Of a stretch of 64,000 bases of DNA, positions 1-64,000 are shown piece after piece. The notes under the pieces were generated by a model. That model ran no database searches and was not told the DNA's origin. It worked only from the letters and a program-made list of their open reading frames with translations. Position 1 is the stretch's first letter, and the number at the start of each line of letters is the position of its first letter. The stretch is from Halanaeroarchaeum sulfurireducens. Lineage in GTDB: Archaea > Halobacteriota > Halobacteria > Halobacteriales > Halobacteriaceae. The stretch covers positions 496,001-560,000 of the forward strand of contig NZ_CP008874.1 of NCBI RefSeq assembly GCF_001011115.1, given 5' to 3'. Made by a program: the position numbers and the translations under genes.

Positions 1-47
1 TCGACCTCGTCTCTACCACTCTGAGTGGAAGTTCAAGTCAAAAGATT

Positions 48-389
48 GTGGTTCCGAATGCGCAGTTGACGACCGAAGAGTTGAGAAATTATACCAAAGC
101 CTCTCGGACGAAAGCGTCCATCCGGGTAACGCTCCCACTTGAACAGCTCGTGGAGGGGACTGAACTACTCAAAGACCTCGTTGACAAACGGTCAGAGGTA
201 CTCGATGACCCCGCACCTGACATCTTCTACAGCGAGACGGACGGTGAGGTGTATGCTGAGATACATTTTTCGTTGGAAACCTCGCGAAACGCGAAGGAAA
301 TCAAGAGCGATATTCTCGAGGATTTCACCCGACAGATGGTGGAAGCTGGACTTGCCGACATGGGCGATCTAGACGAAAATGAAGGTTGA
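48..389 (+). CDS. Hypothetical protein, possibly 5'-truncated by the window edge
   Basis: The frame encodes 113 residues from a GTG at 48, but it stays open back to the window edge with no stop, so the true start may lie outside. The protein is acidic and soluble, with alternating hydrophobic/charged segments (VTLPLEQLVEG near the N-terminus, EVYAEIHFSLE in the middle). It has no transmembrane segment, zinc motif or recognisable catalytic residue. Codon use is less GC-rich than in the ribosomal genes further on, as in the rest of the first 4 kb. I do not recognise the family. Confidence 0.55.
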   Translation: MVPNAQLTTEELRNYTKASRTKASIRVTLPLEQLVEGTELLKDLVDKRSEVLDDPAPDIFYSETDGEVYAEIHFSLETSRNAKEIKSDILEDFTRQMVEAGLADMGDLDENEG

Positions 390-484
390 ACGCGACTAGT
401 TGTTAGTAACGAGTATGTTGACCAAAAAACGGGTCGAGGATAATTGACCCGAGGTACTATATGTTAAGACAGTAATGATTTAAT

Positions 485-703
485 ATGGTAAACGTGCCAA
501 CAATTCTGAACGACGCCACAGCCACACAATCCCTGCCGCTGCTGTTCGGCGGGGACCTCATTGGGCTCGCGATCTTGTTTCTGATACTCGCAGTCGTCGC
601 AGTAATCTTCGGAGCAAAGGGTATCGCTGGTCTCAGTATGGACATCGCAAAATGGCTCGTCATCATTTTCATTGTGCTTGCGATCATCTCGTTCGTTCTG
701 TAG
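485..703 (+). CDS. Small two-helix membrane protein, DUF1328-like
   Basis: The 72-residue product has a short polar N-terminus and two hydrophobic helices. The first (about 24-47, [17 protein letters not shown]) ends in the small-residue turn GAKGIAGLS. The second (about 53-72, [18 protein letters not shown]) runs to the C-terminus. This order, with a GxxGIAG-type turn and a phenylalanine/leucine-rich last helix, is the pattern of the DUF1328/YtjA small membrane proteins, whose function is unknown. An AT-rich stretch with TATA-like sequence lies just upstream (about 455-480). Family call by pattern only. Confidence 0.6.
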
Positions 704-883
704 AATACGCCAGTCGCTTTCGATGACTCCGCAGATATTCCAGCGATCGGCCGAATGAATCCGTTATATTTGCCAGGTGGATCTGATATCACCTCGTTAC
801 TGTCAATCACTCCGAGCTGAATAGAGGGGGCAAATCGACAACCCAACCGATGGTGAAACGGACAGTATCTACCTACGCCTGTT

Positions 884-1054
884 TCATTCTTCTAGTAGTT
901 CATCCGCACACTCGGTACAAACCTCAATCCCTCCTTTCATGGTCACGTCATCTGCATCGTGATCGGTTGCTTCTACTAATTCACTTGTAATGGCAGCGGG
1001 TGGAATCATGCGCAAGCTATCGACTTCGCGGCCACACCGAGGACATTCAGGCAT
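884..1054 (-). CDS. Small zinc-ribbon protein (two CxxC knuckles)
   Basis: A 56-residue protein has CPRC near the N-terminus and CTEC near the C-terminus, separated by a polar acidic linker, so a single zinc site is likely. An in-frame ATG at 1069 would add five residues. The ATG at 1054 is preferred because a TATA-like TTTTTATT lies about 27 nt before it, giving a leaderless transcript. Haloarchaea have many such CPxCG micro-proteins and most have no known role. Function not assigned. Confidence 0.55.
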   Translation of the reverse strand: MPECPRCGREVDSLRMIPPAAITSELVEATDHDADDVTMKGGIEVCTECADELLEE

Positions 1055-1095
1055 GGTATCATATAGCAAAGAGATGAATAAAAACTTATCGACAA

Positions 1096-1242
1096 CTAGT
1101 TGCGTTTTCTACTGGCCATCAACAGCCGGAATGTCCCGCTTGCCGTACTGCCGTCATCAGTACCGTCGTCGCTTCCGAAACAGCCCGCAAGGAGGACAGT
1201 TCCGAGCCCGTCTGTGGTTGCGACGAACGTCCGTCGCTTCAT
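1096..1242 (-). pseudogene. N-terminal fragment of a haloarchaeal lipoprotein
   Basis: The frame from 1242 begins MKRRTFVATT, continues through a hydrophobic stretch to a lipobox LLAGC, and then has the acidic low-complexity linker GSDDGTDDGS. That is a haloarchaeal lipoprotein N-terminus. After TASGTFRLLM the frame runs into SRKRN and stops after 48 residues, far too short for a binding or surface protein. GTFRLL resembles the first strand of DUF4382-type lipoproteins, but only that short stretch supports this. Best read as a decayed remnant; a real 48-aa lipopeptide is the alternative. Confidence 0.45.
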
Positions 1243-1451
1243 TTGTTCTGTCACAAATCCAAAAACGAGAGCCGTATGCGTGTGTCTGTGGCTGGGTACA
1301 CCAGGATGGTAACTCACTTCCTCCGTATACCATATTCGATCACCAGGAGACACTACCGTCATAGCATGAGTTAGATGATGGCTAGTCAATTGCCTCCCGG
1401 GAAGGCGCCGACCGAACCAGCGCCGTGACGGTGATCGATTAGCCGCGAAAT

Positions 1452-2246
1452 TTAGGAGCCACCATAGTCACGCACTTGGCTTGCGTAAACGGTGTTTACA
1501 ACTGCGCCGAGAAGAATGAGCACGCTGGCGAAATACATCCACATGATGAAGAGTAGGACCGCGCCCAGAAAGCCGTACGCCTGATACTGACCGGCATTAG
1601 CGGCATACAACTGAAATCCGGCTTGCAGAAGAAGCCATCCAACACCCGCGACGAGTGCGCCTGGCAGGATTTCTTTGACCGAGACGTCGACTGGTGGCAA
1701 TACGTAATAGAAGGGCAGAAAAATCAAAAAGAGGCCGACGGTCAAGCCCACCCACCCGAGAACACCAATAAATGGAACACCAACGAGTGATGGACGAGCG
1801 AGGAGCATGCCTAATCCAATCATTGCGACGACTGCGAGACCGACGATTCCCAGAACGATCAACCCATTAATGATCTGTTGGGCCAGGGATGTTTCGGGTT
1901 CGGATCCGTATACTTCGTCGAAGGCGAGGTCAAGGCCGCGAACGACCTTTATCGCGCTCCACGTCAAGGTGACTAAACTCACTACGGATGCCGTGCCTCG
2001 TCCAGCGGAGCCCGACAATGCCTGTTCGACGACTGTCACCCCTTGCTCCGATAGTTGACCTTCCACGAGCACTATAATTTGGTCCGCAAACGCTTGTCCA
2101 CCAACCAGGGAACCAATCGCGAGCGAGATTAGTAGTAATGGAATTATTGAGACGAATGCGTAAAAGGCGACACTGGCAGCCAAAAAAGTAATCTTCTCCT
2201 CCTGAAAGACAGTTGCCACAGATCGAGCCGTCTCGATGGCACTCAT
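1452..2246 (-). CDS. YihY/BrkB family integral membrane protein
   Basis: A 264-residue polytopic protein. The N-terminal FLAASVAFYAFVSIIPLLL is the signature first helix of the YihY/BrkB (formerly 'RNase BN') family, and the middle SAIKVVRGLDLAFDEVYG is the family's conserved cytoplasmic helix. About five more hydrophobic segments follow, ending in a tail with GAVVNTVYASQ. Length is at the short end for the family. Transport and envelope roles have been proposed but no reaction is established. It stands alone among small unknown genes; its upstream side (2247-2704) is non-coding. Confidence 0.85.
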   Translation of the reverse strand: MSAIETARSVATVFQEEKITFLAASVAFYAFVSIIPLLLISLAIGSLVGGQAFADQIIVLVEGQLSEQGVTVVEQALSGSAGRGTASVVSLVTLTWSAIKVVRGLDLAFDEVYGSEPETSLAQQIINGLIVLGIVGLAVVAMIGLGMLLARPSLVGVPFIGVLGWVGLTVGLFLIFLPFYYVLPPVDVSVKEILPGALVAGVGWLLLQAGFQLYAANAGQYQAYGFLGAVLLFIMWMYFASVLILLGAVVNTVYASQVRDYGGS

Positions 2247-2565
2247 TGGTACACTACTATTCGCGTCAAGATCACAGTATTTGGAATCGCGGTCATCTCT
2301 GTTTAGGGAGCAGGAAATTAGACGGCAATCCAGATGAAACTACCGTTAGTAAGGACTTCGACCCTATTTTGATAGATCCATCCTGAAGGGGAAGAAGACG
2401 TACGGCTGGTCGATGAAGCAACCCGACCTCGAGGAATAGGAGATGCTCTACGGTTGGTGGGACAGTGGGTAACCGATTCTGCAGTGCTGGGTCGATGGGT
2501 CCTCCATCAAGGCTAATCGAACTGTATGGTTGGGGTAGATAGTTATGGGATGAGCAGGCGCAAAA

Positions 2566-2585
2566 CCTCGCACTTTAGCGCGGGG
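2566..2585. repeat. IS200/IS605-type subterminal hairpin upstream of tnpB (possible left end)
   Basis: The sequence here forms a hairpin around a TTTA loop (CCTCGCAC / GCGCGGGG, with one mismatch and one G.T pair). It resembles the hairpin at the right end near 4093-4112. It lies about 120 nt before the tnpB start and may mark the left end of the element or the remnant of another copy. The rest of 2247-2704 has no convincing gene and no trace of a tnpA reading frame. Confidence 0.35.
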
Positions 2586-2704
2586 ATACGCGCCGTCACT
2601 GGATGCCACTCTCCACCGATGACTGCACGTCTGGATATTCCACGGTTGCAATCCAAGTCTTTACAATACAGAGCAACATAACCAGTTATGGAGACGTTTC
2701 ACGA

Positions 2705-4024
2705 ATGTACGTCCACCGCACCTATCGGGCGAAAATCCGCAACCACCCTCAAGTGGAGCGGATGCTCGACCTACACGGGTGGAGTGCATCCAAACTGTGG
2801 AACGTTGCTAACTACCACTCCCGGCAAGTGTGGGAGGATACGGGCGAGATCCCCGACGACTCGGACTTGAAGAGCGAGTTGAAAGGTCATGACAACTACA
2901 AAGGACTCCATTCGCAATCCAGTCAGCGCGTTCTGGAGGAACTCGCTGAAGCCTTCAACTCGTGGTACGGTAAACGCAAGAACGACAGTCGAGCGAATCC
3001 GCCCGGCTACCGCAAGAAAAACTACTACGACGACAACGGCAACCGCGTCCACGAAGAACACCCGCGCAGTACGGTGACGTGGAAGCAGAAAGGTATTCGT
3101 CACGACCCAAAACACAACCGCGTCCGACTCTCAAAAGGTGCGAACCACAAAAACCACCCCAGAGACTGGGACTACATCCTCGTCGAATACGAGACTCGTT
3201 CCGAGGTTACGGTTGAAAACCTGCAACAAGTCAGGGCCGTCTACGATACGGCAAAGGGTCGATGGGAACTCCACCTCGTCTGCAAACACGAAGTTGACAC
3301 ACCCGACGCACCCGGCGAGGAGACTGCAGGCATCGACCTCGGTATCTGTAATTTCGCCGCCGTCGCGTACAGTACCGAGGAAGCCGACCTGTACCCCGGA
3401 AACCGCTTGAAGCAAGACGGGTACTACTTTCCCAAGGAAATCGCCAAGTGCGACGACTCGGGCGGGTCTGAGGCCACCCGACTCCATCACAAGTGGTCGG
3501 AGCGCCGTACGCACTTCTTCCACAGCCTCGCCAAACACATCATAGAGAGATGTCTTGAGCAGGGAGTGGGTCGCATCAACATCGGGAAGCTCAACGGCGT
3601 GCGTGAAGACGAGAACGGCGAGTCGAAGAACTGGGGTCGGCACGGCAACCTCGACCTGCATGGGTGGGCGTTCGACCGCTTCACGAAGATACTCACCTAC
3701 AAGGCAAAAGTCGAGGGTATCGAGGTCGTAGAAGTTCCTGAGCGTTACACGAGCAAGACGTGTTGCGTATGCGGTAGAGAAGATGATAGTCAGCGTGTTG
3801 AACGTGGCTTGTACGTTTGCGAGGAGTGTGACGCGGCGTTCAACGCTGATGTGAACGGGGCGGAGAACATCCGTCTAAACAGCAACAAGGAAAGTAACTC
3901 CGAGTCTTCGGCCAGTTTGGACGGGGATAGGAGTACCGGCTGGTTGGCACAGCCCGGAGTCTACCTTTACGACTTGTCCCACGGATTCTCACCGAGGGAA
4001 CAAGTGGTAGACTGCAAACCTTAA
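2705..4024 (+). CDS. tnpB: TnpB / InsQ family RNA-guided nuclease of an IS200/IS605 (IS1341-type) element
   Basis: From the ATG at 2705 the protein has 439 residues. An upstream in-frame start at 2603 would add 34 residues unlike the family. The TnpB layout is clear: a basic N-terminus, a RuvC-like core starting AGIDLGI (first Asp), a C4 zinc knuckle (CCVCG ... CEEC) and NADVNGAENI with the last RuvC Asp. The segment where TnpB usually has the second acidic residue reads INIGKLNGVRED, with no Glu/Asp in the standard place; the nearest acids are E and D five residues on. No tnpA lies nearby, so this is a TnpB-only element. TnpB proteins use an RNA from the element right end to cut matching DNA; activity here is not shown. 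Confidence 0.88.
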   Translation: MYVHRTYRAKIRNHPQVERMLDLHGWSASKLWNVANYHSRQVWEDTGEIPDDSDLKSELKGHDNYKGLHSQSSQRVLEELAEAFNSWYGKRKNDSRANPPGYRKKNYYDDNGNRVHEEHPRSTVTWKQKGIRHDPKHNRVRLSKGANHKNHPRDWDYILVEYETRSEVTVENLQQVRAVYDTAKGRWELHLVCKHEVDTPDAPGEETAGIDLGICNFAAVAYSTEEADLYPGNRLKQDGYYFPKEIAKCDDSGGSEATRLHHKWSERRTHFFHSLAKHIIERCLEQGVGRINIGKLNGVREDENGESKNWGRHGNLDLHGWAFDRFTKILTYKAKVEGIEVVEVPERYTSKTCCVCGREDDSQRVERGLYVCEECDAAFNADVNGAENIRLNSNKESNSESSASLDGDRSTGWLAQPGVYLYDLSHGFSPREQVVDCKP

Positions 4025-4121
4025 TATCCCAACGCTGAGCGAACCAGAGGTTCGCGACGTACGCGAATCTTTGATTCGCTTGACTCGGGAATCCTCGCCC
4101 TTCAGGGCGGGGAGGATGTCA
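4025..4121 (+). ncRNA. Candidate omega RNA scaffold and right end of the TnpB element
   Basis: Directly after the tnpB stop come three hairpins: 4039-4055 (GCGAACC/GGTTCGC, loop AGA), 4063-4079 (GCGAATC/GATTCGC, loop TTT) and 4093-4112 (CCTCGCCC/GGGCGGGG). They are followed by GAGGATGTCAA ending at about 4121. The last hairpin plus GGATGTCAA is a typical haloarchaeal IS200/IS605 right-end pattern. TnpB guide RNAs overlap the 3' end of tnpB and run through the right end into flanking DNA, so the bases from about 4122 would be the guide. No RNA evidence is available. Confidence 0.55.
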
Positions 4122-4266
4122 ATAAGCGCGAGTGTCGCGACCCGATTAGACAGTTGGCCAGTACTCAATTCGATTTCAGATGGTGCGGAAAGTTTGACTA
4201 ATACTGTCCGTCCCATATCAGAGTGGGCTCTGATGGCGTCCCGCTCACGTTCGTTTGCGAGACCAC

Positions 4267-4289
4267 CGCGACGAACGGAGTGAGTCGCG
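4267..4289. repeat. Palindrome with GAACGGAGTGA loop in the intergenic stretch 4122-4479
   Basis: CGCGAC and GTCGCG pair around the loop GAACGGAGTGA. Near-identical loops with different stems lie after both tRNA genes (36117-36127 and 46610-46620). The stretch 4122-4479, before rpsL, otherwise holds no gene I can support, only GC-rich sequence, a second loose palindrome near 4353-4380 and the probable rpsL promoter (about 4445-4475). Confidence 0.5.
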
Positions 4290-4479
4290 GGCCGACGAAC
4301 CGCCGAATGGGGGTGAGGACGGCTTTTTCCCCGTTTTTGCCTGCGAGGCGCGAACACAGTGAGCACCTCGAAAACGCGAGCGGTGACGGAACGGAACCGC
4401 GGGCAAGCCCGCGCGGCCCACAGCAAAAAGTGGGTGTAAAAGACCGAGTTTAAGTAGTTGCGTAGGGTATGACGGCTAT

Positions 4480-4908
4480 ATGCCGAACGGTAAGTACGCC
4501 GCACGCAAGCTCAAGAAGGACCGCCAGAATCACCGGTGGTCCGACACCGAGTATGCGCGGCGCGAACGGGGGCTGGGCAAAAAGTCCGACCCGCTCGAGG
4601 GTGCCCCCCAGGCCCGTGGTATCGTCCTGGAGAAGGTTGGGATCGAAGCGAAACAGCCGAACTCCGCCATCCGGAAATGCGTCCGCGTTCAGCTCATCAA
4701 GAACGGGAAACAGGTCACCGCGTTCGCCCCGGGCGACGGTGCCATCTCGTTCATCGACGAGCACGACGAGGTCACCATCGCTGGTATCGGTGGCGCGAAG
4801 GGCCGCGCCATGGGCGACCTCTCGGGCGTGAACTACAAGGTCGACAAGGTGAACGGCGTGGCGCTGCTCGAACTCGTTCGCGGAAACGCGGAGAAACCAG
4901 TCCGATAA
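4480..4908 (+). CDS. rpsL: Small ribosomal subunit protein uS12
   Basis: The 142-residue product is archaeal uS12, including the decoding-centre segment [20 protein letters not shown] with the invariant PNSA, and [17 protein letters not shown] near the C-terminus. It acts in the 30S decoding site. The ATG at 4480 starts [15 protein letters not shown], the expected archaeal start. rpsG begins two bases after the stop, so they are co-transcribed. In most haloarchaea nusA and the rpo genes lie directly upstream; here a TnpB element and non-coding DNA lie there instead. Confidence 0.97.
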
Positions 4909-4909
4909 C

Positions 4910-5521
4910 ATGTCCGAGGAAGCACCAGAGCCCGAGACGCCTGCGGGCACCGACGACGAGGAGATCCAGGCCGAGCTGTTCGGTCGATGGACCGTCTCCG
5001 AGATCCAGTACACCGATCCGAGTACACGGCGGTACATCTCCGTGACGCCGGTCGCCCACACGATGGGCCGTCACGCCTCCAAGCAGTTCAAGAAATCCGA
5101 GATCTCGGTCGTGGAACGTCTGGCAAACCGCCTGATGCAGAACGCCGAGAACACGGGCAAAAAACAGCAGGCACTGAAGATCATCCGCGAGGCGTTCGAG
5201 ACCGTGGACGAGCGGGCCGACGAGAACCCCGTCCAGGTACTCGTTCGCGCCATCGAGAACGCAGCGCCTCGCGAGGAGACCGTCCGGCTGAAGTACGGCG
5301 GCATTTCCGTTCCGAAGGCGGTCGACGTCGCGCCCCAGCGGCGCGTCGACCAGGCCCTGAAATTCATCGCCGACGGCACATTTAACGATTCGTTTAAGTC
5401 TCCCACCTCCGTCGAGGATGCACTCGCCCAGCAGTTGCTCGGTGCGTCCGACTACGACGTCCAGACGTATGCGGTGGGACAGAAAGAGGAAAAAGAGCGC
5501 GTCGCGGCGGCGGCACGCTAA
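4910..5521 (+). CDS. rpsG: Small ribosomal subunit protein uS7
   Basis: A 203-residue archaeal uS7 with an acidic N-terminal extension (about 1-25). The family core follows: KQFKKSEISVVERLANRLMQ, then KKQQALKIIREAFETV, NPVQVLVRAIENAAPREE and RRVDQALKFIADG. It nucleates assembly of the 30S head. The start is two bases after the rpsL stop (TAA then C-ATG), so translational coupling is likely. fusA follows after about 170 bases that hold its own TATA-like sequence. Confidence 0.97.
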   Translation: MSEEAPEPETPAGTDDEEIQAELFGRWTVSEIQYTDPSTRRYISVTPVAHTMGRHASKQFKKSEISVVERLANRLMQNAENTGKKQQALKIIREAFETVDERADENPVQVLVRAIENAAPREETVRLKYGGISVPKAVDVAPQRRVDQALKFIADGTFNDSFKSPTSVEDALAQQLLGASDYDVQTYAVGQKEEKERVAAAAR

Positions 5522-5691
5522 CGGTCTGTCCTCAATCCATTTTTCCGGTCCGGACGGTCGGTGAGCGGCGTCGCTTCGATCGAACGTTTCAACACTGTAC
5601 GGGCGAATAGCCTTGCGTCGGCCTCACACGCGGCGGATCCGCCGATTCGAAACAGCACCCTTTTGTCCCTGCTATTGATAGACCAACCATA

Positions 5692-7872
5692 ATGGGCCGA
5701 CGAAAGAAAATCGTCGAACAGTGCGAGCGATTGATGGACCATCCGGATCAGATCCGGAATATCGCCATCGCCGCTCACGTCGACCACGGGAAGACGACGC
5801 TGACGGACAATCTTCTCGCCGGTGCGGGAATGATCTCAGAGGACACGGCCGGCGAACAGCTCGCGATGGACACCGAGGAGGACGAACAGGAACGGGGCAT
5901 CACCATCGACGCGGCGAACGTTTCTATGACCCACGAGTACGGGGGCGACGACCACCTCATCAACCTCATCGACACCCCGGGCCACGTCGACTTCGGCGGG
6001 GACGTCACCCGGGCGATGCGTGCCGTCGACGGCGCGCTCGTCGTGGTGGACGCCGTCGAGGGCGCGATGCCACAGACCGAGACGGTCGTCCGGCAGGCGC
6101 TTCGTGAGGGCGTCAAGCCGACCCTCTTTATCAACAAGGTCGACCGCCTCATCTCGGAACTCCAGGAGGGGCCCGAGGAGATGCAAGAACGTCTTCTGAA
6201 GGTCATCCAGGACGTCAACGAACTCATCCGTGGGATGACCAAGGACAAGGATATCGACTGGACCGTCTCCGTCGAAGACGGGACGGTCGCTTTCGGCTCC
6301 GCGCTGTACAAGTGGGGCGTCTCCATGCCCTCGATGCAGGAGACTGGCATGGACTTCGGAGACATCATCCAACTCGAGCGCGACCGCAAGCGCCAGGAAC
6401 TCCACGAGCGGACGCCGCTGTCGGACGTCGTCCTCGACATGGTCGTCAAGCACTTCCCGAATCCGGTCGACGCGCAGCCCCGCCGTATCCCGGCTGTGTG
6501 GCGGGGGGACCCCGAATCCGATATCGCCGAGGAGATGGCCATGGTCGACCCCGATGGCGAGGTCGTCCTGATGGTCACGGACATCTCAATGGACCCGCAC
6601 GCCGGCGAGATCGCGACCGGCCGGGTCTTCTCGGGAACCCTCGAGAAGGGCCAGGAGCTGTACGTCTCCGGGACGGCAGGGAAGAACCGCCTCCAGAGCG
6701 TGGGCCTGTTCATGGGTGGCGAGCGCGAGGAAGTCGATCGGGTCCCGGCCGGGAACATCGCCGCCGTCACCGGCCTGGCCGACGCCATCGCCGGCTCCAC
6801 GGTATCCTCCGTCGAGATGACACCGTTCGAGTCCATCGAACACATCTCCGAGCCGGTCATCACGAAGTCCATCGAGGCACAGCGTATGGACGACCTGCCC
6901 AAACTCATCGAGACGCTCCAGCAGGTTGCCAAGGAGGACCCGACGATCCAGATCGAGATCAACGAGGACACCGGAGAACACCTGGTCTCCGGACAGGGCG
7001 AACTCCACCTCGAGGTCATCACCCAGCGCATCGAGCGCAACCAGGGGATCCCGGTCCGGACCGGGGAGCCCATCGTCGTCTATCGGGAGACGCCGACTCA
7101 GGCCTCCGAGGAGGTCGAGGGCATTTCGCCAAACCGCCACAACCGATTCTACGTGACCGTCGAAACCCTCGACGACGACATCACCGACACGATCAAGCTC
7201 GGTGAGGCGTCCATGGACATGCCCGAACAGGAGCGCCGAGAATCGCTCCAGGAGGCCGGTATGGACAAGGACACCTCCCAGAACGTCGAGGACATCATCG
7301 GCACCAACGTCTTCGTGGACGACACGAAGGGTATTCAGCACCTCAACGAGACGATGGAACTCGTCATCGAGGGCCTCGAAGAGGCCCTCGGGGATGGTCC
7401 GCTCGCCGCCGAACCGGTCGAGGGTGCCCTCATCCGCCTCCACGACGCTCGCCTGCACGAGGACGCCATCCACCGCGGTCCCGCTCAGGTCATCCCGGCG
7501 GTCCGCGAGGCGGTCCACCGTGGCCTCATCGACGGCGAGATTCGCCTCCTCGAACCGATTCAGGACGTGCGCATCGACGTTCCCTCCGAGCACATGGGTG
7601 CCGCCTCCGGCGAGATCCAGGGCCGTCGCGGACGCGTCGACGACATGTATCAGGAAGGCGATCTGATGGTCGTCGAAGGCATCGCGCCGGTCGGGGAGAT
7701 GATCGGCTTCTCCTCGGACATCCGCTCGGCCACCGAGGGACGCGCCTCCTGGAACACGGAGAACGCCGGGTTCCGCGTGCTCGCCGACAACCTCCAGCCG
7801 GAGAAGATCACCGAGATCCGCGAGCGCAAGGGCATGAAGACCGAACTGCCCGCGAGCATCGACTACTTCTAG
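5692..7872 (+). CDS. fusA: Translation elongation factor 2 (aEF-2)
   Basis: A 726-residue GTPase that drives ribosomal translocation. The G domain shows [16 protein letters not shown] (P-loop, about 23-36), [15 protein letters not shown] (switch I), [12 protein letters not shown] (G3) and NKVD (G4). Domains II-V follow, and the C-terminal part has the diphthamide-loop segment [18 protein letters not shown], where the modified His is expected. Length is normal for an archaeal EF-2. The ATG at 5692 follows a weak TATA-like CTATTGATAG. It closes the ribosomal group here. Confidence 0.97.
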
Positions 7873-7933
7873 GGAGCTCGTTTCCGAGTCCGGCAGGACT
7901 TTACCGCGCCCGATTCTACGTCCGGTAACGATC

Positions 7934-8683
7934 ATGCAGGGCCAACAGCAACAGGCCTACGACCGGGGGATCACCATCTTCTCCCCGGACGGTCGCCTTT
8001 ACCAGGTCGAGTACGCGCGCGAAGCGGTCAAACGAGGGACGACGAGCATCGGGGTTCGGACGGCGGATGGCGTCGTCCTCGTCGTCGACAAGCGCACGCG
8101 CTCGCCGCTCATGGAACCGAAGAGCATCGAGAAACTGCACAAAGTTGCCGATCACGTCGCTATCGCCAGCGCCGGGCACGTCGCCGACGCCCGACAGCTC
8201 ATCGACTTCGCACGGCGGCGGGCGCAGGTCGAGGAACTGCGCTACGAGGAGCCCATGGACGTGGAAGCACTCACGAAAGCCGTCACTGACAACATTCAAC
8301 AGTACACGCAGGTCGGCGGTGCCCGTCCGTTCGGCGCGGCCCTCCTTATCGGTGGCATCTCGGACGACGTCCCCCGCCTGTTCGAGACCGATCCCAGCGG
8401 GACGTCGAACGAGTGGAAGGCCGTCGCTATCGGTTCGGACCGTGCTGACGTTCAGTCCTTCCTCGAAGACGAGTGGCACGACGACCTCTCCATCGAGGAG
8501 GGCGTCGAACTGGGGATTCGGGCGCTCTCCCGCATTCGCGAGGAGTCGGTCGAACCCGCCGGCCTCGGGGTCGGGACCATCACGGTCGACAACCCCGTCT
8601 ACGAGGAACTGAGCGACGAGGAGATTCAGGAATACGTCGACGACCTCGAGGACATCGAGGACGTCGAGGACGAGCAGGAATGA
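7934..8683 (+). CDS. psmA: 20S proteasome alpha subunit
   Basis: The 249-residue product starts MQGQQQQAYDRGITIFSPDGRLYQVEYAREAVKRG-type sequence, the alpha-subunit signature with the N-terminal H0 helix that gates the channel. It has the acidic haloarchaeal C-tail (DDLEDIEDVEDEQE). Alpha rings close the barrel and dock PAN/Cdc48 ATPases. A TATA-like CTTTACC about 25 nt before the ATG points to a leaderless transcript. psmB overlaps its stop by ATGA, so the pair forms an operon; many haloarchaea keep the two genes apart. Confidence 0.96.
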   Translation: MQGQQQQAYDRGITIFSPDGRLYQVEYAREAVKRGTTSIGVRTADGVVLVVDKRTRSPLMEPKSIEKLHKVADHVAIASAGHVADARQLIDFARRRAQVEELRYEEPMDVEALTKAVTDNIQQYTQVGGARPFGAALLIGGISDDVPRLFETDPSGTSNEWKAVAIGSDRADVQSFLEDEWHDDLSIEEGVELGIRALSRIREESVEPAGLGVGTITVDNPVYEELSDEEIQEYVDDLEDIEDVEDEQE

Positions 8684-9357
8684 CGCCGGAGAGCCCCTAC
8701 GAGCCGGAGCTGGGGTCCATTCCGGAAGAGCGAGCGACGATGGACGACGACATGACCGCGAAAACGGGGACGACGTCCATCGGGATTGCCGTCGAGGACG
8801 GCGTCGTCATCGCGACCGATCGCCGCGCCAGTCTGGGCGGTCGAGTCGTCTCCAACAAACAGGTGATGAAAGTCGAGCAGATTCATCCGACGGCCGCCGT
8901 CACACTCGTCGGGAGCGTCGGCGGTGCCCAGTCGTTCGTCCGGTCGGTCCGCGCGGAGGCGAACCTCTACGAGACACGACGCGGTGAGCCGATGAGCATC
9001 GACGCGCTCGCGACGCTCGCGAGCAACTTCGCACGTGGCGGCCCCTTTTTCAGAATCAATCCCGTCCTGGGCGGGGTTGACGAGGATGGCTCTCACGTCT
9101 ATAGCATCGATCCGCTCGGTGGTCTCTCCGAAAGTGACTACGTCGTGACCGGGAGCGGGATGCAGTTCGCCCTGGGCGTCCTCGAACAGGAGTACGACGC
9201 CGACCTGTCGCTTGACGAAGCGATCGCCGTTGGAACACGCGCTGTCCAGAGCGCGAGCGAGCGGGATACGGCCTCCGGGAACGGTGTCACGATCGCGGAG
9301 GTTACGGCCGAGGGCGTCGACATTCACGAGCACGAAGACGTCGACGAACTGCTGTAA
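8680..9357 (+). CDS. psmB: 20S proteasome beta subunit (catalytic)
   Basis: A 225-residue beta subunit. The first 30 residues (MTPESPYEPELGSIPEERAT...) form the propeptide, removed before the catalytic Thr31 in AKTG|TTSIGIAVEDG. The conserved DRRASLGG and the lysine in NKQVMKVEQIHP follow. This N-terminal nucleophile hydrolase supplies the proteolytic sites of the proteasome. The ATG at 8680 overlaps the psmA stop (ATGA), which fixes the start over an upstream alternative in the same frame at 8473. Confidence 0.96.
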   Translation: MTPESPYEPELGSIPEERATMDDDMTAKTGTTSIGIAVEDGVVIATDRRASLGGRVVSNKQVMKVEQIHPTAAVTLVGSVGGAQSFVRSVRAEANLYETRRGEPMSIDALATLASNFARGGPFFRINPVLGGVDEDGSHVYSIDPLGGLSESDYVVTGSGMQFALGVLEQEYDADLSLDEAIAVGTRAVQSASERDTASGNGVTIAEVTAEGVDIHEHEDVDELL

Positions 9358-9375
9358 ACCGGTCTGTCCGCGCTT

Positions 9376-11253
9376 TTACTGTGTTTCCGGGCTCTCGGGT
9401 TCGTCCGGTTGCAGCGTCGCCTCGAATACCTTCCGTTCGGCGACCCGGAGATGCTGAAGGAAGGTCGACTGGGTGATGCCCATTACGGACGCGATCTCCT
9501 CGCCGGACTGCTCGCGCGGCCACTCGAAGAAGCCGCCGATGTACGCTGTCTGGAGCGCCTCTCGCTGTCGGTCCGTGAGTCGCTCGTCGAGTGTGGCTCG
9601 TATCTCCTGGAGTGTTCGTTTCGGACGTTCTTTCTCCCGTCGGGCGAGCAATTCGATCTCTCCGTGTGTCGACTGGAGTGCCTCGAGAACGGCTCGAACG
9701 TCCCCGCCGCTGGAGAGGTGAGCGGTCACCCGGGCCCGACCGTCCTCGACGTGAATCTCGGAGAGGTCCGCTCCGAACTCTCCCAGGGTTTTGGCGACAC
9801 ACGAATCGGTGACGTCGAACCGAAACAGTGTCGATTCGCCGTCCTCCGAGATCTGCTGGACGTCCGACAGTGCGGGATACCCGTCCGCAAAGTCGATGAC
9901 TGCCTCCGGGTCGGCTCCCTGAACCGTGAAGTACTCGATGAGTGAATCGTTCCCGGTCGGCGTGGTCCAATCGAGGTCGAGCGTGCACTCGAGGGCTGCG
10001 GACATTTCGGTGCTGAAACAGCCACCATCCCTGATCCGAAACTCGAGTTCCGTCACGCTGTCAGTCATCAGCGTCTCCTTGCTCTCGATTGCGTTGATGG
10101 CGTAGCCGATCGTGCGGCCGAGTTCCGAGAAGACTCCCGACGCGATGCTCTCGAAGGCCGTGTCGTCGTCCGTGGCGACGCAGAGCGCGCCATATCCGGT
10201 TTCGCCGTAGGTGAGCGGGATCGCCGCGATCGCCCGACAGCCACTCGCTTCCAGCCGCGTGGGCCACTCACCGTCCGCCGACGCACAGGGGGTGATCTGG
10301 ACGGTATCGGTGCGAACGGCGGTCGAAATCGGATCTTCGTCGTCCTCGTTGAATCCCTCCTGTAGCGTCGCCAGGGTCGCCTCGTCGATGCCGGCATGTG
10401 CCCGAGGACGCAGGGAGTCGCTCGTCACGCTCCGGGTACCGATCCAGGCGAACTCGTATGGGCCTGAGTTGGCGAACTCCTCGGTCACCGTCGATTCGAT
10501 CTCGCTGCGCGTGTCCGCCTGGACGAGGGCCTGGTTGACGTCCCGGACGATCTCGTTGGTGTGATTGAGGACCTCAAGTCGGCGGTTCTGCTCGGAGATC
10601 TTTTCCTTCCGTCGCCGTCGCTCCGTGATGTCGGTATCGACGGCCACGAACTGATCGACGGTCCCGTCGTCGCCCACGATCGGGGCGATCGTCATGTCCA
10701 CCCAGGTTCGCGTGCCGTCCTTTCGCTCGTTGACGATCTGACCATCCCACACCGCCCCGTCGAGTATCGTCTCCCACATCTCCTCGTAGAAGGCCTCGTC
10801 GTGTTCGCCGGACTTCCAGAGCGAGGGATTCTCCCCGATGACCTCGTCCCTGCCGTACCCCGTGACCGTTTCCACGGCCGGATTCGCGTACGTGATGGTC
10901 CCGTCGCTGTCGGTCAAGAAGATAGCGTGGGCGGCGTGTTCGATCGCCTTCCGGAACGTGCGAAGGCGGTCGTTCTTCGCCCGGATCGTGCGTTGCACCT
11001 CGGCTTCCTGTTCGACGTACCGCGCCAGATAGAAGACGGTCAGTACCACGAAGACACTCACGATCAGCCCCGGCAGTTCCTCGATGCCGGGATTTCCGGT
11101 TTGGAGGGTGGCCGCCTGCCGGGCGGTCATCAGAGTCAACATCGCGGTCAAAAACCCGAATCGCGCGTCTTCCACCCGGTAGAGAAGGAGTATGGAGTAG
11201 ACGACGCCCACGATGCGGAGACCGATCGACGCGTAAATGATGAGGTCGTCCAT
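9376..11253 (-). CDS. Bat/DmsR-like membrane-anchored PAS-GAF-HTH transcriptional activator
   Basis: The 625-residue protein has about two or three N-terminal membrane helices (1-85), a PAS domain (about 95-215; SDGTITYANPAVETVTGYGRDE and WVDMTIAPI), a GAF-like domain (about 235-380; GYGALCVATDDD), a bacterio-opsin-activator-type region (about 390-550) and a C-terminal HTH_10 (about 558-615; LTDRQREALQTAYIGGFFEWPR). In Halobacterium DmsR, a related protein, controls DMSO respiration. Being divergent from the molybdoenzyme operon at 11585 suggests the same job here. The membrane helices suggest envelope or redox sensing. The target is inferred. Confidence 0.85.
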   Translation of the reverse strand: MDDLIIYASIGLRIVGVVYSILLLYRVEDARFGFLTAMLTLMTARQAATLQTGNPGIEELPGLIVSVFVVLTVFYLARYVEQEAEVQRTIRAKNDRLRTFRKAIEHAAHAIFLTDSDGTITYANPAVETVTGYGRDEVIGENPSLWKSGEHDEAFYEEMWETILDGAVWDGQIVNERKDGTRTWVDMTIAPIVGDDGTVDQFVAVDTDITERRRRKEKISEQNRRLEVLNHTNEIVRDVNQALVQADTRSEIESTVTEEFANSGPYEFAWIGTRSVTSDSLRPRAHAGIDEATLATLQEGFNEDDEDPISTAVRTDTVQITPCASADGEWPTRLEASGCRAIAAIPLTYGETGYGALCVATDDDTAFESIASGVFSELGRTIGYAINAIESKETLMTDSVTELEFRIRDGGCFSTEMSAALECTLDLDWTTPTGNDSLIEYFTVQGADPEAVIDFADGYPALSDVQQISEDGESTLFRFDVTDSCVAKTLGEFGADLSEIHVEDGRARVTAHLSSGGDVRAVLEALQSTHGEIELLARREKERPKRTLQEIRATLDERLTDRQREALQTAYIGGFFEWPREQSGEEIASVMGITQSTFLQHLRVAERKVFEATLQPDEPESPETQ

Positions 11254-11423
11254 GGAAATCGTGCGAGTTCGTCTCGCGTGTGCGGCCTTACGAAGCCGGT
11301 GCGCTTAGGCACGCGGCGCGTTCCCATTCGATGGTAATTGGTGTTGTTGGCCCATCAATCGGTTGGTATCGGGGGAATAGCGGTATCTCGCGGATGTACT
11401 CTCACGGCGATCGGGCTCCGGGA

Positions 11424-11481
11424 CCAATACCTATTGGGTGCTGGCTTATCATTCGAAAACACTCCCAGAACGATACCTATC
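11424..11481. promoter_or_regulatory. Paired ATACCTAT palindromes upstream of the molybdoenzyme operon
   Basis: A perfect inverted repeat CCAATACCTATTGG lies at 11424-11437, and a second, GATACCTATC, at 11472-11481. Both share the core ATA-CC-TAT and their centres are about 46 bp apart. A single inverted half (GGTATC) lies at 11365-11370. The likely TATA region (TTTGTTTA, about 11516-11523) follows, then the first gene at 11585. Position and pairing suit activator sites, plausibly for the divergent Bat/DmsR-like protein; this is inference. Confidence 0.45.
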
Positions 11482-11584
11482 TGTATGGGGTACACGCTCA
11501 GTGGGGTGCCTCCCCTTTGTTTACTCGTATGCCAGAGCACTGTATCGACTGGACCGACCGGAGGACGTCCCGGTGGGGGTTCGC

Positions 11585-12589
11585 ATGAGCGAAAGCGAAC
11601 CGAACCCGGGCGTCCCGCGGCTCGACCCCGACGCCATCGAATCGATGGTGGAGTCGGAGGTACCCGACCCCGAAGACGAACTGGACCGATCCGAACACGA
11701 CACGGATCTGGGCGTCGCGATGGCCGAAGACGCACAGCGTGTCTCCCGTGGCGATATGTCGAGCGAGACGTACTGGGCGAAGTACGACGAGGCAGCCGCG
11801 GCGGAGTTTGGCGAGGACTATCGCTCCACCCCGAATCCGGCCGTCGACAAGACCGACAGCCGGCAGACGATCGACGATCCCACGGCCGACCAGTTATCCT
11901 GTGCGGTCGGGCCGATGGAGAACGTTGCCGAGGGACTGGCGGCCACCGAGGGCGAGGACGGCCCGACCTGGGGAATGGTCATCGACCTCCAGAAGTGCGT
12001 CGGGTGTGACTCGTGTACGGTCGCGTGCAAGGCCGAGAACCGGACGCAGTCGGGCGTGACGTACAACGTGGTCCTCGAGGAGGAACGCGGCGAGTTTCCC
12101 GACGTCACCCGGACCAACATCCCGCGACCGTGTATGCAGTGCGAAAACCCGTCCTGCGTGCAGGTCTGTCCGGTGAGCGCGACCTACAAGATGGAAAACG
12201 GGATCGTCAACATCGATTACGACCGCTGTATCGGCTGCCGGTACTGCATGGTCGCGTGCCCGTATGGGGCCCGATACCTGGACTTCGGCGAGTCCTACGA
12301 GGACGAGGTCATTGAGGCCGACGAGGTGGACAGCCCCGAGTTCGGGGTCACCCGCGAGGACGACGGCCCCGGCGCGTCCCCACAGGCGAACGCGACCAAG
12401 TGTTCGTTCTGTTACCATCGGCTGGGCAGGGGCGAGGAACCCGCGTGCGTCGAGACCTGCATCGGCGATGCTCGCTACTTCGGTGACCTGGACGCAGACT
12501 CCGAGGTTTCGAAGATGGCCGACTCGACCCGGGCGTTCCAGCTCAAAGAGCACACGGGCAACGACCCGAACGTCTACTACTTGAGGTGA
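11585..12589 (+). CDS. Four-cluster ferredoxin subunit of a molybdoenzyme (DmsB/TtrB/PsrB type)
   Basis: The 334-residue protein has an acidic N-terminal extension of about 120 residues, then the four-cluster ferredoxin fold: KCVGCDSCTVAC, CMQCENPSCVQVC, CIGCRYCMVAC, and CSFC with CVETC. It would pass electrons between the NrfD-like membrane subunit and the catalytic subunit. No Tat signal is visible, so it is probably exported bound to the catalytic subunit, as in related complexes. The ATG at 11585 gives MSESEPNPGVPRLD; a start at 11438 would add residues from the regulatory region. The operon order B-C-A-D matches ttrBCA better than dmsABC. Confidence 0.9.
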   Translation: MSESEPNPGVPRLDPDAIESMVESEVPDPEDELDRSEHDTDLGVAMAEDAQRVSRGDMSSETYWAKYDEAAAAEFGEDYRSTPNPAVDKTDSRQTIDDPTADQLSCAVGPMENVAEGLAATEGEDGPTWGMVIDLQKCVGCDSCTVACKAENRTQSGVTYNVVLEEERGEFPDVTRTNIPRPCMQCENPSCVQVCPVSATYKMENGIVNIDYDRCIGCRYCMVACPYGARYLDFGESYEDEVIEADEVDSPEFGVTREDDGPGASPQANATKCSFCYHRLGRGEEPACVETCIGDARYFGDLDADSEVSKMADSTRAFQLKEHTGNDPNVYYLR

Positions 12590-12593
12590 TACG

Positions 12594-13859
12594 ATGGCGA
12601 CAACAGACCGACGACCGGTCACGTCCGGTATCGAGAATCGCACGATCCGCATCGTCTGGTACGCCCTGCTCGTCGGGGTACTGATCGCGGGGGCGTACGC
12701 GACGTACCTGCGGGTCGTCGGCGGGATCGCCACGACCAACCTGACCTCTATCACGCCGTGGGGTGCCTGGGTCGCGTTCTACATCTACTTCGCCGGGCTT
12801 TCGGCCGGCGCCTTCCTGCTCAGCACCCTCTCGAGCGTCTTCGGGATGGAGCGGCTTCGGGCCATCCAGCGGGAGGCCCTCCTCGCGGCGATCGTCGCGA
12901 TGGTGGCCGCGCTCCTGTTCATCTGGATCGACCTCGGCCGGATGGAGCGGCTGTTCAATCCCTTCTTGCACCGCCAGATTACCTCGCCGCTGTCCTGGGA
13001 GGTTCACGCCTACGTCATTTACATGGGTATCCTTCTGGCGGGGCTTTACTTCTCGATGCGTGCGGACCTGGTCCGGGTGGCCGAGCGGGCTTCGGGGATC
13101 CGAGCCGTGGTGGCCCGCGTCTTCACCCTCGGCCGCACCGATCTGAGCGAAGCGGCGATCGCCGCCGACCGGGTGTGGCAAAAGCGCGTCAGCATCGTGG
13201 GCATCCCGCTCGCCGTGTTCCTCGTGCTGGGCGGTGAGGGGGTCCTGTTCGCGGTCGCGAAGGCGCGGCCCTACTGGAACAGCGGCCTGTTCCCGGTGAT
13301 CTTCGTCGTCTCCGCGATCGTCGCCGGGACCGCGCTGGTGCTGACCGTCTACGTCCTGCGCCGGACGCTGTTCGCGGGCCCGCCCGTGGACGTCGACATC
13401 GTCGATCGGCTCGCTCAGATCCTGTTGGCGTTCGTGCTCGTGGACGTTGCGTTCACGGCCATCGACGCGCTGATCGCGCTGACGACCCTCGAACAGTTGC
13501 ACGTCGGCACCTGGTTGCTGCTGGCGACCGGTGACATGGCGTGGTCCTTTTGGGTGTTCATGGTCGGTCTCGGCTGGGTCGTCCCGGCCATCCTGACGAG
13601 TCGTCGCACGTGGCGGCGCCGTCCGTGGCTGATGGTGATCGCCGGGCTCTCCGTCGTCGTCGGCATCGTCGGGGTTCGGTTCAACATCGTCGTCCCCCCC
13701 CTGGTGTTACCCGTCATGGAGCTGCTGCCCCAGGGTGAATACTTCCCGTCGCTCGTCGAGTGGGGGACGAGCGCCGGCATCATCGCGTTCGGCCTGCTGG
13801 TCTACACGATCGGCGCCGAACTGCTCCCGTTAACCCCACTCGAAGGTGATTCCAAATGA
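12594..13859 (+). CDS. NrfD/PsrC-type membrane anchor subunit
   Basis: A 421-residue protein with roughly ten hydrophobic helices. The segment ITPWGAWVAFYIYFAGLSAGAFLLSTL is typical of NrfD/PsrC proteins, which bind quinol at the membrane without haem. A later helix pair has PLAVFLVLGGEGVLFAVAKARPYW. It should oxidise menaquinol and feed the ferredoxin subunit. It begins four bases after the ferredoxin gene, and its stop overlaps the start of the catalytic subunit by ATGA, so the three genes are coupled. Confidence 0.9.
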   Translation: MATTDRRPVTSGIENRTIRIVWYALLVGVLIAGAYATYLRVVGGIATTNLTSITPWGAWVAFYIYFAGLSAGAFLLSTLSSVFGMERLRAIQREALLAAIVAMVAALLFIWIDLGRMERLFNPFLHRQITSPLSWEVHAYVIYMGILLAGLYFSMRADLVRVAERASGIRAVVARVFTLGRTDLSEAAIAADRVWQKRVSIVGIPLAVFLVLGGEGVLFAVAKARPYWNSGLFPVIFVVSAIVAGTALVLTVYVLRRTLFAGPPVDVDIVDRLAQILLAFVLVDVAFTAIDALIALTTLEQLHVGTWLLLATGDMAWSFWVFMVGLGWVVPAILTSRRTWRRRPWLMVIAGLSVVVGIVGVRFNIVVPPLVLPVMELLPQGEYFPSLVEWGTSAGIIAFGLLVYTIGAELLPLTPLEGDSK

Positions 13860-16800
13860 GCACTGACGCCCCCGAATCCGAGGATTCGATCGACGAGCAG
13901 GTTTCCCGCCGCGATTTCGTCAAGGCGGTCGGCGGCCTCACGGCCCTCTCGGCCGGTGGCGCCGGCATGACAGAACTCGATCTCGATTCGCTGTGGAAAG
14001 ACGATCCCCAGCACTACGTCGGAACGGACTTCGGCGAGTACGACGCTGGAGACGTGATCCACACGACCTGCGGGCAGTGCAACACGTTCTGCCCGATCAA
14101 GGTCCGACTGGACGACGGCGACACGGAGAGCGGCCAGTACACCTCGCTGGTCCGCAAGCTGGCCGGCAACCCGTACTCGTTTTTGAACACCCAGCCGTAC
14201 GCACAGGTCCCGTACGCGAGCGACCCCGAGGCGGTCGCCACGGGCAATCTCGAGGGGACCGGCGACGTCGATCTCGACGCCTGGTCGCTTGGTGGCGGTC
14301 GCATCTGTCTCAAGGGGCAGGCCGGGATCCAGACCGCTTTCGACTCCTACCGCGTGCGCAAGCCGCTGAAGCGCGTCGGCGACCGGGGCAGCGACGAATG
14401 GACGACCATCTCCTGGGACCAGGCCATCGAGGAGATCGTCCACGGCGACGAGGACGGCCTCGGCCACCGGGGACTCTCGGACATGTGGGAGTACGTCCCC
14501 GAGGATCAGGTGATGGCCGATCGCGAGACCATGGACGAGGAGGCCTTCCGGCAGAAGTACGAGGACAAACTCGTCGACCCGGAGATCCCGGAACTCGGGC
14601 CGAAAGCCAACCAGATCGTCGACGTTGGCGGCTTTCGGCGCTTTTTGATCCGGGCCCGCTTTTTCAGTGGATCCCTCGGAACCATCAACAGCCACCACCA
14701 CGCCGGCGTCTGTGGGTTCTCCTCGGTGCTGGGTAACGTTCGCTCGCACGGGAACCAGAAAAAGCGCCAGTACTCCGACATCGAGAACACGGAGTACCTG
14801 CTGGTTTGGGGAACAAACCCGATGGTCTCCAACAAGGGACCGACGTGGCTGTCGCCGAAGATCTCAAACGCCCTATCCGACGGGATGCGCATGGACGTCG
14901 TCGATCCGCGGCTGTCGAAGACCGCCGAGAAAGCCGAGAAGTGGGTCCCGGTCAAACCGGGCGCAGACGGGGCGCTGGCCATGGGGATGTCCCGGTGGAT
15001 CGTCGAGAACGAGCGGTACGACGAGGGGTACCTGACCAACCCCGGCCAGCCCGCTGCCGACGCGGACGACGAGACGACATACAGCGACGCGACCCATCTC
15101 GTCGCCGTCGAGGACGACCCGACCGCGACGCCGAAGGCCAAGACTGCGACGGCGGATGCGCTCGGTGTGGCGGGCAGCCGTGCCGTACTCGACGCAGCGA
15201 CCGGCGAGGTCGCCGACGCGAACGACGTCGACCGGGCGGTCCTCGACGTGGACACGACGATCCGCGGAACGGCGGTCAAGAGCGTCTGGACCCTCTACAA
15301 AGAGCGCCTCTACGATCACGACCTCGCCGAGTACGCGGAGATGGCCGGCGTCGACGTCGACGATATCGTCGAGGTGGCCGGCGAGTTCACCAGCCACGGC
15401 AAGCGGGCCGCCATCATGCAGTACCGTGGTCCGTCGATGCACACCAACGGATTCTACAATACGCGGGCGATCGCGACCCTCCAGCACCTCATCGGAAACT
15501 ACGACTGGAAGGGCGGGCAGATAACGCCGTACGCCGGGTACGGCACGATGGGGGGTCGGTACCAGCTCGGCAACGTCCCCGACGGGCGGACGCCGTGGGG
15601 TCTGCCGATCACGCGTGCCCTCCACAATGCCGAGGACTTCGAGGGGACCCGCCTGTTCCCCGACGATGACGACGATCCGTACCCGGCACAGCGGCCGTGG
15701 TTCCGTCTCTCGCCTCAGCACCAGGTCCAGGAGATCTACGCCAGTGCCGCCGAGGAGTATCCCTACGACATCAACGCGCTGTTCGTCCGGCCCTACTCGG
15801 AGAATCACGTCATGGCCGCTGCGGGCGGCGATCAGATCACGGAGGTACTCCAGGATCAGGACAGCATCGAACTCCTGGTCGCCTTCGACACGGTGATCGG
15901 CGAGATGAGCAAGGAGGCCGATTACATCCTCCCCGAGCCGACCTACCTGGAGCGCTGGGAGAACTTCGGCACCTATCCGAACAAGCGGCTGGCCGACGAC
16001 AAGATCAGTCAGCCCGCCGTGCGGGTCATCCAGGACCCGGAGAACGAAAACCCCCGGATGTCAGAGAACGTCCTCATCGATATCCTCACGGAACTCGAGG
16101 ACGCCACGGGCGAGTCGATGCCGGGCGTCGGCGAGGGTGCAATTCTCGACGCGAACGGCGAGGAGTGGCCGCTCCACGACGCCGAGGACTTCTACCTCAA
16201 GATGGTGGCCAACCTCGGCTTCCAGACGAAGACCCTCGCGCCGGGCGACCTCGACGAGGTGAGCGGGACGATCAACCTTCCGCCGGGCCTGGACCGGGAC
16301 AGTTTCCCCTACGAAGAGGGGCCCGTGCCCGATGCCGACGACGAGGAACTCGAGATCTTCAAATCGTCTCACGAGAAGGGCCTCGGTGACTACTTCGACT
16401 ACGAGGCGTGGAAGGGCAAGGTCAAACCCGAAGAGTGGCGGAAGGTCGTGACCGTGCTCAACCGCGGCGGTCGATACGAGGATCCTATTCCGAACTACGA
16501 AGAGGCCTTCGCGAAACACGGCCACGACTACGACTACGCCGGCCGGTACAACCCGTCGAACGCCTATGTGGGCGAGAAGATGCGCTACCGCCTCGACGGC
16601 GAGGTACAGTTCTGGAACGAGATCATGCCGGTGGGCAAGAGCGCCTACGACGGTGAACCCTTCGACCCGTTGCCGGACGTGCGCGACGTGACCCACTTCA
16701 ACGGGGACGTGCTGACACCGGTCGTCAGCGACGAGGAGCCCGACCGGCCCCTGCACCTCATCAACTGGAAGCCCCGAACTCAGGGCATGCATCGCACCAT

Positions 16801-17251
16801 GAACTCACCGTGGCTTCGCGAGACCCGGCCGGAGAACCCGGTCTGGATCAATCCGGACGACGCCGACCCGCGCGGCATCGAGAACGGCGACGACATCGAG
16901 ATCGACGCCGGTCGCACGACGGTCGAGGCCACGGCGATGGTCACCGAGGGCATTCGTCCCGGCGTCGTGGGCACGATGTGGGGCTGGGGCCGCTCGGACT
17001 ACGGTGCCGTCTCTCAGACTATCGACGGCGAGCGCGGTGAAGCGGCGGACGATGGGTACGGGCACACGCCCTACGAATTCGACGAACCCATGCGCGAGGA
17101 GGCCGGTTACGCGAGCGGCCGGGACGCCGGCTTCGCGATAAACCACCTCGCTCCCCTCGACGCCCACACGGAGGACATCGGTCCCACCGACCAGGTCGGC
17201 GGGAGCCAGGCACAGTACGACACCCACGTCGACATCACCAAACTGGAGTGA
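13856..17251 (+). CDS. Molybdopterin oxidoreductase catalytic subunit, TtrA/PsrA/DmsA superfamily
   Basis: The 1131-residue enzyme starts with a Tat signal (SRRDFVKAVGG, about 17-27). It has one 4Fe-4S site (C72, C75, C79 and, after a long spacer, C151) and the molybdopterin domains. HHHAGVCGFSS places Cys286 where the Mo ligand is expected, which fits sulfur/arsenic-oxyanion reductases better than serine-ligated DMSO reductases. Its size, the insert after about 395 (...ATHLVAVEDDP) and the B-C-A order point to a tetrathionate-reductase-like enzyme. Polysulfide, thiosulfate or arsenate remain possible. It probably works outside the membrane with the two preceding subunits. Confidence 0.85.
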   Translation: MSTDAPESEDSIDEQVSRRDFVKAVGGLTALSAGGAGMTELDLDSLWKDDPQHYVGTDFGEYDAGDVIHTTCGQCNTFCPIKVRLDDGDTESGQYTSLVRKLAGNPYSFLNTQPYAQVPYASDPEAVATGNLEGTGDVDLDAWSLGGGRICLKGQAGIQTAFDSYRVRKPLKRVGDRGSDEWTTISWDQAIEEIVHGDEDGLGHRGLSDMWEYVPEDQVMADRETMDEEAFRQKYEDKLVDPEIPELGPKANQIVDVGGFRRFLIRARFFSGSLGTINSHHHAGVCGFSSVLGNVRSHGNQKKRQYSDIENTEYLLVWGTNPMVSNKGPTWLSPKISNALSDGMRMDVVDPRLSKTAEKAEKWVPVKPGADGALAMGMSRWIVENERYDEGYLTNPGQPAADADDETTYSDATHLVAVEDDPTATPKAKTATADALGVAGSRAVLDAATGEVADANDVDRAVLDVDTTIRGTAVKSVWTLYKERLYDHDLAEYAEMAGVDVDDIVEVAGEFTSHGKRAAIMQYRGPSMHTNGFYNTRAIATLQHLIGNYDWKGGQITPYAGYGTMGGRYQLGNVPDGRTPWGLPITRALHNAEDFEGTRLFPDDDDDPYPAQRPWFRLSPQHQVQEIYASAAEEYPYDINALFVRPYSENHVMAAAGGDQITEVLQDQDSIELLVAFDTVIGEMSKEADYILPEPTYLERWENFGTYPNKRLADDKISQPAVRVIQDPENENPRMSENVLIDILTELEDATGESMPGVGEGAILDANGEEWPLHDAEDFYLKMVANLGFQTKTLAPGDLDEVSGTINLPPGLDRDSFPYEEGPVPDADDEELEIFKSSHEKGLGDYFDYEAWKGKVKPEEWRKVVTVLNRGGRYEDPIPNYEEAFAKHGHDYDYAGRYNPSNAYVGEKMRYRLDGEVQFWNEIMPVGKSAYDGEPFDPLPDVRDVTHFNGDVLTPVVSDEEPDRPLHLINWKPRTQGMHRTMNSPWLRETRPENPVWINPDDADPRGIENGDDIEIDAGRTTVEATAMVTEGIRPGVVGTMWGWGRSDYGAVSQTIDGERGEAADDGYGHTPYEFDEPMREEAGYASGRDAGFAINHLAPLDAHTEDIGPTDQVGGSQAQYDTHVDITKLE

Positions 17252-17256
17252 TCACG

Positions 17257-17934
17257 ATGCCACAATCGGTCTCGTCGGCGGAGTTCGAGCGGGCTCGTGC
17301 CACTGTCTATGACCTGCTGTCCGCGATCTTCGATGGGGACGTGGCGGTACTGCACGCGGCCATGGAGGACGAGGCGTTCGATCGTCTCGCGACGACGCTG
17401 TCCGTTGACGCAGACGTGGCGGTGTTGACGGCCGCAGGGCACGACGAGGAGTCGCTGCACATCGGCTACGACAACCTCTTCGCCGTGCCAGGGCCCCATT
17501 ACGTGCCGCCGTTCGCGTCGGCACATGTCACCGACCCGAGTGAGGACTTCGACTCCGACTCCACCTATCACGAATCCGGTGATGCGGGTGAACTGTACGG
17601 GGACCCCGCCAGGGAGATATCGGCCCTGTACGACCGCGTCGGGTTTCGGCCCGACCGGGGTGACGGTATTCCCGACCACGTGGCTGCGGAGTTCGAGTTC
17701 GTGGCGGCCCTCGCCGACGGCGCGGTCATCCGCTCGGACGGTGACGACGTCCAGACGGACGACGATCTGATGGCGTTGCAGCGGGAGGTCCTGGAGCACC
17801 TCGAGTGGCTCGACGCGTTCGCCGATGCCGTCGCCAAGGCGGATTCGAACGAAGGGGTGTTTGGGGCGCTCGCAGCCTTCGCGAACGCCTTCGTCGCCTG
17901 GGACCGCTCACAACTGAACGCCTCGACCGCCTGA
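17257..17934 (+). CDS. TorD/DmsD-family molybdoenzyme chaperone
   Basis: The 225-residue protein is mostly helical. It contains YVPPFASAHV and YDRVGFRP, and ends LAAFANAFVAWDRSQL, the pattern of TorD/DmsD chaperones that hold molybdoenzymes until cofactor is loaded and check the Tat signal. It lies directly after the catalytic gene, as such chaperones usually do. A GTG at 17248 overlapping the upstream stop is an alternative start that adds three residues. The operon appears to end here. Confidence 0.85.
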   Translation: MPQSVSSAEFERARATVYDLLSAIFDGDVAVLHAAMEDEAFDRLATTLSVDADVAVLTAAGHDEESLHIGYDNLFAVPGPHYVPPFASAHVTDPSEDFDSDSTYHESGDAGELYGDPAREISALYDRVGFRPDRGDGIPDHVAAEFEFVAALADGAVIRSDGDDVQTDDDLMALQREVLEHLEWLDAFADAVAKADSNEGVFGALAAFANAFVAWDRSQLNASTA

Positions 17935-17995
17935 TCGGTCTGGCGACTCGTCTTTTTGGTGGCACTGGTGTCGAGCGATCCGGAAAAATCGGAAA

Positions 17996-18033
17996 GGGGG
18001 AAGGGGGGGGGGGATCCGATTTTGGGGAGGGGG
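17996..18033 (+). other. Poly-G tract / G-quadruplex candidate in the intergenic stretch 17935-18414
   Basis: Runs of 5, 11, 4 and 5 G occur within 38 bases on the + strand, separated by short loops. This could fold as a G-quadruplex and could also be a site of slipped replication. It lies between the chaperone gene and the SLC13-type transporter gene. The remainder of 17935-18414 holds no gene I can support; AT-richer sequence near 18150-18180 could contain a promoter. Confidence 0.5.
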
Positions 18034-18414
18034 AACGAAACACGATCGATCTGCACAGCGTTTTTCTGTGCCGGTTCGACCATGATCCGGTCGTATCCAC
18101 GGTGGCACGTCCCCGATACGGTGACGCACCACATGAACATCTATACTGCACCACCTTTAAATTGTATGACTCTCCCAATCTTGTGAAATACCGTGGTCGC
18201 CCCCCGTCTCCGTCGATCCGTGAGGACTGGGCGTCCCGACGCCGTTCACCGGACTCTTCGTCTGGAACCCCATTCCCTTCCTTCGGCGGAGTCCGGTACG
18301 CCGCCCTCATTGACGCGACGAAATTGCTCGTGACGTGAGTAGTTCACCACCAGACCGGGTCGCGATCGGCGGGTTGGTGCTTTATGGTGATCCCGCACAT
18401 TCTGGGAACTGTCA

Positions 18415-20286
18415 ATGTCCATCGATGTTTTCGTCGTCTTTGCCATCATCGGTGGAGCGATGGTCCTGTTCGTCACCGAGGCAGTCGAGTCGGACGTGAC
18501 GGCCATCGCCGTGCTCGTCTCGCTCGTCGTGCTGGGCGAGTTCACTGGCGTCTCGCCGACGGACGCGCTGAGCGGGTTCGCCAATCCTGCCACCGTGACC
18601 GTCATCGCGATGTACATCCTGAGCGAGGCCGTCAGGCAGACGGGCGTCGTCACGCGGGTGGGCCGGTGGATCACGGCGTTCGCCCGTGGGAGCGAGCGCC
18701 GCCTGATGGGGGGAATCCTCGGAACGACGGGCCTGGCGGCCGGATTCGTGAACAACACCCCCGTCGTGGCGGTGTTCATTCCGATGATTCACGAGATCGC
18801 CGCCGAGACGAACGTCTCTCCCTCGAAGCTGTTCTTGCCCCTCTCCTACGCCGCCATGCTTGGTGGGACGTTGACACTCATTGGCACGTCGACGAACCTC
18901 GTGGTCAGCAACGTGGCCGCCCGGGCGGGCGAGGCCGGCACCGCCCCGGAACTGCACGCACTCGGCATGTTCGAGTTCACGGTGGTGGGGGTGGTGGTCT
19001 TCGCTGTCGGCCTCGGGTACCTCCTGACGGTGGGCCGGTGGTTGACCCCGGCACGGGTGAGTCCGGAGACGACGCTCGTGCAGGCATACGACCTGGAGCG
19101 CCACCTCTCGCAGGTCGTCGTGCGGGAGGAATCGCCGCTCGTCGGCACGCCGGTCTCGTCAGTCGGAGCGCTGCTCAGGTCATCGCCGGCCGACGGGAAT
19201 GGCGACGTGCCGATCGAGGTCTCGATGCTGCAGTTGGTCCGCGACGGCGAACCTCACCACGCGCTCTCATCCGAGGCGTCGATCGAAGCTGGCGACGTAC
19301 TCACCGTGCGGGGGAACCGTCGGAACGTCAACCGGTTCGCAGAGCGGTACGAACTTCGCCAGTTGCCCCACGAGCGGGTCACGGCGGGCGACCTCGACGT
19401 GCGTGAGGGGCGGGGCAGCCTCGTCGAGGCGGTCGTGCCTGAGGGATCCCGACTCCACGGCGACAGCGTTCGCGAGGCAAATCTCGCGGGCTACCACGCC
19501 GCACAGGTCCTCGCGCTCCGTCGCGGGGGGTCCGTGCGGACCGACGGGATCGGCGAGCACGAACTCTCGGTGGGCGATACACTGCTGGTCCAGGTCCGGG
19601 AGCGCGACCTCCGCTATCTCGTCGAGAACGGCGACCTGGTGGTGACTCGCGGCCTCGGCATCGAGCAGCCAGAAGAGCGCCCGCGGGAGCCGCTCAGTTC
19701 ATCGACACCGGTGGTGTTTGCGACGGTGGCAATGGTCGTTGCACTCGCGGCTCTCGGGGTCCTTCCGATCGTCATCTCGGCGCTGGCCGGCGTGGTCGTC
19801 CTGTTCGCTTCGGACGCGGTCTCCCCTGGCGACGCGTACGCGGCCGTGAACTGGAACGTCGTCTTCCTCCTCGCCGGGGTCATTCCACTTGGGATCGCGC
19901 TCACCAATTCCGGCGGCGACGTCCTCCTCGCCGACGCTGTCGTCGCCCTGGACGCAGTCCTCGCACCCATCTACGTGCTCGCGGTGCTGTATCTGCTGAC
20001 GGGACTGTTCTCTGCGATCATCACACCCGTCGCGACCGTGGTGTTGCTCACACCCGTCGCGATCGACGCGGCGGTCACGCTCGGGGCCAACCCGCTCGCA
20101 TTCGTCCTCGGGGTGCTGTTCGCCGCGAATTCGGCGTTCATGACGCCGATCGGCTATCAGACGAACCTCATGGTCTATGCTCCCGGCGGGTATCGATTCT
20201 CGGACTATCTGCGAGTCGGAGCGCCGCTGTTCGCTCTCAGCGCAGTCGTTGCGATCGCCGGGATTGCGATCGTGTGGGGTCTCTGA
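18415..20286 (+). CDS. SLC13/DASS-family transporter with two central RCK_C (TrkA-C) domains
   Basis: The 623-residue protein has a membrane block (about 1-210) with GFANPATVTVIAMYIL, NNTPVVAVFIPMI and LIGTSTNLVVSN, motifs of the divalent anion/sodium symporter family. Two soluble RCK_C modules (about 225-310 and 320-400, ending GDTLLVQVRERDL) follow, then a second membrane block (about 430-620) with NSAFMTPIGYQTNLMVYAPGGYRFSDYLRVG. Relatives carry sulfate, thiosulfate or carboxylates. Lying after a putative sulfur-oxyanion reductase operon, an oxyanion substrate is attractive but unproven. Confidence 0.88.
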   Translation: MSIDVFVVFAIIGGAMVLFVTEAVESDVTAIAVLVSLVVLGEFTGVSPTDALSGFANPATVTVIAMYILSEAVRQTGVVTRVGRWITAFARGSERRLMGGILGTTGLAAGFVNNTPVVAVFIPMIHEIAAETNVSPSKLFLPLSYAAMLGGTLTLIGTSTNLVVSNVAARAGEAGTAPELHALGMFEFTVVGVVVFAVGLGYLLTVGRWLTPARVSPETTLVQAYDLERHLSQVVVREESPLVGTPVSSVGALLRSSPADGNGDVPIEVSMLQLVRDGEPHHALSSEASIEAGDVLTVRGNRRNVNRFAERYELRQLPHERVTAGDLDVREGRGSLVEAVVPEGSRLHGDSVREANLAGYHAAQVLALRRGGSVRTDGIGEHELSVGDTLLVQVRERDLRYLVENGDLVVTRGLGIEQPEERPREPLSSSTPVVFATVAMVVALAALGVLPIVISALAGVVVLFASDAVSPGDAYAAVNWNVVFLLAGVIPLGIALTNSGGDVLLADAVVALDAVLAPIYVLAVLYLLTGLFSAIITPVATVVLLTPVAIDAAVTLGANPLAFVLGVLFAANSAFMTPIGYQTNLMVYAPGGYRFSDYLRVGAPLFALSAVVAIAGIAIVWGL

Positions 20287-20307
20287 GAGCCGTCGAAAAG
20301 GAATCGA

Positions 20308-20895
20308 TCAGTCGCGTCGCCGTCCGGCGTTCGCGCTCGGACGGTTGTGCTCTGTACCGGTGCCGCGATTCTGCAGGCCCCGGCCCCGGTCGCCCGCCGA
20401 CGTCAGGCCGCGCAGGGCGCGGTTGTCGTGGGCGTCGTCGCAGATCCAGTTGAGGTCGTCGTCGTTCTGGATGGCCGGGTGGTTCGGATCGAGCATGATC
20501 ACTTCGAACCACTTCTGGCTGCCGTCTTCACCGACCCAGTAGGAATTGAGCACACGCAAGTTGCGGTACTTCCGCGTGGCCCGCTCCTCGGCGATGCGTT
20601 GGAGGTTCTTCTTGCGACCGATGCGGTTGACCCCCTGTCGTTTCGAGCGCCGACCGGCCTTGTGTCGGGACTTTCGTGCGGTCCCCTTGCGGATGCTGAC
20701 GCGAGCGATGACGACGCCCTGTTTCGCCTTGTAGCCCAGTTCACGGGCCGTGTCGAGGCGCGTCGGACGTTCGACCCGTTCGATCGCGCCCTGGTCGCGC
20801 CATTCCTGTTTTCGTTGCCACTGCAGCTCTGCGAGTTTCCCGTCGCCCGGGTTCCTCCAGGCGTCCTTGATGTGGGAGTAGAAGCTCCGTGCCAT
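20308..20895 (-). CDS. rpl15e: Large ribosomal subunit protein eL15
   Basis: The ATG at 20895 gives a 195-residue protein starting MARSFYSHIKDAWRNPGDGK, the standard archaeal eL15 start. The basic core GIARVSIRKG-like segment, KAGRRSKRQGVNRIGRKKNLQRIAEERA and LRVLNSYWVGEDGSQKWFEVIMLDP agree with the family. A longer frame to 20943 adds residues unlike eL15. It binds 23S rRNA in the large subunit. It converges with the SLC13-type gene and has no obvious operon partner. Confidence 0.96.
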   Translation of the reverse strand: MARSFYSHIKDAWRNPGDGKLAELQWQRKQEWRDQGAIERVERPTRLDTARELGYKAKQGVVIARVSIRKGTARKSRHKAGRRSKRQGVNRIGRKKNLQRIAEERATRKYRNLRVLNSYWVGEDGSQKWFEVIMLDPNHPAIQNDDDLNWICDDAHDNRALRGLTSAGDRGRGLQNRGTGTEHNRPSANAGRRRD

Positions 20896-21040
20896 GATTG
20901 TCTCGCGGGCGTTTGGTGGTTCAATCCGCTCGAGGCGGATCACATCCCGTCCCGAGGCTATCGGGAGCCCGCTGGAGCCCGCTCACCAGCGAGATATCGT
21001 ATGATCGGCGCGGTTCGACTAAAAGGACTTCGAATCGCGG

Positions 21041-22072
21041 TCAGGCCGGTTCGACGCCGGTTTCGACGGACGGATCGCGTTCGAAGCGGATCGGCGGGCC
21101 GTTCTCGCTGGGCAGTCCAAGGAGCGTTCCGGACGTCTCGTCCGCGTCGATAGTGAACACGAACCACAGCGTCTCCGACGCCGTGGGATCGATCCGGACG
21201 GGTAGCTGGTCGGCGTTGCTTTCCACGGGCCGTGGACCGTGAACCGTGTCGTTGGCCGAGAACCCGAACCGTCCTTCCCGGAGGACGATCGGTTCGATGT
21301 GTTCGTTCGTCACGTTCATCTGGACGACCACGAACGTCGTCCCCGGCGGCGCCTCATACCGTGTCTCGTTTCCGGTGACGATGGCCGATTTGGAGAATGC
21401 GTTCCAGTCCACCCGCACCCCATCGCCGTCGTCCGTGAGCGACGCCGCCGTCACCGTTACGTCCGTTTTACCATCGTCGAATCCAGGCACGTCGTCGGGG
21501 ATCGGTCCGGGCGTCCCGATGCCGATGCCGAGGCCGATGGACTGCATGCCGATGATGGCGACGGCCGCCACGCCGACGACAACGAGAAGGATCGAGAGTG
21601 CCCGCGTCGGAATCGGCAGGGCCGATGGCCGTCGCAGGATGGCCGGCAGTGCCGTGGGGAGGGGGAGTCGACTCAGGATCGACGCGCTTTCCCCGGACCC
21701 ATACTTCTCGGCGACGTCCACGAGACCCTCCTCGATCAGGGTTTCCTCCAGTAACTCACTATCGACGAGGTAGATGTCGTTCGCATCGCCGATCTGCCGG
21801 GCCTCCGCGCTGAACTCCCCCCGGGTCACGACCACGCCGATATCGACGTTTTTCGCCTCGCAGATATCGACCAGATCCTGGACTGGGTTTCCCGCCACAG
21901 TGACGTCTTTGGCCGGGACGACGAGCATGAGCCCACGTGCGCCGTTGTCCCTGTCCCCCGTTATCAGGTACTCGCCGGGATCGTCCTCGGTGATCTCCGT
22001 CGCCCAGTCCCGCCGCTGCCAGATTTCCGCGACGAAGTCGACGAATTCCCGGTCGGCCATGTCGTCGAACAC
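21041..22072 (-). CDS. Membrane protein with Mrr-like restriction-endonuclease fold and DUF4352-like outer domain
   Basis: The 343-residue product starts at a GTG (22072); an ATG four codons later (22060) is an equal choice. Residues 5-125 resemble an Mrr/RecB-like fold (EFVDFVAEIWQRRDW, RGLMLVVPAKDVT, DIGVVVTRGEFSAEAR). A membrane helix follows (about 155-180, RALSILLVVVGVAAVAIIG), then an extracellular beta-rich domain (GTTFVVVQMNVTNEHIEPI) of DUF4352 type. Haloarchaea have several such Mrr-plus-membrane proteins of unknown role. A leaderless 18-codon ORF (22132 to about 22076, minus strand) sits in its leader. Confidence 0.65.
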   Translation of the reverse strand: MFDDMADREFVDFVAEIWQRRDWATEITEDDPGEYLITGDRDNGARGLMLVVPAKDVTVAGNPVQDLVDICEAKNVDIGVVVTRGEFSAEARQIGDANDIYLVDSELLEETLIEEGLVDVAEKYGSGESASILSRLPLPTALPAILRRPSALPIPTRALSILLVVVGVAAVAIIGMQSIGLGIGIGTPGPIPDDVPGFDDGKTDVTVTAASLTDDGDGVRVDWNAFSKSAIVTGNETRYEAPPGTTFVVVQMNVTNEHIEPIVLREGRFGFSANDTVHGPRPVESNADQLPVRIDPTASETLWFVFTIDADETSGTLLGLPSENGPPIRFERDPSVETGVEPA

Positions 22073-22150
22073 GACTCAGACCCCCGATCGACGTCGTGGT
22101 CCACGGTGCCCCGCCGATTCCATTGTGTCCATGGTACCTGAGACGGCAGC

Positions 22151-22207
22151 CCGTAATAAACCATGGGCCACCCGATTCGCGACCGGTGAACTCATGGTTT
22201 ATTGCGG
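22151..22207. promoter_or_regulatory. Symmetrical divergent promoter: inverted repeat containing two TATA boxes
   Basis: CCGTAATAAACCATG (22151-22165) and CATGGTTTATTGCGG (22193-22207) are inverted copies, 14 of 15 bases matching. Each holds a TTTATT TATA-like box pointing outward: one towards the channel gene at 22227 (about 27 nt, so leaderless) and one towards the Mrr-like gene. The symmetry suggests the two genes are expressed together or share a regulator. Confidence 0.5.
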
Positions 22208-22226
22208 TCACGCCTCAAGCACCATC

Positions 22227-23864
22227 ATGGACAAGTGGCAACGGCGCACCCTCCAGTTTACCCTCGGTCTGTTCGGTGTGATGTTCGCCTACGCCGTCTT
22301 CTATTACGCCGGTATGACCGTCTTCGAAGGCCGATCGATCACCTTCTTCCACGCGCTCCAGGTCGTCGTCGAGACGTTCACGACGACAGGCTTCGGGTCG
22401 GACTCGCCGTGGTCGTCCCCCGTGATGAACGCCTTCGTCATCGTCATGGACCTCACCGGGGTCGCACTCATCTTTCTCGCGTTTCCCGTGTTGCTGTTTC
22501 CGTTCCTGGACGAGGTTCTTTCGACGACGGTCCCGCGATCGGTCGAGGAGGACCTAGAGGACCACGTCGTGATCTGTTCGTACACCGAGCGGGTCCGGAC
22601 TCTCATCGAAGAACTGGAGTCACGCGACATTCCGTACGTCATCGTCGACGCTGATCGGGATCGGGCGCTCGATCTGTACGAGGACGGCCACCGTGTCGTC
22701 TACGCCGACCCCGAAACGGTGGAGGGTCTCGAACGCGTCCGACTCGATGCGGCCAGGGCCCTCGTCGTGGACCGTTCCGACTGCGTGGATACGAGTATCG
22801 TCCTTACCGCTCGCGAGGCTGCAGACGACATCACTATTGTGAGTGTACTGGAGAACCCAGAACACGCGACCTATCACCGTCTCGCGGGGGCAGATCACGT
22901 ACTCTGTCCGCGTCCATTGCTCGGTGAGAGTCTGGCTTCGCGGGTGTTGGCGACCGTTTCTCCCGAACTCGAGGGCAGTATCGAGATCGGCGAGGACTTC
23001 GAAATCGTCGAACTGCCGGTATACTGCGGCAGTCCACTGGTGGGCCAGACGCTCGCGTCCAGCGGCATCCGGGAGCAGACGGGTGTCCACGTCATCGGCG
23101 CGTGGTTTCGCGGGACGTTCGAGACGCCTCCGTCGGCAGACGCCACGATCACGAACGGGACGGTGCTCCTCGTCACCGGTCATTCGGAGGAACTTAACAC
23201 GCTCAAAGAACGCGTGTTGGCGGACGTTCGACCGGTCGATCCCGGTGAAACCGTCGTCGTCGGCCATGGGCAGGTCGGACAGATGGTCACCGATCAGCTC
23301 GACGAACACGGCGTTCCATACACGGTCGTCGATGTGGTGGATTCCCCGGACGTCGACATCGTCGGTGACGCGACCGATCCGGAGGTCCTTCGAGAGGCCG
23401 GTTGCTGTCGGGGGGCGAAGACCGTCATCATCGCGGTCCCCGACGACACTACCGCAGAATTCGCGACGCTCGTCATCAGAGAGGAGAGCCCGGCGATCGA
23501 AATCATCGTCAGGGCCAACGAGAGTCGAAACGTCACGAAACTCTATCGCGCTGGTGCCGACTACGTCTCTTCGCTGGCAACGGTCAGCGGTCGGATGACG
23601 GCGGGAGCGATCGTGGAAGAGGACGACATCCTCGACTTCGGTAAACAGGTAAACGTGGTCCGAACGAGCGGGGCGGAACTCGCTGGTCGGACCCTTGGGG
23701 AGGTCCGCGTTCGCACGCGCACGGGCTGTACGGTCGTGGCCATCGAACGGGATGGCGAGGTGTTGACCGACGTCGGCCCTGCCGTTCGTGTCGAGGAGGG
23801 CGACGACCTGATAATCGCTGGGACCGACGAAGGAGTCCGTCGGTTCAACGAGATCCTGGGCTGA
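22227..23864 (+). CDS. Potassium channel-like protein with tandem RCK (TrkA-N/TrkA-C) domains
   Basis: From the ATG at 22227 the protein has 545 residues. TM1 (about 8-30), a pore loop with TTTGFGSD (about 52-59, in the place of TVGYGD) and TM2 (about 70-95) come first. A first RCK_N (DHVVICSYTERVRTLIEELE), a C-lobe, a second RCK_N (GETVVVGHGQVGQMVTDQLDE; GxGxxG-type) and a final TrkA-C (GCTVVAIERDGEVL) follow. RCK domains gate such channels with ions or nucleotides. The frame is open further upstream, but the TATA position and the TM1 start support this ATG. Confidence 0.85.
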   Translation: MDKWQRRTLQFTLGLFGVMFAYAVFYYAGMTVFEGRSITFFHALQVVVETFTTTGFGSDSPWSSPVMNAFVIVMDLTGVALIFLAFPVLLFPFLDEVLSTTVPRSVEEDLEDHVVICSYTERVRTLIEELESRDIPYVIVDADRDRALDLYEDGHRVVYADPETVEGLERVRLDAARALVVDRSDCVDTSIVLTAREAADDITIVSVLENPEHATYHRLAGADHVLCPRPLLGESLASRVLATVSPELEGSIEIGEDFEIVELPVYCGSPLVGQTLASSGIREQTGVHVIGAWFRGTFETPPSADATITNGTVLLVTGHSEELNTLKERVLADVRPVDPGETVVVGHGQVGQMVTDQLDEHGVPYTVVDVVDSPDVDIVGDATDPEVLREAGCCRGAKTVIIAVPDDTTAEFATLVIREESPAIEIIVRANESRNVTKLYRAGADYVSSLATVSGRMTAGAIVEEDDILDFGKQVNVVRTSGAELAGRTLGEVRVRTRTGCTVVAIERDGEVLTDVGPAVRVEEGDDLIIAGTDEGVRRFNEILG

Positions 23865-24145
23865 GGACTGCCCCGGAGTCGGTTGCGGGACGGACCCATC
23901 GTCATGGTCAGACAGACGCTGTGGTTTCGATCTCCCCCGTTCGATCCCAGCGAGCCATCCCCGGGTCGTGGCGCCAACCCAGTCATTCTCGTCTGTAGTA
24001 TCCTGGCTTTCACCGAGTGACTCTGTGGGGACGAAGAATGTCTAACGCGTTCATCCCGGACGTTCGACCGACCGCAGTCCATTTCCGATTAACATCATTA
24101 ACGATCATTACCTTTATTTGGGTGGGGCCCATTGAGTGAGATACG

Positions 24146-24259
24146 ATGTTGCGCTTTGGGACGTTCTTCGACGCGCCTCGCACCGACACCCAGGAAACCG
24201 ATTGCATGCCGACCGACCGACGATCCACGGGTCCCCGCCGATCCGACACACGCACATAA
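24146..24259 (+). CDS. Micro-ORF A, copy 1 (37 codons)
   Basis: Begins MLRFGTFFDAPRTDTQETD and ends RRSDTRT, TAA stop. The frame has the same length as in the other two copies with no indels, and the first 20 codons are the most conserved. Between copies 2 and 3 all changes in this frame alter the amino acid, so protein-level selection is not demonstrated. It could instead be part of a conserved RNA or regulatory region. Confidence 0.35.
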   Translation: MLRFGTFFDAPRTDTQETDCMPTDRRSTGPRRSDTRT

Positions 24260-24289
24260 AGACCAATCCTCACGAACCCCACATCACCC

Positions 24290-24373
24290 ATGATCGAGCG
24301 CACACACCACGCATCGCTCGCAAATCCAGTCTGGAGCCATCGGTGCGAACCGGCACATCTCCCGGTACGATAA
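24290..24373 (+). CDS. Micro-ORF B, copy 1 (27 codons)
   Basis: Encodes MIERTHHASLANPVWSHRCE followed by PAHLPVR and TAA. Compared with copy 2, five bases differ and four are synonymous third-position changes, which favours translation in this frame. It starts 30 bases after the stop of micro-ORF A. No known family is recognised; the peptide is basic with one Cys and three His. Confidence 0.4.
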   Translation: MIERTHHASLANPVWSHRCEPAHLPVR

Positions 24374-24539
24374 CTTCCAGGCCCGTCCCTTTTGTCGTTC
24401 GTGCCAGGATGCCATGGAACGAACACGAGTGGACACCCGCCGCGTTCGGGAACCAATCGTGTTCACCTGATCAACTCAGCGTGAGCAACCGCGCGCGCTG
24501 ACAACCGGGCTAATCGACTGACTGGATTGCCCAAATGGA

Positions 24540-24575
24540 GGTATTCTCGTGCTTTACGCGGGGAGGACGTCAATG
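24540..24575 (+). mobile_element. Degenerate right end of a lost IS200/IS605-type element
   Basis: TTCTCGTGCTTTACGCGGGG followed by AGGACGTCAA matches the hairpin-plus-GGATGTCAA right end seen after tnpB at 4093-4121, with several substitutions. No tnpA or tnpB frame lies upstream, so only the end survives. The rest of 24391-24803 is AT-richer than the genome average and carries no gene I can support. Confidence 0.5.
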
Positions 24576-24803
24576 AGCACTGTTCATCCGTTCACAACCT
24601 CGGAGGATGGTTTTGATGTGTGCCTTGATTTTGTTTTCTGATTAGCAGGAAAAAAGGGTTATATCGATTATAATGCATCGTCCCCCAGTTGATGTTCTCT
24701 GCACCAGCCGCAAACTAGCCACTTTCAACACAACACCATATCTGAACCCGATCATTGCCGTTACTGCCTGGTTAAACGCTATTTCAGATTCAAATTCACT
24801 GAG

Positions 24804-24822
24804 TTAGATAAGCCTAATTTAG
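24804..24822 (+). promoter_or_regulatory. DtxR/MntR-type operator upstream of the metal ABC transporter
   Basis: TTAGATAAGCCTAATTTAG matches the classical DtxR/IdeR box (TTAGGTTAGSCTAACCTAA) at 14 of 19 positions by eye. A TATA-like TTATATTC lies at about 24840-24847, some 25 nt before the ATG at 24869, so the transcript is probably leaderless and the box sits just upstream of the core promoter. The DtxR-family gene at 27773 is the obvious candidate regulator. Confidence 0.5.
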
Positions 24823-24868
24823 ATTTTTGAGCAATAGCATTATATTCTTGGTCACCACTCGTTTTCAT

Positions 24869-25945
24869 ATGATCGACGACACGAATCGTAAGTCGCTACA
24901 ACAACAGTTCTCACGGAGAACAGCGATCGCCGCTGGTGTTGGAGTCGTTACGTCTGGGTTGGCTGGCTGCATGGGTGGAAACAGTGAGTCGGCCACAACA
25001 CAGGGTGGCTCCGGAAGTGGAGGACCGGTGGCTGTCGCATCCTTCTTCAGTTTCTACGATTTCGCCCGGAAGGTCGCTGACGGGACGCCGGTCGAGGTCC
25101 GGAACCTGATTCCGACAGGTCTCCACGGCCATGGCTGGGAACCTAATGCCAGTATTACACAGGATATCATCGAGGCGGACGCGTTCATCCACGTCGGATC
25201 GGACTTCCAGCCGTGGGCCGACCGTGCGATCCAGACGCTCCAAGACGACGGTGTCGACACTCAACTCATCAATGTCAGGGAAGGGATCGAACTCGTCGAC
25301 CTTGCTGCCAGCCTCGATCCCGAAGAAGAGGGCGTTGGTCGGGGCCGTGGACAAGATCCCCATTTCTGGCTCGATCCCGACCGAGCCAAACAGTCGGTCG
25401 ACAACATTACCGAGGGATTCGTCGAACTCGCACCAGGTCACGAGGATACGTTCCGCGAAAACGCCGAGACATATAAGACCGACATCCTAGAGCGGATCGA
25501 CGCTGACTACGCCGACATCTTCGACCGGGCCGAGCGAAACGTGGTCCAGTTGGCCGCTCACAACGCCTTCCAATATATCGGGGTCAAATACGACATGGAG
25601 ATGCGTCCGCTGGTTGTCAATCTAGCCGCTAGTGGAGATATCAAACCGTCCGATGTCACCGAGGCCAAGCGGGTGATCGACGAGAACGACATCAACTACA
25701 TCGGCGCGGCAGTCTTCGAAACCCGGCAGCCAGCACAACAACTGCTTGCTGAAACCCAAGTCGAAGCCTACTATCCGGTGACACCCTACGCAGGCGTTCG
25801 CGAAGACTGGGTCGAACAAGGGTGGGGGTACGAAGAAATTGCGTACAATATCAACATGCCGACCTTCGAAGTCATCCTCGGGAATAAGACACCTGACGAA
25901 GTCGGCCCCGATGGGTGGAACGATGAGTGGAGGAACTTCGAATGA
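24869..25945 (+). CDS. Zn/Mn ABC transporter substrate-binding lipoprotein (ZnuA/MntC family)
   Basis: The 358-residue protein has a Tat-type lipoprotein signal (FSRRTAIAAG ... SGLAGC, lipidated Cys34). Family motifs are LHGHGWEP, ADAFIHVGSDFQPW, DPHFWLDPDRA (metal His) and the late AAVFETRQPAQQL segment. It would capture Zn2+ or Mn2+ outside the membrane and pass it to the permease. A long His-rich loop, common in zinc-specific members, is absent. A start at 24827 would add 14 residues before the twin arginines; 24869 is preferred. Its stop overlaps the ATPase start by ATGA. Confidence 0.9.
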   Translation: MIDDTNRKSLQQQFSRRTAIAAGVGVVTSGLAGCMGGNSESATTQGGSGSGGPVAVASFFSFYDFARKVADGTPVEVRNLIPTGLHGHGWEPNASITQDIIEADAFIHVGSDFQPWADRAIQTLQDDGVDTQLINVREGIELVDLAASLDPEEEGVGRGRGQDPHFWLDPDRAKQSVDNITEGFVELAPGHEDTFRENAETYKTDILERIDADYADIFDRAERNVVQLAAHNAFQYIGVKYDMEMRPLVVNLAASGDIKPSDVTEAKRVIDENDINYIGAAVFETRQPAQQLLAETQVEAYYPVTPYAGVREDWVEQGWGYEEIAYNINMPTFEVILGNKTPDEVGPDGWNDEWRNFE

Positions 25946-26724
25946 GTACTCCACAGGTTACCTCGACAACTGCCCTGACGCGGGACGACGATACGCCAGT
26001 CATCGACCTCGCAGATGTCGACTTCGGGTATACTGCCACGTCGGTAATCGAAGACATTTCGCTCAGCATCGATCCCGGCGAGTACGCCGCGGTCGTCGGA
26101 CCGAACGGCTCGGGGAAGTCGACGTTGATGAAGCTCATGTTGGGACTGCTGCGGCCCGACGAGGGAGTCGCCCGGCTGTTCGGCAAGCCTGCCCACGAGT
26201 TCGACGACGGCTCGCGGATCGGCTACGTCGCCCAACACGCTAGCGCCTCGAAGGAGATGCCGATCACCGTCCGCGAGGTCGTCAAAATGGGCCGGTTCCC
26301 GCATGTCGGCTTCGGTCGGCTCTCGGACAGTGACTGGGAGGTTGTCGACCGCGCCCTCGAAACGGTCGGCATGACCGCGTTCGCTAACCGGCGAGTGACG
26401 CAGTTGTCCGGCGGCCAGCGCCAGCGAGCATTCATCGCCCGTGCGCTGGCCAGCGAGGCCGATCTGCTGGTCCTTGACGAGCCGACGGTCGGTGTCGACA
26501 TCGAGTCGGTTGAAGCGTTCTACGACCTCCTAGACGCACTGAACCGCAAGGGAATCACCGTGTTGCTGATCGAACACGATTTGAGTGCGGTCACCGAACA
26601 CGCCGAGCGCGTCGTTTGTCTCAACCGTGAGATCTATTTTGACGGCCCCACCAAGGAGTTCGTCGAAAGTGACGCCCTTGCACGAGCCTTCGGAACCGCA
26701 GCGAATTTTCTTGGAGGTGACTGA
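25942..26724 (+). CDS. Zn/Mn ABC transporter ATP-binding protein
   Basis: 260 residues from the ATG that overlaps the preceding stop. Walker A is GPNGSGKST, the signature LSGGQRQRAFIARALA, Walker B LLVLDEPTVGVD and the switch histidine lies in LLIEHDLSAV. GRFPHVGFGRLSDSDWEVV is typical of the ZnuC/MntB ATPase branch. It powers the permease encoded by the next gene, whose ATG overlaps its stop (TGATG). Confidence 0.93.
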   Translation: MSTPQVTSTTALTRDDDTPVIDLADVDFGYTATSVIEDISLSIDPGEYAAVVGPNGSGKSTLMKLMLGLLRPDEGVARLFGKPAHEFDDGSRIGYVAQHASASKEMPITVREVVKMGRFPHVGFGRLSDSDWEVVDRALETVGMTAFANRRVTQLSGGQRQRAFIARALASEADLLVLDEPTVGVDIESVEAFYDLLDALNRKGITVLLIEHDLSAVTEHAERVVCLNREIYFDGPTKEFVESDALARAFGTAANFLGGD

Positions 26725-27713
26725 TGCAGTCAGCACTGTTGCTACAGGCAGGCGTGTTCGGTCCACTCTACTGGATTCTCGATCTCTGGTCGGGGCTCAT
26801 GTCGTGGCTCGCGGGGACGACTGGTCTCGAAATGCTTCAATATGGATTCATGCACCGTGCAATTCTCGTCGGGCTCTGTATAGGAGTGATGGCTCCGCTC
26901 ATCGGGACGTTTCTTGTCCACCGGCAACTCGCCCTTATTGGTGATGCGCTCGCCCACACCGGGTTTGCGGGCGTCGCCGTTGGGCTGTTCGTCAATGCCG
27001 TCTTCGATCTCGGGGTCTCGCCGTACTTGACGGCTGTCGTCGTGGCGATGATCGCGGCGCTGCTCATTGAGTTGATCTCCGAGGTGACCGACGCTTACAA
27101 CGATGTCTCGATGGCAATCGTGCTGTCGACCGGCTTCGCGCTGGGAACGACACTGATCAGCATCAACGCTGGCGGGCTCGCAGTCGGCGTCAATCAGTTT
27201 CTGTTCGGGAACCTCTCGACAGTCTCGGCTGACAGTGCATCGTTGCTGCTGATACTGTTCGCGGTCATCATCGGTGTTGTCGGACTCACGCGCAACCAAC
27301 TGCTGTATGTGACCTTTGACGAGACTGCTGCAGCGGTCTCTGGGCTCTCGGTGAGATGGTACAACCGGATTATGGTCATGCTGACGGCGATGGTCGTTGT
27401 CGGTGCGATGCAGATCATGGGCGTGATCCTCGTCGCCGCGATGCTCGTTGTTCCGGTTGCTGGAGCCGCACAGGTCTCCCGGAGCTTCAACGAATCCATC
27501 CTTGTGTCAGTCGTTCTCGCCGAACTGGCAGTCATCCTGGGGATGGGTGTTTCCTACTACGGTGAGGCGACCGCTGGTGGTGTTATCGTTCTCGTTGCAG
27601 TTGCCATCTACGTCGTCGCCGTCGTGGTCGGGAAACTCCAAACTGCGATGGGCGAGGAGTCGACGCCAGAAATGGGAAGCATCGATGTCGAGACCGAGTC
27701 GACCGGTGACTGA
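26724..27713 (+). CDS. Zn/Mn ABC transporter permease (ZnuB/MntD family, ABC-3)
   Basis: A 329-residue polytopic protein with about eight or nine hydrophobic helices. HRQLALIGDALAHTGFAGVAVG is the ABC-3 family signature near the N-terminus, and LVAAMLVVPVAGAAQVSRSF is the conserved late helix. It forms the metal channel with the ATPase. It is the last structural gene of the operon; the regulator at 27773 follows on the same strand after 59 bases. Confidence 0.92.
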   Translation: MQSALLLQAGVFGPLYWILDLWSGLMSWLAGTTGLEMLQYGFMHRAILVGLCIGVMAPLIGTFLVHRQLALIGDALAHTGFAGVAVGLFVNAVFDLGVSPYLTAVVVAMIAALLIELISEVTDAYNDVSMAIVLSTGFALGTTLISINAGGLAVGVNQFLFGNLSTVSADSASLLLILFAVIIGVVGLTRNQLLYVTFDETAAAVSGLSVRWYNRIMVMLTAMVVVGAMQIMGVILVAAMLVVPVAGAAQVSRSFNESILVSVVLAELAVILGMGVSYYGEATAGGVIVLVAVAIYVVAVVVGKLQTAMGEESTPEMGSIDVETESTGD

Positions 27714-27772
27714 TCGACACTGGACATCATGACACCTGATATTGCCGTTTCAACTACTCACAGTTTCACACA

Positions 27773-28489
27773 ATGACTGCACCTGACCAGAACGCTTCGA
27801 ACCGGCCCCAGTCTGAGCCATCGATAACACCAAAGATGGAAGACTACCTCCGACAGATCTACCTCCTTGGTGTCAACGACGATGGCTGGGTCTCCAACTC
27901 AGCTATCGCACAGCGGCTGAATGTGACGCGAGCTTCAGTCACGAGCATGTTGGAGACTCTCTCAGATCGTGGCCTCATTGAGTGGCGGCGATATCAACCT
28001 ATCAGGTTGACTGCCGATGGCAAAATGCTCGCCCTTCGTATTGTCCGCAGACACCGTCTCGCGGAAATGATGCTTTTTGAATTGTTCGACTACGCTATCG
28101 GTGATGTCGACGCCGAAGCTGACGTGCTCGAACACCACCTCAGTCGGGAGCTCTGTCGAGCGATTGAAGAGGAACTTGGGATGCCGGAAACAGATCCACA
28201 CGGAGATCCGATCCCGGATGTCGATCTCGACATCTCAAAGACCGACCAGGGCAAACCGCTGAGTGATGTCCCAGAATCGTCACAGATCCGAGTTTGTCGT
28301 ATACTGACTCAAGATAAAGATACGTTAGACTATCTTGACTCGGTTGGGATTCGGCCCACAGCACAGCTACGGCTCGAAGATACGACTCCAATTGGCATGG
28401 TGAGTGTCAGACCAGTTGACTCTCAAGAAGAGGTGAATTTGCCACAGGAAATAGCCTCGAAAATCCTTGTCGAGATGGTCGGACATTAA
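27773..28489 (+). CDS. DtxR/MntR-family metal-dependent transcriptional regulator
   Basis: The 238-residue protein has a winged helix (about 18-80; MEDYLRQIYLL, SNSAIAQRLNVTRASVTSMLETLSDRGLI), a dimerisation/metal domain (about 85-150; RRHRLAEMMLFELF, ELCRAIEEELGMP) and a C-terminal SH3-like FeoA domain. The His/Glu residues in RRHRLAE and EHHLSRELC are where the metal ligands fall in the family. It probably represses the transporter genes when metal is ample, through the box at 24804. Third codon positions are less GC-rich than in neighbouring core genes. Confidence 0.88.
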   Translation: MTAPDQNASNRPQSEPSITPKMEDYLRQIYLLGVNDDGWVSNSAIAQRLNVTRASVTSMLETLSDRGLIEWRRYQPIRLTADGKMLALRIVRRHRLAEMMLFELFDYAIGDVDAEADVLEHHLSRELCRAIEEELGMPETDPHGDPIPDVDLDISKTDQGKPLSDVPESSQIRVCRILTQDKDTLDYLDSVGIRPTAQLRLEDTTPIGMVSVRPVDSQEEVNLPQEIASKILVEMVGH

Positions 28490-28546
28490 TAAAATAGTAA
28501 TTAGACCCAAACGCACCGAGATTTGGCAGTTGTAGGGTGATCATGG

Positions 28547-30157
28547 ATGGGAACGTTTCTGAACCCGCTTTCAGACCGTGCTCGTCGTCTGACCGACGCA
28601 TATCGTACGGGTATTGAAATTACAGAACAACTGCGGGTAGGTACTGCACTCTCGTTGAGCATCGCTGGGGGTGCAATCAGAATGGAGTTCCTCGATGACG
28701 CGTATCCTGACTGGCATCCGGCACCTGATTCTTTCTCCGGGATGCTTCGGCTCTTTATATACCGTGAGATCACCGGTGAGAGCTACCGAACAGTGGCCAA
28801 GTATCAAGAACTTGCTGAGCCGTTCGGTCTTGAGCATATCCCTGACGAGTCAGTTCTCTCGCGAACGTGGCGCAACCGCTTCAACGATGGTGTCCGCGAG
28901 TTCGTTCAGATCGCCGCCCACTTCGTCGTCAAAGAGGTCCATGACCGCGATTTTTCGGTTCCTGCTGTCCGGGCGAAATCAGAGGTTGTCGACGAAGAGA
29001 GTCGTTCTACCAAGGAAGACGAGACAGCTGGTCGAGAGTTTACTGACGAGCAAATCTATCGAACGACCCGGCTTGCTCGGGATCACGGTTTCGACGAGTT
29101 CGATTCCGGTCGCGCCGCGAACGCCACCTACGAGGACACGCAGTTCTTTGAATTGCAGACGTTCATGGGGATGGTCGGCTGTGGGACACCACAGGGTGCA
29201 ACCCGGTTCCAGTACCGACACGGGCGGGATAGCGGTCCACACGGCGATACGCATCTCAGGGCCGTCAAACAGTTTGAGCCAGCGGAGCTGATCGATGGAT
29301 TCAATGTTGCGACCGACCGGCTGCTCTCGATCATCGAATCCGAAGGATCGTTCCGTCGACCGGTGACAGCCGCTATCGACATTACCACCGTGCCATACTA
29401 CGGCGATGTCGACGGGATGCCGATGGTTAGTGGGCTTGATCAGGAGAACCGAGCGTTCAAATTCGCCACCCTGTCGATTGTTGGGCTGAACATCCCACTC
29501 GTCCTGGCTGTCGAACCTGTCCGTGAGAGTTCAGCATGGGACGAGAACCCACCGAATCAGATCCACCGGGTCGTCCGCCGACTCGTGACACGAGCGAAAG
29601 AACTCGTCCCGATTGAGACGGTACTCTGTGATCGAGAATTCGATGCTCAGCGAGTTTACCAGACACTCTCGAATCTCGGAGTGAATTATCTCATCCCGAA
29701 ACGAATCAACAGCACTGAGCAGGACATCATTGAGACGATGGAGGCTGACAGACAGGCTGTCGCGGTGGAATCGACGTCTGTTCATGTTGAGGCAGGAAGC
29801 CACTCGATGCAGTTCCTGTACGTACCGTCAACCAAAGGTGATGGGACAACCGTCTTCGCAACGAACCTTCGAGTCGGGCCCGACGAAGCCGAGACGTTCT
29901 GTCGTCGCTACAGCCGCCGCTGGCAGATCGAAAACGAGTACAAGAGCATCAAGGGCGACTTCCTAGCGAAGACGTCCTCGAAGGACTACCGTGTACGGCT
30001 GTTCTACTTCGTGTTCGCCGTACTCTTGTACAATATCTGGCGGCTCACCGATTTCCTGCTGAAAGCCGGTGTCGACGGTGAGATGGACTACGAACCAGTT
30101 CTGACGGCTGGCGAGTGTGTTGAATTGGTTTGCTCAGCACTGATCCCAGCGGATTAG
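28547..30157 (+). CDS. DDE transposase, IS4-like (haloarchaeal)
   Basis: A 536-residue, apparently intact transposase. The catalytic triad can be read as D in TAAIDITTVPYYG, D in ETVLCDREFDAQ and E in YSRRWQIENEYKSIK, the Y-R-E-K block of IS4-like enzymes. The N-terminal 150 residues look like a DNA-binding helical domain. I could not find convincing terminal inverted repeats: 28490-28546 and 30158-30448 hold no clear pair, so the ends are undefined. The gene follows the metal-uptake operon, consistent with an accessory region. Confidence 0.85.
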   Translation: MGTFLNPLSDRARRLTDAYRTGIEITEQLRVGTALSLSIAGGAIRMEFLDDAYPDWHPAPDSFSGMLRLFIYREITGESYRTVAKYQELAEPFGLEHIPDESVLSRTWRNRFNDGVREFVQIAAHFVVKEVHDRDFSVPAVRAKSEVVDEESRSTKEDETAGREFTDEQIYRTTRLARDHGFDEFDSGRAANATYEDTQFFELQTFMGMVGCGTPQGATRFQYRHGRDSGPHGDTHLRAVKQFEPAELIDGFNVATDRLLSIIESEGSFRRPVTAAIDITTVPYYGDVDGMPMVSGLDQENRAFKFATLSIVGLNIPLVLAVEPVRESSAWDENPPNQIHRVVRRLVTRAKELVPIETVLCDREFDAQRVYQTLSNLGVNYLIPKRINSTEQDIIETMEADRQAVAVESTSVHVEAGSHSMQFLYVPSTKGDGTTVFATNLRVGPDEAETFCRRYSRRWQIENEYKSIKGDFLAKTSSKDYRVRLFYFVFAVLLYNIWRLTDFLLKAGVDGEMDYEPVLTAGECVELVCSALIPAD

Positions 30158-30448
30158 CCGACTGAGTACCCTCTGATTCCGCCTCTCAGGAGTAGCAACG
30201 CTGTTCTGCCGCCACGAAATCTGCGGAATTCCCCGCACTTGTCCGATAATTGTGGCTGTAGGACGCTGAATTAGTGTCTTTAGAATAGAATACACAACAG
30301 ATAGTCGCCAATCTAACTCGTAACGAGCCTATCCTCCGAAACTGTGATCCGTTCGTCAACCTGGTTTGCTATCGCCATATATGGTTTATGTATCCTCCAT
30401 GGCGCACCGGCTACGAAGTCATCTCGAGAGTTTCGGCCGAACAGCCAA

Positions 30449-31351
30449 TTACAACGCGGAAACCGAGACGAACTCGCCGTCTTCGATTGCCCGGGCGATC
30501 TCGTCGGGCGACGCGTCCGGGGATTCGCTCGGATATTTTCGATCGAAATACTCGACGATGTTCTCGACGTCGCGCCGGAGGAACTCCTGGGCGTTCTCGT
30601 GATCGGTCGGGACCGCTTGCGGCCAATCGAAGAGGATGATTCCGTCCTCGTTCACGAAGACGTTGTACTCACTGATGTCCGCGTGCACGAACCCCTCGTC
30701 GTAGGCCGTCGCGATCTCGTCGAGGATCAAATCCAGCACGCCGACGACCTGTTCGGCGGGGAGTTTCGCTCGCGAGAGCTCGACGCCGGTCATCTTCTCC
30801 ATGATTATCGCGTGACGGTTCTGGTCGATGGGTCGGGGAACGCTGACGGTTGGGTAGAGGGTCTCCAGTGCCTCGTACTCGCGCTCGGTCGCTTTCCGGG
30901 CGGTGTACTGCCAGGACGTGTGTTCTTTGTCGGCGGTGTAATCTCGCTCGCGATGCACTTCGCGGAAGTTGGTGTGTCCCTCGCGGTGAAACTTCAGCGC
31001 GAGCGGCTTGTACGATTGCACTTCGTAGACGTCGCTCTCTTTGCCCACACCCAGGGACGACCCGAATCCCTCGATGGATTCACGCTCCGCGAACGTCCGG
31101 AGTGCGAGGGCATCGTACCCGTCGAAGGTGAGCCGAACGCCGACGTACTGGATGGTCTTTCGCTCGAGGAACTCCCGATCGAGCAGACGGTCCACCCGGT
31201 AATCGACCTCTTCGGGCGTGAGCCCCGAAAAGGACGGGAGCTTCTCCTGGCTTACCCACTTGGAGAATCGCATCCCGTGCTCGACGCCCGAGAGGAGATG
31301 GAAGTCCTCCGGATCGAGATGGGCCATCTCGTCGGCGATGGTTTCCGGCAT
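30449..31351 (-). CDS. rio2: RIO-type serine/threonine protein kinase Rio2
   Basis: From the ATG at 31351 (MPETIADEMAHLDPEDF) the protein has 300 residues, the normal archaeal Rio2 length; an upstream start at 31474 adds non-family sequence. A winged helix (about 1-90) precedes the kinase domain: phosphate-binding GVGKESDVYEV, lysine in LALKFH, catalytic HADISEYNV and metal-binding LFDWPQ. Rio2 works in late 40S/30S maturation. It is divergent from nfo. The stretch 31352-31601 contains AT-rich promoter sequence and a small hairpin (31534-31547). Confidence 0.94.
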   Translation of the reverse strand: MPETIADEMAHLDPEDFHLLSGVEHGMRFSKWVSQEKLPSFSGLTPEEVDYRVDRLLDREFLERKTIQYVGVRLTFDGYDALALRTFAERESIEGFGSSLGVGKESDVYEVQSYKPLALKFHREGHTNFREVHRERDYTADKEHTSWQYTARKATEREYEALETLYPTVSVPRPIDQNRHAIIMEKMTGVELSRAKLPAEQVVGVLDLILDEIATAYDEGFVHADISEYNVFVNEDGIILFDWPQAVPTDHENAQEFLRRDVENIVEYFDRKYPSESPDASPDEIARAIEDGEFVSVSAL

Positions 31352-31601
31352 CTGGCGGGGAATACACGACGGGCGAACAAAAGGTCCTCGCCCGGTGGTT
31401 GCGTGGTGGTTATTTATACGATAAACCCTATATCGCGATAACAATTTCGCAGACGTTTCTCGAATCGATCGCATTTAAATCTTATGGCAAAAACCGCAAG
31501 ACAGCGAAGCGGTAGCCTAGTTTGTGGAGTATAAAGGCGGGTAGCCGCCCTCGTTCGCCGCGACCGACGATGCTTTTTCCGGGACTCGCGTCTGTCCGGA
31601 C

Positions 31602-32432
31602 ATGCGTATCGGTGCACACGTCTCAGTCGCGGGCGGGGTCGACAACGCGGTCGAACGCCAACGCGACGTCGGCGGGAACTGCGGGCAGATCTTCACTCAC
31701 TCGCCGCAGGTGTGGCAGAACCCCTCGATCGGCGCCGATGAGGCTACGGCGTTCCGTAAGGGGACCGAGGCCTCCCTCGCCGGTCCCTGGGTGATACACG
31801 CTTCCTATCTCGTGAATCTCGCGACCCCGAAGCCTGACCTCCGGAAGAAGTCGATCGAGAGCATGCAGGGGGAGGTGCACGCCGCCGAGACACTTGGCGT
31901 CGAGTACGTGAACGTCCATCTCGGCGCTCACACGGGTAGCGGGGTCGACGAAGGCCTCGACGCCGCCGCGAGCGCTCTGGACGCCCTCGACGTCCCGGAC
32001 GGGGTGACCGTACTCGTCGAGAGCGACGCCGGCAGCGGGACGAAACTTGGCGGCGACTTCGCCGAACTCGGGGCCGTCCTGGAGCGTTCCGAACAGGACC
32101 TGGGCGTGTGTCTCGACACCGCCCACGCGTTCGCGGCCGGCTACGATCTCTCCTCGGAATCGGCGGTTGGAGCGACTCTCGAGGCCTTCGATGATGAAAT
32201 CGGTCTCGACAACCTGGCCTGTGTTCACCTGAACGACTCGAAACACGCACGCGACACGAACAAGGACGAACACGCCCACCTCGGCGAGGGCGAGATCGGC
32301 GCGGCGGGTATCGAAGCCATCCTTACCCACGGGGACGTACGTGACCTCCCCTTTATCCTCGAAACTCCGACCGAGGACGGCCGCGGCTTCGCCTGGAACG
32401 TCGACCGTGCGCGAGCCCTCCGCGCGGAGTGA
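31602..32432 (+). CDS. nfo: Endonuclease IV (AP endonuclease, Nfo)
   Basis: The 276-residue TIM-barrel enzyme starts [12 protein letters not shown], the Nfo signature. Metal ligands lie in [51 protein letters not shown] and the C-terminal [10 protein letters not shown]. It cleaves DNA 5' to abasic sites in base-excision repair. A TATA-like GAGTATAAAGG lies near 31525-31535. Its stop overlaps the GTG start of the methyltransferase gene. Confidence 0.95.
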
Positions 32433-33265
32433 CCGAGTCGCTTTTCGGCTTGCCCCGCCTACTGACGGGTGTGCGCCGGTTCTCACCCGACTACCTTCGC
32501 GACACGCGGCGGGGTCTCTGGGACGATCGGAGGTCCCTCGAGGCCCTTCGCCTGGCGGATCGCGACCGAATCCTGGACGTGGGCAGCGGGAGCGGCGAAC
32601 TGACGAGCGTGCTCCGGGCGGAGTCGTCGGCATCGGTCGTCGGTCTCGATGTGGATCGGGCCCTGCTCGATCACGTGGACGACGCCGACGGGCTCGTCCA
32701 GGGGGACGCGGTCCGACTCCCCTTCGGTGACGACGCGTTCGATCTCGTGGTGTGTCAGGCGCTGTTGATCAACCTTCCCGATCCGGTTGCTGCGATTCGG
32801 GAGTTCTCACGCGTATCTCGGGACCTCGTCGCCGCCATCGAGCCGGACAACGGGCAGGTGTCGGTCGAGTCGACGGTCGACGGGGAGGATCGGCTGGCCG
32901 ATCGCGCCCGCTATCGGTACATTCGCGGCGTCAGGACCGACGTGACCCTGGGATCGTCTGTCGCGGAGCGGTTTCGTGACGTGGGCCTGCGATCGGTCGA
33001 GTCCATACGCCATCCATTGCGGCGGTCGGTGACGCCACCGTACACCGACGCGGACGTCGAATCCGCACGTCGAAAGGTCAGGGGCACCCGAATCGAGGAC
33101 CAGCGGCCAACGCTCCGATCCGGAGGGCTCTCCCAGGCAGAGATCGACGAACTCCGGGACGAGTGGCAGGCGATGGGCCGGTCCGTCGTCGAACAGATGG
33201 CGGCCCGCGAATACGAACGCGAGGCCGTCATCCCCTTTTTCGTGACGGTCGGCCGCGTCGAGTGA
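32429..33265 (+). CDS. Class I SAM-dependent methyltransferase
   Basis: The 278-residue protein has the SAM-binding motif [15 protein letters not shown] (about 50-64), the acidic end of strand 2 (VVGLDVDRA), [20 protein letters not shown] (motif II/III) and INLPDP. The C-terminal third is helical and basic. It starts with GTG overlapping the nfo stop (GTGA), so the genes are probably co-expressed. The substrate cannot be read from sequence. Confidence 0.85.
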
Positions 33266-33303
33266 CCGGGACGAAACGGTGAAACGCCGCCACCCACTAC
33301 GCG

Positions 33304-34272
33304 ATGGCGATGGAGTGTTCGAAGTGCGACCAGCCAGCCGTCATGCACGCGGCCTACTCCGGGGCCCACCTCTGCGAGACCCACTTCCGCGAGTCCGTGG
33401 AGCGACGGATCCGCAAGCGGATTCGCACGGACGACCTCCTGCCGTCGTCTGCGACCCCAGAGGAGCCCGTCACGTGGGTCATTGGGCTTTCCGGCGGCAA
33501 AGACAGCACGGTCCTCACGCACGTGCTTGCCGAGACGTTCGAGGCGGACCCGCGGGTCGAGTTGGTCGCGCTGTCGATCCACGAAGGGATCGCGGGCTAC
33601 CGGGACGAGAGCCTCGAGGTGGCCCGCGAGCTGGTGGCGGATCTCGATGTCGAACACGTCACAGTCGAGTACGAATCGGAGTACGGCGTCCGGATGGATC
33701 AGGTCGCTGACGCGGACCCGCTCGACATGGCGCCGTGTGCGTACTGCGGGGTCTTCCGCCGAGACGTCCTCTCGCGGTACGCGGACGACCTCGACGCGGA
33801 CGTGTTGCTCACCGGGCACAATCTCGACGACGAGGCGGAGACGGCGCTGATGAATTTCCTGGAAGGCGACGTCGCCCAGATGGCCAAACACTACGACGCG
33901 AGCCTCGGGCCGTTCCCCGAACGCCGAGAGGAGCCCGCGTTCGTCCCACGCGCGAAGCCGTTGCGCGACATTCCCGAGAAGGAGATCGCGCTGTATGCTC
34001 ATCTCTTCGACGTCCCCTCGCACATCGCGGAATGTCCCCATTCCACGGAGTCGTTCCGGGGCGACATCCAGGATCTCATGCTGTCGCTGGAGGAGACCCA
34101 CCCGGGCACCAGGCACTCGATTCTCGCAGGATACGAGGACCTCGCGGCGATGGCTGCCGACCGGTATCGTGGTGAAACGACGTCGGAACTGACTCCCTGT
34201 TCGACGTGCGGGTCACCGACCACCGGTGATCGGTGTAGAAAATGTGAAATTCTGGATTCGCTCGCCGACTGA
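33304..34272 (+). CDS. ncsA: tRNA 2-thiolation PP-loop ATPase (TtuA/NcsA family)
   Basis: A 322-residue protein with an N-terminal zinc finger (CSKC ... H/C ligands), the PP-loop GLSGGKDSTVL (about 60-70), the catalytic MAPCAYCGVFRRD, TGHNLDDEAETALMNFL and a C-terminal zinc finger (CSTCG ... CRKCE). Members adenylate the target uridine in tRNA and replace oxygen with sulfur; haloarchaeal NcsA works with the ubiquitin-like SAMP2. The zinc fingers at both ends separate it from TilS and CTU relatives. Family confidence is high; exact target position is inferred. Confidence 0.88.
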   Translation: MAMECSKCDQPAVMHAAYSGAHLCETHFRESVERRIRKRIRTDDLLPSSATPEEPVTWVIGLSGGKDSTVLTHVLAETFEADPRVELVALSIHEGIAGYRDESLEVARELVADLDVEHVTVEYESEYGVRMDQVADADPLDMAPCAYCGVFRRDVLSRYADDLDADVLLTGHNLDDEAETALMNFLEGDVAQMAKHYDASLGPFPERREEPAFVPRAKPLRDIPEKEIALYAHLFDVPSHIAECPHSTESFRGDIQDLMLSLEETHPGTRHSILAGYEDLAAMAADRYRGETTSELTPCSTCGSPTTGDRCRKCEILDSLAD

Positions 34273-34275
34273 CGG

Positions 34276-35460
34276 CTATCGGATGACGTCCAGACCGTTC
34301 TGTTTCTCGACTTCGTCCTGGCCGCCGTCCGAGGATGCCGACCAACTGTCGGTCGTGCCCGTCTCCGAGGTCGGTGGCTCGGCCGACCCCTCGACGCCCG
34401 CGAGTTCCTGGCGCGACTTGTCTGCCTGTTTCTGGGTCGACGGGCCGAGCACCTGCGCGCTCTGCACGCCCGTCATGATGGCCATCACGCGAACTTTCCC
34501 CTTGTAGTTGTCCTGGATTCGGGCGCCCCAGATGACGTTCGCGGAGGCGTCCAGGCGTTCGGTGATATTGTCGGCGATACCCTCGGCCTCCTTGAGTGTG
34601 AGGTCCGGTCCGCCGGTGATGTGGACGAGTCCGCCGGAAGCGCCACGGTAATCGACGTCGAGGAGCGGATGGTTCATCGCGTCCTTGACCACTTCGTCGG
34701 TCTTGTTCTTGTCCTGGGTCTCGCCGACGAGCATCACGGCTACGCCGCCCTGGTTCATGATGGCCGTCATGTCGGCGTAGTCCAGGTTGATGAGCGACGG
34801 CTGCGTGATGGTTTCGGAGATACCCTTGACCGTCTCGGCGATGATCTGGTCCATCACGGAGAAGGCCTTGCCGATGGGCAGGTTCGGGACGTAATCGAGG
34901 AGGCGGTTGTTGTCGAGGACGATGATGGAGTCCGCGCGGTCGCGCAGTTTCTCCAGGCCCTCCTCGGCCTTGACGGTCCGCGCGCGCTCGACGTTGAACG
35001 GCGTTGAGACCATGCCGACGACGATCGCGCCCTGCTCTTTGGCGATTTTGGAGACGACGGGGGCGGCACCGGTGCCGGTCCCGCCACCCATTCCCGCCGT
35101 TACGAACACGAGGTCGGCGTCTCCGAGCACTTCCTTGATGGTCCCCTGGGCCATCTCGGTGGCGCGTTCGCCCATGCTCGGGTCGCCACCGGCGCCGAGA
35201 CCGTTCGTCAGCGACTTGCCGACGAGGATTTTGGTATCGGCCTCGACCATCTTGAGGTGCTGTTTGTCGGTGTTGATGGCGATGGTATCGGCACCTTCGA
35301 CACCGATGTTGTAGAGTCGATTCACGGTGTTGTTGCCGGCTCCGCCCGCGCCGACGATGACGATTCGTGGGTCACCGAACTCGTCGGCGTCCGACGAGTC
35401 GGCTCTGCTCTGTTTCTCTTCTTCGGCGTTATCGAGTGCGTCTTGAACGATGTCTTGCAT
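34276..35460 (-). CDS. ftsZ2: Cell division protein FtsZ2
   Basis: The 394-residue tubulin homologue has the GTP-binding motifs [33 protein letters not shown] and [17 protein letters not shown], and the synergy region [15 protein letters not shown]. The acidic N-terminus [15 protein letters not shown] and overall sequence match FtsZ2 rather than FtsZ1. In Haloferax both FtsZ proteins form the midcell ring, with FtsZ2 needed for constriction. It begins two bases after the cdrS stop, so the genes share a transcript. Confidence 0.93.
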
Positions 35461-35462
35461 GC

Positions 35463-35633
35463 TTACACCTTGGCCCAGTTCCGATTGTTGGTGGTCTGTT
35501 CTTGCTGTTCGTCAAGCATCTCGCGGACGGCGGACCGGATGGCCTCGCTACGGTTGGGATACTTCCCCCGTTCGACCATCTGTTCCACTTCCTCGATCTG
35601 CTGCGCCGGAATTCGGAGTGTCACACGCTCCAT
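35463..35633 (-). CDS. cdrS: CdrS, ribbon-helix-helix cell division regulator
   Basis: A 56-residue protein starts [20 protein letters not shown] and continues [16 protein letters not shown], an exact ribbon-helix-helix fold: one beta strand with Thr/Arg DNA contacts, then two helices with the RSEAIR turn. It lies directly upstream of ftsZ2 on the same strand, which is the known cdrS-ftsZ2 operon of Halobacterium and Haloferax. CdrS regulates division genes there. Too short for usual gene-size cut-offs. Confidence 0.9.
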
Positions 35634-35652
35634 ATTGTATTCCCCTGATCCC

Positions 35653-35751
35653 GTAAGACGGCCCTCATCCCGTTCGCAGTCGTCTTACAACGGTGTGTAT
35701 AGCCTATACAGGCCATCTCCCGCTGGTTTTCGTGTAAGACGACCGTCTTAC
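35653..35751. promoter_or_regulatory. Operator array of GTAAGACG/CGTCTTAC half-sites at the cdrS promoter
   Basis: A perfect palindrome GTAAGACGACCGTCTTAC lies at 35734-35751. Further half-sites are at 35681-35688 (CGTCTTAC) and 35653-35660 (GTAAGACG), in inverted orientation to each other. Between them GTATAG-C-CTATAC (35697-35709) contains the probable TATA box for cdrS. The cluster around the promoter suggests autoregulation by CdrS or another dimeric regulator. The rest of 35752-36032 has no gene I can support. Confidence 0.55.
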
Positions 35752-36032
35752 GTAAGTGTACCAATTACTGGCTGACATATATAGCTTTCCCCGGTCGTAA
35801 ACATTCGGCGACCCGCGGGTGGGGTTCCATCGACGTTCGACGGGGGATCTGTCGATCTTTCGGGCAATGCTGTCGATGGACTCTTCGAACCCTCCGGGGT
35901 CGGCGTCTGGTATCGAATCGTCGACGGGATACGGTCGATGGCTGTGTACCGTTACCGTTCGCCCCGACTGAGCCGATTGTCGTCTCGAATGACAATCCTT
36001 AAATTCGACCGACGGGCTACGAACAATTGCGC

Positions 36033-36106
36033 CCGCCCTTAGCTCAGACTGGTAGAGCAGTCGACTGTAGATCGACTTGCCCCCCGTTCAAATCGGGGAG
36101 GGCGGA
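36033..36106 (+). tRNA. tRNA-Tyr (GUA anticodon)
   Basis: A 74-nt cloverleaf: acceptor stem CCGCCCT/AGGGCGG with discriminator A, D-arm with GGTAGAGC, anticodon stem GTCGA/TCGAC with loop CTGTAGA (anticodon GTA), and T-arm CCCCG-TTCAAAT-CGGGG. No intron and no encoded CCA. It is followed at once by the hairpin/duplication element described separately. Confidence 0.95.
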
Positions 36107-36242
36107 CTTTTGCTGCGAACGAAGTGAGCAGTCAAAAGTCCAACCGAGCCGATTTGAGCTTGTGAGTCGCAGTCCCGGAACGGCGCGAAGCGCCGCACGC
36201 CCGGAACGTCTCACAGCGTTCAAATCGGGGAGGGCGGACTTT
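36105..36242 (+). repeat. Post-tRNA element after tRNA-Tyr: hairpins plus 26-bp copy of the tRNA 3' end
   Basis: Hairpin 1 (36105-36140) pairs GACTTTTGCTGC, which starts in the last tRNA bases, with GCAG-T-CAAAAGTC around loop GAACGAAGTGA. Then an inverted T-loop copy CCGATTTGA (36149-36157) pairs with TCAAATCGG (36220-36228). Inside it GTGAGTCG (36162-36169) pairs with CGTCTCAC (36207-36214), one mismatch, and CGGCGC/GCGCCG closes a GAA loop. The last 26 bases (36217-36242) repeat 36085-36110 perfectly, i.e. the T-arm and acceptor of the tRNA. From 36243 to 36454 no gene is seen. Confidence 0.75.
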
Positions 36243-36454
36243 CTTACCCTTCGAACCAGAGCCGAGAGAGGTCGCGCCGTCGTGCGATTCAATCTCGCCG
36301 CATTGGAGTTGAACGGGTAACCCGGCTCGGGGTACCGCCGTCGTGCTGGGTCGACCGGCTTGCGATGGCCGCGGCAGTTCCGCGAACCCACGCCAGTTGG
36401 GGGGTTCCCGCTTTTACTTCGATTGGGCGATGGATCAGGTCCGTCGCCAGCCGT

Positions 36455-36640
36455 TCAACACTCGACCGTCGATTCCTCGAGTACCTCTTCGAGCTGGACG
36501 GCACACTCTTTGATCTCGTCGGAGGCCTGAATCATGCCGAGATCCATCGCTTCATCCGATCGTTCACGGAACTGCTCAGCCAGATCGCGGAGTTCGGAAG
36601 CCGGCACGGCGGTCTCGGAGTCATCGTCGGTTTCGGTCAT
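36455..36640 (-). CDS. Small acidic helical protein, unknown
   Basis: From the ATG at 36640 the product has 61 residues: an acidic polar N-terminus (MTETDDDSETAVP), then two amphipathic helices (ASELRDLAEQFRERSDEAM and SDEIKECAVQLEEVLEES) that could form a coiled coil. There is no membrane segment and only two cysteines, widely spaced. A longer frame to 36739 begins with Pro/Arg-rich sequence unlike a haloarchaeal protein, so the shorter form is chosen. Function unknown. Confidence 0.6.
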   Translation of the reverse strand: MTETDDDSETAVPASELRDLAEQFRERSDEAMDLGMIQASDEIKECAVQLEEVLEESTVEC

Positions 36641-36838
36641 CGTATCACGCGGTTGGGACCCGGAACGTAAAAACCTGGAGGGCGCCCGACTCGATTCGGG
36701 CCCCCGGGCCCTCGGCCCCGTGCCTGGTTGGTGGCACACCTCGGGATCAACGTCTGGCTACTGGTGCGCACGCCCGCCGGTCGTGACCGTGCGTACCATT
36801 AAGGGGGTGCGGTCGCAAGTCCGTTTTCGTGTTGGGCT

Positions 36839-37618
36839 ATGACATACGATACAATCGAGATCACTCGTGACGACCACGTAGCGACGATCGCTCTCGATCG
36901 GGCCGAGAATTTCAATACGTTCAGCACGGCGCTGTCCAGGGAGTTGATCGAGGCCCTCGAGTCGGTCGACGGGGACGACGAGGTTCGAGCGGTGGTCGTC
37001 GAGGGGAATGGGGGTGTTCTCTCGGCGGGCATCGACCTCAACGAGCACGACGACTTCGAAACACACCGCGAGTACTTCGACTGGGTCGAGGAGATGGAGC
37101 GTCCCTTCCGCGTCCTCACCGACATGCGGACCCCCGTTATCGTCGGAGTCGAGGGCCATGCGGCTGCAAACGGACTGGGGCTGGTCGCCGCCGCGGACCT
37201 CGCGGTGGCCGCTAGCGACGCCCAGATGGGAATGACCGCTGTCAACGTCGGTCTCTTCTGTACAGGGCCGGGTGTCCCCCTCATCCGGACGGTCACCGAG
37301 AAGCAGGCCCTCGAACTCCTCTTGACCGGCGAACTCATCGGGGCAGAGACGGCCAAAGATTGGGGGCTCGTCAACCGCGTCGTCGACCCCGACGACGTCC
37401 ACGAGGAGTCCATGGCGCTCGCCGAGAGTATCGCATCGAAGAGCCCGGTCGCCGTCCAGAAGGGCAAGGAGGCGTTCTACGAGGCGGCAGATCTGGAGTT
37501 TGACAAGGCGATGGACGTGGCGAACGAGGCGTTCGCGACCATCTGTCGCACCGAGGACGCGGCCGAGGGAATCGAGGCGTTCCTGGAGGATCGCGAGCCG
37601 GAGTACACGGGACGATAA
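36839..37618 (+). CDS. Enoyl-CoA hydratase/isomerase family protein
   Basis: The 259-residue crotonase-fold protein has the oxyanion-hole segments GNGGVLSAGIDLNEH and GHAAANGLGLVAAADLAVAA, the usual trimer-forming C-terminal helices and AKDWGLVNRVV. In classical hydratases two Glu residues act as catalysts; in the second helix the expected position reads near GMTAVNVGLFCTGPG without an obvious Glu, so hydratase activity is not assured and isomerase or thioesterase-like roles are possible. The acyl-CoA substrate is unknown. It stands alone. Confidence 0.85.
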   Translation: MTYDTIEITRDDHVATIALDRAENFNTFSTALSRELIEALESVDGDDEVRAVVVEGNGGVLSAGIDLNEHDDFETHREYFDWVEEMERPFRVLTDMRTPVIVGVEGHAAANGLGLVAAADLAVAASDAQMGMTAVNVGLFCTGPGVPLIRTVTEKQALELLLTGELIGAETAKDWGLVNRVVDPDDVHEESMALAESIASKSPVAVQKGKEAFYEAADLEFDKAMDVANEAFATICRTEDAAEGIEAFLEDREPEYTGR

Positions 37619-37671
37619 CGGCCGTTACCCTGGTCGGGTGGGGGGAGCTATCGACGCGGCGTCCGCGCCGC

Positions 37672-38427
37672 CTACAGTATCTCGTAGACCTGATCGCCGC
37701 TCACTACCTCCGGAACGACCACCTCGTCCGCGCCGATGCGGCGGGCGACCGCCTCGTCCATCTGGTCGCCTGCCCGCACGATAACCCGGATCATCGGCGC
37801 GATCTGGCTCGCGGTGACCGCCACCTTCACGTTGGTGTCGGTGTCGTCGATCGCGCCGATGATCGTCGACGCTCGTTCGATTCCGGCACGGGAAAGCGGT
37901 TCTTCCCGACGGGCGTCACCCTGGACCACGAGATGACCGTCGTCGAGGGCCCGCTCGTACTGCGTCTCGCCCTGCTCGACGACGACGAGCGGTCTGTCGG
38001 CTTCCTTGAGGCGGTTCGCGATCGTCTTCCCGAACGTTCCGTAGCCGCAGACGACGACGTGGTCGTCCAGTTCTTCGATGGAGTTTGCCATTTGCATGCG
38101 ATTGAGTTCCTCCGAAATTCGCCCCCCGAACGCCGCGGATAGCACCGTTTCACCGATCCAGAGTCCCACGACGACCAGTCCCGTCTGGAGGACGATCGCG
38201 AAGGACTTTACGAGCCGCTCCGGCCCGTGATGGGTCTGGAAATGCAATTCGATGCTTGTCGGATCGATCAGCCAGAAAAACGCCTCGACCGTTCCGATCC
38301 CACCAAGCACGCGATAGCCTCCGACGCCAAGGAGGATCAGGACGCTGAACGCCAAAATGGGCCGTAACAGGCGTCGCAGGAGTGACCGCCGAGCGAACGC
38401 CTGCAACAGCGTTTGGACCGGGTTCAT
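37672..38427 (-). CDS. RCK_N (TrkA-N) membrane protein with degenerate channel pore
   Basis: A 251-residue protein has two membrane helices (about 22-45 and 75-100) and a cytoplasmic RCK_N domain from DDHVVVCGYGTFGKTIANRLKE (GxGxxG NAD-binding motif) to the C-terminus. It is built like a two-helix potassium channel, but the loop between the helices reads SIELHFQTHHGPERL and has no TVGYGD-like filter. It may be a nucleotide sensor or partner subunit rather than a channel. Compare the intact filter in the protein at 22227. Confidence 0.75.
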   Translation of the reverse strand: MNPVQTLLQAFARRSLLRRLLRPILAFSVLILLGVGGYRVLGGIGTVEAFFWLIDPTSIELHFQTHHGPERLVKSFAIVLQTGLVVVGLWIGETVLSAAFGGRISEELNRMQMANSIEELDDHVVVCGYGTFGKTIANRLKEADRPLVVVEQGETQYERALDDGHLVVQGDARREEPLSRAGIERASTIIGAIDDTDTNVKVAVTASQIAPMIRVIVRAGDQMDEAVARRIGADEVVVPEVVSGDQVYEIL

Positions 38428-38580
38428 CGTCTGTACTTACTGAGGGGGTTCTCGTGTTGGTGAGTCAGCGGATGGTGACGATCGATCGTTCCACGTCGGG
38501 TCTCGGTATATGGGCTGATTCTTTCCGAGACGATAAAGGCATTCCTACCTCGGATCGGGATCGGTCGTCGGAAGCCTTTC

Positions 38581-39780
38581 TCAGCTCTGCACGTCCGAAT
38601 CTGCGTCGACGACGTCGCCGGCGAACGCCTCGATGCGATCGAACGCGGTCGCCAGGGTCTCCATATCCGACGCGAAACTGATCCGGAGGTGTCCCTCTCC
38701 GGCGTCACCGAATCCGACGCCAGGGGCGGTGACGACCCCCGCTTCGTGGACGAGTTGTCTGGCGACGTCCAGACTTGAGTCGCCGAGCGCTCGAACGTCC
38801 GGAAAGACGTAGAAGCCGCCCTGCGGCTCTGGGACCTCGATTCCTGGAATCGACTCGATCCGGTCGAGAACGTAGTCGCGTCGGTCCCGATACGCCGTGT
38901 GCATCTCCCTGATTGGCTCCTGGGGCCCTTCGAGGGCCGCCAGCAGCGCGTGCTGGGACACGCTGGACGCGCAGGTGCTGAACGCCTGGTGGAGTTGTGC
39001 CATCGATTCGATAACCGTGGGCGGTCCGACCAGCCAGCCCACGCGCCAGCCAGTCATGGCGTACGTCTTCGACGCCGAGTTTGCCACGATCAGGCGGTCG
39101 TAGTCCGTCAGGGCGGCCACGCTCTCGAATTCATCGCCGTACACGAGTCGCCAGTAGACCTCGTCGGCGATGATCCAGGCGTCGTTGGCCGCGGCAGCAT
39201 CGATCACCGTTTCGATCTCGTCGTGGTCGAAGACCTGTCCCGTGGGATTCGAGGGCGACGACAGGATCACTGCCGCGGTATCGTCGCCGATCGCCGCGGC
39301 GACGCGGGACCCGTCTAGGGCGAAGTCCTCCTCCGGCGACAGTGGGACGGTCAGCAGGGTGGCGTTTGCCACGCCCGCCTGCGTGAAATAACTCGGCCAG
39401 GCCGGCGTGGGGACGACGATCTCGTCGCCGGGATCCGCGACGGCCAGCGTGGCGAACGCGAGTCCCTGAATCGCCCCGGCGGTAACCGCGATCTCGCGGT
39501 CCGGATCGACCGGGACGCCGGCGCTTTCGTATTCCGACGCTATCGCAGCACGGAGCGCTTCGATACCGAAATTGTCCGTGTAATGAGTCCCGCCGGCAGA
39601 CGCCGCCTCCATCGCTTCCTCGACGATGTGTGCCGGCGTGTCGAAGTCGGGGTCACCGAACGCGAGGTTTATCGAGTCGGTGTCCTGGTCGCTTGCCAGG
39701 TCGACCATCGCTCGCATCGGCGTCGCCTCGAGCGATCGCACCCGATCCGAGAGAGTCGTGGAAATGGGCGGTCTGTTCAC
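38581..39780 (-). CDS. Class I/II pyridoxal-phosphate aminotransferase
   Basis: The 399-residue fold-type I enzyme contains NLAFGDPDFDTPAHI, VTAGAIQGLAFAT, the cofactor contacts SSPSNPTGQV and DEVYWRLVYGDE, and the Schiff-base lysine in ANSASKTYAMTGWRVGW. A late GVGFGDAGEGHLRISFASD holds the substrate-carboxylate Arg. It resembles AspC/AlaT-type enzymes acting on aspartate, alanine or aromatic amino acids; the substrate cannot be fixed. It starts at an ATG followed by a typical N-terminal RVRSLEATPMRAM. Confidence 0.92.
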   Translation of the reverse strand: MNRPPISTTLSDRVRSLEATPMRAMVDLASDQDTDSINLAFGDPDFDTPAHIVEEAMEAASAGGTHYTDNFGIEALRAAIASEYESAGVPVDPDREIAVTAGAIQGLAFATLAVADPGDEIVVPTPAWPSYFTQAGVANATLLTVPLSPEEDFALDGSRVAAAIGDDTAAVILSSPSNPTGQVFDHDEIETVIDAAAANDAWIIADEVYWRLVYGDEFESVAALTDYDRLIVANSASKTYAMTGWRVGWLVGPPTVIESMAQLHQAFSTCASSVSQHALLAALEGPQEPIREMHTAYRDRRDYVLDRIESIPGIEVPEPQGGFYVFPDVRALGDSSLDVARQLVHEAGVVTAPGVGFGDAGEGHLRISFASDMETLATAFDRIEAFAGDVVDADSDVQS

Positions 39781-39877
39781 ACGTTGGTGTGGGCCGATCA
39801 GGCCAAAGCTGTTTTGACCGATGCCCGGCCGAGGCTACCGGCCGGTACGTGGGGCGAACGCCGGGCGGGACGGTCAA

Positions 39878-40060
39878 TTAGCGCGCAACGTTCCGTTCGA
39901 TCGTTTTGGACTCCTTCAGACGACCCGCGACGTAGAGGATCGCCAGAAACGGCCACAGCGGGAGGAGCACGAGCGCGATGCCGGCTGCGATGATGATGCC
40001 GAACGCCGACATCTCTGGGGCGTGATGCCACGGAGTTGGCTGGGTGACTGAATCGGTCAT
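39878..40060 (-). CDS. Small single-helix membrane protein
   Basis: 60 residues: a polar N-terminus (MTDSVTQPTPWHHAPEMS), one or two closely spaced hydrophobic stretches (about 19-45, FGIIIAAGIALVLLPLWPFLAILYVAG) and a basic tail (RLKESKTIERNVAR). The shape matches small haloarchaeal membrane proteins of unknown function. No partner is evident; it lies between the aminotransferase and the PAC2 gene on the same strand. Confidence 0.65.
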   Translation of the reverse strand: MTDSVTQPTPWHHAPEMSAFGIIIAAGIALVLLPLWPFLAILYVAGRLKESKTIERNVAR

Positions 40061-40164
40061 ATCTCCCCCTTTTGCGGCATCCTCCTAATCCGTGACGGTT
40101 ATCTCTCGACACGCCAAATGGTGGTTGTGGGCCCAGAAACTGGCGTTTACGGCGGATTCGGCGA

Positions 40165-40929
40165 TCACTGATACATTCCTGGCATTCCGGCCTCCGAGCG
40201 CTGGCTCTCCTGTTGTTCCTGGACCATCTGCTGGTACTGCTCGGCGACCTGTGCCATCCGCTTTTGGATCTCCTCGGCCTGCTGTTCGAGTTCCGAGGTG
40301 TCGATGTCGAAATCGACCAGCGGTTCGAGTGCGTTCTCGATGACCTCCTGGGCGGCTCCCGGGTCTGGCAGGAACGGGTGGGATTTGACGATGAGAACCG
40401 CGGATGGAACGTCGCCATGGAAACACTCCCTGACGAGTGCCCCCGTGACGCCGCCGACGAGACCGGGTTCGCTCGCGAGTTCGATGTTGGCCTCCTGAAG
40501 TTTCTCTCGCATTCGCTCCGTGGTGGCGACGCCGGTCACCTCCCCACGTTCGTCCTCACTCTCCGCCGGAGCGCCGGCCAGGAAGATCGCCTGGTCGAAC
40601 TCCTCGGAGAGGTCATGGAGGACGCATTTCGAGAGCGGCTCGAACGAATTGGGGGGCAACGGCATGTCGCTTTTCAGGGTCATGACGTCTGGATTCTTCC
40701 CGCCATAGACGCGAACCGGATCTCGGACCATCCCGTCCTCGAAGGTCACGACGGGTGGAAACTCGTCGGCATAGATGTTTCCGTGGTGCTCGAGATCGAG
40801 TTGCTGGGTAAGCTGGTCGACGGCGATCGACGCGACGAGACCGTGTCCGGGAAGCCCTTCGATGAGTGTCGGCTCGTTTGCGGGCAGCTCGGCCAACTCC
40901 TCAAAGGTTGCCGGATCGACATCGTTCAT
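40165..40929 (-). CDS. PAC2-family proteasome assembly chaperone-like protein
   Basis: From the ATG at 40929 (MNDVDPATFEELAEL) the protein has 254 residues. LIEGLPGHGLVASIAVDQL, IYADEFPPVVTFEDG, AIFLAGAPAESEDER and EPGLVGGVTGALVRECFHGD follow the PAC2/COG2047 pattern of alpha/beta proteins related to proteasome assembly chaperones. A C-terminal helical tail (about 205-254, SELEQQAEEIQKRMAQVAEQY) ends with GMPGMYQ, resembling proteasome-docking tails. A role with the archaeal proteasome is suggested by homology only. It is divergent from the MinD-like gene. Confidence 0.85.
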   Translation of the reverse strand: MNDVDPATFEELAELPANEPTLIEGLPGHGLVASIAVDQLTQQLDLEHHGNIYADEFPPVVTFEDGMVRDPVRVYGGKNPDVMTLKSDMPLPPNSFEPLSKCVLHDLSEEFDQAIFLAGAPAESEDERGEVTGVATTERMREKLQEANIELASEPGLVGGVTGALVRECFHGDVPSAVLIVKSHPFLPDPGAAQEVIENALEPLVDFDIDTSELEQQAEEIQKRMAQVAEQYQQMVQEQQESQRSEAGMPGMYQ

Positions 40930-41063
40930 GGGTGTTCGTTCGAGCGGTTGCCACGTAAAGATATGCACGGGAGGGGCAGCCAGACGAAAACGCTTTTATT
41001 ACGACCGTCGAATCTGCTAACGAATGAAGGGGATATCCGGTGCGGGGCGGAGGTATTTTCAGG

Positions 41064-41837
41064 ATGGTTGAGGCCCTGGCGGTCGCCTCGGGCAAGGGAG
41101 GTACGGGAAAGACCACGGCGACACTTGCCCTCGGGATGGCTCTGGCGGACGAGTACGAGGTGACGGTGGTCGACACGGACACCGGCATGGCGAATCTTCT
41201 CTTTCACGCGGGGCTGGCGGACGTGGACGTGACGTTGCACGATCTACTGGTGTCCGACCGGGAGGCGACGCTCGAGGAGGCCACCTACGACCGATTCGGC
41301 ATGCGCATCGTCCCCTGTGGAACGAGCCTCGAGGCCTTCCAGGCGGCCGATCCCGCGCGCCTGCGTGGGGTCATCGCTGACCTCGCTGCCGACGCCGACG
41401 TCCTGTTGTTGGATTCCCCGGCTACTCTCGCCAGCCGCGGGGCGGTGTTGCCGGTCGCGCTGGCCGACCGCATCGTCCTGATCGTCCAGCCGACCATCCC
41501 GGCCATCACGGACGCTCTCAAGGTCCAGGAGTACGCGACGGCGTACGGAACGGGCGTCGCGGGGGTCCTGTTCAACAAGGTCCACGACCCGGCGTCCGTC
41601 GACAGGGTGGTCGACCGGGCGGGCCAGTATTTCGAGGGACCGATCGTCGGAACCGTTCCGATGGATGACGCCGCCCGTGCGGCACGCCGGGCAGGGCGCC
41701 CCCTCCTCGCGCACGCGCCGGACAGCGACGCGGGCGAGGCGTATCAGGCGGCCGCGGCGTCGATCGACGTGGCGGTGGGCGAACCGGGCGCGTTCGCGGA
41801 CCGGTTCCGGAACGCGGTCCTCCCCGACCCACCATGA
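41064..41837 (+). CDS. MinD/ParA-like ATPase
   Basis: The 257-residue P-loop ATPase has the deviant Walker A SGKGGTGKTTATLALG (about 8-23), DTDTGMANLLFHAG (Walker A'/switch I), LLLDSPATLASRGA (switch II) and PTIPAITDALKVQEYA. No clear C-terminal amphipathic membrane helix is seen, which separates it from classical MinD. A GGAGGT Shine-Dalgarno-like sequence at 41049-41054 supports the ATG at 41064. Its stop overlaps the next start by ATGA. The gene faces a TadC/PilC-like and PilB-like pair, and MinD homologues position pili and archaella in haloarchaea, so it may position or power that machine. Confidence 0.85.
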   Translation: MVEALAVASGKGGTGKTTATLALGMALADEYEVTVVDTDTGMANLLFHAGLADVDVTLHDLLVSDREATLEEATYDRFGMRIVPCGTSLEAFQAADPARLRGVIADLAADADVLLLDSPATLASRGAVLPVALADRIVLIVQPTIPAITDALKVQEYATAYGTGVAGVLFNKVHDPASVDRVVDRAGQYFEGPIVGTVPMDDAARAARRAGRPLLAHAPDSDAGEAYQAAAASIDVAVGEPGAFADRFRNAVLPDPP

Positions 41838-42433
41838 CGCTACCGGCGGGACAGCCCACGTTCGACCGCGTGGTAACGCGACTCGGCGAACCGCTCGAGG
41901 CGGCGCTGGACAGGGCGTTGACCGGGTACGCTGAAATTCTCCCACAGGCCGCCCTGTTGCTCGACGCGTCGTCGTCGGGCGTGATGTGGTTCGACGACGG
42001 TGTCCCGACGCACGCCACACATACCGGAACGGGTGCGACGGGGACCGACGTCCTCGCGGAACTCGCGGCGACCGGCCCGTTTCGCGTCCGTCTCGTCTCG
42101 CTTTCGGCCGACAACCTCCACCACGCCAGGCCCGACGAAGCGACACTCCCGCCCGACGCACCGGCAAAACGGCTCGCCGGTGACGAATCGCTGGCCCGGC
42201 GCACCCGCAAGCGAGCGGGGACCGAAAGTGACGGCTCGACGGACGGCGGTCTCGACGCCGTCGAGGCGTTTCTCGAGGACGACGAGAAGATCCGTGCGAT
42301 TCGGGACCGTGCTCGCGCCGAGGCGAAACGGCGGGCCGAGGAGTGGGGGTTCGACGACCTGAACGCCAGTTCAGAGCAAACCGGTTCCAGCGAAAGCGAG
42401 GAACGTGATCAGGACGAGCCCTCCCGAATGTAG
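41834..42433 (+). CDS. Unknown protein translationally coupled to the MinD-like ATPase
   Basis: The 199-residue protein has an alpha/beta N-terminal half (PQAALLLDASSSGVMWFDDG, GPFRVRLVSLSADNLHHA) and a charged helical C-terminal half (about 140-175, VEAFLEDDEKIRAIRDRARAEAKRRAEEWGF). No catalytic motif is evident. It overlaps the MinD-like stop by ATGA, so the two products are probably partners. Its last 63 bases overlap, tail to tail, the end of the TadC/PilC-like gene on the other strand. I do not recognise the family. Confidence 0.75.
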   Translation: MTLPAGQPTFDRVVTRLGEPLEAALDRALTGYAEILPQAALLLDASSSGVMWFDDGVPTHATHTGTGATGTDVLAELAATGPFRVRLVSLSADNLHHARPDEATLPPDAPAKRLAGDESLARRTRKRAGTESDGSTDGGLDAVEAFLEDDEKIRAIRDRARAEAKRRAEEWGFDDLNASSEQTGSSESEERDQDEPSRM

Positions 42434-44215
42434 GAACCCCTCGTAGACGCCCCGGCCGGCGACGCCGGCGAACAAGCCACTCGAAAGCACGGTCGCCTGC
42501 GTCAGGAAATAGAACGTCGGCGTACCGGAGGTCGATCGGGCAACCCCTGCGATGGCGACGGTCTCCCGACCGCCGGGAACGGTGGTTCCCAGGGCGGCGA
42601 CGTTGACCGCGACGACGATCCCGACGACGAGTAGCGACGCCGCCCATCCGACGGCGAGGAAAATAGGCACCTCGTCTCGCACCGCCTGTTCCTCGTGGTA
42701 CAGCCGTCCCGCCTCGCCCTGGAGCGCCTCGAAGGCCGCGGCCGACTGGCTGCCTGCATCGAGGGCTCCGGCGATCATTCCGACGGTCCGTCGGGCCAGT
42801 GGCGTGCCCACGCGGTCGACGAACCGATCGAGGGCCGCCGCTCTGACCGGCCGGTCGTTCGTCGCCACGCGGAGGTCGAACGCCAGATCGGCGACGTCGG
42901 GGTCGAGGGGTCCGAGGCCCCCGTTAGCGGCGACGTGTCCGACGGCCTCGGTGAACGACCGCCCGAGATGAACCTGGTGGGCGACCTCGTGCAGGAATTC
43001 CGGCAGGTATCGGTCCTTCGCGGCGTCGATGCTCGCCCGGTGGCGATCGACGAGGCCGACCGGGATCGCTGCGAGGGCATACCCGAGCGGGCCCGCCGCG
43101 ATGAGGGGCGCACCGTGATGCCAGAATGCAACCACGAAGAGGGACCCGAGCGGCGCGAACACGACGAGCGCGTTCGCGGGATTGCGGTGGACGGTCGCGA
43201 GGAGCCGCCGAAGGCTGTTCGAGGTGCGATACCGGGACCACCGGTATCCCGGCGGTCGCAGCAGGTAGACGAGGCCGCTGGCCACGGTCCCAAGCCCGAG
43301 CACGACGACCGCGCTCGCCGGCGAGAGCAGGACGTGGCCCCGAATCCATCGGGCCAGCTCCATCGCCGGTATCGGCGTCCGTTCTCCGAGACCGGTCGCG
43401 ACACCGAGGGCGACGATGGCCATCGCGGGCACGACCAGCAATCCGACGAACAACCGAACGACGCTGCCGAGATAGCGTTTGGCCGTGTCGGTCCGCTGGG
43501 CGTCCCGTCTCGCGAGGAACCGGCTTTCCTGGTGGAGAAACTCGGCGAGCGCCGCGGGCTCGTCGCGTGCTCGCGAGCGCAGGGTCAACAGGAAGGGTGC
43601 GAGCGTTCGGCGGGACGGGGTGTCCCGTGCCACGACGCGAAGGGCGCCATCGACGGTTCCCGTGACACTCGCGGTCCTGAGAACCCGGCGAACCGTTCGG
43701 GCCGTCTCTCCGAACGCTCGCTCGCGTTCCGCGACCCGGGAGAGGAGCGTTCGCAGGTCCGTCGTCCCGGAGGCGAGCACGTACATGTATCGGACCGTCC
43801 GTGGGAGGGTCCGCTCGATCCGTTCCCGGCGACGGCGTGCCCGACGCGCGAGTGCAGCCCCGGCCGCGCGGATCGTCGCCCGCTTCGCTACTCCCCCGGC
43901 TGTCAGAGCGATCGCGGGGACGAGGGCGCGCTCGACGACAGCCGGCGACACGAGCGGCACCGCCGTCATCCCCATACCGATCGCTTGCACGATGGACCTC
44001 GGGAGTACCGTTCCGACGTGGTATCCGAGCCCCGCCCCGAGGAGAAACGCGACCCACGAGAGGCCGAAGACCCGGGCGACGAACACGGAGAACCGCCGCG
44101 CATCCGGGGTCGCGCGATAGTGCTGGCGCATTTTCGCCAGCCGGGCCGACCCCGTGTGCCGGCCGAACGCGGCGAGAAGCGCGCGGTCGAGCGGCGTCAG
44201 TGGCGGGCCGCTCAT
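42371..44215 (-). CDS. Type II secretion/pilus F-family membrane protein (TadC/PilC-like)
   Basis: The 614-residue protein has paired membrane helices near 50-110, at about 255-310, at 350-400 and at the C-terminus, separated by long cytoplasmic helical domains, the two-GspF layout of archaeal pilus platform proteins. ERTLPRTVRYMYVLASGTTDLRTLLSRVAE and YLPEFLHEVAHQVHLGRSFTEAVGHVA are the matching GspF segments. It would be the inner platform of a type IV pilus-like or secretion machine. Its start overlaps the PilB-like stop by four bases. No pilin gene is visible in the window. Confidence 0.82.
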   Translation of the reverse strand: MSGPPLTPLDRALLAAFGRHTGSARLAKMRQHYRATPDARRFSVFVARVFGLSWVAFLLGAGLGYHVGTVLPRSIVQAIGMGMTAVPLVSPAVVERALVPAIALTAGGVAKRATIRAAGAALARRARRRRERIERTLPRTVRYMYVLASGTTDLRTLLSRVAERERAFGETARTVRRVLRTASVTGTVDGALRVVARDTPSRRTLAPFLLTLRSRARDEPAALAEFLHQESRFLARRDAQRTDTAKRYLGSVVRLFVGLLVVPAMAIVALGVATGLGERTPIPAMELARWIRGHVLLSPASAVVVLGLGTVASGLVYLLRPPGYRWSRYRTSNSLRRLLATVHRNPANALVVFAPLGSLFVVAFWHHGAPLIAAGPLGYALAAIPVGLVDRHRASIDAAKDRYLPEFLHEVAHQVHLGRSFTEAVGHVAANGGLGPLDPDVADLAFDLRVATNDRPVRAAALDRFVDRVGTPLARRTVGMIAGALDAGSQSAAAFEALQGEAGRLYHEEQAVRDEVPIFLAVGWAASLLVVGIVVAVNVAALGTTVPGGRETVAIAGVARSTSGTPTFYFLTQATVLSSGLFAGVAGRGVYEGFLHSGGLVLITFLAFAGTGLL

Positions 44216-46305
44216 TCGGACAGCACCCGGTGGATCCGCTCGACGGTGGCGGCCTCGTCGGTCCGGAGGTCAGCGAGAAACGAGAAGAGCGCGTCGGAAC
44301 CGCCGATGTCGGCCGTCTCCAGGTACTGCACGTACCGAACGCGACGCTGATGGGCCGCACGGAGTTCCGAGGCCGTTCGATCTGTCCTCGCCGCCATGGT
44401 CTCGAAGAGTGGCTCGTACACGGCGTCGCCGCCGTCGGGATCGAGCGTTTTCGCGTGGAGTTCCCCCGTCGTGCCGTCGACGATGGTCCGTCCGTCAGCG
44501 TGGGTGTCCGTCGGCATTTCGACGGCGGTGACGGTGCCGCGCCCGTCGACGATCCGCAGCGTCACCACGAGATCGAGCGACTGGAGGGCGCGGAGGGGAA
44601 CGCCCTTCCCGACTGCCCGGTGAGCGAACCCGGCGAAACCGTCTGCGTTGGCCGAGACGAGGACGCCCTGTCCCGTCGCGAGCGTGTCCGCGAAATGTCG
44701 ATACGTGGGCTCGTCATCGAGATCGGTCATGACCGTCACGTCCGGGTGGAGTTCGGTCGTCCGATCCACGGGCGTCGAACCGGCTCGCTCCCGATCGAGC
44801 GCGTCGGTCGAGAGCGCGACGTGGGTCTCGTGTGGAAGCGTGATCGAATGGGTCCGCTTCGTCACCGTCACCGGCCGATCCGCGAACGGAATGAAAGGGG
44901 CGTGGGCCTCGACCAGCGAGGCCGGACGGGCGCGTTCGGGGCCGACGAAAGCGATGGCCTGGCGGTGTTCGATGGCCAGCCACAGCAATGCAACCAGGTC
45001 GGGATCGACCACGCCAGCGTCGAGGAGGTCGACCGGGGTCGCGGGATCGAGTCCTCGCTTGTCGATCGAGACGTACGCACTGTCCGCACCTGCAGAGGGG
45101 AGAGCAACGGAACACCCGACTGGCCTCCCGGGAGTCGGCTCGTATGATACCGACGCGTGCGGGGTCCGTGGTCCGAGTTCCACGCCCCCCGCGGCCGCGA
45201 GACGCCTGGCGAGCGTCACGAACCGTTTTCCGTCCTCGATCGTCGTGGTGGTGGGGATCCGCCCCGCGTTCTCGAACGCGCCCGGTTTCGGGACGACCTT
45301 CACCCGCTCGCCCACCCGATTCGCCTCGACCCGCTCGATGTGGGGGTCACGGATCGGCACAGTGAGTCTGTCCTCGGCGACCAGGTCCCGGAGCACGGCG
45401 TTGACGAGATCGTCGACCCGGTCGGCGGGGTCGCGGTCCAGCCGTGGTGAATCTCGGAGACCGACGGCCGCGAGCGCGTTCGCGAGCCTGCGCTGTACTC
45501 CGTCGAGCAGTGAGCGTGGGGACCCGACGAGCCGGGTCACAGTCAGCAGCTGGCGCGCCCGATCACGGACGTACGTCTGTCGGTCGGTCACGGGACCGTC
45601 GACGGACTCCTCGACGATTCGGCGCTTCACCGACGAAACGAGTTCGTCGTCGCCTGGCAACCGCGACTGGGAGTGCACGTGATACTTCGTCTCGAAGACG
45701 TCGCCACCGAGGACGTGCTCGCGGTAGACCGTCACCGGTACCTCGGCGCCGAGGACGGAGACCGTGTATCTGGACAGCCGTTCGCTCACGAAACGGTCGA
45801 GATAGGGGATATCGGTGGCCAGTTGCGTCCGTGCCGGGGCGAAGTCGGTCGTGTGAACGACGACGGCGTCGTCGCTCGCGTCCGCGACGCGAACCCGGTC
45901 GTCGAGCGCCAGCGGTGTCAGCGCATCGAGTCCCTCGATCGAGGCGGTGAGGTGATAGTCGAGTCGTCGTCGCTGATCGGGGGTCGTCTCCGTCAATCGG
46001 TCGACGACCCGCCGGTAGGGGCGGGAGAGGCCCGCTGCCATCCGATCGACAGTCCCCTCACGCGTTCGGGGCCGGTCGATCCGGGCACCGTCGAGAAACG
46101 TTTCCACGCGGTTCGCCGCAACTCGCGTCACGACCGCTAGTGGCGGTTCCCGAACGTCGTACTCGAAGCTGTCACCGACCTCTCGGACGGTCGCCACGAG
46201 GTTCGGGTCGACGCGGTACTGGTCCCGCACGGTCGGCGCGTACCACGCCGCCGAAGCGTCCGGGGGAACGGGAGGCGGTACGGTCGCCGGTAACGGATCG
46301 GCCAT
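44212..46305 (-). CDS. PilB/TadA-type secretion ATPase homologue lacking Walker A (probable pseudo-ATPase)
   Basis: The 697-residue protein aligns with archaeal PilB/VirB11-like ATPases across the N-terminal domain (ERVEANRVGERVKVVPKP) and the segment ALLWLAIEHRQAIAFVG. Where the P-loop GGTASGKTT is expected (about 455-463) it reads GPERARPAS, with no lysine. The usual RPE-IIVGEIRG Walker B region reads HPDVTVMTDLDDE, and the HADS box reads NADG. The VPLRALQSLDLVVTLRIV end is kept. The long frame and four-base coupling to the platform gene argue it is a functional but non-hydrolysing subunit. AT-rich promoter sequence lies at about 46306-46345. Confidence 0.78.
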   Translation of the reverse strand: MADPLPATVPPPVPPDASAAWYAPTVRDQYRVDPNLVATVREVGDSFEYDVREPPLAVVTRVAANRVETFLDGARIDRPRTREGTVDRMAAGLSRPYRRVVDRLTETTPDQRRRLDYHLTASIEGLDALTPLALDDRVRVADASDDAVVVHTTDFAPARTQLATDIPYLDRFVSERLSRYTVSVLGAEVPVTVYREHVLGGDVFETKYHVHSQSRLPGDDELVSSVKRRIVEESVDGPVTDRQTYVRDRARQLLTVTRLVGSPRSLLDGVQRRLANALAAVGLRDSPRLDRDPADRVDDLVNAVLRDLVAEDRLTVPIRDPHIERVEANRVGERVKVVPKPGAFENAGRIPTTTTIEDGKRFVTLARRLAAAGGVELGPRTPHASVSYEPTPGRPVGCSVALPSAGADSAYVSIDKRGLDPATPVDLLDAGVVDPDLVALLWLAIEHRQAIAFVGPERARPASLVEAHAPFIPFADRPVTVTKRTHSITLPHETHVALSTDALDRERAGSTPVDRTTELHPDVTVMTDLDDEPTYRHFADTLATGQGVLVSANADGFAGFAHRAVGKGVPLRALQSLDLVVTLRIVDGRGTVTAVEMPTDTHADGRTIVDGTTGELHAKTLDPDGGDAVYEPLFETMAARTDRTASELRAAHQRRVRYVQYLETADIGGSDALFSFLADLRTDEAATVERIHRVLSE

Positions 46306-46459
46306 TGAATACCGATATATCCCATTATAATTAAAACATTCGTGGTCGCTGTGAAAACGTGGCGGCGTCGGTCGGTGCCCCGACCCGGTGACGCGATATT
46401 CCTGGACGATTAGCGGAATCGAAACGGATAAACCGTCAATCGGCGATAGTAGGAAGTGA

Positions 46460-46544
46460 GCCGAGGTAGCCTAGCCTGGCCAAGGCGGTTGCTTCGAGAG
46501 CAACTGTCCGCAAGGACTCGAGAGTTCAAATCTCTCCCTCGGCG
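46460..46544 (+). tRNA. tRNA-Ser (CGA anticodon)
   Basis: An 85-nt class II tRNA: acceptor GCCGAGG/CCTCGGC with discriminator G, anticodon stem GTTGC/GCAAC with loop TTCGAGA (anticodon CGA), long variable arm (TGTCCGCAAGGACTC region) and T-arm GAGAG-TTCAAAT-CTCTC. No intron and no encoded CCA. It is followed at once by an element of the same design as that after tRNA-Tyr. Confidence 0.94.
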
Positions 46545-46660
46545 TTTTGTGACGAGCGAAGGCGAGAGAAACGCCTGAAGAGATTTGAACCCTATCAGTC
46601 GCAGCGGCCGAACGAAGTGAGGCCGACCGTCTGATTCCGGTTCAAATCTCTCCCTCAGCG
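46541..46660 (+). repeat. Post-tRNA element after tRNA-Ser: hairpins plus copy of the tRNA 3' end
   Basis: Hairpin 1 pairs GGCGTTT (46541-46547, beginning in the tRNA end) with AAACGCC (46569-46575). An inverted T-loop copy AGAGATTTGAACC (46579-46591) pairs perfectly with GGTTCAAATCTCT (46639-46651). Inside it ATCAGTCG (46594-46601) pairs with CGTCTGAT (46628-46635), one mismatch, and CGGCC/GGCCG closes loop GAACGAAGTGA. The 17 bases 46640-46656 repeat 46524-46540 of the tRNA T-arm and acceptor. From 46661 to 46776 no gene is seen. Confidence 0.75.
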
Positions 46661-46845
46661 GTTCTGGTGAACATGACGGCGAGCGGAGCGAGTCTTTCGA
46701 AAGTGAGAGCGCAGTCACAGCAACCGGATCGGGGCGTCCGACCGGCTCTCCATCACTCGTTTCCGTTCGGCGCATTGTGACGCCCCCACCAACGTCATTA
46801 ACGATCATTACCTTTATTTGGGTGGGGCCCATTGGAGGAGATACG

Positions 46846-46959
46846 ATGTTGCGCTTTGGGACACCGTTCGACGCGGCTCGCACCGAGACCCAGACCAGTG
46901 ACTCCATGCAGACGGAGCGACGATCCACGAACCCGCGCCGATTCGAGACACGCACATAG
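46846..46959 (+). CDS. Micro-ORF A, copy 2 (37 codons)
   Basis: Starts MLRFGTPFDAARTETQTSDS and ends RRFETRT, TAG stop. A GGAGGAG lies at 46834-46840. Against copy 3 the first 20 codons differ at one residue (E/D) while the last 17 differ at eight, all amino-acid-changing. Frame length is conserved in all three copies. Confidence 0.4.
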   Translation: MLRFGTPFDAARTETQTSDSMQTERRSTNPRRFETRT

Positions 46960-46988
46960 CGACAAACTCACACAATCCCCACACAACC

Positions 46989-47072
46989 ATGATCGAGCGC
47001 ACACACCACGCATCGCTCGCAAACCCAGTCTGGAGCCATCGGTGCGAGCCGGTACACCTGCCGGTACGATAA
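46989..47072 (+). CDS. Micro-ORF B, copy 2 (27 codons)
   Basis: Encodes MIERTHHASLANPVWSHRCE then PVHLPVR and TAA. Only one residue differs from copy 1 and two from copy 3, and most base changes versus copy 1 are silent. No Shine-Dalgarno sequence is visible; it could be read by re-initiation after micro-ORF A, 29 bases upstream. Confidence 0.42.
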   Translation: MIERTHHASLANPVWSHRCEPVHLPVR

Positions 47073-47163
47073 CTCCCAGACCCCCGATACTTTTCTGGAG
47101 TCCATTCAAAACGGTTCCCCCTGGAGCGGTGCCTTTCACCATGTTCCAACCGTTGTCCTGCCG

Positions 47164-47481
47164 TTACGTCCATTCGTGGGTTTCCCAGCCCTCGTAGTGC
47201 TTCAGGCGACTCCGAATTTCGAATGGTTCCCAGTCACAGTCGTAATAGAGAATGTCTGCAAGCTCGCGAAACGCGCTGTTGTCGAGAGAAATCCCTCGCT
47301 TGCCCGCGCTCTCGATGTAGGTCGCAGACCGTAGTTCCTCGACGGCGTCGCGGGCTTTCGGGTAGTCGTTCGGATCGATCGCGGTAACGGCGAGCAGCGC
47401 TTCCTCACCGATCGGCGTCCCCCAGCGGTGCTTCGCGATCATCGCCGCGAGGAGTGCACATTTCACCGACGGCTTCCGCAT
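47164..47481 (-). CDS. Unknown 105-aa protein of the divergent cassette
   Basis: The protein begins MRKPSVKCALLAAMIAKHRWG and continues through VEELRSATYIESAGKRGISLDNSAFRELADILYYDCDWEPFEIRSRLKHYEGWE. The predicted pattern of three helices and a beta hairpin could be a winged-helix fold, but no family is recognised. A TATA-like TAAAGTG (about 47508-47514 in + coordinates) lies about 27 nt before its start, so it is probably leaderless. It is divergent from the HTH gene at 47578 and flanked by repeat copies 2 and 3. Regulator, antitoxin or adaptor are all possible. Confidence 0.7.
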   Translation of the reverse strand: MRKPSVKCALLAAMIAKHRWGTPIGEEALLAVTAIDPNDYPKARDAVEELRSATYIESAGKRGISLDNSAFRELADILYYDCDWEPFEIRSRLKHYEGWETHEWT

Positions 47482-47518
47482 GTTCGCCGTATTTTCCCAC
47501 CTGCGGACTAAAGTGTTG

Positions 47519-47532
47519 TTAATCGCTATTAC
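47519..47532. promoter_or_regulatory. TTAA-N5-ATTAC motif in the shared divergent promoter
   Basis: TTAATCGCTATTAC lies between the two outward-facing TATA boxes (about 47508-47514 and ACATATATGC near 47546). The same TTAA-N5-ATTAC layout appears as TTAACGATCATTAC in all three repeat promoters (24098, 46798, 48068). A common operator for the HTH protein encoded next to it is a reasonable inference. Confidence 0.4.
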
Positions 47533-47577
47533 CGCTTATGAAAATACATATATGCTTTCGTGAACACGCACATACAT

Positions 47578-47922
47578 ATGAGCACTCCCGCGTCGGAAAC
47601 CGGCCCAGAAGACCGGGACGTCAAGGAGGCACGTTTGGAGCATCCGAGCGGCATTCTTTACCTGTTCCAACACGACGCCGTTCCGATCCTTCTCGACGGC
47701 CTCCTCGATCTCCCGCCCGGACGCGAGTTCAATAAGACCGAGTTTGCCGATCACAGCGGAGTGACCAGACAAACCGTCGCGAACTACATCGATCTCCTCC
47801 TGGCTGTGGAGATCGTCGAGAAAGTGCCGAACACGACGCCCCAACGCTACCGACTGGCGGATACCGCCGTCGTCCGCGAACTCTTCGAACTCAACTCGGC
47901 GCTGAACGCGGTGGGTGAGTAG
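47578..47922 (+). CDS. Winged-helix/HTH protein of the divergent cassette
   Basis: From the ATG at 47578 (MSTPASETGPEDRDVKEARL) the protein has 114 residues. A helix-turn-helix is clear at about 48-75 (FNKTEFADHSGVTRQTVANYIDLLLAVEIVE), followed by a wing (KVPNTTPQRYRLADT) and a C-terminal helix. An ATG six codons earlier (47560) is possible, but TATA spacing favours 47578 as leaderless. It probably regulates the divergent 105-aa gene, itself and perhaps the flanking repeat elements. Confidence 0.8.
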   Translation: MSTPASETGPEDRDVKEARLEHPSGILYLFQHDAVPILLDGLLDLPPGREFNKTEFADHSGVTRQTVANYIDLLLAVEIVEKVPNTTPQRYRLADTAVVRELFELNSALNAVGE

Positions 47923-48115
47923 CGATCGCCCGTGAGCCGACATGTCGCTCTGATCCCGGACGTGGTCTCGATGGTGTAGATCCGGTATCCGATTCCAATT
48001 CCCCTTTCGTTTCCGTTTCCAGTCTTGGCTTCCCGTCTCTTCCGATGTGATGCCCCCACCTACGTCATTAACGATCATTACCTTTATTTGGGAGGGGGCC
48101 ATTGGAGGAGATACG

Positions 48116-48229
48116 ATGTTGCGCTTTGGGACACCGTTCGACGCGGCTCGCACCGACACCCAGACCAGTGACTCCATGCCGGCCCGGCGACGATCCAGGA
48201 GCCCGCGCCGATCCGACACACGCATATAG
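48116..48229 (+). CDS. Micro-ORF A, copy 3 (37 codons)
   Basis: Starts MLRFGTPFDAARTDTQTSDS and ends in an arginine/serine-rich tail (MPARRRSRSPRRSDTRI), TAG stop. The tail is more basic than in copies 1 and 2, suggesting nucleic-acid binding if translated. GGAGGAG lies seven bases before the ATG. Confidence 0.4.
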   Translation: MLRFGTPFDAARTDTQTSDSMPARRRSRSPRRSDTRI

Positions 48230-48256
48230 CGACAAACTCACACGATCCACACAACC

Positions 48257-48340
48257 ATGATCGAGCGCACACACCACGCAACGCTTGCAAACCCAGTCTG
48301 GAGCCATCGGTGCGAGCCGGTACGCCTGCCGGTACGATAA
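48257..48340 (+). CDS. Micro-ORF B, copy 3 (27 codons)
   Basis: Encodes MIERTHHATLANPVWSHRCE then PVRLPVR and TAA; residues 9 (T for S) and 23 (R for H) differ from copy 2. The gap to micro-ORF A is 27 bases. Across the three copies most changes in this frame are at third positions. Confidence 0.42.
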   Translation: MIERTHHATLANPVWSHRCEPVRLPVR

Positions 48341-48522
48341 CTTTCAGACCCGTCCGCTCATTTTGTAATCCGACCGTACCCACGTGGTCTCCGTCCGTAC
48401 CCACGCGCCCGCACGCGGCCAGCGCCGTCGCTCGAACGACGTGCCGTATGGCTGGCGGTGAATCGGTGAGTGTCCGAGAAAATCGGGACCGGTGGTGAGG
48501 GTCCGAGAAACGCCGAACCGGG

Positions 48523-50016
48523 TTAGTCGTCCGCAGGAACCCCGGTTGGGTCGTCGGCCGGAAGGAGCCGGTCGAGACCGTCGACGATGGCCTCGACGCT
48601 GGCCTGGGTGATGTCCGCGTCGCTCGCCGCGACGGACGCAGTCCGGTCCCCGACTCTGAGCGTGACGTCCACGGTCACGACGGCATCGGTGCCGCCGGTG
48701 ATGGCGTCGACGTGGTACTCGTCGAGGCGAAACTCCACGTTGCGAAGGGCCTCGCGGACCGCCTTCATGGCTGCGTCGACCGGGCCGCTTCCGGTGCCGC
48801 TGGCCGTGCGCTCGTCGTCGCCGACCCGCAGCCGAACGCTGGCGGCTGGCGTGCCGTTTCCGCTGGCCGCGGTCAGGTCGAGCAACTCGACGTTGCGCTC
48901 GCGGTCGCGACCGGTGACGTCCTCGGTGATCGCGAGGAGGTCGGTGTCGGTGACCCGACGGCCGCGCTCACCGATCTCCTTGACTTTGGCGACGATCTCC
49001 GCGAGGTCGTCGTCCTCGACGGTGACGTCGTGTTCTGCGAGAGCCGCCTCGACGCCCGCCCGTCCGGCGTGCTTGCCGAGCACGAGTCGCCGTTCCCGTC
49101 CGACGGCTTCGGGCGCGTACGGTTCGTACATGCGCTCGTCCTTGAGCATGCCGTCGGTGTGAATGCCGCTCTCGTGGGCGAAGGCGTTGTCGCCGCTGAC
49201 GGCCTTGTTCGGCGGGAGCACGATGCCCGTCGCGTCGGCGACGAGACTCGACAGTCGGTAGAGCTGCTCCGTGTCGACCGTTTCGACGTCGTAGTTGTGC
49301 CAGAGGGCGATGGCGACCTCTTCGAGGGCCACGTTGCCCGCCCGCTCGCCGATGCCGTTGACCGTCGCGTGCACGAGGTCGGCGCCGGCGGCGATGGATG
49401 CGAGGGCGTTTGTCACCGCGAGCCCCAGGTCGTCGTGGGTGTGGGTGCTCACGGGGCCGTGTTGGGACAGCCGCGAGACGGCCTCGTAGGCGTGTTCCGG
49501 GCTGGTGTGTCCGACGGTGTCCGCGAACGCGAACCGGTCGGCGCCGGCGTCCATGCCGGCGACCATGATCTCCTCGAGGAAGTCCAGGTCCGCTCGGCTC
49601 CCGTCCTCGCCGATGACCTCGACCCAGAGGTCGTGATCGGTCGCGTATTCGACGAGTTCGGCCGTCGACTCGAGAACGCCCTCCTTCGTCGTGCCGACCT
49701 TGTCTTCGACGTGGCGGTCGCTGGACGGGACCACGATGTGGACGCCGTCTACGTCCACGTCGAGGGCGAGGTCGATGTCGTGTTGCACCCCGCGGGTGAA
49801 ACTGGTCACGGTCGCGTCGAGGTCGAGGTCGGTGACGCGATCCATCGTGCGCCGCTCGCCCGGTCCGGTGCAGGCGCTACCCGCCTCGATGACCGAGACG
49901 CCCGCCTCGTCGAGGAGGCTTGCAATCTCGGCTTTCTGCTCCGGCGAGAGGGAGACGCCGGGGGCCTGTTCGCCGTCGCGAAGGGTCGTGTCTAGTAGCT
50001 GTACGTCGTCGTCCAT
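48523..50016 (-). CDS. 2-isopropylmalate synthase / (R)-citramalate synthase family (LeuA/CimA)
   Basis: From the ATG at 50016 (MDDDVQLLDTTLRDGEQAPG) the protein has 497 residues. The catalytic barrel shows LLDTTLRDGEQ, the metal site THTHDDLGLAVTNAL and GIGERAGNVALEEVA, and GKHAGR. The C-terminal allosteric domain (about 385-485) is full length. Condensation of acetyl-CoA with pyruvate (citramalate, isoleucine route) or 2-ketoisovalerate (leucine route) cannot be separated here. A start at 50037 adds seven residues. A TATA-like TTAAATATG lies near 50090. Confidence 0.9.
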   Translation of the reverse strand: MDDDVQLLDTTLRDGEQAPGVSLSPEQKAEIASLLDEAGVSVIEAGSACTGPGERRTMDRVTDLDLDATVTSFTRGVQHDIDLALDVDVDGVHIVVPSSDRHVEDKVGTTKEGVLESTAELVEYATDHDLWVEVIGEDGSRADLDFLEEIMVAGMDAGADRFAFADTVGHTSPEHAYEAVSRLSQHGPVSTHTHDDLGLAVTNALASIAAGADLVHATVNGIGERAGNVALEEVAIALWHNYDVETVDTEQLYRLSSLVADATGIVLPPNKAVSGDNAFAHESGIHTDGMLKDERMYEPYAPEAVGRERRLVLGKHAGRAGVEAALAEHDVTVEDDDLAEIVAKVKEIGERGRRVTDTDLLAITEDVTGRDRERNVELLDLTAASGNGTPAASVRLRVGDDERTASGTGSGPVDAAMKAVREALRNVEFRLDEYHVDAITGGTDAVVTVDVTLRVGDRTASVAASDADITQASVEAIVDGLDRLLPADDPTGVPADD

Positions 50017-50129
50017 GGAGGTGAGGCTATTCCGCACCCCGAATAAATCGATCCGCGGTCATCGCTGCCACATCCCAGTCGTCACGGTCATCATATTTAA
50101 GCGTTTCAGTCCGACAGATCGCCCGTGGC

Positions 50130-50477
50130 TCACTGCTCGAGACGAACGGCGTCTCCGACTGCGACCCCATCGGCGCCGCCCGCCGGGAGTTCGACGAGGG
50201 TGTCGGCCTCGGCTGCGGCGACTCCGGTCCACGGCTTCAGGCGTTCCCTCCGGACGACCTCGCCGTTCACGAGCCAGAGCACGTCGAGGGGGGCGACGAC
50301 GAACAGCATGTGGACGTCCCGAGTGTCGACCGAATCGAACCGGAACACGAGGGCGAAGTCCTCCGGGATCGTCCGTCTGAACATGAGCCCTCGCATCTGT
50401 GCGAGGAGCGAATCGGCGGTTTCCACGTTGCTGGCGAGCGTTCGCGTCTCGCCGTCCCGTTCGTGACGGAGGTTCAC
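50130..50477 (-). CDS. DUF192 family protein
   Basis: A 115-residue small beta protein. The family motif is clear: ETADSLLAQMRGLMFRRTIPEDFALVFRF, then TRDVHMLFVVAPLDVLWLVNGEVV and a C-terminal VELPAGGADGVAVGD. DUF192 proteins are found secreted or cytoplasmic in archaea and bacteria, and their function is unknown. Most have a Trp/Met-rich surface for ligand binding. No signal peptide is present here, so it is probably cytoplasmic. Confidence 0.88.
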   Translation of the reverse strand: MNLRHERDGETRTLASNVETADSLLAQMRGLMFRRTIPEDFALVFRFDSVDTRDVHMLFVVAPLDVLWLVNGEVVRRERLKPWTGVAAAEADTLVELPAGGADGVAVGDAVRLEQ

Positions 50478-50536
50478 ATTCGCGGGTCGGGGGCGTGGTC
50501 GAAAAGCGTTACTCTCGGGCGGTCCCAGGGGTGGGT

Positions 50537-51055
50537 ATGAAGACGACGCCGAGCGGTACCTCCGTCGGCGTGGACGATCCCTACGACCACGCCGAGGTCT
50601 GCGATCACGCGACCGGCGACGGGCGGTGTCGATTTGCCTACGATTCCCCGGGGCAGGACCCCGAGTTCTCTTCGGCGCGTCGCGCAGCTGAGTTCCGGTG
50701 TCCCGTTGCGGACGACGAGTGGACGTGGGCGGACTGTCCCCATTATCGATATCGTGCGAGCGACCGCGAGTGCGCCCGATGTGGACTCTCGGAGCGCCGC
50801 GACGCCCACGACGGTGGACGCCCGCTGCTCGAAGAGCATCACCTCGCCTACGATGACGACCGCGATCTCGGCCACGAGATCACGGTCTATCTTTGCCGGT
50901 GGTGTCACGCCAAGGTCCACGGCTCCTGGGCCCGGATCGCGGACGACGCGAATCCCGGCCCCGAGGCGCTCGCCGCGCTGGAGGAACGACGGAGCACGGA
51001 ACTCGACGAGCTCTCCTTCGAGTCGGCCGCGGATCGGTACGCGTCGGAAGAGTGA
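50537..51055 (+). CDS. HNH-like zinc-binding protein, unknown
   Basis: From the ATG at 50537 (MKTTPSGTSVGVDDPYDHAE) the product has 172 residues. The middle holds several Cys/His pairs (CDHATGDGRC, CPH) and then an HNH-like block: CARCGLSE ... LLEEHHLAYDDD ... YLCRWCHAKVH. This is the CxxC - HH - CxxC - H layout of HNH nucleases and related zinc fingers. Whether the nuclease residues are active is unclear. The upstream frame to 50399 is arginine-rich shadow sequence. Confidence 0.7.
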   Translation: MKTTPSGTSVGVDDPYDHAEVCDHATGDGRCRFAYDSPGQDPEFSSARRAAEFRCPVADDEWTWADCPHYRYRASDRECARCGLSERRDAHDGGRPLLEEHHLAYDDDRDLGHEITVYLCRWCHAKVHGSWARIADDANPGPEALAALEERRSTELDELSFESAADRYASEE

Positions 51056-51111
51056 CCTGCGTGCTCCAGGAAGTGGTGAGTTTTTAGGCACGTGGGGAAT
51101 ATCCATTCCCA

Positions 51112-51663
51112 ATGACTCGTATTCTCGTCGTGGACAACCACGGCCAGTTCACTCATCTGGAACATCGGACGTTGCGAGACCTCGAGGGAGTGGAAACCGG
51201 TCTGGTGGACAACGATACTCCACCCGAGGAGATCGACGCGGACGGGCTGGTCCTGTCCGGTGGGCCGAGCATGGACGAAACCGGCAACTCCGCCGACTAC
51301 CTGGACCTCGACGTTCCGATTCTCGGCATCTGCCTGGGGATGCAGCTCATGGCCGAAGAACTCGGCGGCGAAGTGAGTGGTGGCGAGTACGGCGGGTACG
51401 CCGACGTCGACGTCAGGATCCTCGACGAGGACGATCCGATCGTCGGGTCGCTCGCCCCCGAGACCCGGGTCTGGGCGAGTCACGCCGACGAGGTGACGGC
51501 GCTTCCCGAAGGGTTCGAACGCACGGCGGAAAGTGACGTGTGCGGGATCGAGGCGATGAGTGACACGGATCGGGACCGCTATGGCGTCCAGTGGCACCCC
51601 GAGGTCGCCCACACCGAGGAAGGAAAAGCGGTTTTCGAGAACTTCCGACGCGTCTGCGAGTGA
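51112..51663 (+). CDS. guaAA: GMP synthase, glutamine amidotransferase subunit
   Basis: The 183-residue class I amidotransferase has the nucleophile Cys in ILGICLGMQLMAEELGG and the His/Glu pair in VQWHPEVAHTEEG. Together with HGQFTHLEHRTLRDL near the start this is the separate archaeal GuaA subunit A. It hydrolyses glutamine and passes ammonia to the synthetase subunit, which is not in this window. The following DUF2070 gene starts one base after its stop. Confidence 0.94.
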   Translation: MTRILVVDNHGQFTHLEHRTLRDLEGVETGLVDNDTPPEEIDADGLVLSGGPSMDETGNSADYLDLDVPILGICLGMQLMAEELGGEVSGGEYGGYADVDVRILDEDDPIVGSLAPETRVWASHADEVTALPEGFERTAESDVCGIEAMSDTDRDRYGVQWHPEVAHTEEGKAVFENFRRVCE

Positions 51664-51664
51664 A

Positions 51665-53524
51665 ATGACGAAGACTCAGGGCGATCTAGCGGCCCTCTCG
51701 AAATACGTCTTTCACGCGCCGAGCTGGCGGGCCACCGTTCCGTTCTCACTACTCATCGCTGCATTCGCAGGCATCGCCGCCTTCGACTCGCGGTTTCTCC
51801 TCGAGGACGTCTGGAAGGGGATCTTTTTCATCGGCGTTCCGACCCTGGTCTCGGCGGCGGCAACTACACCCATCGATCGTGTGCTCACCGGGCACCTGAC
51901 GTTCACCCGATCCTCGCTGCTCGCGACGGTCGGCGAGATCGTTATCGTCGTACTGATAAGTCTTGCGGCCATCGTGACCGTGTTCACGCCCCTGGGACAG
52001 AACTTCGTCTTCGACGTCCTTATCGTGGCGCTGGCACTCGTCTTTGCGATCCGCTTTCTCGTCATTCTGGCCGTCTCTCGAACACCGCCAGTGCTCGCGG
52101 CTATCCCGGCCAGTATTCAGACGGTGACCGCCGGTGTCGTGCTGTTCGTCTACAGCGGGACGATGAACTACTTCTCCATCGGCGGCCCCTACCTCCGCGC
52201 CGTGTTGACGCGATCCCAGGAGGCGCCCCCGATAATCCACCAGACGTTCGTGCCGGAGGACTTCGTGGTCCTGTTCGGCATGTCGGCGTTGTATGGGGCC
52301 GTCACCTACGGGTTCGTCCTCGCCGTCGATCGGCCCTGGCAGCGGAGTCTCGGGGTCAGTTCCCTCGATTTCGTCCAGGGATTTATTGGGCACATTGCCG
52401 AGGGATCGCGCGAACTCGAGGACTTCTTCGAACAGATCGGGGAACGCGCCATCGTCCCCGTTACCGTCCTCTCGTTTCGTGCCGAGGACGGAAACGAAAA
52501 GGCTCGATTCGTCCTCCCGATGATTCACCCCGGTCCGATGGGCGAGATTGGCGGGGGGAACCTCCCACAGCGGGTGGCCGAATCGACGTCCGGACTCGCG
52601 TTCCCGCCCCACGCAACTGCCGGCCACGACTTCAACCTCGTCACCGAACGCGAGGTTGGCACACTCCTCGATGCCGCCGAGTCGGCCCTCCAGCGCATCG
52701 AATACCACGCTGAAGCGACGCCCGCGACACGATCGGTCGAGGGGGATGCCACGGTGATCGGGCAGCGGTTCGGGGACGGGGGTCTGCTCGTTTCGACGTT
52801 CGCTCCGTCGTTCGCCGACGACATCGACTACTCGGTCGGACTCACGGCGATGTCCGAAGCGCGGATCGCCGGCCTGGAAGACGTATTGCTGGTCGACGCA
52901 CACAACTGCAACAACGGGTTGAACGGTGACGATCTGGGTCACGTCGTCCCCGGGAGTCAACGCTCGTTCGAATTGATGGAGGCGGCCTCGGACGCGGCGG
53001 CGGATCTCGTCGAGGCGGAGACGAAACCGATTGAACTCGGCACCGCCTGGGATCGGACACACTGGCGTGCCGAGGACGGGATCGGCCCGCTCGGCGTCCG
53101 GGTGGCCGTTCTGAAGGTGGGCGAGCAGTGGACCGGCTACGTCCTCGTGGACGGAAACAACATGGAACCCGGTCTCCGCGACCGGATCATGGATGCGGTG
53201 GACCGTCTCGACGCGATCGAGGTCATGACGACGGATACCCACGTGGTCAACACCGTCGAATCGACCAATCAGGTGGGCAGCGCCATCGACGACGACGCTC
53301 TCGTCGACCTCATCGAGGGACTCGTCGACGAGGCCATCGCGGACGTCGAACCGGTCGAGGCCGGAATGGCGACCGAGCGGGCCGAGGTAACCGTCTTCGG
53401 CAACGATCGAACGGAGACGCTCGCCAGTCAGGCGAACGCGGTCATCTCGATGGCCGGGTGGCTCGCGGCCGCCGTCACTCTCGCGGCGGGCGCCATCAGC
53501 CTCCTGGTGTTCATCGTGACCTGA
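51665..53524 (+). CDS. DUF2070 family membrane protein
   Basis: The 619-residue protein has an N-terminal membrane domain (about 20-250, about seven helices including LLIAAFAGIAAFDSRFLLED and YGAVTYGFVLAVD), then a large soluble domain (about 260-590) with FVLPMIHPGPMGEIGGGNLPQ, DVLLVDAHNCNNGLNGD and TTDTHVVNTVEST, and a last helix. HPGPMG, DAHN and DTHVVN carry conserved His/Asp residues that could bind metal, as in a hydrolase. DUF2070 proteins are archaeal and uncharacterised. The start at 51665 is one base after the guaAA stop. Confidence 0.88.
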   Translation: MTKTQGDLAALSKYVFHAPSWRATVPFSLLIAAFAGIAAFDSRFLLEDVWKGIFFIGVPTLVSAAATTPIDRVLTGHLTFTRSSLLATVGEIVIVVLISLAAIVTVFTPLGQNFVFDVLIVALALVFAIRFLVILAVSRTPPVLAAIPASIQTVTAGVVLFVYSGTMNYFSIGGPYLRAVLTRSQEAPPIIHQTFVPEDFVVLFGMSALYGAVTYGFVLAVDRPWQRSLGVSSLDFVQGFIGHIAEGSRELEDFFEQIGERAIVPVTVLSFRAEDGNEKARFVLPMIHPGPMGEIGGGNLPQRVAESTSGLAFPPHATAGHDFNLVTEREVGTLLDAAESALQRIEYHAEATPATRSVEGDATVIGQRFGDGGLLVSTFAPSFADDIDYSVGLTAMSEARIAGLEDVLLVDAHNCNNGLNGDDLGHVVPGSQRSFELMEAASDAAADLVEAETKPIELGTAWDRTHWRAEDGIGPLGVRVAVLKVGEQWTGYVLVDGNNMEPGLRDRIMDAVDRLDAIEVMTTDTHVVNTVESTNQVGSAIDDDALVDLIEGLVDEAIADVEPVEAGMATERAEVTVFGNDRTETLASQANAVISMAGWLAAAVTLAAGAISLLVFIVT

Positions 53525-53534
53525 CGGGATCGGT

Positions 53535-53771
53535 TCACTCCGAAAAGAGATCGTCGACTGCAGATTGGGCGGTCAGAGCGGCGTCGTCCGCGATCGTCTC
53601 GACGTCTTCATCGACGTCCGGGGCGAGGACGTAGACGTCGACGGTGAGGACCCCGTCTTCGAACGTCACGGTCACATCGAGGTCGTCGACGTCGGAACGG
53701 CGCAGTCTGGAAAAGACGAACTCCTGGGCCGCCTCCGCCGCCGTCTCGACGACGGTCTCGTCGGTCGGCAT
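53535..53771 (-). CDS. DUF3194 family protein
   Basis: The ATG at 53771 gives 78 residues: MPTDETVVETAAEAAQEFVF and DVDDLDVTVTFEDGVLTVDVYVLAPDVDEDVE, an alpha-beta-alpha mini-domain. Archaeal DUF3194 genes sit beside prefoldin beta, as here, on the same strand four bases after the prefoldin stop. Function unknown; a ribosome or chaperone link is suggested by that fixed neighbour. Confidence 0.8.
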   Translation of the reverse strand: MPTDETVVETAAEAAQEFVFSRLRRSDVDDLDVTVTFEDGVLTVDVYVLAPDVDEDVETIADDAALTAQSAVDDLFSE

Positions 53772-53775
53772 TCGC

Positions 53776-54180
53776 TTAATCGCCGCCGGGGCCGCCGAGG
53801 CCGCCGGGGGCGGGCGCTCCGCCGCCACCGCCACCGCCACCGCTGAGGAGTTCCTGCAGTTCCTCCTGGAGGGATTCGAACTGCTCGCGCACGCGCTCCT
53901 CTTGTTTTTCGAGGGTCTGGACGCGTACTTCGAGGCGATCGACCTTCTCCTCGAGATCCTCTTTGGCCTCGGCGTAGTCGGTATCGATCATGAGTTCGCC
54001 GACCTCGCGGTACATGGTCGTGTCCTCGTCGATGTCGTCGAGTTCGTCGAGGGCGTTCTCGGCGTCGTTGAGATCGTTGTTTGCCTGCTGTTTCTGGACG
54101 GCGACCTGCTGTGCCGTCTCCTGGAGCTCTTCGAGCTCCTCGATTTTCTCCTGGGCTTCAGGAGGCAAGTTACCCTGCAT
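53776..54180 (-). CDS. pfdB: Prefoldin beta subunit
   Basis: The ATG at 54180 gives 134 residues. A long N-terminal coiled-coil helix ([20 protein letters not shown]), a beta hairpin ([12 protein letters not shown]) and a second coiled-coil helix ([20 protein letters not shown]) follow the prefoldin beta pattern. A Gly/Pro-rich tail ([15 protein letters not shown]) ends it. With alpha subunits it forms the hexameric chaperone that feeds proteins to the thermosome. Confidence 0.93.
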
Positions 54181-54272
54181 ACCTGCCACGAAGCGGTCCC
54201 CGCAGAAAAACCCCCGGTCTCGCGCTCTGGCTCGACGGTAGCACTTTGACGGTGGCCGTCGAACGTCCACGT

Positions 54273-54707
54273 ATGTACGATACGATCCTGGTCCCGACCG
54301 ACGGAAGCCCGGAAAGTCTGACAGCCGTCGACGAGGCGGCCGACCTCGCTTCAGCCCTGGACGCCGATCTCGTTGCGCTGTACGTCGTGGACACGCGGGA
54401 CTACGCCACGCTGCCCGAGACGAAGTGGGTGACGCTGGCGGAGGAACTCGAGCAGGCGGGCGAACGCGCACTCGCGAAGGTCGAGAAACGGGCGGACGAA
54501 CACGACGTTCCCGTGTCTACCACGGTCGTCCGCGGCGTTCCCCACGAGTCCATCCTCGAGTACGCCGACGAAGCGGGCGCTGATGCCATCGTCATGTCGA
54601 CACATGGCCGCACGGGCATCGATCGATTCCTGCTCGGGAGCGTCACGGAGCGGGTGATCCGGAGCGCGGACCTCCCGATTGTCGTCGTTGGAGCGGGCGA
54701 GGACTAG
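54273..54707 (+). CDS. Universal stress protein (UspA family)
   Basis: A 144-residue protein with [22 protein letters not shown] at the start and the ATP-binding GxxGxxxxGS(V/T) motif [29 protein letters not shown] at the end. This is an ATP-binding-type Usp, probably a dimer. Haloarchaea carry dozens of these and individual roles are unknown. It converges with the crcB gene, whose stop overlaps its stop by four bases. Confidence 0.92.
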
Positions 54708-55075
54708 CCGAGTCCGGCGAGTAGCCAGCGGGCGAGGCCGATCGTGAGAACGGCCCCCACGATGGAACTCACCGCGTTGACGGTCGCTCGCAGCCGTTCG
54801 CCGGTTTCCCACAGCCGGACGGTTTCGTAGGAAAACGTCGAAAAGGTCGTGAACGACCCCGCCAGTCCCGTCCCCAGCAGGAGGCCGAGTTGCCCGCCGA
54901 CGCCGCCGAAGGCGACCAGCGCGAGCACGAACGAGCCGAGGACGTTGACGGCGAACGTCCCGAGCGGGTATTCCTCGACGGCGACGGCCTGGCTGACGTA
55001 TTGCCGGAGCAGTGCGCCGATCGCTCCGCCGGTGCCGACGACGTGGGCTGGGTCGATGGCCGTCAGCGCGACCAC
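54704..55075 (-). CDS. crcB: Fluoride channel CrcB/Fluc, subunit 1
   Basis: A 123-residue protein with four hydrophobic helices: GTGGAIGALLRQYVS (first helix with the Arg), FAVNVLGSFVLALVAFGG (conserved Asn), GTGLAGSFTTFSTFSYETVRL (the Phe/Thr-rich break that lines the pore) and a last helix. It exports F- as an antiparallel dimer. A second crcB overlaps its start, so a heterodimer of two subunits is likely. Confidence 0.9.
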   Translation of the reverse strand: MVALTAIDPAHVVGTGGAIGALLRQYVSQAVAVEEYPLGTFAVNVLGSFVLALVAFGGVGGQLGLLLGTGLAGSFTTFSTFSYETVRLWETGERLRATVNAVSSIVGAVLTIGLARWLLAGLG

Positions 55076-55506
55076 CCCCGATCAACCAGCAGGGCGAGCC
55101 GTCGCCCGACCAACACCGCCGCAAACCCGAGGGCGTAACTGGCACCGACGTAGGCACCGCCGGTGACCCCCAGTTCGATCGCCTCCAGCGCGAACGTGCT
55201 GTACGTGGTGAACGATGAGAGAAAGCCGGTGGCCACGACGACGTGGGTTCGCTGGGAGACGACCGCGGAGTACCGCGCCTCGTAGAGCAGGAATCCGAGC
55301 GCGAAGCTCCCCACCACATTGACCAACAGGGTGCCCGCTGGACCGGCGACGACGTTCCCCGCGGCAAATCTGAGATTGGCCCCGGCGAAGCCACCGATAG
55401 CCACGAGGACGAGCGATTCGATGGTCCGGACCGCTTGGGAGGCTCCTTCTGGCATGGCGTTTTCGACGTCAGCCGACGGGTCAGCGATCGCAGCAGGTGA
55501 TCGCAT
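55063..55506 (-). CDS. crcB: Fluoride channel CrcB/Fluc, subunit 2
   Basis: The ATG at 55506 gives 147 residues (55455 would give 130). An acidic N-terminus precedes the four helices: GGFAGANLRFAAGN, TLLVNVVGSFALGFLLYEAR, VVATGFLSSFTTYSTFALEAIEL and the last helix. The end overlaps the start of subunit 1 by 13 bases. The paired genes fit the dual-topology origin of Fluc, where two copies may each be fixed in opposite orientation. Confidence 0.88.
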   Translation of the reverse strand: MRSPAAIADPSADVENAMPEGASQAVRTIESLVLVAIGGFAGANLRFAAGNVVAGPAGTLLVNVVGSFALGFLLYEARYSAVVSQRTHVVVATGFLSSFTTYSTFALEAIELGVTGGAYVGASYALGFAAVLVGRRLALLVDRGWSR

Positions 55507-55612
55507 CGCCCGGACGTTCCGATTACGGGGTGTGCGTGAATCGAACAAAAGCGCTGTGATTGTGCCCACCACGACGAACAGATTTGTAACGCTGCCCCGG
55601 GTAGGGTCGATC

Positions 55613-56710
55613 ATGACACGTCAGGCCGTTCGCGTGGGCCTCGTCGTACTGGTCGTGGGGCTCGTGGTGGGTGGATCCGTCGGTGCGGTGATCGGTGCCT
55701 CGATGGTGATCCCGGGACCGGCGCTCCAGGCGCCGGGCGGGGACGACCCCGGGTCGGTGGCCGAGGACCGAGGCAACGCGACGAGGTACGAACGGCTCTA
55801 CGAGCGGACCATCGACTCGGTCGTGATGATAACCGTGGGCAACGCGATGGGTGGGGCCCAGGGCTCGGGATTCGTCTACGACAGGAACCACGTGGTAACC
55901 AACCAGCACGTGGTCGAGGACGCCGATGAGGTCGGCGTCCAGTTCGCCGACGGAAGTCACCGGACGGCGACCGTCGTGGGCGTCGATGCGTATACCGACC
56001 TGGCCGTCGTCCGGGTGCCGAACATGCCGCCGGCCGCGACCCCGCTTCCCGTCGATACGGTCCCGCCTCAACCTGGAGAACCTGTCGTCGCGCTCGGCTC
56101 ACCCTTCGGCCTCGACGGGACGATCACCCACGGGATCGTCTCGGGTGTCAACCGATCGATGACCGTCGAGGGCGGATTTACGATCCCGGATACGGTCCAG
56201 ACGGACGCGCCGATCAATCCCGGCAACAGCGGTGGGCCGCTCGTTTCGACGGACGGGACGGTGGTGGGTGTCAACCGTGCCAAGGGGGGTGACAACGTGG
56301 GCTTCGCCATCTCCGCGGCCGTCGTCGAAAGCGTCGTCCCGGCGCTCATCGAGGACGGGGAGTACGAACACGCGTACCTGGGGATCAGGAGCCTGCCCGT
56401 CACCCCGCAGATCGCGTCGGTGAACGACCTGGAGCACGCCTACGGCGTGATGGTTGTGGAAACCGATTCGTCCGGCCCCTCCGAGTCGGTGTTCCAGGTG
56501 GCCGAGACCACGACCGTCGACGGCGTCTCCTACCCGACCGGCGGTGACGTCATCGTGGAGGTGGAGGACCGTGAGATCCGCACTTCACAGCAGCTCTCCA
56601 GATACCTCCTGTTACACACCCATCCCGGCCAGACCGTCTCCGTCACCGTGATCCGCGACGGCGAGCGAACGACGGTCGAGGTGACGCTGGATCGTCGGCC
56701 CCCGGTCTGA
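55613..56710 (+). CDS. HtrA/DegP-like serine protease with PDZ domain
   Basis: A 365-residue protein with an N-terminal signal anchor (about 8-30, VGLVVLVVGLVVGGSVGAVIG), a trypsin-like domain with triad residues in VVTNQHVVED (His), DAYTDLAVVRV (Asp) and NPGNSGGPLVS (Ser), and a C-terminal PDZ domain (about 265-360; AYLGIRSLP, GDVIVEVEDREIRTSQQL). It probably degrades or refolds damaged exported proteins at the membrane. It is divergent from the crcB pair. The frame is open further upstream, but the signal anchor fixes the ATG at 55613. Confidence 0.92.
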   Translation: MTRQAVRVGLVVLVVGLVVGGSVGAVIGASMVIPGPALQAPGGDDPGSVAEDRGNATRYERLYERTIDSVVMITVGNAMGGAQGSGFVYDRNHVVTNQHVVEDADEVGVQFADGSHRTATVVGVDAYTDLAVVRVPNMPPAATPLPVDTVPPQPGEPVVALGSPFGLDGTITHGIVSGVNRSMTVEGGFTIPDTVQTDAPINPGNSGGPLVSTDGTVVGVNRAKGGDNVGFAISAAVVESVVPALIEDGEYEHAYLGIRSLPVTPQIASVNDLEHAYGVMVVETDSSGPSESVFQVAETTTVDGVSYPTGGDVIVEVEDREIRTSQQLSRYLLLHTHPGQTVSVTVIRDGERTTVEVTLDRRPPV

Positions 56711-56711
56711 A

Positions 56712-56957
56712 TCACCGGTTCGCCGCGTCGACCACGCCTTCGGCAACCTCGACGAGCGAGAGCCAGGTGTTCTGGCCGGCACGCAACCCCACCAGATCGC
56801 TCGCCTCGACGTCGACGGTAACGGTCGAACCGTCCCGGTCGATGCTGGCCGCCGTTCGGTCGCTGGCGATGTCCCCGATCTCGACTGAGACGCTTCGCTC
56901 GACGATGGCGGCCCGCCGAACGGAATCGTAGGAGAACGTGAGCGTCGTTCGATGCAC
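56712..56957 (-). CDS. pcc1: KEOPS complex subunit Pcc1
   Basis: A GTG at 56957 overlaps the stop of rpoP (TAGTG) and gives 81 residues: HRTTLTFSYDSVRRAAIVERS, DRDGSTVTVDVEASDLVGLRAGQNTWLSLVEVAEGV. This is the small alpha/beta KH-like fold of Pcc1 proteins with the LRAGQNTWLSL dimer segment. KEOPS adds threonylcarbamoyl to A37 of tRNAs; Pcc1 is its dimerising subunit. The rpoP-pcc1 pairing is usual in archaea and supports the GTG start. Confidence 0.82.
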   Translation of the reverse strand: MHRTTLTFSYDSVRRAAIVERSVSVEIGDIASDRTAASIDRDGSTVTVDVEASDLVGLRAGQNTWLSLVEVAEGVVDAANR

Positions 56958-57091
56958 TACTGCACGGAGACTTCCTTGACGTCGCGGCTCCGCTCTTTCA
57001 GAAGGACGCGATGACCACAGTACGGACACCGCACGCCGCCGTACTCGTCGAGTTCGACGTCGCGTTTACAGCGCGAGCACTTGTACGCCAT
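56957..57091 (-). CDS. rpoP: RNA polymerase subunit P (Rpo12)
   Basis: A 44-residue protein: [39 protein letters not shown] and a short tail. The CxxC ... CxxC zinc ribbon with YKCSRC and [10 protein letters not shown] is the Rpo12/RPB12 signature. It is a core structural subunit of archaeal RNA polymerase. It lies two bases after the eL43 stop and overlaps pcc1. Confidence 0.93.
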
Positions 57092-57093
57092 CG

Positions 57094-57402
57094 TCAGTTC
57101 TCCGATTCCTCCGATTCCTCGGACTCTTCGGCGGAGAGCGCCGTCCTGATGGACCGGCGCACCGCCCGTCCTCCGGGGGTCTCGGGGCGGTAGGCGCCCC
57201 CGGTGTACTTGTGACCGCACCGTCCACACTCCCAGATGCCGGTCCCGTTCCGGGACACGGCGGCCGACCCGCAACTGGGACAGACGTGGTCCTCGTGCAT
57301 GTCGGATTCGATCTCCGAGACGCGACGGCGGGCGACCCGACCGTATCGGGCACCGAATCGACCGGCGCTCCCGGTATCTCCAGCACGCTGGCTTGCACCC
57401 AT
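57094..57402 (-). CDS. rpl37ae: Large ribosomal subunit protein eL43 (L37Ae)
   Basis: A 102-residue zinc-ribbon protein: [19 protein letters not shown], then [35 protein letters not shown] (C-x2-C ... C-x2-C). The acidic C-terminal tail ([13 protein letters not shown]) is haloarchaeal. It starts an operon with rpoP and pcc1. A longer frame to 57533 overlaps other sequence and is not used. Confidence 0.95.
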
Positions 57403-57533
57403 GATACCCGTTCGTACCGCCGGTGCGCATAAAAACGTGTTGAGTCGCCATTCATGCGTCCGTGTCGAGTCGCCATACGCGTGCCCGATTTTTCCTCACG
57501 TGATTGATCTCCACTCACGTGTCGCGTCTCCAC

Positions 57534-58262
57534 TCACGCCGATTCCCGCAGTTCGGTCTCCGCGAGTGCCCGGTTGAGGTCCTCCCGGACCCGCTCGCCG
57601 GTCTCCCGGTCCATCGCGGTCGTGACGATCCGGTTTTCCTGGACGGAGGAGCCGTCCCGGATGAGCAACCGGACGTTCCCGTTGTCGTCCGCTCGGGTGG
57701 CTTTCGCGCGGACCCCCGTGCGCGATCCCGAGCCCCCGGCCTCGATCGGTCCGGGGACGATCTTCTTCACGTGGGGGTGATCGGCGACAGTGGTGATGGC
57801 CCGCTCGCCGTCGCGGTCCCCGATGACCGTCGAGTGCGAGCCGCCGATCTTCGCGGCCGCGGGTTTCTCGACGACCGCCAGATCACGGTCGCCGCGCCGT
57901 TCGAGCACGGCCCCGACCGGATCGGACTCGGGCACCCGATAGACCGGGTAACGGAGGTCCCCGCGCACGTCGGTAATCACGTCGAGATCGCCGGCGGCAT
58001 AGACGGCCTCCGGCCGTTTCCGCCTGATCTCGTCGGCGATCCGCCCGGCGAAGTTCCGCTGCTGGACCGTCGACAGTTCGTCGTCCGGTTCGGGGACGGT
58101 CGTGACGTGTGTCTCGCCCAGGACCGTTTCCCCCTCGAGTATCGTTAGCGTCGCTCGAGTCTCGGCCACCGCGACGACGACCCCGTCCGCGTTCTGTCCG
58201 TTACAGACCAGGCAGTAATCGCCAGGTCTGTCGAGGGGTCGGCCGCAGTGGCTACACTGCAT
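57534..58262 (-). CDS. DUF2103 family protein with N-terminal zinc ribbon
   Basis: The 242-residue protein begins with CSHCGRPLDRPGDYCLVCNG, a zinc ribbon. A larger alpha/beta domain follows with AKIGGSHSTVIGDRDGERAITTVADHPHVKKIVPGPIEAGGSGS, the conserved block of DUF2103. The His and Gly residues there look like a nucleotide- or metal-binding site. Function is unknown. It lies between eL43 and truD on the same strand. Confidence 0.8.
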   Translation of the reverse strand: MQCSHCGRPLDRPGDYCLVCNGQNADGVVVAVAETRATLTILEGETVLGETHVTTVPEPDDELSTVQQRNFAGRIADEIRRKRPEAVYAAGDLDVITDVRGDLRYPVYRVPESDPVGAVLERRGDRDLAVVEKPAAAKIGGSHSTVIGDRDGERAITTVADHPHVKKIVPGPIEAGGSGSRTGVRAKATRADDNGNVRLLIRDGSSVQENRIVTTAMDRETGERVREDLNRALAETELRESA

Positions 58263-58306
58263 GTCCGATGGGTGGTGCTCGGCGCGTTTATCGTCGGCGG
58301 TTACGC

Positions 58307-59626
58307 TCAGAGGTCGAGGGGCCCGGTCTTGAGGAACTCTCGGAGGACGACGGTCGCGTAGGAGCCTTTGGGCAGCGTAAACGAGAGCGTCAACGGTTCG
58401 TGCTCGATCGTCGGGTCGAACGGCAGGAGAATGGCCCGTCGGGTCCCCCGCGAACCGAACGCGCCGGGCAGATCGAAATCCTCGGGAACGAGGTCCAGTT
58501 CCGCGAGAACCTCGCGTTCGATCTCGCCCTGCTCGCCGTCGGCGAGTTCGGTCTCGGTTCCGACGAGTGGGGCCGTCACGAACGCCCGGTTGCGCCGACA
58601 GTGTCGGCCAACGACGTCCACGCGGTCCGCGCTGACGCGCTGTTCGCGATCGACGTCGGGGAGCACAAACGCGTCGGGGGCGTCGGTGTCGGCGAAACAG
58701 GCCACGTCCCCGGCGACGGGTTCGTGAAACGGGAGTCCCCGCTCGAGCCGCTCGCTCAGCATCCGGTTGAAGGCGTACGACTGAGCCGCGTTGACGAAGA
58801 GGCGCTGGACGTTCTCGGGGAACGTCTCGAGTGCCGTCCGGAAGTCCTCGGGCGCCCTTCCGCCGGTCTCGACCAGGCTGTGCAACATCGTCCGCTCGTA
58901 GCGAAGCCGCCTGGGGAACCGATCGAGGGCTGCCTCCCAGTCGCGGGTCTCCTCGACGAACCGGCGCGCTTCCTGTGATCCCTCGGGTTCGTACTCACTG
59001 GGATTGCCGAGGTACGCCATGACGGCCCCCTCCCAGTCCCCGCGAACGACGGCCAGACCGACCTCGTGGGTGACGGGGCGGTAGCTGCCGAATCGCTGCT
59101 GTCCGAAGTAATTCGGCACGGCCGGTGTGCCCCCGCCGAATTCCTCGAGTTCGGTCGTGACGGCGCCCGCCCCATCCGGGCGCGACGCGTCGCGCACCAC
59201 GATCTCGAACTCGTTGCCGAGCAGGTCGCCGAACTGGAGCCCGCGCCCGGACCGGCCGACCACCTCGATCTCCGCCTTCGAGAGGGTCGGCACCTCGTCC
59301 GGGTCGAGGTCCCGGACGCTGAACAGCTGGGTGGTGACCGCGTCCTTGTCCTTGGTCCCCGCCCAGGTGACGCGCTCGCGGCTGATCCCGACGCGGTTGG
59401 CGAACTCGCGGGCGAAGTCGTTCGTGTCCATCCCACGGAGTGTCGCCCGCACGACGAGCCAGGGGTAATCGCCGGGATCGGCGTCGGACGCCTCGGTGGC
59501 GAACCGCTCGCGCTCTTTGACCCGGAAGTCGGCCGGCCGGTCACGGAGTCGCCCGCCGGTCCCGTCCGTCTCGGAGACGTAATACTCGATACCGACGGAT
59601 CGCTCCAGGTCGTGTGCGCGCCGCAT
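58307..59626 (-). CDS. truD: tRNA pseudouridine(13) synthase TruD
   Basis: The 439-residue enzyme starts [20 protein letters not shown], and the catalytic Asp is in [19 protein letters not shown]. The middle has [20 protein letters not shown], and the C-terminal TRUD domain ends [13 protein letters not shown]. It makes pseudouridine at tRNA position 13. Length fits the archaeal family. Its start is divergent from no nearby gene; pth2 lies upstream on the same strand. Confidence 0.94.
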
Positions 59627-59677
59627 CTGCGGAGTGTTCGGGCCCGCCGGGAAAAACGCCCCCGGTTCGCGGTGGGC

Positions 59678-60016
59678 TCAGTACAGCGAGAGATCGCCGG
59701 TGATGCGGTCCACTGCCGCCTCGTCCGCCGGGCCGATGGCCACTGCGGTCGGCGTGTCCGGGTCGAGTTGCGTGTGGCCCGCGTCGCGGATCAGGCCGGT
59801 CGGGAGCCCGGCCGCCTTCGCTTTCTCCTGGAGTTCGTAGAGTCCCCGCTCGCCGTCGACTCGGAGAACGATCTTCTTCTGTCCACCCTGCTTCCACGCC
59901 CGGCGGTCGGCGTCGCTTGCGTGCTCGTAGGCTTTGAGGGAGGCGTGTGCCACCTGTGCGGCCAGCTTTCCCTCGCCCATCCCGAGGTCCGACCGGGCGA
60001 CGATGGCCTGTTTCAT
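59678..60016 (-). CDS. pth2: Peptidyl-tRNA hydrolase 2
   Basis: The ATG at 60016 gives 112 residues: [27 protein letters not shown] (active-site loop), [42 protein letters not shown] and [20 protein letters not shown]. It releases peptides from peptidyl-tRNA. An earlier ATG at 60055 adds 13 residues not found in the family. The gene is divergent from dcd, whose start is 83 bases away. Confidence 0.94.
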
Positions 60017-60099
60017 GGGTGGATGTGGTCGCCCGGACCCTTTATCGGTGTGCATCCGGGTGCGAGGATTTTATGACACGTGCCCCGCGTTCTCTGTGT

Positions 60100-62115
60100 A
60101 TGATCCTCTCGGACGGCGATATCCTCGATCGGCTCGAGGCGGGCGACCTAGTCATCGAGCCCATCGAGGACATCGATCTGCAGGTCCAGCCGGCGAGCGT
60201 CGACGTCCGCCTCGGCCGGGAGTTCCTCGAGTTTCAGCGCGCGAACATTCCCAGCATTCACCCGACCAGCGAGAACGAGACCGAGGACTACACGCGTGAG
60301 GCGATCATCGACGACGGGCGGGAGTACATCCTTCACCCGGGCGACTTCGTGCTCGCAACCACCAAAGAGCGCGTGGAGATCCCACCGGACCTCGTCGCCC
60401 AGGTCGAGGGGCGGTCGTCGCTCGGACGCCTTGCCGTGATAACCCATGCGTCGCTTCCTGTGGACGAAGAGATCTTCATCTGGACACCGGAGTCGGGCTT
60501 CGGATTCCACGAGATCGGCGACGTCGTCGAGGACGAGCCCGAGGCGCGTGCCGTGTCCTTCGACCCGGAGACGCTGTCGGTGAGCACGCACGAGATCACG
60601 GACTACATCACGAATCCCGTTCAGCGAATCTACGAGGTCACACTCAAATCGGGCCGGCAGGTGCGGGTCACGGCCGATCACAATCTGTTCACCCTCGACG
60701 AATGGGGCGAGGTAACGCGCGTACCGAGTGAGGAGGCGGTCGACGAGCACGTGCTGGTCCCCGGGACGGTGCCCGCACCCCGTGGTGAGGAACGCCAGAT
60801 CGATCTCGTCACGGTTCTCGACGGTGACGAGGACATCGTTATCTACGCGAGCGACGGCGTCGGCAGCGTGGACTGGTCGGGGACACATCGAACGCTACAG
60901 CGACACTACGAGGATCAGGACGCGGCCCCACTCACCCGGGTTCGGACGGCGACCATCCCCGGGGACGCGCACGTCGGGTTCAAGCAGGGGTCGGACCGTC
61001 TTCCGCGCCACCTCCCCGTCACCCCGGAATTCGGGTGGATGCTCGGATTCTACGTCGCGGAGGGGTACGCCCGCCGAAAACAGGTCGTGTTCACGAACAA
61101 CGACGACGAACGGCTCGAGCGCGTCGCATCGTACTTCGAGCAGTTCGATACCTGTCTCTCCTGGCAACGGGACCCCGACGGCGCGAGTCGGCTCACCGTC
61201 TGTTCTGCACTCTGGTCTGCGGTAATTCGAGCGATCGCCGGCGCGGGCGGCGAGAAGGTGATTCCGGATCGAGCCTGGAACTGGGACGACGCGGTCCTCG
61301 AGGCGGTCTACGATGGGCTCCTCGAGGGCGACGGACACCGGCGGTCCGGCCGGGACACCCTGTATACGGCCAACGAGGAACTCGCCGATCGGGCCATGTA
61401 CCTCGGCGAGCGCCTCGACAGGATGACGAGTGCGTATCACAGACTGCGGGACGTCGACGACGGTGCGGATCGGGACGAATGGTCGGTCGACTTCTACCGG
61501 GATGCTCACAAGCGCGGGCAGTACGTTCCGAATCCGTCCGCGCTACTCCGCCAGCTTCGAGCGGAGGCGGGGTTGACGACCCAGGAGGCCGCCACCGCCA
61601 TCGGACGTTCGTCCGGGACGAGCATCTCGAACGTCGAGAACCGGGAGTACGAGACGGTGACACGTGAGACGCTGCGTGACCTCCGATCGGCGTATCGCGA
61701 ACACGGGGCGGAGACGGGTCGGCTCGATGCGATCCTCGACGACGACGTCCGGTTCGAACGCGTCGAGTCGGTCGAACGGACCGACCGCGAGGAGGTCACC
61801 TACGACCTCGAAGTGCGGCCGAACGGCCGCCCCATCGAGAATTTCCTGGGCGGCCGTGGCGGGATTTTCCTCTCGAACACCGCCGGCTTCGTGGATCCCG
61901 GTTTCCGGGGCCGTATCACCCTCGAGCTGTCGAATCTCGGCACCGCTCCGGTGGCGCTTTCCCCGGGGATGCGCATCGCTCAGCTCGTGTTCACCGAGCT
62001 CAAGACGCCGGCCCGCAAACCCTACGGGTCGGAACGCAACTCGAAGTACCAGGACCAGACGGGGCCGGAAGCGTCCCGTATTCAGGGTGACGAGGAGTTT
62101 ACCCAGGACCAATGA
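60100..62115 (+). CDS. dcd: dCTP deaminase split by an intein
   Basis: The ATG at 60100 gives 671 residues. The first 117 and last 78 residues together are a complete dCTP deaminase of about 195 aa: [31 protein letters not shown] joined to [21 protein letters not shown], and [16 protein letters not shown]. It converts dCTP to dUTP for dTTP synthesis. Residues 118-593 are an intein inserted in the conserved HA|TAGF active-site segment, so the enzyme needs splicing. A TATA-like GATTTTATG lies about 27 nt upstream. Its stop overlaps the next start by ATGA. Confidence 0.93.
60451..61878 (+). mobile_element. Intein with LAGLIDADG homing endonuclease and an XRE-like HTH, inside dcd
   Basis: A 476-residue intein (residues 118-593 of the dcd product). 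It begins at Ser118 ([11 protein letters not shown]). Block B has VTADHNLF with the TxxH motif. LAGLIDADG motifs are LGFYVAEGY (about 315) and [11 protein letters not shown] (about 403). Block F is [17 protein letters not shown] and block G GGIFLSN, ending in Asn593 before Thr594. Between the endonuclease and block F lies an XRE-type HTH (about 478-536, [21 protein letters not shown]). All splicing residues look intact. Its GC content resembles the host. Confidence 0.92.
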
Positions 62116-63014
62116 GATTCATCGAAGAGGTCGTCGTCGACGAATTCCTGCCGACGTTTCGCTCGATGCTGGCCGCGGACCTCCGGGAACGGGGGCTCAC
62201 CCAGCATCAGGTCGCCGAGGCGCTGGGCATCAGTCAGAGCGCGGTCTCGAAGTACGCCCACGGCGACATCGAACGCCGCGAGACGTTCGTCGAGGACGAG
62301 CGGGTTCAGGAGACCGTCGAACGGCTGGGAGCGGGGCTCGCGACCGAGTCGATGTCGACCGTGCAGGCGCTCATCGAGGTCGAGATCCTCATCCGCCGGC
62401 TATCACGACCGGGTGATCACATCGCCGCCCTTCACGAGGAACTCGTCCCCGCTTTGCGCGAATACGACTACGACTTTCGGGTGGAGGCCCACGACAGCGA
62501 TGTCTTGACCCGGGAGCGCGTGCGCTCGTCGGTCCGCCGTGGCATCCGCGTCCTCGAACACGCCAGTGGCTTCGCGACGATGATTCCCGACGTCGGCTCG
62601 AACCTGGTCGAGTGTTTGCCCGACGCCGAATCCGTCGAGGACGTTGCCGGCGTTCCAGGGCGAATCTTCGACGTGAAGGGTCGGACGGAGGTCCCGGCGG
62701 AGCCCGAATTTGGCGTCAGCGAACACGTGGCGACGGTCCTTCTGGCGGCACGGGAGGGGGGAAGCGATGCGCGGGCGGCACTCAACGTCGCCTACGACGA
62801 CGCCCTGATCGATCGACTCGAGTCGATGGGACACGACACGGCGTCCTTCGACGTCGAGGGACGATCGACCGCCGTTGCCGTCGAACGCGCCGTCGCGTCG
62901 AATCCCGACGCGACCGCCGTCTACCAGACGGGCGGGTTCGGCGTCGAACCGATCGTGTACCTCCTGGGGGAATCCGCAAGCGACGTGGCGGGGCTCGCCA
63001 GAGACCTCCGCTGA
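62112..63014 (+). CDS. ThiR-like regulator: XRE HTH fused to ThiN domain
   Basis: The 300-residue protein has an N-terminal XRE HTH (about 18-50; [24 protein letters not shown]) and a C-terminal ThiN domain (about 125-300; [60 protein letters not shown]). ThiN is the archaeal thiamine-phosphate synthase fold, and the HTH-ThiN fusion is the archaeal regulator of thiamine genes (ThiR). It probably binds thiamine phosphate and represses thiamine genes. It overlaps dcd by ATGA. Confidence 0.85.
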
Positions 63015-63015
63015 C

Positions 63016-63768
63016 TCACTGTTCCTGGCCGGCGCCCGTGCGGATCCGTTCTTCGGCCTCGTGTAACGCGCGTTCGGCGTCGAAGTCCGCGACGATCGCC
63101 TCGAGTTCGTCCCGCTCGGCGGATTCGAGCGATCGGGCGTGGGCCGTGATGTTCGGGATCGCCCGGATGATGTTGTCGATGACGGGGATCGCCGCCGTGC
63201 GCGGGGATCGGGACAGGGGGTTCAGGTCGATGACGATCTCCACTTTGCCCATCTCGGCCAGCGCCTCCGCCCGGTCGCCGTCCTCGAGGGGCACGAGAAC
63301 GACGTCGGCGTCGTAGATGCCGTCGGCGTCGACCCTGGCACGCTCGTGATCGATCCCTGGGATCCGTTCGTCGGCATCGAGGCCCTTCACGTCGGGCGCG
63401 CCGTGGGCTTGCAGGTGGTCGGCGATGGCCTCCATTCGCTCCGGCGTTCGGTTGAACAGGTTGACCTCGAGGTCCGCACCAACCGTCTCGGCGAGTTCGA
63501 CCAGTTCCTCGGGCACGAGGGCGGCCGCGTTGCCGTTTACCGAGAGGACGGGGTGCTCGGCAAGCAGCAACTGGGCGGCGGCCGCCCGCTCGGCGTCGTC
63601 GGCGCTCGGGATCGTCTCCTCGCCCAGCAGGTAATCGAACGCTTCGCCCCGCCCCTCGGCGATGAGCCCCTGTCTGCTCGTAATGCCGGCGTCCACGCCC
63701 GCCTCGATCCGGTGGCGAGTCACCAGCGAGTCGTGGCGAGGGTGGTCGGAGGGAATGTCCTCGGTCAT
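63016..63768 (-). CDS. 4-phosphopantoate--beta-alanine ligase (phosphopantothenate synthetase)
   Basis: The ATG at 63768 (MTEDIPSDHPRHDSL) gives 250 residues. SLVTRHRIEAGVDAGITSRQGLIAEGRGEAFDYLLGE is the conserved N-terminal motif, and LSVNGNAAALVPEELVEL and EIVIDLNPLSRSPRTA follow in the COG1701 order. It joins 4-phosphopantoate with beta-alanine in the archaeal CoA route. A start at 63801 adds 11 residues. It converges with the ThiR-like gene with one base between the stops. Confidence 0.9.
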   Translation of the reverse strand: MTEDIPSDHPRHDSLVTRHRIEAGVDAGITSRQGLIAEGRGEAFDYLLGEETIPSADDAERAAAAQLLLAEHPVLSVNGNAAALVPEELVELAETVGADLEVNLFNRTPERMEAIADHLQAHGAPDVKGLDADERIPGIDHERARVDADGIYDADVVLVPLEDGDRAEALAEMGKVEIVIDLNPLSRSPRTAAIPVIDNIIRAIPNITAHARSLESAERDELEAIVADFDAERALHEAEERIRTGAGQEQ

Positions 63769-63797
63769 GGTCGCACTCGCCGGTCCAGGCGCAAAAA

Positions 63798-64000
63798 TCA
63801 CGCGTTCGACGCCGCTTCGTCCCCACGACCGCCGTCGAGCAGCCCCTCGGTCCAGCGATCCCTGCTGAACCAGAACACCGCGACGAGGAAGGCCGCGAGG
63901 CCGCCGAAGGCGAACCCGGCCCAGACGCCGATCACGCCAACCCCGAGACCCAGCGTGGCAACCCAGCCGGTCCAGGGCACCACGACCGTCGTGGAGAAGG
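63798..64000 (-). CDS. C-terminal end of a multidrug/MATE-like transporter (cut by the window edge)
   Basis: The frame runs in from the window edge (FSTTVVVPWTGW) and reads GLGVGVIGVWAGFAFGGLAAFLVAVFWFSRDRWTEGL before a polar acidic end. The final helix and charged tail look like the C-terminus of a MATE-family exporter, but only about 65 residues are visible. The gene overlaps nothing and ends 29 bases before the phosphopantothenate synthetase start. Confidence 0.5.
   Translation of the reverse strand, partial: FSTTVVVPWTGWVATLGLGVGVIGVWAGFAFGGLAAFLVAVFWFSRDRWTEGLLDGGRGDEAASNA

Follow-up and report, generated by a model that had tools for sequence, protein, structure and literature searches.

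About half of the tRNA genes of salt-loving archaea are trailed by one to five gene-less hairpin cassettes

What kind of element places a hairpin, and then a second copy of a tRNA's own 3' end, directly behind that tRNA gene? The question arises at tRNA-Tyr in the window, the 64,000-nucleotide stretch of DNA that was analysed. A sequence-only reading had described here a hairpin, an inverted T-loop copy, a core and a perfect 26-bp copy of the tRNA end, in that order. We found the order to be present and the repeat to be exact.

The tRNA-Tyr and tRNA-Ser loci

The host gene, tRNA-Tyr(GTA), lies on the plus strand at 36033-36107 according to ARAGORN (36033-36106 by Rfam RF00005), within a locus of 36033-36242. 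Its 3' end, from G53 (GTTCAAATC) to the discriminator base, constitutes the first repeat (D1; 36086-36106, +), the boundaries of which were defined over 84 copies. Hairpin 1 (L1; 36104-36141, +) possesses a GNA-type apex, CTGCGAACGAAGTGAGCAG, and its stem starts within the last tRNA bases. Its predicted DNA fold (-11.1 kcal/mol, z -5.3) beats 200 of 200 shuffles. The inverted T-loop copy, CCGATTTGAGC (D'; 36149-36159, +), was recognised by sequence and fold. It is followed by a core hairpin of family A (L2; 36160-36217, +), supported by fold and covariation, with AGTCGCAG at 36165-36172 and CGTCT at 36207-36211. The second copy of the tRNA-Tyr 3' end (D2; 36218-36238, +) has 0 mismatches and lies inside a 26-bp identity block, 36085-36110 being exactly repeated at 36217-36242. 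Core and tRNA-end copy together form one long hairpin (hairpin 2, DNA z -3.6), and the RNA fold of the whole Tyr stretch is below all 200 shuffles (z -5.0).

The same element order had been claimed after tRNA-Ser, and it was seen at 46543-46660. Here tRNA-Ser(CGA) (46460-46544, +; ARAGORN and Rfam) hosts a second array within 46460-46705. Hairpin 1, CGTTTT...AAACG (46543-46573, +), is weak alone, its DNA fold being no better than shuffles (z +0.5). Next come an inverted copy of the T-loop and T-stem, GAGATTTGAACC (46580-46591, +; sequence and fold), and a family A core hairpin with a GNA triloop apex (L2; 46592-46639, +), in which AGTCGCAG occupies 46597-46604 and CGTCT 46628-46632. The copy of the tRNA-Ser 3' end (46640-46660, +) has 1 mismatch. 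Hairpin 2 of this locus (46578-46655) has a DNA z of -6.2; DNA folding is better than that of shuffles in three of the four hairpins of the two loci, and the RNA fold of the whole Ser stretch beats all 200 shuffles. Sequence and a motif scan also suggest a possible decayed remnant of a further unit, with hairpin apex GGCGAGCGGAGCGAG, at 46675-46705 (+). Rfam returned tRNA matches only at both loci, with no other family above gathering score. Elsewhere in the window it matched an eL15-Euryarchaeota ribosomal protein leader (20913-20965, -).

Unit anatomy, covariation and distribution

Among 95 units parsed in three genomes, lengths were mostly 75-160 nt. The copied block comprises 21 positions, from G53 to the discriminator N73, at which 84 copies showed 93-100% identity to the host tRNA; identity is 90% at the base preceding GTTC and drops abruptly outside the block. 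When each copy was compared with every other tRNA of the same genome, 88 of 96 were closest to their own host tRNA. The inverted segment pairs, with covariation, with the T-loop and about three T-stem bases, and then the pairing fades. Beyond that it remains host-specific in a gapped test (own 12.2 versus others 9.7, p ~2e-11), the inverted copy being imperfect and its match to the host tRNA past the T-loop only statistical. A full inverted copy of the whole tRNA end was rejected, with a weak ungapped test and pairing that fades after three T-stem positions. Tandem-inversion duplication of the tRNA itself was ruled out because the cores are not tRNA sequence. The cores fall into recurring families, A (AGTCGC...CGTCT), B (CAGGGA...GACCGTG) and others, and an identical core type was found at tRNAs for 16 amino-acid types. 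A and B cores occur in a single orientation (31 forward, 0 reverse). T-runs are frequent after the last copy of an array.

Compensatory change in the core stems had been noticed between the Tyr and Ser loci (GTG/CAC versus ATC/GAT); it is real and extends to a set of 111 distinct A-type cores drawn from many genera. Of these, 99% and 98% keep the two base pairs adjacent to AG...CT, compared with 54% and 45% in a shuffled-partner control, and all (100%) form the second inner-stem pair, versus 48%; the shuffle ignores kinship among sequences that span 16 amino-acid tRNA types and dozens of genera. GC, AT and CG are all common at the flanking pairs. The core hairpins have asymmetric internal loops, and apices take the form GA-NN-loop-NN-GA, with GNA in 68 of the about 77 triloops listed and only five longer loops (tetraloops) listed. 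In DNA, GNA triloops give mini-hairpins of unusual stability; in RNA, GNRA tetraloops are the favoured form. As the apices are GNA triloops and not GNRA tetraloops, they hint at selection on folded DNA.

The genome that carries the window (2.21 Mb, two contigs, 44 tRNA genes scanned) contains 11 matches to the pattern AGTCGCAG-N-CGTCT-N-TTCRANTC and 0 to its reversed control, and all 11 lie downstream of a tRNA on the same strand. About 23 of the 44 tRNAs are followed within 300 nt by one or more copies of their own 3' end, often two or three in tandem; tRNA-Arg at 264788 was left out of this count, its apparent copy being a neighbouring complete tRNA-Arg gene. The paired T-loop pattern GATTTGAR-N30-60-GTTCAAATC was found in 219 of 242 Halobacteria genomes, and chance is excluded because the reversed pattern gave 0 matches in all 242. 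A scan of about 85,000 prokaryote species genomes, bacterial and archaeal, returned at least 80 loci, and all those listed are from Halobacteria. Most core occurrences (78 of 85) have a tRNA on the same strand no more than 400 nt upstream, and the copy has 0-1 mismatches in 72; of the other seven, most lie at the edge of a contig or next to a tRNA that is broken or unrecognised. Roughly every second tRNA gene of salt-loving archaea is trailed by one to five gene-less hairpin cassettes. The feature is real, widespread and structurally constrained. It survived the two checks put forward with the sequence-only reading, namely whether any other tRNA carries the structure and whether the pairings are kept.

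No units were found at tRNA-Thr, -Cys, -Asn or -Gln in any of the three genomes parsed, and there may be a target preference among tRNAs. Thr and Cys tRNAs have a T discriminator in common. The specific unit pattern gave two matches in IMG/VR, both due to chance on inspection. The generic T-loop pattern gave chance matches there, and none of the listed matches that were filtered carried the core or the mini-hairpin motif. A unit query against plasmid and phage collections returned nothing. A viral origin was rejected, there being no real match in IMG/VR, phage or plasmid collections.

Two further loci deserve mention. A broken tRNA-Phe of Natribaculum breve (locus 1-540), with an extra GC-rich hairpin insert just before the T-loop, lies in a tandemly duplicated block with A-type units. 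In genome G001, of the same genus as the genome that carries the window, two tRNA genes lie back to back (C2:41897-42056) on a 170-kb contig other than the main chromosome.

Turnover and comparison with known systems

Orthologous tRNAs in close relatives have either no unit or different units. At tRNA-Tyr, a unit is present in about a third of 30 genomes, with a patchy distribution within and across families. We compared G001 with G007, a genome from another genus of the same family. At tRNA-Glu(CTC), a 101-nt unit in G001 has no counterpart in G007, where the empty site is exact: what follows the unit in G001 can be aligned, from the first base on, with what follows the bare tRNA in G007. tRNA-Ser(TGA) has two units in G001 versus five in G007, with one core pair repeated, and at Leu(TAG), Val(CAC) and Ala(GGC) hairpin 1 is kept and the core is different. 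The number of units per tRNA ranges from 0 to 5, with differing core families.

An apparent island of about 55 kb that bears an integrase is located in tRNA-Arg(TCG) of G007 (C1:1166485-1221400). A unit about 95% identical to that of G001 tRNA-Arg(TCG) lies about 55 kb from its tRNA in G007, adjoining the integrase gene. In our reading, a classical island entered at the tRNA and carried off a unit that was already there. The island junction is the last ~13 bp of the tRNA, unlike the G53-discriminator junction of the units, and the locus shows how a classical scar differs from hairpin units. The view that the structure is neither a terminator nor a simple attachment site holds: the units are class-wide and modular, occur in tandem, covary and are specific to their tRNA, and they join the tRNA at a different place from the integrase island.

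Integron attC arrays are alike, by analogy only, in having tandem short units, imperfect palindromic ends with unpaired bases, a GTT-type end and a fixed orientation; an attC-like imperfect palindrome in fixed orientation was indeed found. However, integrons have gene cassettes, attI and IntI, whereas the hairpin units are gene-less, anchored at tRNA 3' ends and equipped with tRNA-specific copies. The units end in GTTCRAATC / GATTYGARC and lack the integron boxes GTTRRRY/RYYYAAC. Archaeal tRNA-targeting elements of the SNJ2, pNOB8 and SSV types (PMC8371274) resemble the units in that the end of the element rebuilds the tRNA and the insert is flanked by a direct repeat of the tRNA 3' end; for the units, both this repeat and an empty site were observed. 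By contrast, the units are ~100 bp long and gene-less (75-160 bp leaves no room for a gene, so no integrase is encoded within), use many tRNAs, are stacked, have the G53 junction and were not found in viral or plasmid collections. The Haloquadratum PATEs (PMC3119063), the closest of the small elements, are also short, non-coding and haloarchaeal, with palindromes near their ends and loss by repeat-mediated deletion. They are IS605-related and free of target duplication (PMC3119063), whereas the hairpin units have a ~21-bp tRNA end on both sides, and the Y1 transposase expected in genomes carrying PATEs is not a rule in those carrying units. Bacterial REP/BIME repeats and MITEs are likewise short, non-coding, multi-copy hairpins; the units differ from them in having no terminal inverted repeats of a known transposase, in lying strictly downstream of tRNA genes and in their host-specific copies. 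We file the units under no known family among those considered, because each fails at least one tested feature. The available text of an account of haloarchaeal partial tRNA remnants (PMC7921747) names the remnants and does not describe hairpin units, covariation or class-wide arrays. No description of the arrays was found in the open literature; subscription papers lay outside the search, so an earlier description is possible.

Mobile cassettes and rival explanations

We consider it probable, by a modest measure, that the units are non-autonomous DNA cassettes that fold into hairpins, insert at a T-loop junction, amplify in tandem and are lost via the tRNA-end copies. The chromosomal order reads as a tRNA ending in its T-loop and acceptor 3' strand, hairpin 1, inverted T-loop, core hairpin, and again T-loop and acceptor 3' strand. 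Because the junction between cassette and tRNA would be the 5' edge of the T-loop (G53), an inserted cassette would provide the working tRNA 3' end and shift the old end downstream, following the logic of tRNA-integrating elements shrunk to their ends. Sharp edges, at the T-loop on the left and the mature tRNA end on the right, are what such an insertion, restoring the acceptor strand, would be expected to leave. Arrays may grow by repeated insertion and by unequal recombination between tRNA-end copies, and recombination between those direct repeats could remove units precisely. Modules are also swapped: related genomes may have hairpin 1 in common at one tRNA and differ in the cores.

As the cassettes carry no gene, a trans-acting recombinase would be needed to mobilise them. 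The likeliest enzyme is a tyrosine recombinase with T-loop core sites as its substrate, perhaps in folded single strands, much as integron integrases do with attC. All 32 genomes tested contain tyrosine recombinases, so their involvement is possible but unproven; by inspection of these 32 genomes, their number does not rise with the number of units. IS200/IS605 TnpA was rejected as the mobiliser, its presence not tracking the units: G023, G093 and G144 lack PF01797 despite their 13-21 pattern matches, and G014 has 10 PF01797 matches and no units.

Stacking, core exchange, shared cores on many tRNAs and precise absence appear to fit small mobile or freely recombining cassettes, and the gain of new cores would require transfer. 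We infer that insertion, beyond loss and gene conversion, creates the pattern; the chemistry of the junction at the T-loop, the folding as DNA and the type of enzyme are likewise presumed. Precise absence can also reflect precise loss, which needs no special enzyme, since Haloquadratum is documented to lose sequence by repeat-mediated deletion between short direct repeats (PMC3119063). It also counts against the cassette model that a duplex circle of ~100 bp would be under strain. Of the three options offered with the sequence-only reading, a small mobile element using tRNA ends is the best supported, and it stands in part: patchy presence, the exact empty site and shared cores at many tRNAs favour it, and support is partial because movement itself was not observed. 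A distinctly doubtful variant takes the unit to be one turn of a dumbbell, in which D and D' would form a paired rod with hairpin 1 and the core hairpin as its two end caps. The excised form, either DNA or an RNA that is later copied back into DNA, would be a covalently closed, self-paired single strand of ~100 nt able to reinsert at T-loops. If true, it would be the smallest known class of integrating element, with the universal tRNA T-loop as its site.

The units may instead be cis-acting RNA trailers, transcribed with the tRNA, whose hairpins steer 3' processing, stability or termination and whose second T-loop/acceptor copy is a decoy or switch partner of the inverted T-loop. Each unit shares the strand of its tRNA and begins exactly at the tRNA's 3' end, and the last copy is often trailed by T-runs; the 31:0 orientation, strong covariation and asymmetric internal loops would suit RNA function, and RNA folds are far below shuffles at the Tyr and Ser loci. 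However, conservation at orthologous genes, expected of a cis RNA element for tRNA maturation, was not found, as orthologous tRNAs of close relatives have no units or different ones, and copy number varies from 0 to 5 with differing core families. The apices, moreover, are GNA triloops and not the GNRA tetraloops generally expected of selected RNA hairpins. The earlier suggestion of a processing signal fits poorly with absence at most orthologous tRNAs, and we regard it as unlikely, although still a fair rival.

Passive DNA dynamics are rather unlikely in our judgement. A founder repeat would have spread by gene conversion between tRNA genes without dedicated mobility, helped by tandem slippage between copies and by template-switch correction, through which palindromes stay matched. 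Near-identical units in tandem and blocks that recur agree with this, palindrome correction could mimic covariation, and repeat-mediated deletion is documented in haloarchaea (PMC3119063). But spread between tRNAs that share only a T-loop of ~10 bp demands very short homology, and the tRNA-specific inverted copy (p ~2e-11) and sharp block edges suggest a defined junction. It is highly improbable that the units are scars left by ordinary integrative elements, in which case each would be what remains of a provirus or plasmid that entered at a tRNA and then lost its interior. Integration that duplicates tRNA 3' ends is common in haloarchaea (PMC7921747, PMC8371274), and partial tRNAs beside full copies are noted in Haloferax gibbonsii (PMC7921747). 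Against this reading, the units have a standard modular anatomy with cores that recur across tRNAs and genera, and 78 of 85 cores are within 400 nt of a tRNA; IMG/VR, phages and plasmids gave no real match; and the true island at tRNA-Arg(TCG), which displaced a unit already in place, has its junction within the last ~13 bp. The idea of a retained scar is disfavoured on two grounds: large elements bearing these ends were not seen, and arrays at orthologous tRNAs turn over.

A large share of the tRNA genes across an archaeal class has dynamic hairpin arrays that are annotated at most as partial tRNAs. If mobile, the cassettes would be among the smallest mobile DNA units known, would explain many partial tRNA remnants and would give integrases additional targets behind tRNAs. 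Should they function as RNA, they would represent a widespread unrecognised layer of tRNA maturation. Both options, mobile DNA and RNA function, are directly testable by Haloferax genetics.

The mini-hairpin CGARCGNAGYGAG has 50 copies in the genome that carries the window, versus 6 for its reversed control. It was rejected as a tRNA-only motif, about half of the 50 copies being located elsewhere. Copies away from tRNA arrays include clusters at 279.6 kb and 2003.5 kb. At 4255-4400 of the window, two hairpins have GA-NN-loop-NN-GA apices, CGCGACGAACGGAGTGAGTCGCG and GAGGCGCGAACACAGTGAGCACCTC. They lie between an ORF that by eye resembles an IS605-type TnpB (2603-4024) and one that by eye resembles ribosomal protein S12 (4480-4908); such hairpins are therefore not confined to tRNAs.

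Follow-up and report, generated by a model that had tools for sequence, protein, structure and literature searches.

The PilB1-PilC1 pair of Haloferax volcanii supports adhesion (PMC6491452), and its ATPase, PilB1, belongs to clade 4C of the archaeal secretion ATPases (Makarova et al., PMC4858521; PMC6491452). In Halobacterium salinarum, the pil-2 locus (OE1347R-OE1332R) is expressed as a seven-gene transcript comprising pilB, pilC and five more genes, three of the latter coding for prepilins (PMC4292770). Here, we describe a related locus in a 64,000-nucleotide stretch of Halanaeroarchaeum sulfurireducens DNA (NZ_CP008874.1, positions 496,001 to 560,000; referred to as the window), in which a PilB homologue devoid of catalytic motifs is encoded together with a PilC-like partner.

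Many genera of the class encode full-length relatives of the window PilB, with approximately 40-47% identity; a scan of genome contigs with this one protein as query gave distant relatives only. Membership of the PilB1/PilB2-type orthologue group was indicated by ~40-67% identity to the group over ~690 aa and was supported by the tree, whereas paralogues within the same genome gave partial matches at 22-26% identity. A published start-codon primer for Haloferax hvo_0620 (pilB1; PMC6491452) matched the pilB start in genome G076 exactly, identifying the orthologue group as PilB1; a search pattern built on the Haloferax pilC1 3' end gave no match. We assign the window gene as an orthologue of Haloferax PilB1 and, probably, of the PilB2 encoded by the Halobacterium pil-2 locus.

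An initial annotation of this DNA, which did not give the strand, had described an intact 2.1-kb pilB frame with a degenerate P-loop and altered Walker B and His box segments. An uninterrupted frame was indeed present, running from 46305 down to 44212, and the motif changes were confirmed by alignment with orthologues and paralogues. The sequence GPERARPAS aligned with the P-loop, which reads GPTGVGKTT in orthologues and GGTASGKTT or GETASGKTT in paralogues of the same genome. The catalytic motifs expected of a functional T2SSE/GspE-PilB ATPase were lost: the P-loop Lys of the Walker A GK[ST], the acidic box, the Walker B Glu and the H-box His. No alternative P-loop was seen elsewhere in the protein sequence, and the reading of this protein as a pseudo-ATPase stands. 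The window PilB gave no match to Pfam T2SSE (PF00437), compared with scores of 64-77 bits for intact orthologues. The features of the locus are collected in the table.

Table. Features of the pilB-pilC locus and its neighbours (positions are those of the window).
Feature	Position	Strand	Remarks
PilB1/PilB2-type secretion ATPase homologue, catalytically motif-less (putative pseudo-ATPase)	44212..46305	-	697 aa, ATG start
Degenerate Walker A, GPERARPAS, residues 455-463	44917..44943	-	orthologues GPTG[VA]GKTT
Degenerate acidic (Asp) box, VTVTKRTHSITL	44836..44871	-	orthologues ISIDEGSREVRL
Degenerate Walker B, PDVTVMTDLDD	44713..44745	-	orthologues PDVEVIAEINT
Degenerate His box, ATGQGVLVSANAD	44641..44679	-	orthologues NTGHGVIGTTHAE
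PilC/TadC-like platform protein	42371..44215	-	614 aa; Pfam T2SSF 30.9 bits
Convergent overlap of pilC with the 199-aa gene	42371..42433		63 nt
MinD-like ATPase, intact KGGTGKT	41040..41837	+	TIGR01969 179.6 bits, under the curated cut-off of 201.75
199-aa protein, no Pfam match; neighbour	41834..42433	+	probable HVO_0596 orthologue

Upstream of pilB, a direct repeat of ~300 bp (46776-47083 and 48046-48351; 86-92% identity, spacing 1270) flanks two small ORFs, one of which is winged-helix-like (47560-47922). Throughout the PilB1 group (for example, L067 8698-10842), AEINT replaces GEVRG in the Walker B and IDEGSRE replaces IEDTRE in the acidic box, a catalytic set that is unusual among secretion ATPases.

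An AlphaFold model of the window PilB (pLDDT 77, pTM 0.67) adopted the secretion-ATPase (GspE/FlaI) fold, including the RecA-like fold of the archaeal secretion ATPases, and its best structural matches were GspE (2oap; Z 28.1) and FlaI (4ii7; Z 27.8). The model thus predicts that the scaffold has been kept while the catalytic residues have been lost.

A search with the ATPase core detected a PilB orthologue in 193 of 391 genomes and 42 of 86 genera. The state of the P-loop was read in ~60 other orthologues in which the region was present, a subset of these 193 genomes, and GKTT was intact in every one. Among the inspected orthologues, motif loss was restricted to five genomes: two species of the window genus, both of which carry GPERARPAS, and three genomes of a second genus (g2), in which the Walker A position reads GPVDAEPT[AV]. 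The occurrence of four further motif-less genomes across two genera rules out a sequencing error or recent mutation. The two genera formed one side of a branch in the tree (support 100/99.7), although both have long branches that could attract each other. Both genera have small genomes, that of the window genome being 2.21 Mb. The initial annotation had counted homologues with an intact motif against its own reading, as pointing to a recent sequence change. Such homologues exist nearly everywhere else that was inspected, but the motif loss is a lineage-specific one that is not recent and does not appear to mark a pseudogene.

Other alterations of the PilB1 group were also observed. In genus g21 of family f2 (L035, L127 and L138), the P-loop is intact and the H-box His is replaced (TTDAE, TTRAA and TTNAE), making this another genus in which catalytic residues have been lost, here only in part. 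The pilB gene lies in two parts ~8 kb apart in G041 (L086) and is split in G074 (L087). In G067 (L088), pilC and the greater part of pilB have been deleted, and the same deletion cuts short the MinD-like gene.

Selection on pilB was estimated as dN/dS by the approximate NG86 method, the dS of the G000/G116 pair (the window genome and the second species of its genus) being near 1. For the whole gene, dN/dS was 0.22 in this pair and 0.11 in the motif-less pair G001/G007, with bootstrap upper limits of 0.26 or less, compared with 0.10-0.21 in intact pairs. In the ATPase core, which is the tightest or near-tightest part of the gene in intact pairs (0.05-0.09), dN/dS rose to 0.16-0.23 in motif-less pairs. 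N-terminal values in motif-less pairs (0.06-0.23) were not looser than those of intact pairs (0.14-0.21) beyond error. The window PilB likewise kept 79% of the positions conserved in intact orthologues in its N-terminal part versus 46% in its ATPase core. The 18-residue dead P-loop stretch VGPERARPASLVEAHAPF is identical in G000 and G116, whose whole proteins are 67% identical; a run of this length arises somewhere in 12% of shuffles, and alone the identity is suggestive only. These data indicate that the motif-less pilB is under purifying selection, with constraint on the core relaxed yet far below the neutral expectation of 1. A plain pseudogene is disfavoured by these dN/dS values together with the open frames. 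Collectively, the loss common to two genera, the purifying selection and the predicted retention of the fold strengthen the pseudo-ATPase reading, but purifying selection by itself does not reveal the function of PilB.

The pilC gene lies directly downstream of pilB and overlaps it by 4 nt (44212-44215), as in the orthologue group; this overlap and the Pfam T2SSF match bear out the previously proposed coupling of pilB to a TadC/PilC-like gene. PilC retains 112 of the 151 positions conserved in its orthologues (74%). In related genera, five pilin-like genes (DUF7289, DUF7266, DUF7263, DUF7262 and DUF7261) lie between pilC and the 199-aa gene. At the canonical locus L067, pilB-pilC is followed by five overlapping genes that match these families in the same order, the DUF7289 gene also having a weak archaeal Pilin_N match, and the pilin gene that follows pilC1 in Haloferax agrees with this layout. 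In contrast, the end of pilC meets the 199-aa gene directly in the window, G116 and g2, and the pilin-like genes that follow pilC elsewhere in the group are absent from the locus. Pilin searches covered whole genomes for DUF7263, DUF7261 and DUF7289 and the locus for DUF7262 and DUF7266. Genome-wide, DUF7263 was absent from the motif-less G000, G116, G001 and G007 and present in the motif-intact G035, G010 and G018. A strong, locus-type DUF7261 copy was also absent genome-wide from the motif-less genomes, leaving a weak paralogue that occurs in several motif-intact genomes as well. DUF7289 paralogues remain elsewhere in the genome, and other pilins of the genome could have replaced those that were lost.

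The window genome encodes other T2SSE-family proteins with P-loops, including an ArlI-like protein and two PilB types, and at least some of these adjoin their own PilC-like gene and pilins. An apparent archaellum cluster with ArlI/ArlJ-like genes and a MinD was observed at L120 (G000:C1:1290000-1306000); H. sulfurireducens has been described as non-motile (PMC4866403).

The MinD-like and 199-aa genes are probable orthologues of Haloferax MinD2 (HVO_0595) and HVO_0596, respectively. Their convergent order relative to pilB-pilC fits that of the Haloferax MinD2-HVO_0596 pair (PMC11588486), the locus tags of which are 24 numbers from pilB1. MinD-like orthologues with a 199-aa partner occur near pilB in many genomes, the distance being a few kb in G035 and 12-20 kb in two members of the Haloferax-like genus g22. 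By hand count, the 199-aa gene was found in 62 of 64 PilB-carrying genomes and in 9 genomes without PilB; shared ancestry explains much of this co-occurrence. The initial annotation had proposed a survey of whether genomes of this branch keep both genes next to pilB; the 199-aa gene was nearly always present in them, often at a distance. Whether PilB is intact or motif-less, the pair either adjoins it or lies tens of kb away, and it also occurs in genomes that lack this PilB. This indifference to the state of the P-loop argues against the pair having been acquired to power a dead motor, and the earlier nomination of the MinD-like ATPase as a candidate energy source found no support. The pair appears to be an old, conserved neighbour and no more than a candidate member of the system.

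The 199-aa protein gave no Pfam match in 10 orthologues, even at E values up to 10, and no credible match by profile search, Foldseek or VIA-align against the PDB. The cyanobacterial PATAN member PixE has been reported to bind PilB1 (PMC7690835), and the centre of the 199-aa protein resembles PATAN by eye; this assignment is not adopted, as the Pfam, profile and structure searches gave it no support.

The explanation that we favour, with moderate confidence, is that the window PilB is a maintained pseudo-ATPase that acts as a static cytoplasmic partner of PilC and no longer builds the ancestral pilus, a present role that we infer. In the common ancestor of the two genera, the locus would have lost its five pilin-like genes and PilB its nucleotide-binding and hydrolysis residues, with PilB and PilC both retained. 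PilB would still fold and bind PilC, forming a static cytoplasm-membrane complex that would neither hydrolyse ATP nor polymerise the ancestral pilus. Such a complex may persist because it provides a platform, structural or regulatory, or because it serves as an adaptor that acts on the archaellum or on the other type IV pilus machines of the cell. The initial annotation had proposed that either another ATPase drives assembly or the complex is static; the former is weakened by the absence of the cognate pilin genes from the locus, and the latter fits better. A bolder version, which we consider a long shot, is that the former engine has been exapted as a pilus-free PilC and non-catalytic PilB platform for positioning or surface signalling together with the MinD2/HVO_0596-type pair.

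It is also conceivable, if rather unlikely, that the PilB-PilC pair became functionless after pilin loss and is slowly eroding, the open frames being a remnant. Such a relic would fit the repeated decay of the locus among other haloarchaea (a truncation in G067 and splits in G041 and G074), the loss of the H-box His in one f2 genus, an insertion or stop in Halobacterium strains (PMC4292770) and the 2-4 fold relaxation of constraint on the ATPase core. However, whole-gene dN/dS of 0.11-0.22 within the bootstrap limits given above, a value of 0.16 in the g2 core, the open pilB and pilC of both genera and the identical dead P-loop stretch of two species argue against it. Somewhat less credible is a machine driven in trans, in which another PilB or ArlI docks on the window PilC or mixes into hexamers, with the dead PilB as an obligate adaptor and pilins supplied from elsewhere. 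The genome does hold intact ATPases and DUF7289 pilin-like genes, Haloferax PilB3-C3 can substitute for PilB1-C1 in adhesion (PMC6491452), and ATPase-dead PilT in Vibrio still permits PilU-driven retraction (PMC6762196). Yet the locus has lost its cognate pilin genes, at least some of the remaining ATPases are encoded next to a PilC-like gene and pilins of their own, and mixed hexamers are not expected at a local identity of only 22-26%. A role for the adjacent MinD-like ATPase in powering or positioning the complex seems very improbable. The MinD-like gene is immediately adjacent in both motif-less genera, its 199-aa partner accompanies nearly every PilB, and MinD2 influences where the motility machinery is placed in Haloferax cells (PMC11588486). 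However, the pair is equally present with intact PilB, the 199-aa gene also occurs without PilB and is often 10-45 kb away, and deletion of HVO_0596 in Haloferax was without phenotype (PMC11588486). The pair borders pilC in the window because the pilin genes that once stood between them have been lost.

In the open-licence literature searched, we found no account of an archaeal PilB that has become fixed in nature without its motifs and is maintained by selection. That enzyme families can include non-catalytic members is well established; what may be new here is a pseudo-ATPase of the archaeal type IV pilus family that is naturally fixed and maintained within a reduced locus, and an earlier description is possible. 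The retention by selection of a motif-less pilus motor and its partner suggests that a machine has been turned into something other than a pilus builder. Since intact orthologues exist in close relatives, including PilB1 of the genetically tractable Haloferax, the consequences of uncoupling PilB-PilC from ATP and pilins are open to a direct test.

Among known systems, the window pair resembles H. volcanii PilB1-PilC1 (HVO_0620/HVO_0619), with which it forms one orthologous group at ~40-45% identity over the full length and shares the same pilB-pilC overlap. However, PilB1 orthologues keep their Walker A and H box, and pilin genes follow at their loci; the window locus has none of these. The pil-2 locus of H. 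salinarum has the same gene layout as L067, a link drawn from gene order and not from OE sequences, whereas the window locus consists of pilB and pilC without the five pilin-like genes. The predicted fold of the window PilB aligns with GspE (PDB 2oap) and FlaI/ArlI (PDB 4ii7) over 436-456 residues (Z ~28), but both of these proteins bind nucleotide, whereas the window PilB has lost the Lys of the P-loop as well as the Glu and His at the catalytic positions. Finally, the ATPase-dead PilT of Vibrio cholerae that supports PilU provides a precedent for a catalytically dead pilus ATPase as a functional adaptor (PMC6762196). The Vibrio case is mostly that of an engineered mutant within a complete pilus system, whereas the window case is natural, fixed in two genera and accompanied by the loss of the pilins from the locus.

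Follow-up and report, generated by a model that had tools for sequence, protein, structure and literature searches.

The window analysed here is a stretch of 64,000 nucleotides of the Halanaeroarchaeum sulfurireducens chromosome. It contains three copies of a unit of ~290 bp, composed of a promoter, a 37-codon ORF (micro-ORF1) and a 27-codon ORF (micro-ORF2), at positions 24091, 46777 and 48047, and a search of the whole genome located a fourth copy outside the window, at chromosome position 176459. A preliminary description of this locus had reported the three repeats, all of whose coordinates proved correct, and had placed copies 2 and 3 as direct repeats around two divergent genes, one for an HTH protein and one for a 105-aa protein, an arrangement that we confirmed (Table 1). 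Copies 1–3 can be aligned over about 286 bp with 84.6–93.4% identity, and the identities among the cores of all four copies, from the promoter box to a little beyond the stop of ORF2, are 84.6–96.5%. As described, neither ORF carries an indel in any copy; the alignment shows two small indel sites, both in the inter-ORF spacer. A T4 tract, which begins 19–23 nt past the first base of the ORF2 stop codon in all four copies, is a plausible candidate for an archaeal terminator. All four copies are solo, with neither aceA nor any other acetate-assimilation gene downstream.

Table 1. Features of the repeat units and of the enclosed cassette (window positions)
Feature	Position	Strand	Remark
ace-box copy 1 (CATTAACGATCATTACCTTTAT)	24096..24117	+	box searches, matrix scores
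micro-ORF1 copy 1, 37 aa	24146..24259	+	start 28 nt after ace-box
micro-ORF2 copy 1, 27 aa	24290..24373	+	contains VWSHR motif
T4 tract copy 1, candidate terminator	24390..24393	+	terminator function inferred
ace-box copy 2	46796..46817	+	box searches, matrix scores
micro-ORF1 copy 2, 37 aa	46846..46959	+	
micro-ORF2 copy 2, 27 aa	46989..47072	+	
T4 tract copy 2, candidate terminator	47091..47094	+	
105-aa gene of divergent cassette, outside repeat system	47164..47481	-	weak winged-helix-like predicted fold
HTH operator GTTAATCGCTATTACC in shared cassette promoter (likely)	47518..47533	+	
winged-HTH regulator gene of cassette	47578..47922	+	
ace-box copy 3	48066..48087	+	box searches, matrix scores
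micro-ORF1 copy 3, 37 aa	48116..48229	+	
micro-ORF2 copy 3, 27 aa	48257..48340	+	
T4 tract copy 3, candidate terminator	48361..48364	+	

The closest pair consists of copies 3 and 4, which are 96.5% identical and lie about 368 kb apart; thus, copies 2 and 3, around the cassette, are not mutual nearest relatives. Copies 3 and 4 have unrelated flanks and end abruptly, and by eye neither terminal inverted repeats nor a target-site duplication was seen at the ends of the four copies. Copies 2 and 4 are situated about 190–250 bp downstream of tRNA-Ser and tRNA-Pro genes (window 46460–46662; L002 1248–1378), with partial tRNA duplicates, resembling an integration site, between tRNA and copy. A nucleotide search did not find the repeat in the 25 other genomes of the family, and a search of 391 genomes with the single ORF2 sequence returned chance matches only. 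Matches to ORF1 in two genomes (G149 and G254) were rejected, as they are located inside an unrelated coding gene. The exact promoter box does not occur in viral contigs, the phage search gave no match, and the plasmid search recovered the HTH pair only.

When the element was used in a class-wide nucleotide search, the sole match that stood out was one of 42 bp in a single genome (G180), which covers the repeat promoter alone and led us to the promoter block that we call the ace-box, CATTA-N5-CATTAMCTTTAT. The ace-box is present in all four copies and is a direct repeat, CATTA-N5-CATTA, with a 10-bp period, immediately upstream of the TATA element TTTAT. Within the genome of H. sulfurireducens, a search for CATTANNNNNCATTAMCTTTAT that allowed up to 2 mismatches gave exactly five sites, namely the four copies and the leader of the isocitrate lyase gene (aceA), compared with none for the control. 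Searching 369 haloarchaeal genomes with CATTAACGATCATTAMCTTTAT (up to 3 mismatches) detected the box in 60, mostly at one site each, and the reversed motif used as control gave four matches. As its seed, this search used the motif of the element itself; this is partly offset by a matrix trained on aceA and mamA leaders of other species alone; with that matrix the repeats score 37.9 bits, against a training mean of 40.4 bits and at most 15 bits for other sites in the window. The box matrix itself gives 40.0 bits for the repeats and under 10 bits for the next site.

Outside the H. sulfurireducens genome, 29 sites were read (loci L156–L185 minus its own copy, L168). The gene behind the box is aceA at 14 of these 29 sites and the methylaspartate mutase S gene (mamA) at four, and at seven it is followed by solo short ORFs, most of them from a single small-protein family. 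The remaining four (L156, L157, L159 and L160), with two or three mismatches, have no aceA, mamA or small protein behind them, and are either chance matches or further members of the regulon. The H. sulfurireducens isocitrate lyase matches the Pfam families ICL and PEP_mutase, and in the two loci that are long enough (L171 and L172) an ORF identified by eye as malate-synthase-like directly follows aceA. Haloarchaea have two anaplerotic routes for growth on acetate, and aceA and mamA are key genes in them (PMC5592240, PMC7746861). Judging from the genes behind it, the box is probably acetate-responsive, and it would represent a conserved promoter element for haloarchaeal acetate anaplerosis, common to the glyoxylate and methylaspartate cycles.

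The aceA leaders have a constant order: box, exactly 28 nt, micro-ORF1, an overlapping micro-ORF2 (roughly 41–84 aa) and aceA, the start of which often overlaps the stop of the leader ORF2. An ATG or GTG lies exactly 28 nt after the box in 13 of 13 aceA leaders examined and in all four copies of the repeat. The same layout precedes the H. sulfurireducens aceA at 1916736, where the aceA start overlaps the stop of an ORF2 that contains SETVWSHSQ and ends SETVWSHSQLLDQPTTPELQ. The repeats thus resemble the aceA or aceA-aceB leader in the ace-box, the 28-nt spacing, the succession of micro-ORF1 and micro-ORF2, and VWSH near the end of ORF2. They differ in ending in a T-run with no aceA behind, in forming a solo unit present in four copies, in lacking the overlap between ORF1 and ORF2, and in the length of ORF2 (27 aa, versus 41–53 aa in aceA leaders), which is also without the N-terminal motif. 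In other haloarchaea the mamA promoter has the same ace-box directly before the start, and no micro-ORFs lie between in the loci read. Leaders L179–L185, all of one genome group, contain in the ORF2 position a different small protein of about 75–85 aa with two (D)DELAQ(Q/E)APLVPD(I/L)GR repeats. In open-access papers we found no description of the aceA leader ORFs, their regulator, the box or the solo units.

The leader small proteins define a YTDxENTGAPxVP...VxSHR family, for which Pfam and NCBIfam have no model. The ORF2 of the element contains VWSHR, as found at the end of these proteins, without the N-terminal YTDxENTGAPxVP motif. With an HMM built from nine family members, the element ORF2s rank 1, 3, 4 and 5 among 1,664 short ORFs, at modest E-values of 0.01–0.035; a profile search of the H. 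sulfurireducens genome listed the aceA-leader ORF2 and not the ORF2 of the four copies. Searches of Pfam, NCBIfam and PHROG assigned the micro-ORFs to no family beyond weak hits. Between copy 1 and the other copies, ORF2 has a pS of 0.20–0.25 and a pN of 0.02–0.05, and pairs within the family have a pN/pS from 0 to about 0.3, the substitution counts being small and the copies not independent. On these counts, ORF2 is under purifying selection both in the family and among the copies. The pN/pS of ORF1 is around 0.7 or higher, without clear amino-acid constraint, and element and leader ORF1s have no detectable similarity except position and size. Second solo copies, with a variant of the box and a T-run, are found in another haloarchaeal family (G360, L198; G138, L199); their small protein reads MTARQYTDGENTGAPxVPLV...YLEEMVWSHY.

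The same box, 28-nt spacing and layout, the VWSHR motif and constraint of ORF2, and the T4 tract at the end of each copy lead us to regard the repeats as stand-alone paralogues of the aceA leader. We estimate a probability of about three in four that they are units derived from or homologous to that leader, co-regulated with acetate assimilation, with ORF2 as their product; the box, the spacing, the layout, the H. sulfurireducens aceA leader and the constraint on ORF2 are direct readings of the DNA. A factor predicted to bind the ace-box would switch on aceA along with the four units during acetate assimilation, and H. sulfurireducens is an acetate-oxidising sulfur reducer (PMC4866403). Since micro-ORF1 starts 28 nt after the box, the transcript would be leaderless or nearly so. 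Most likely, it is the peptide of ORF2 that forms the conserved product; ORF1 is probably a feature of translation or of the leader. If translated, ORF2 peptides from the free-standing copies would act in trans or raise the dosage.

More tentatively, and with appreciable doubt, the aceA-leader and solo genes may together encode an acetate-regulated microprotein family that influences the glyoxylate or methylaspartate pathway in trans, and whose gene has been multiplied to four solo copies in this acetate-dependent archaeon; possible targets are isocitrate lyase itself, translation of the operon, or the regulator of the ace-box. The trans-acting leader peptide peTrpL of Sinorhizobium meliloti (PMC7298713) provides a comparison of working, not of homology, being an operon-leader peptide that may likewise act away from its operon. 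In contrast to peTrpL, the haloarchaeal leader is archaeal, has been duplicated as separate genes and has no attenuator structure, and its function is a proposal. It is unusual for an operon leader to be present in several free-standing copies, which suggests that a peptide encoded in a leader may work in trans in archaea.

Three other readings of the copies are possible, but explain less than stand-alone paralogues of the aceA leader do. The copies might be decoys that titrate the regulator of the ace-box, the ORFs being incidental. The four copies are identical over the box and TATA stretch, including copy 1, whose overall identity is about 85%, and four extra boxes would face a single target promoter. 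However, neither the T-run nor the conservation of ORF2 would be required of a decoy, and the amino-acid constraint on ORF2 and the lack of frame-breaking indels render this reading unlikely. The copies might also be relics without function, left by a mobile or duplicated segment of the aceA leader. This seems quite unlikely in view of the perfect conservation of the box, the intact ORFs, the constrained ORF2 and the T-run in every copy, and similar solo units have been kept intact in other genera; the abrupt ends and unrelated flanks of copies 3 and 4, and the position of copies 2 and 4 behind tRNA genes, which are common insertion sites, would nevertheless suit such an origin. The preliminary description had also considered a small-RNA system. 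Being short and free-standing, with a promoter and a T-run of its own, the unit would suit a structured noncoding RNA acting in trans, but its folding energy is no better than that of shuffled sequence (z –0.66), no Rfam family matches, and the substitutions in ORF2 are mostly synonymous, so that we consider this very unlikely.

The preliminary description had proposed one self-contained module, in which the repeats are regulated by the cassette's HTH protein, acting on TTAA-N5-ATTAC. That string is indeed found in every copy and in the promoter of the cassette. Its relaxed form RTTAAYNNNNRTTAMC (up to 1 mismatch) has six matches in the window versus 0.39 expected, and genome-wide it is limited to six distinct sites, of which four are in the copies, one is in the cassette and one is on the plasmid. 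Control by the HTH protein was convincing at first on account of these six sites, and fell when the box was found before aceA in genomes that lack the HTH/105-aa pair. An HTH-operator matrix from other species (operator TGTTAAtgnnngTTaACgctag) gives 24.0 bits for the cassette and 5.3 bits for the repeats, against a background of up to 8.9 bits, whereas the ace-box matrix accounts for the repeats. The operator is an inverted repeat and the box a direct repeat. The box is absent from 39 other cassette loci (382 kb). By hand count, the 60 genomes with the box and the 70 of 391 with the 105-aa gene overlap in only eight (G000, G132, G180, G243, G248, G297, G307 and G360), where about 11 would be expected if the two were independent; the overlap is thus close to chance. 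Despite the shared string and a genuine, conserved operator in the cassette, these results make HTH control of the repeats highly improbable. By the matrix scores, two different motifs happen to overlap in TTAA-N5-ATTAC, which is not one common motif. The proposal is supported as regards a small transcription unit that is dispersed in several copies and whose short ORFs are conserved. The layout of promoter and ORFs proved to be widespread without the pair, which the preliminary description had counted against its own module if the frames were also unconserved; the frame of ORF2 is, however, conserved.

The HTH/105-aa pair thus seems to be an independent cassette, to which the repeats appear unrelated, and it would have come to lie between two of them by chance or by recombination. 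The pair is widespread in haloarchaea, on chromosomes and plasmids, and at every 105-aa locus read the HTH gene is head to head with the 105-aa gene. Alignment of 49 intergenic regions revealed a palindrome, GTTAAY-N4-RTTAAC, conserved between two TATA-like elements. It is likely the operator of the HTH protein, and its conservation across haloarchaea supports autoregulation of the cassette. The HTH protein is modelled as a winged helix. It resembles regulators of the ArsR/MarR type as well as centromere-binding proteins of plasmids, none of its matches reaching E ≤ 0.001. The 105-aa protein belongs to no Pfam or NCBIfam family, and its structure has a winged-helix-like order of elements with weak matches, none of them significant in the PDB. 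PADLOC, applied to the pair alone, and PHROG, applied to the 105-aa protein, gave no family beyond weak hits. The suggestion of a toxin-antitoxin-like system found no backing, as Pfam, NCBIfam, PHROG and PADLOC (pair only) gave no sign, beyond weak hits, of homology to a known family of toxins or antitoxins. The pair is like other divergent winged-HTH cassettes in having a shared promoter with a palindromic operator, and differs from them in that its partner family has no Pfam or NCBIfam match and that it is independent of the repeats beside it.

A further palindrome, GTTAATAACCGTTAAC, is found on a plasmid contig (L116 1501–1967; C2:105114), about 35 bp upstream of another HTH-regulator-like gene that is divergent from a 234-aa ORF and is possibly a second regulator of the same operator type. 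Elsewhere in the window, an Rfam eL15-Euryarchaeota ribosomal protein leader is located at 20913–20965 on the minus strand.
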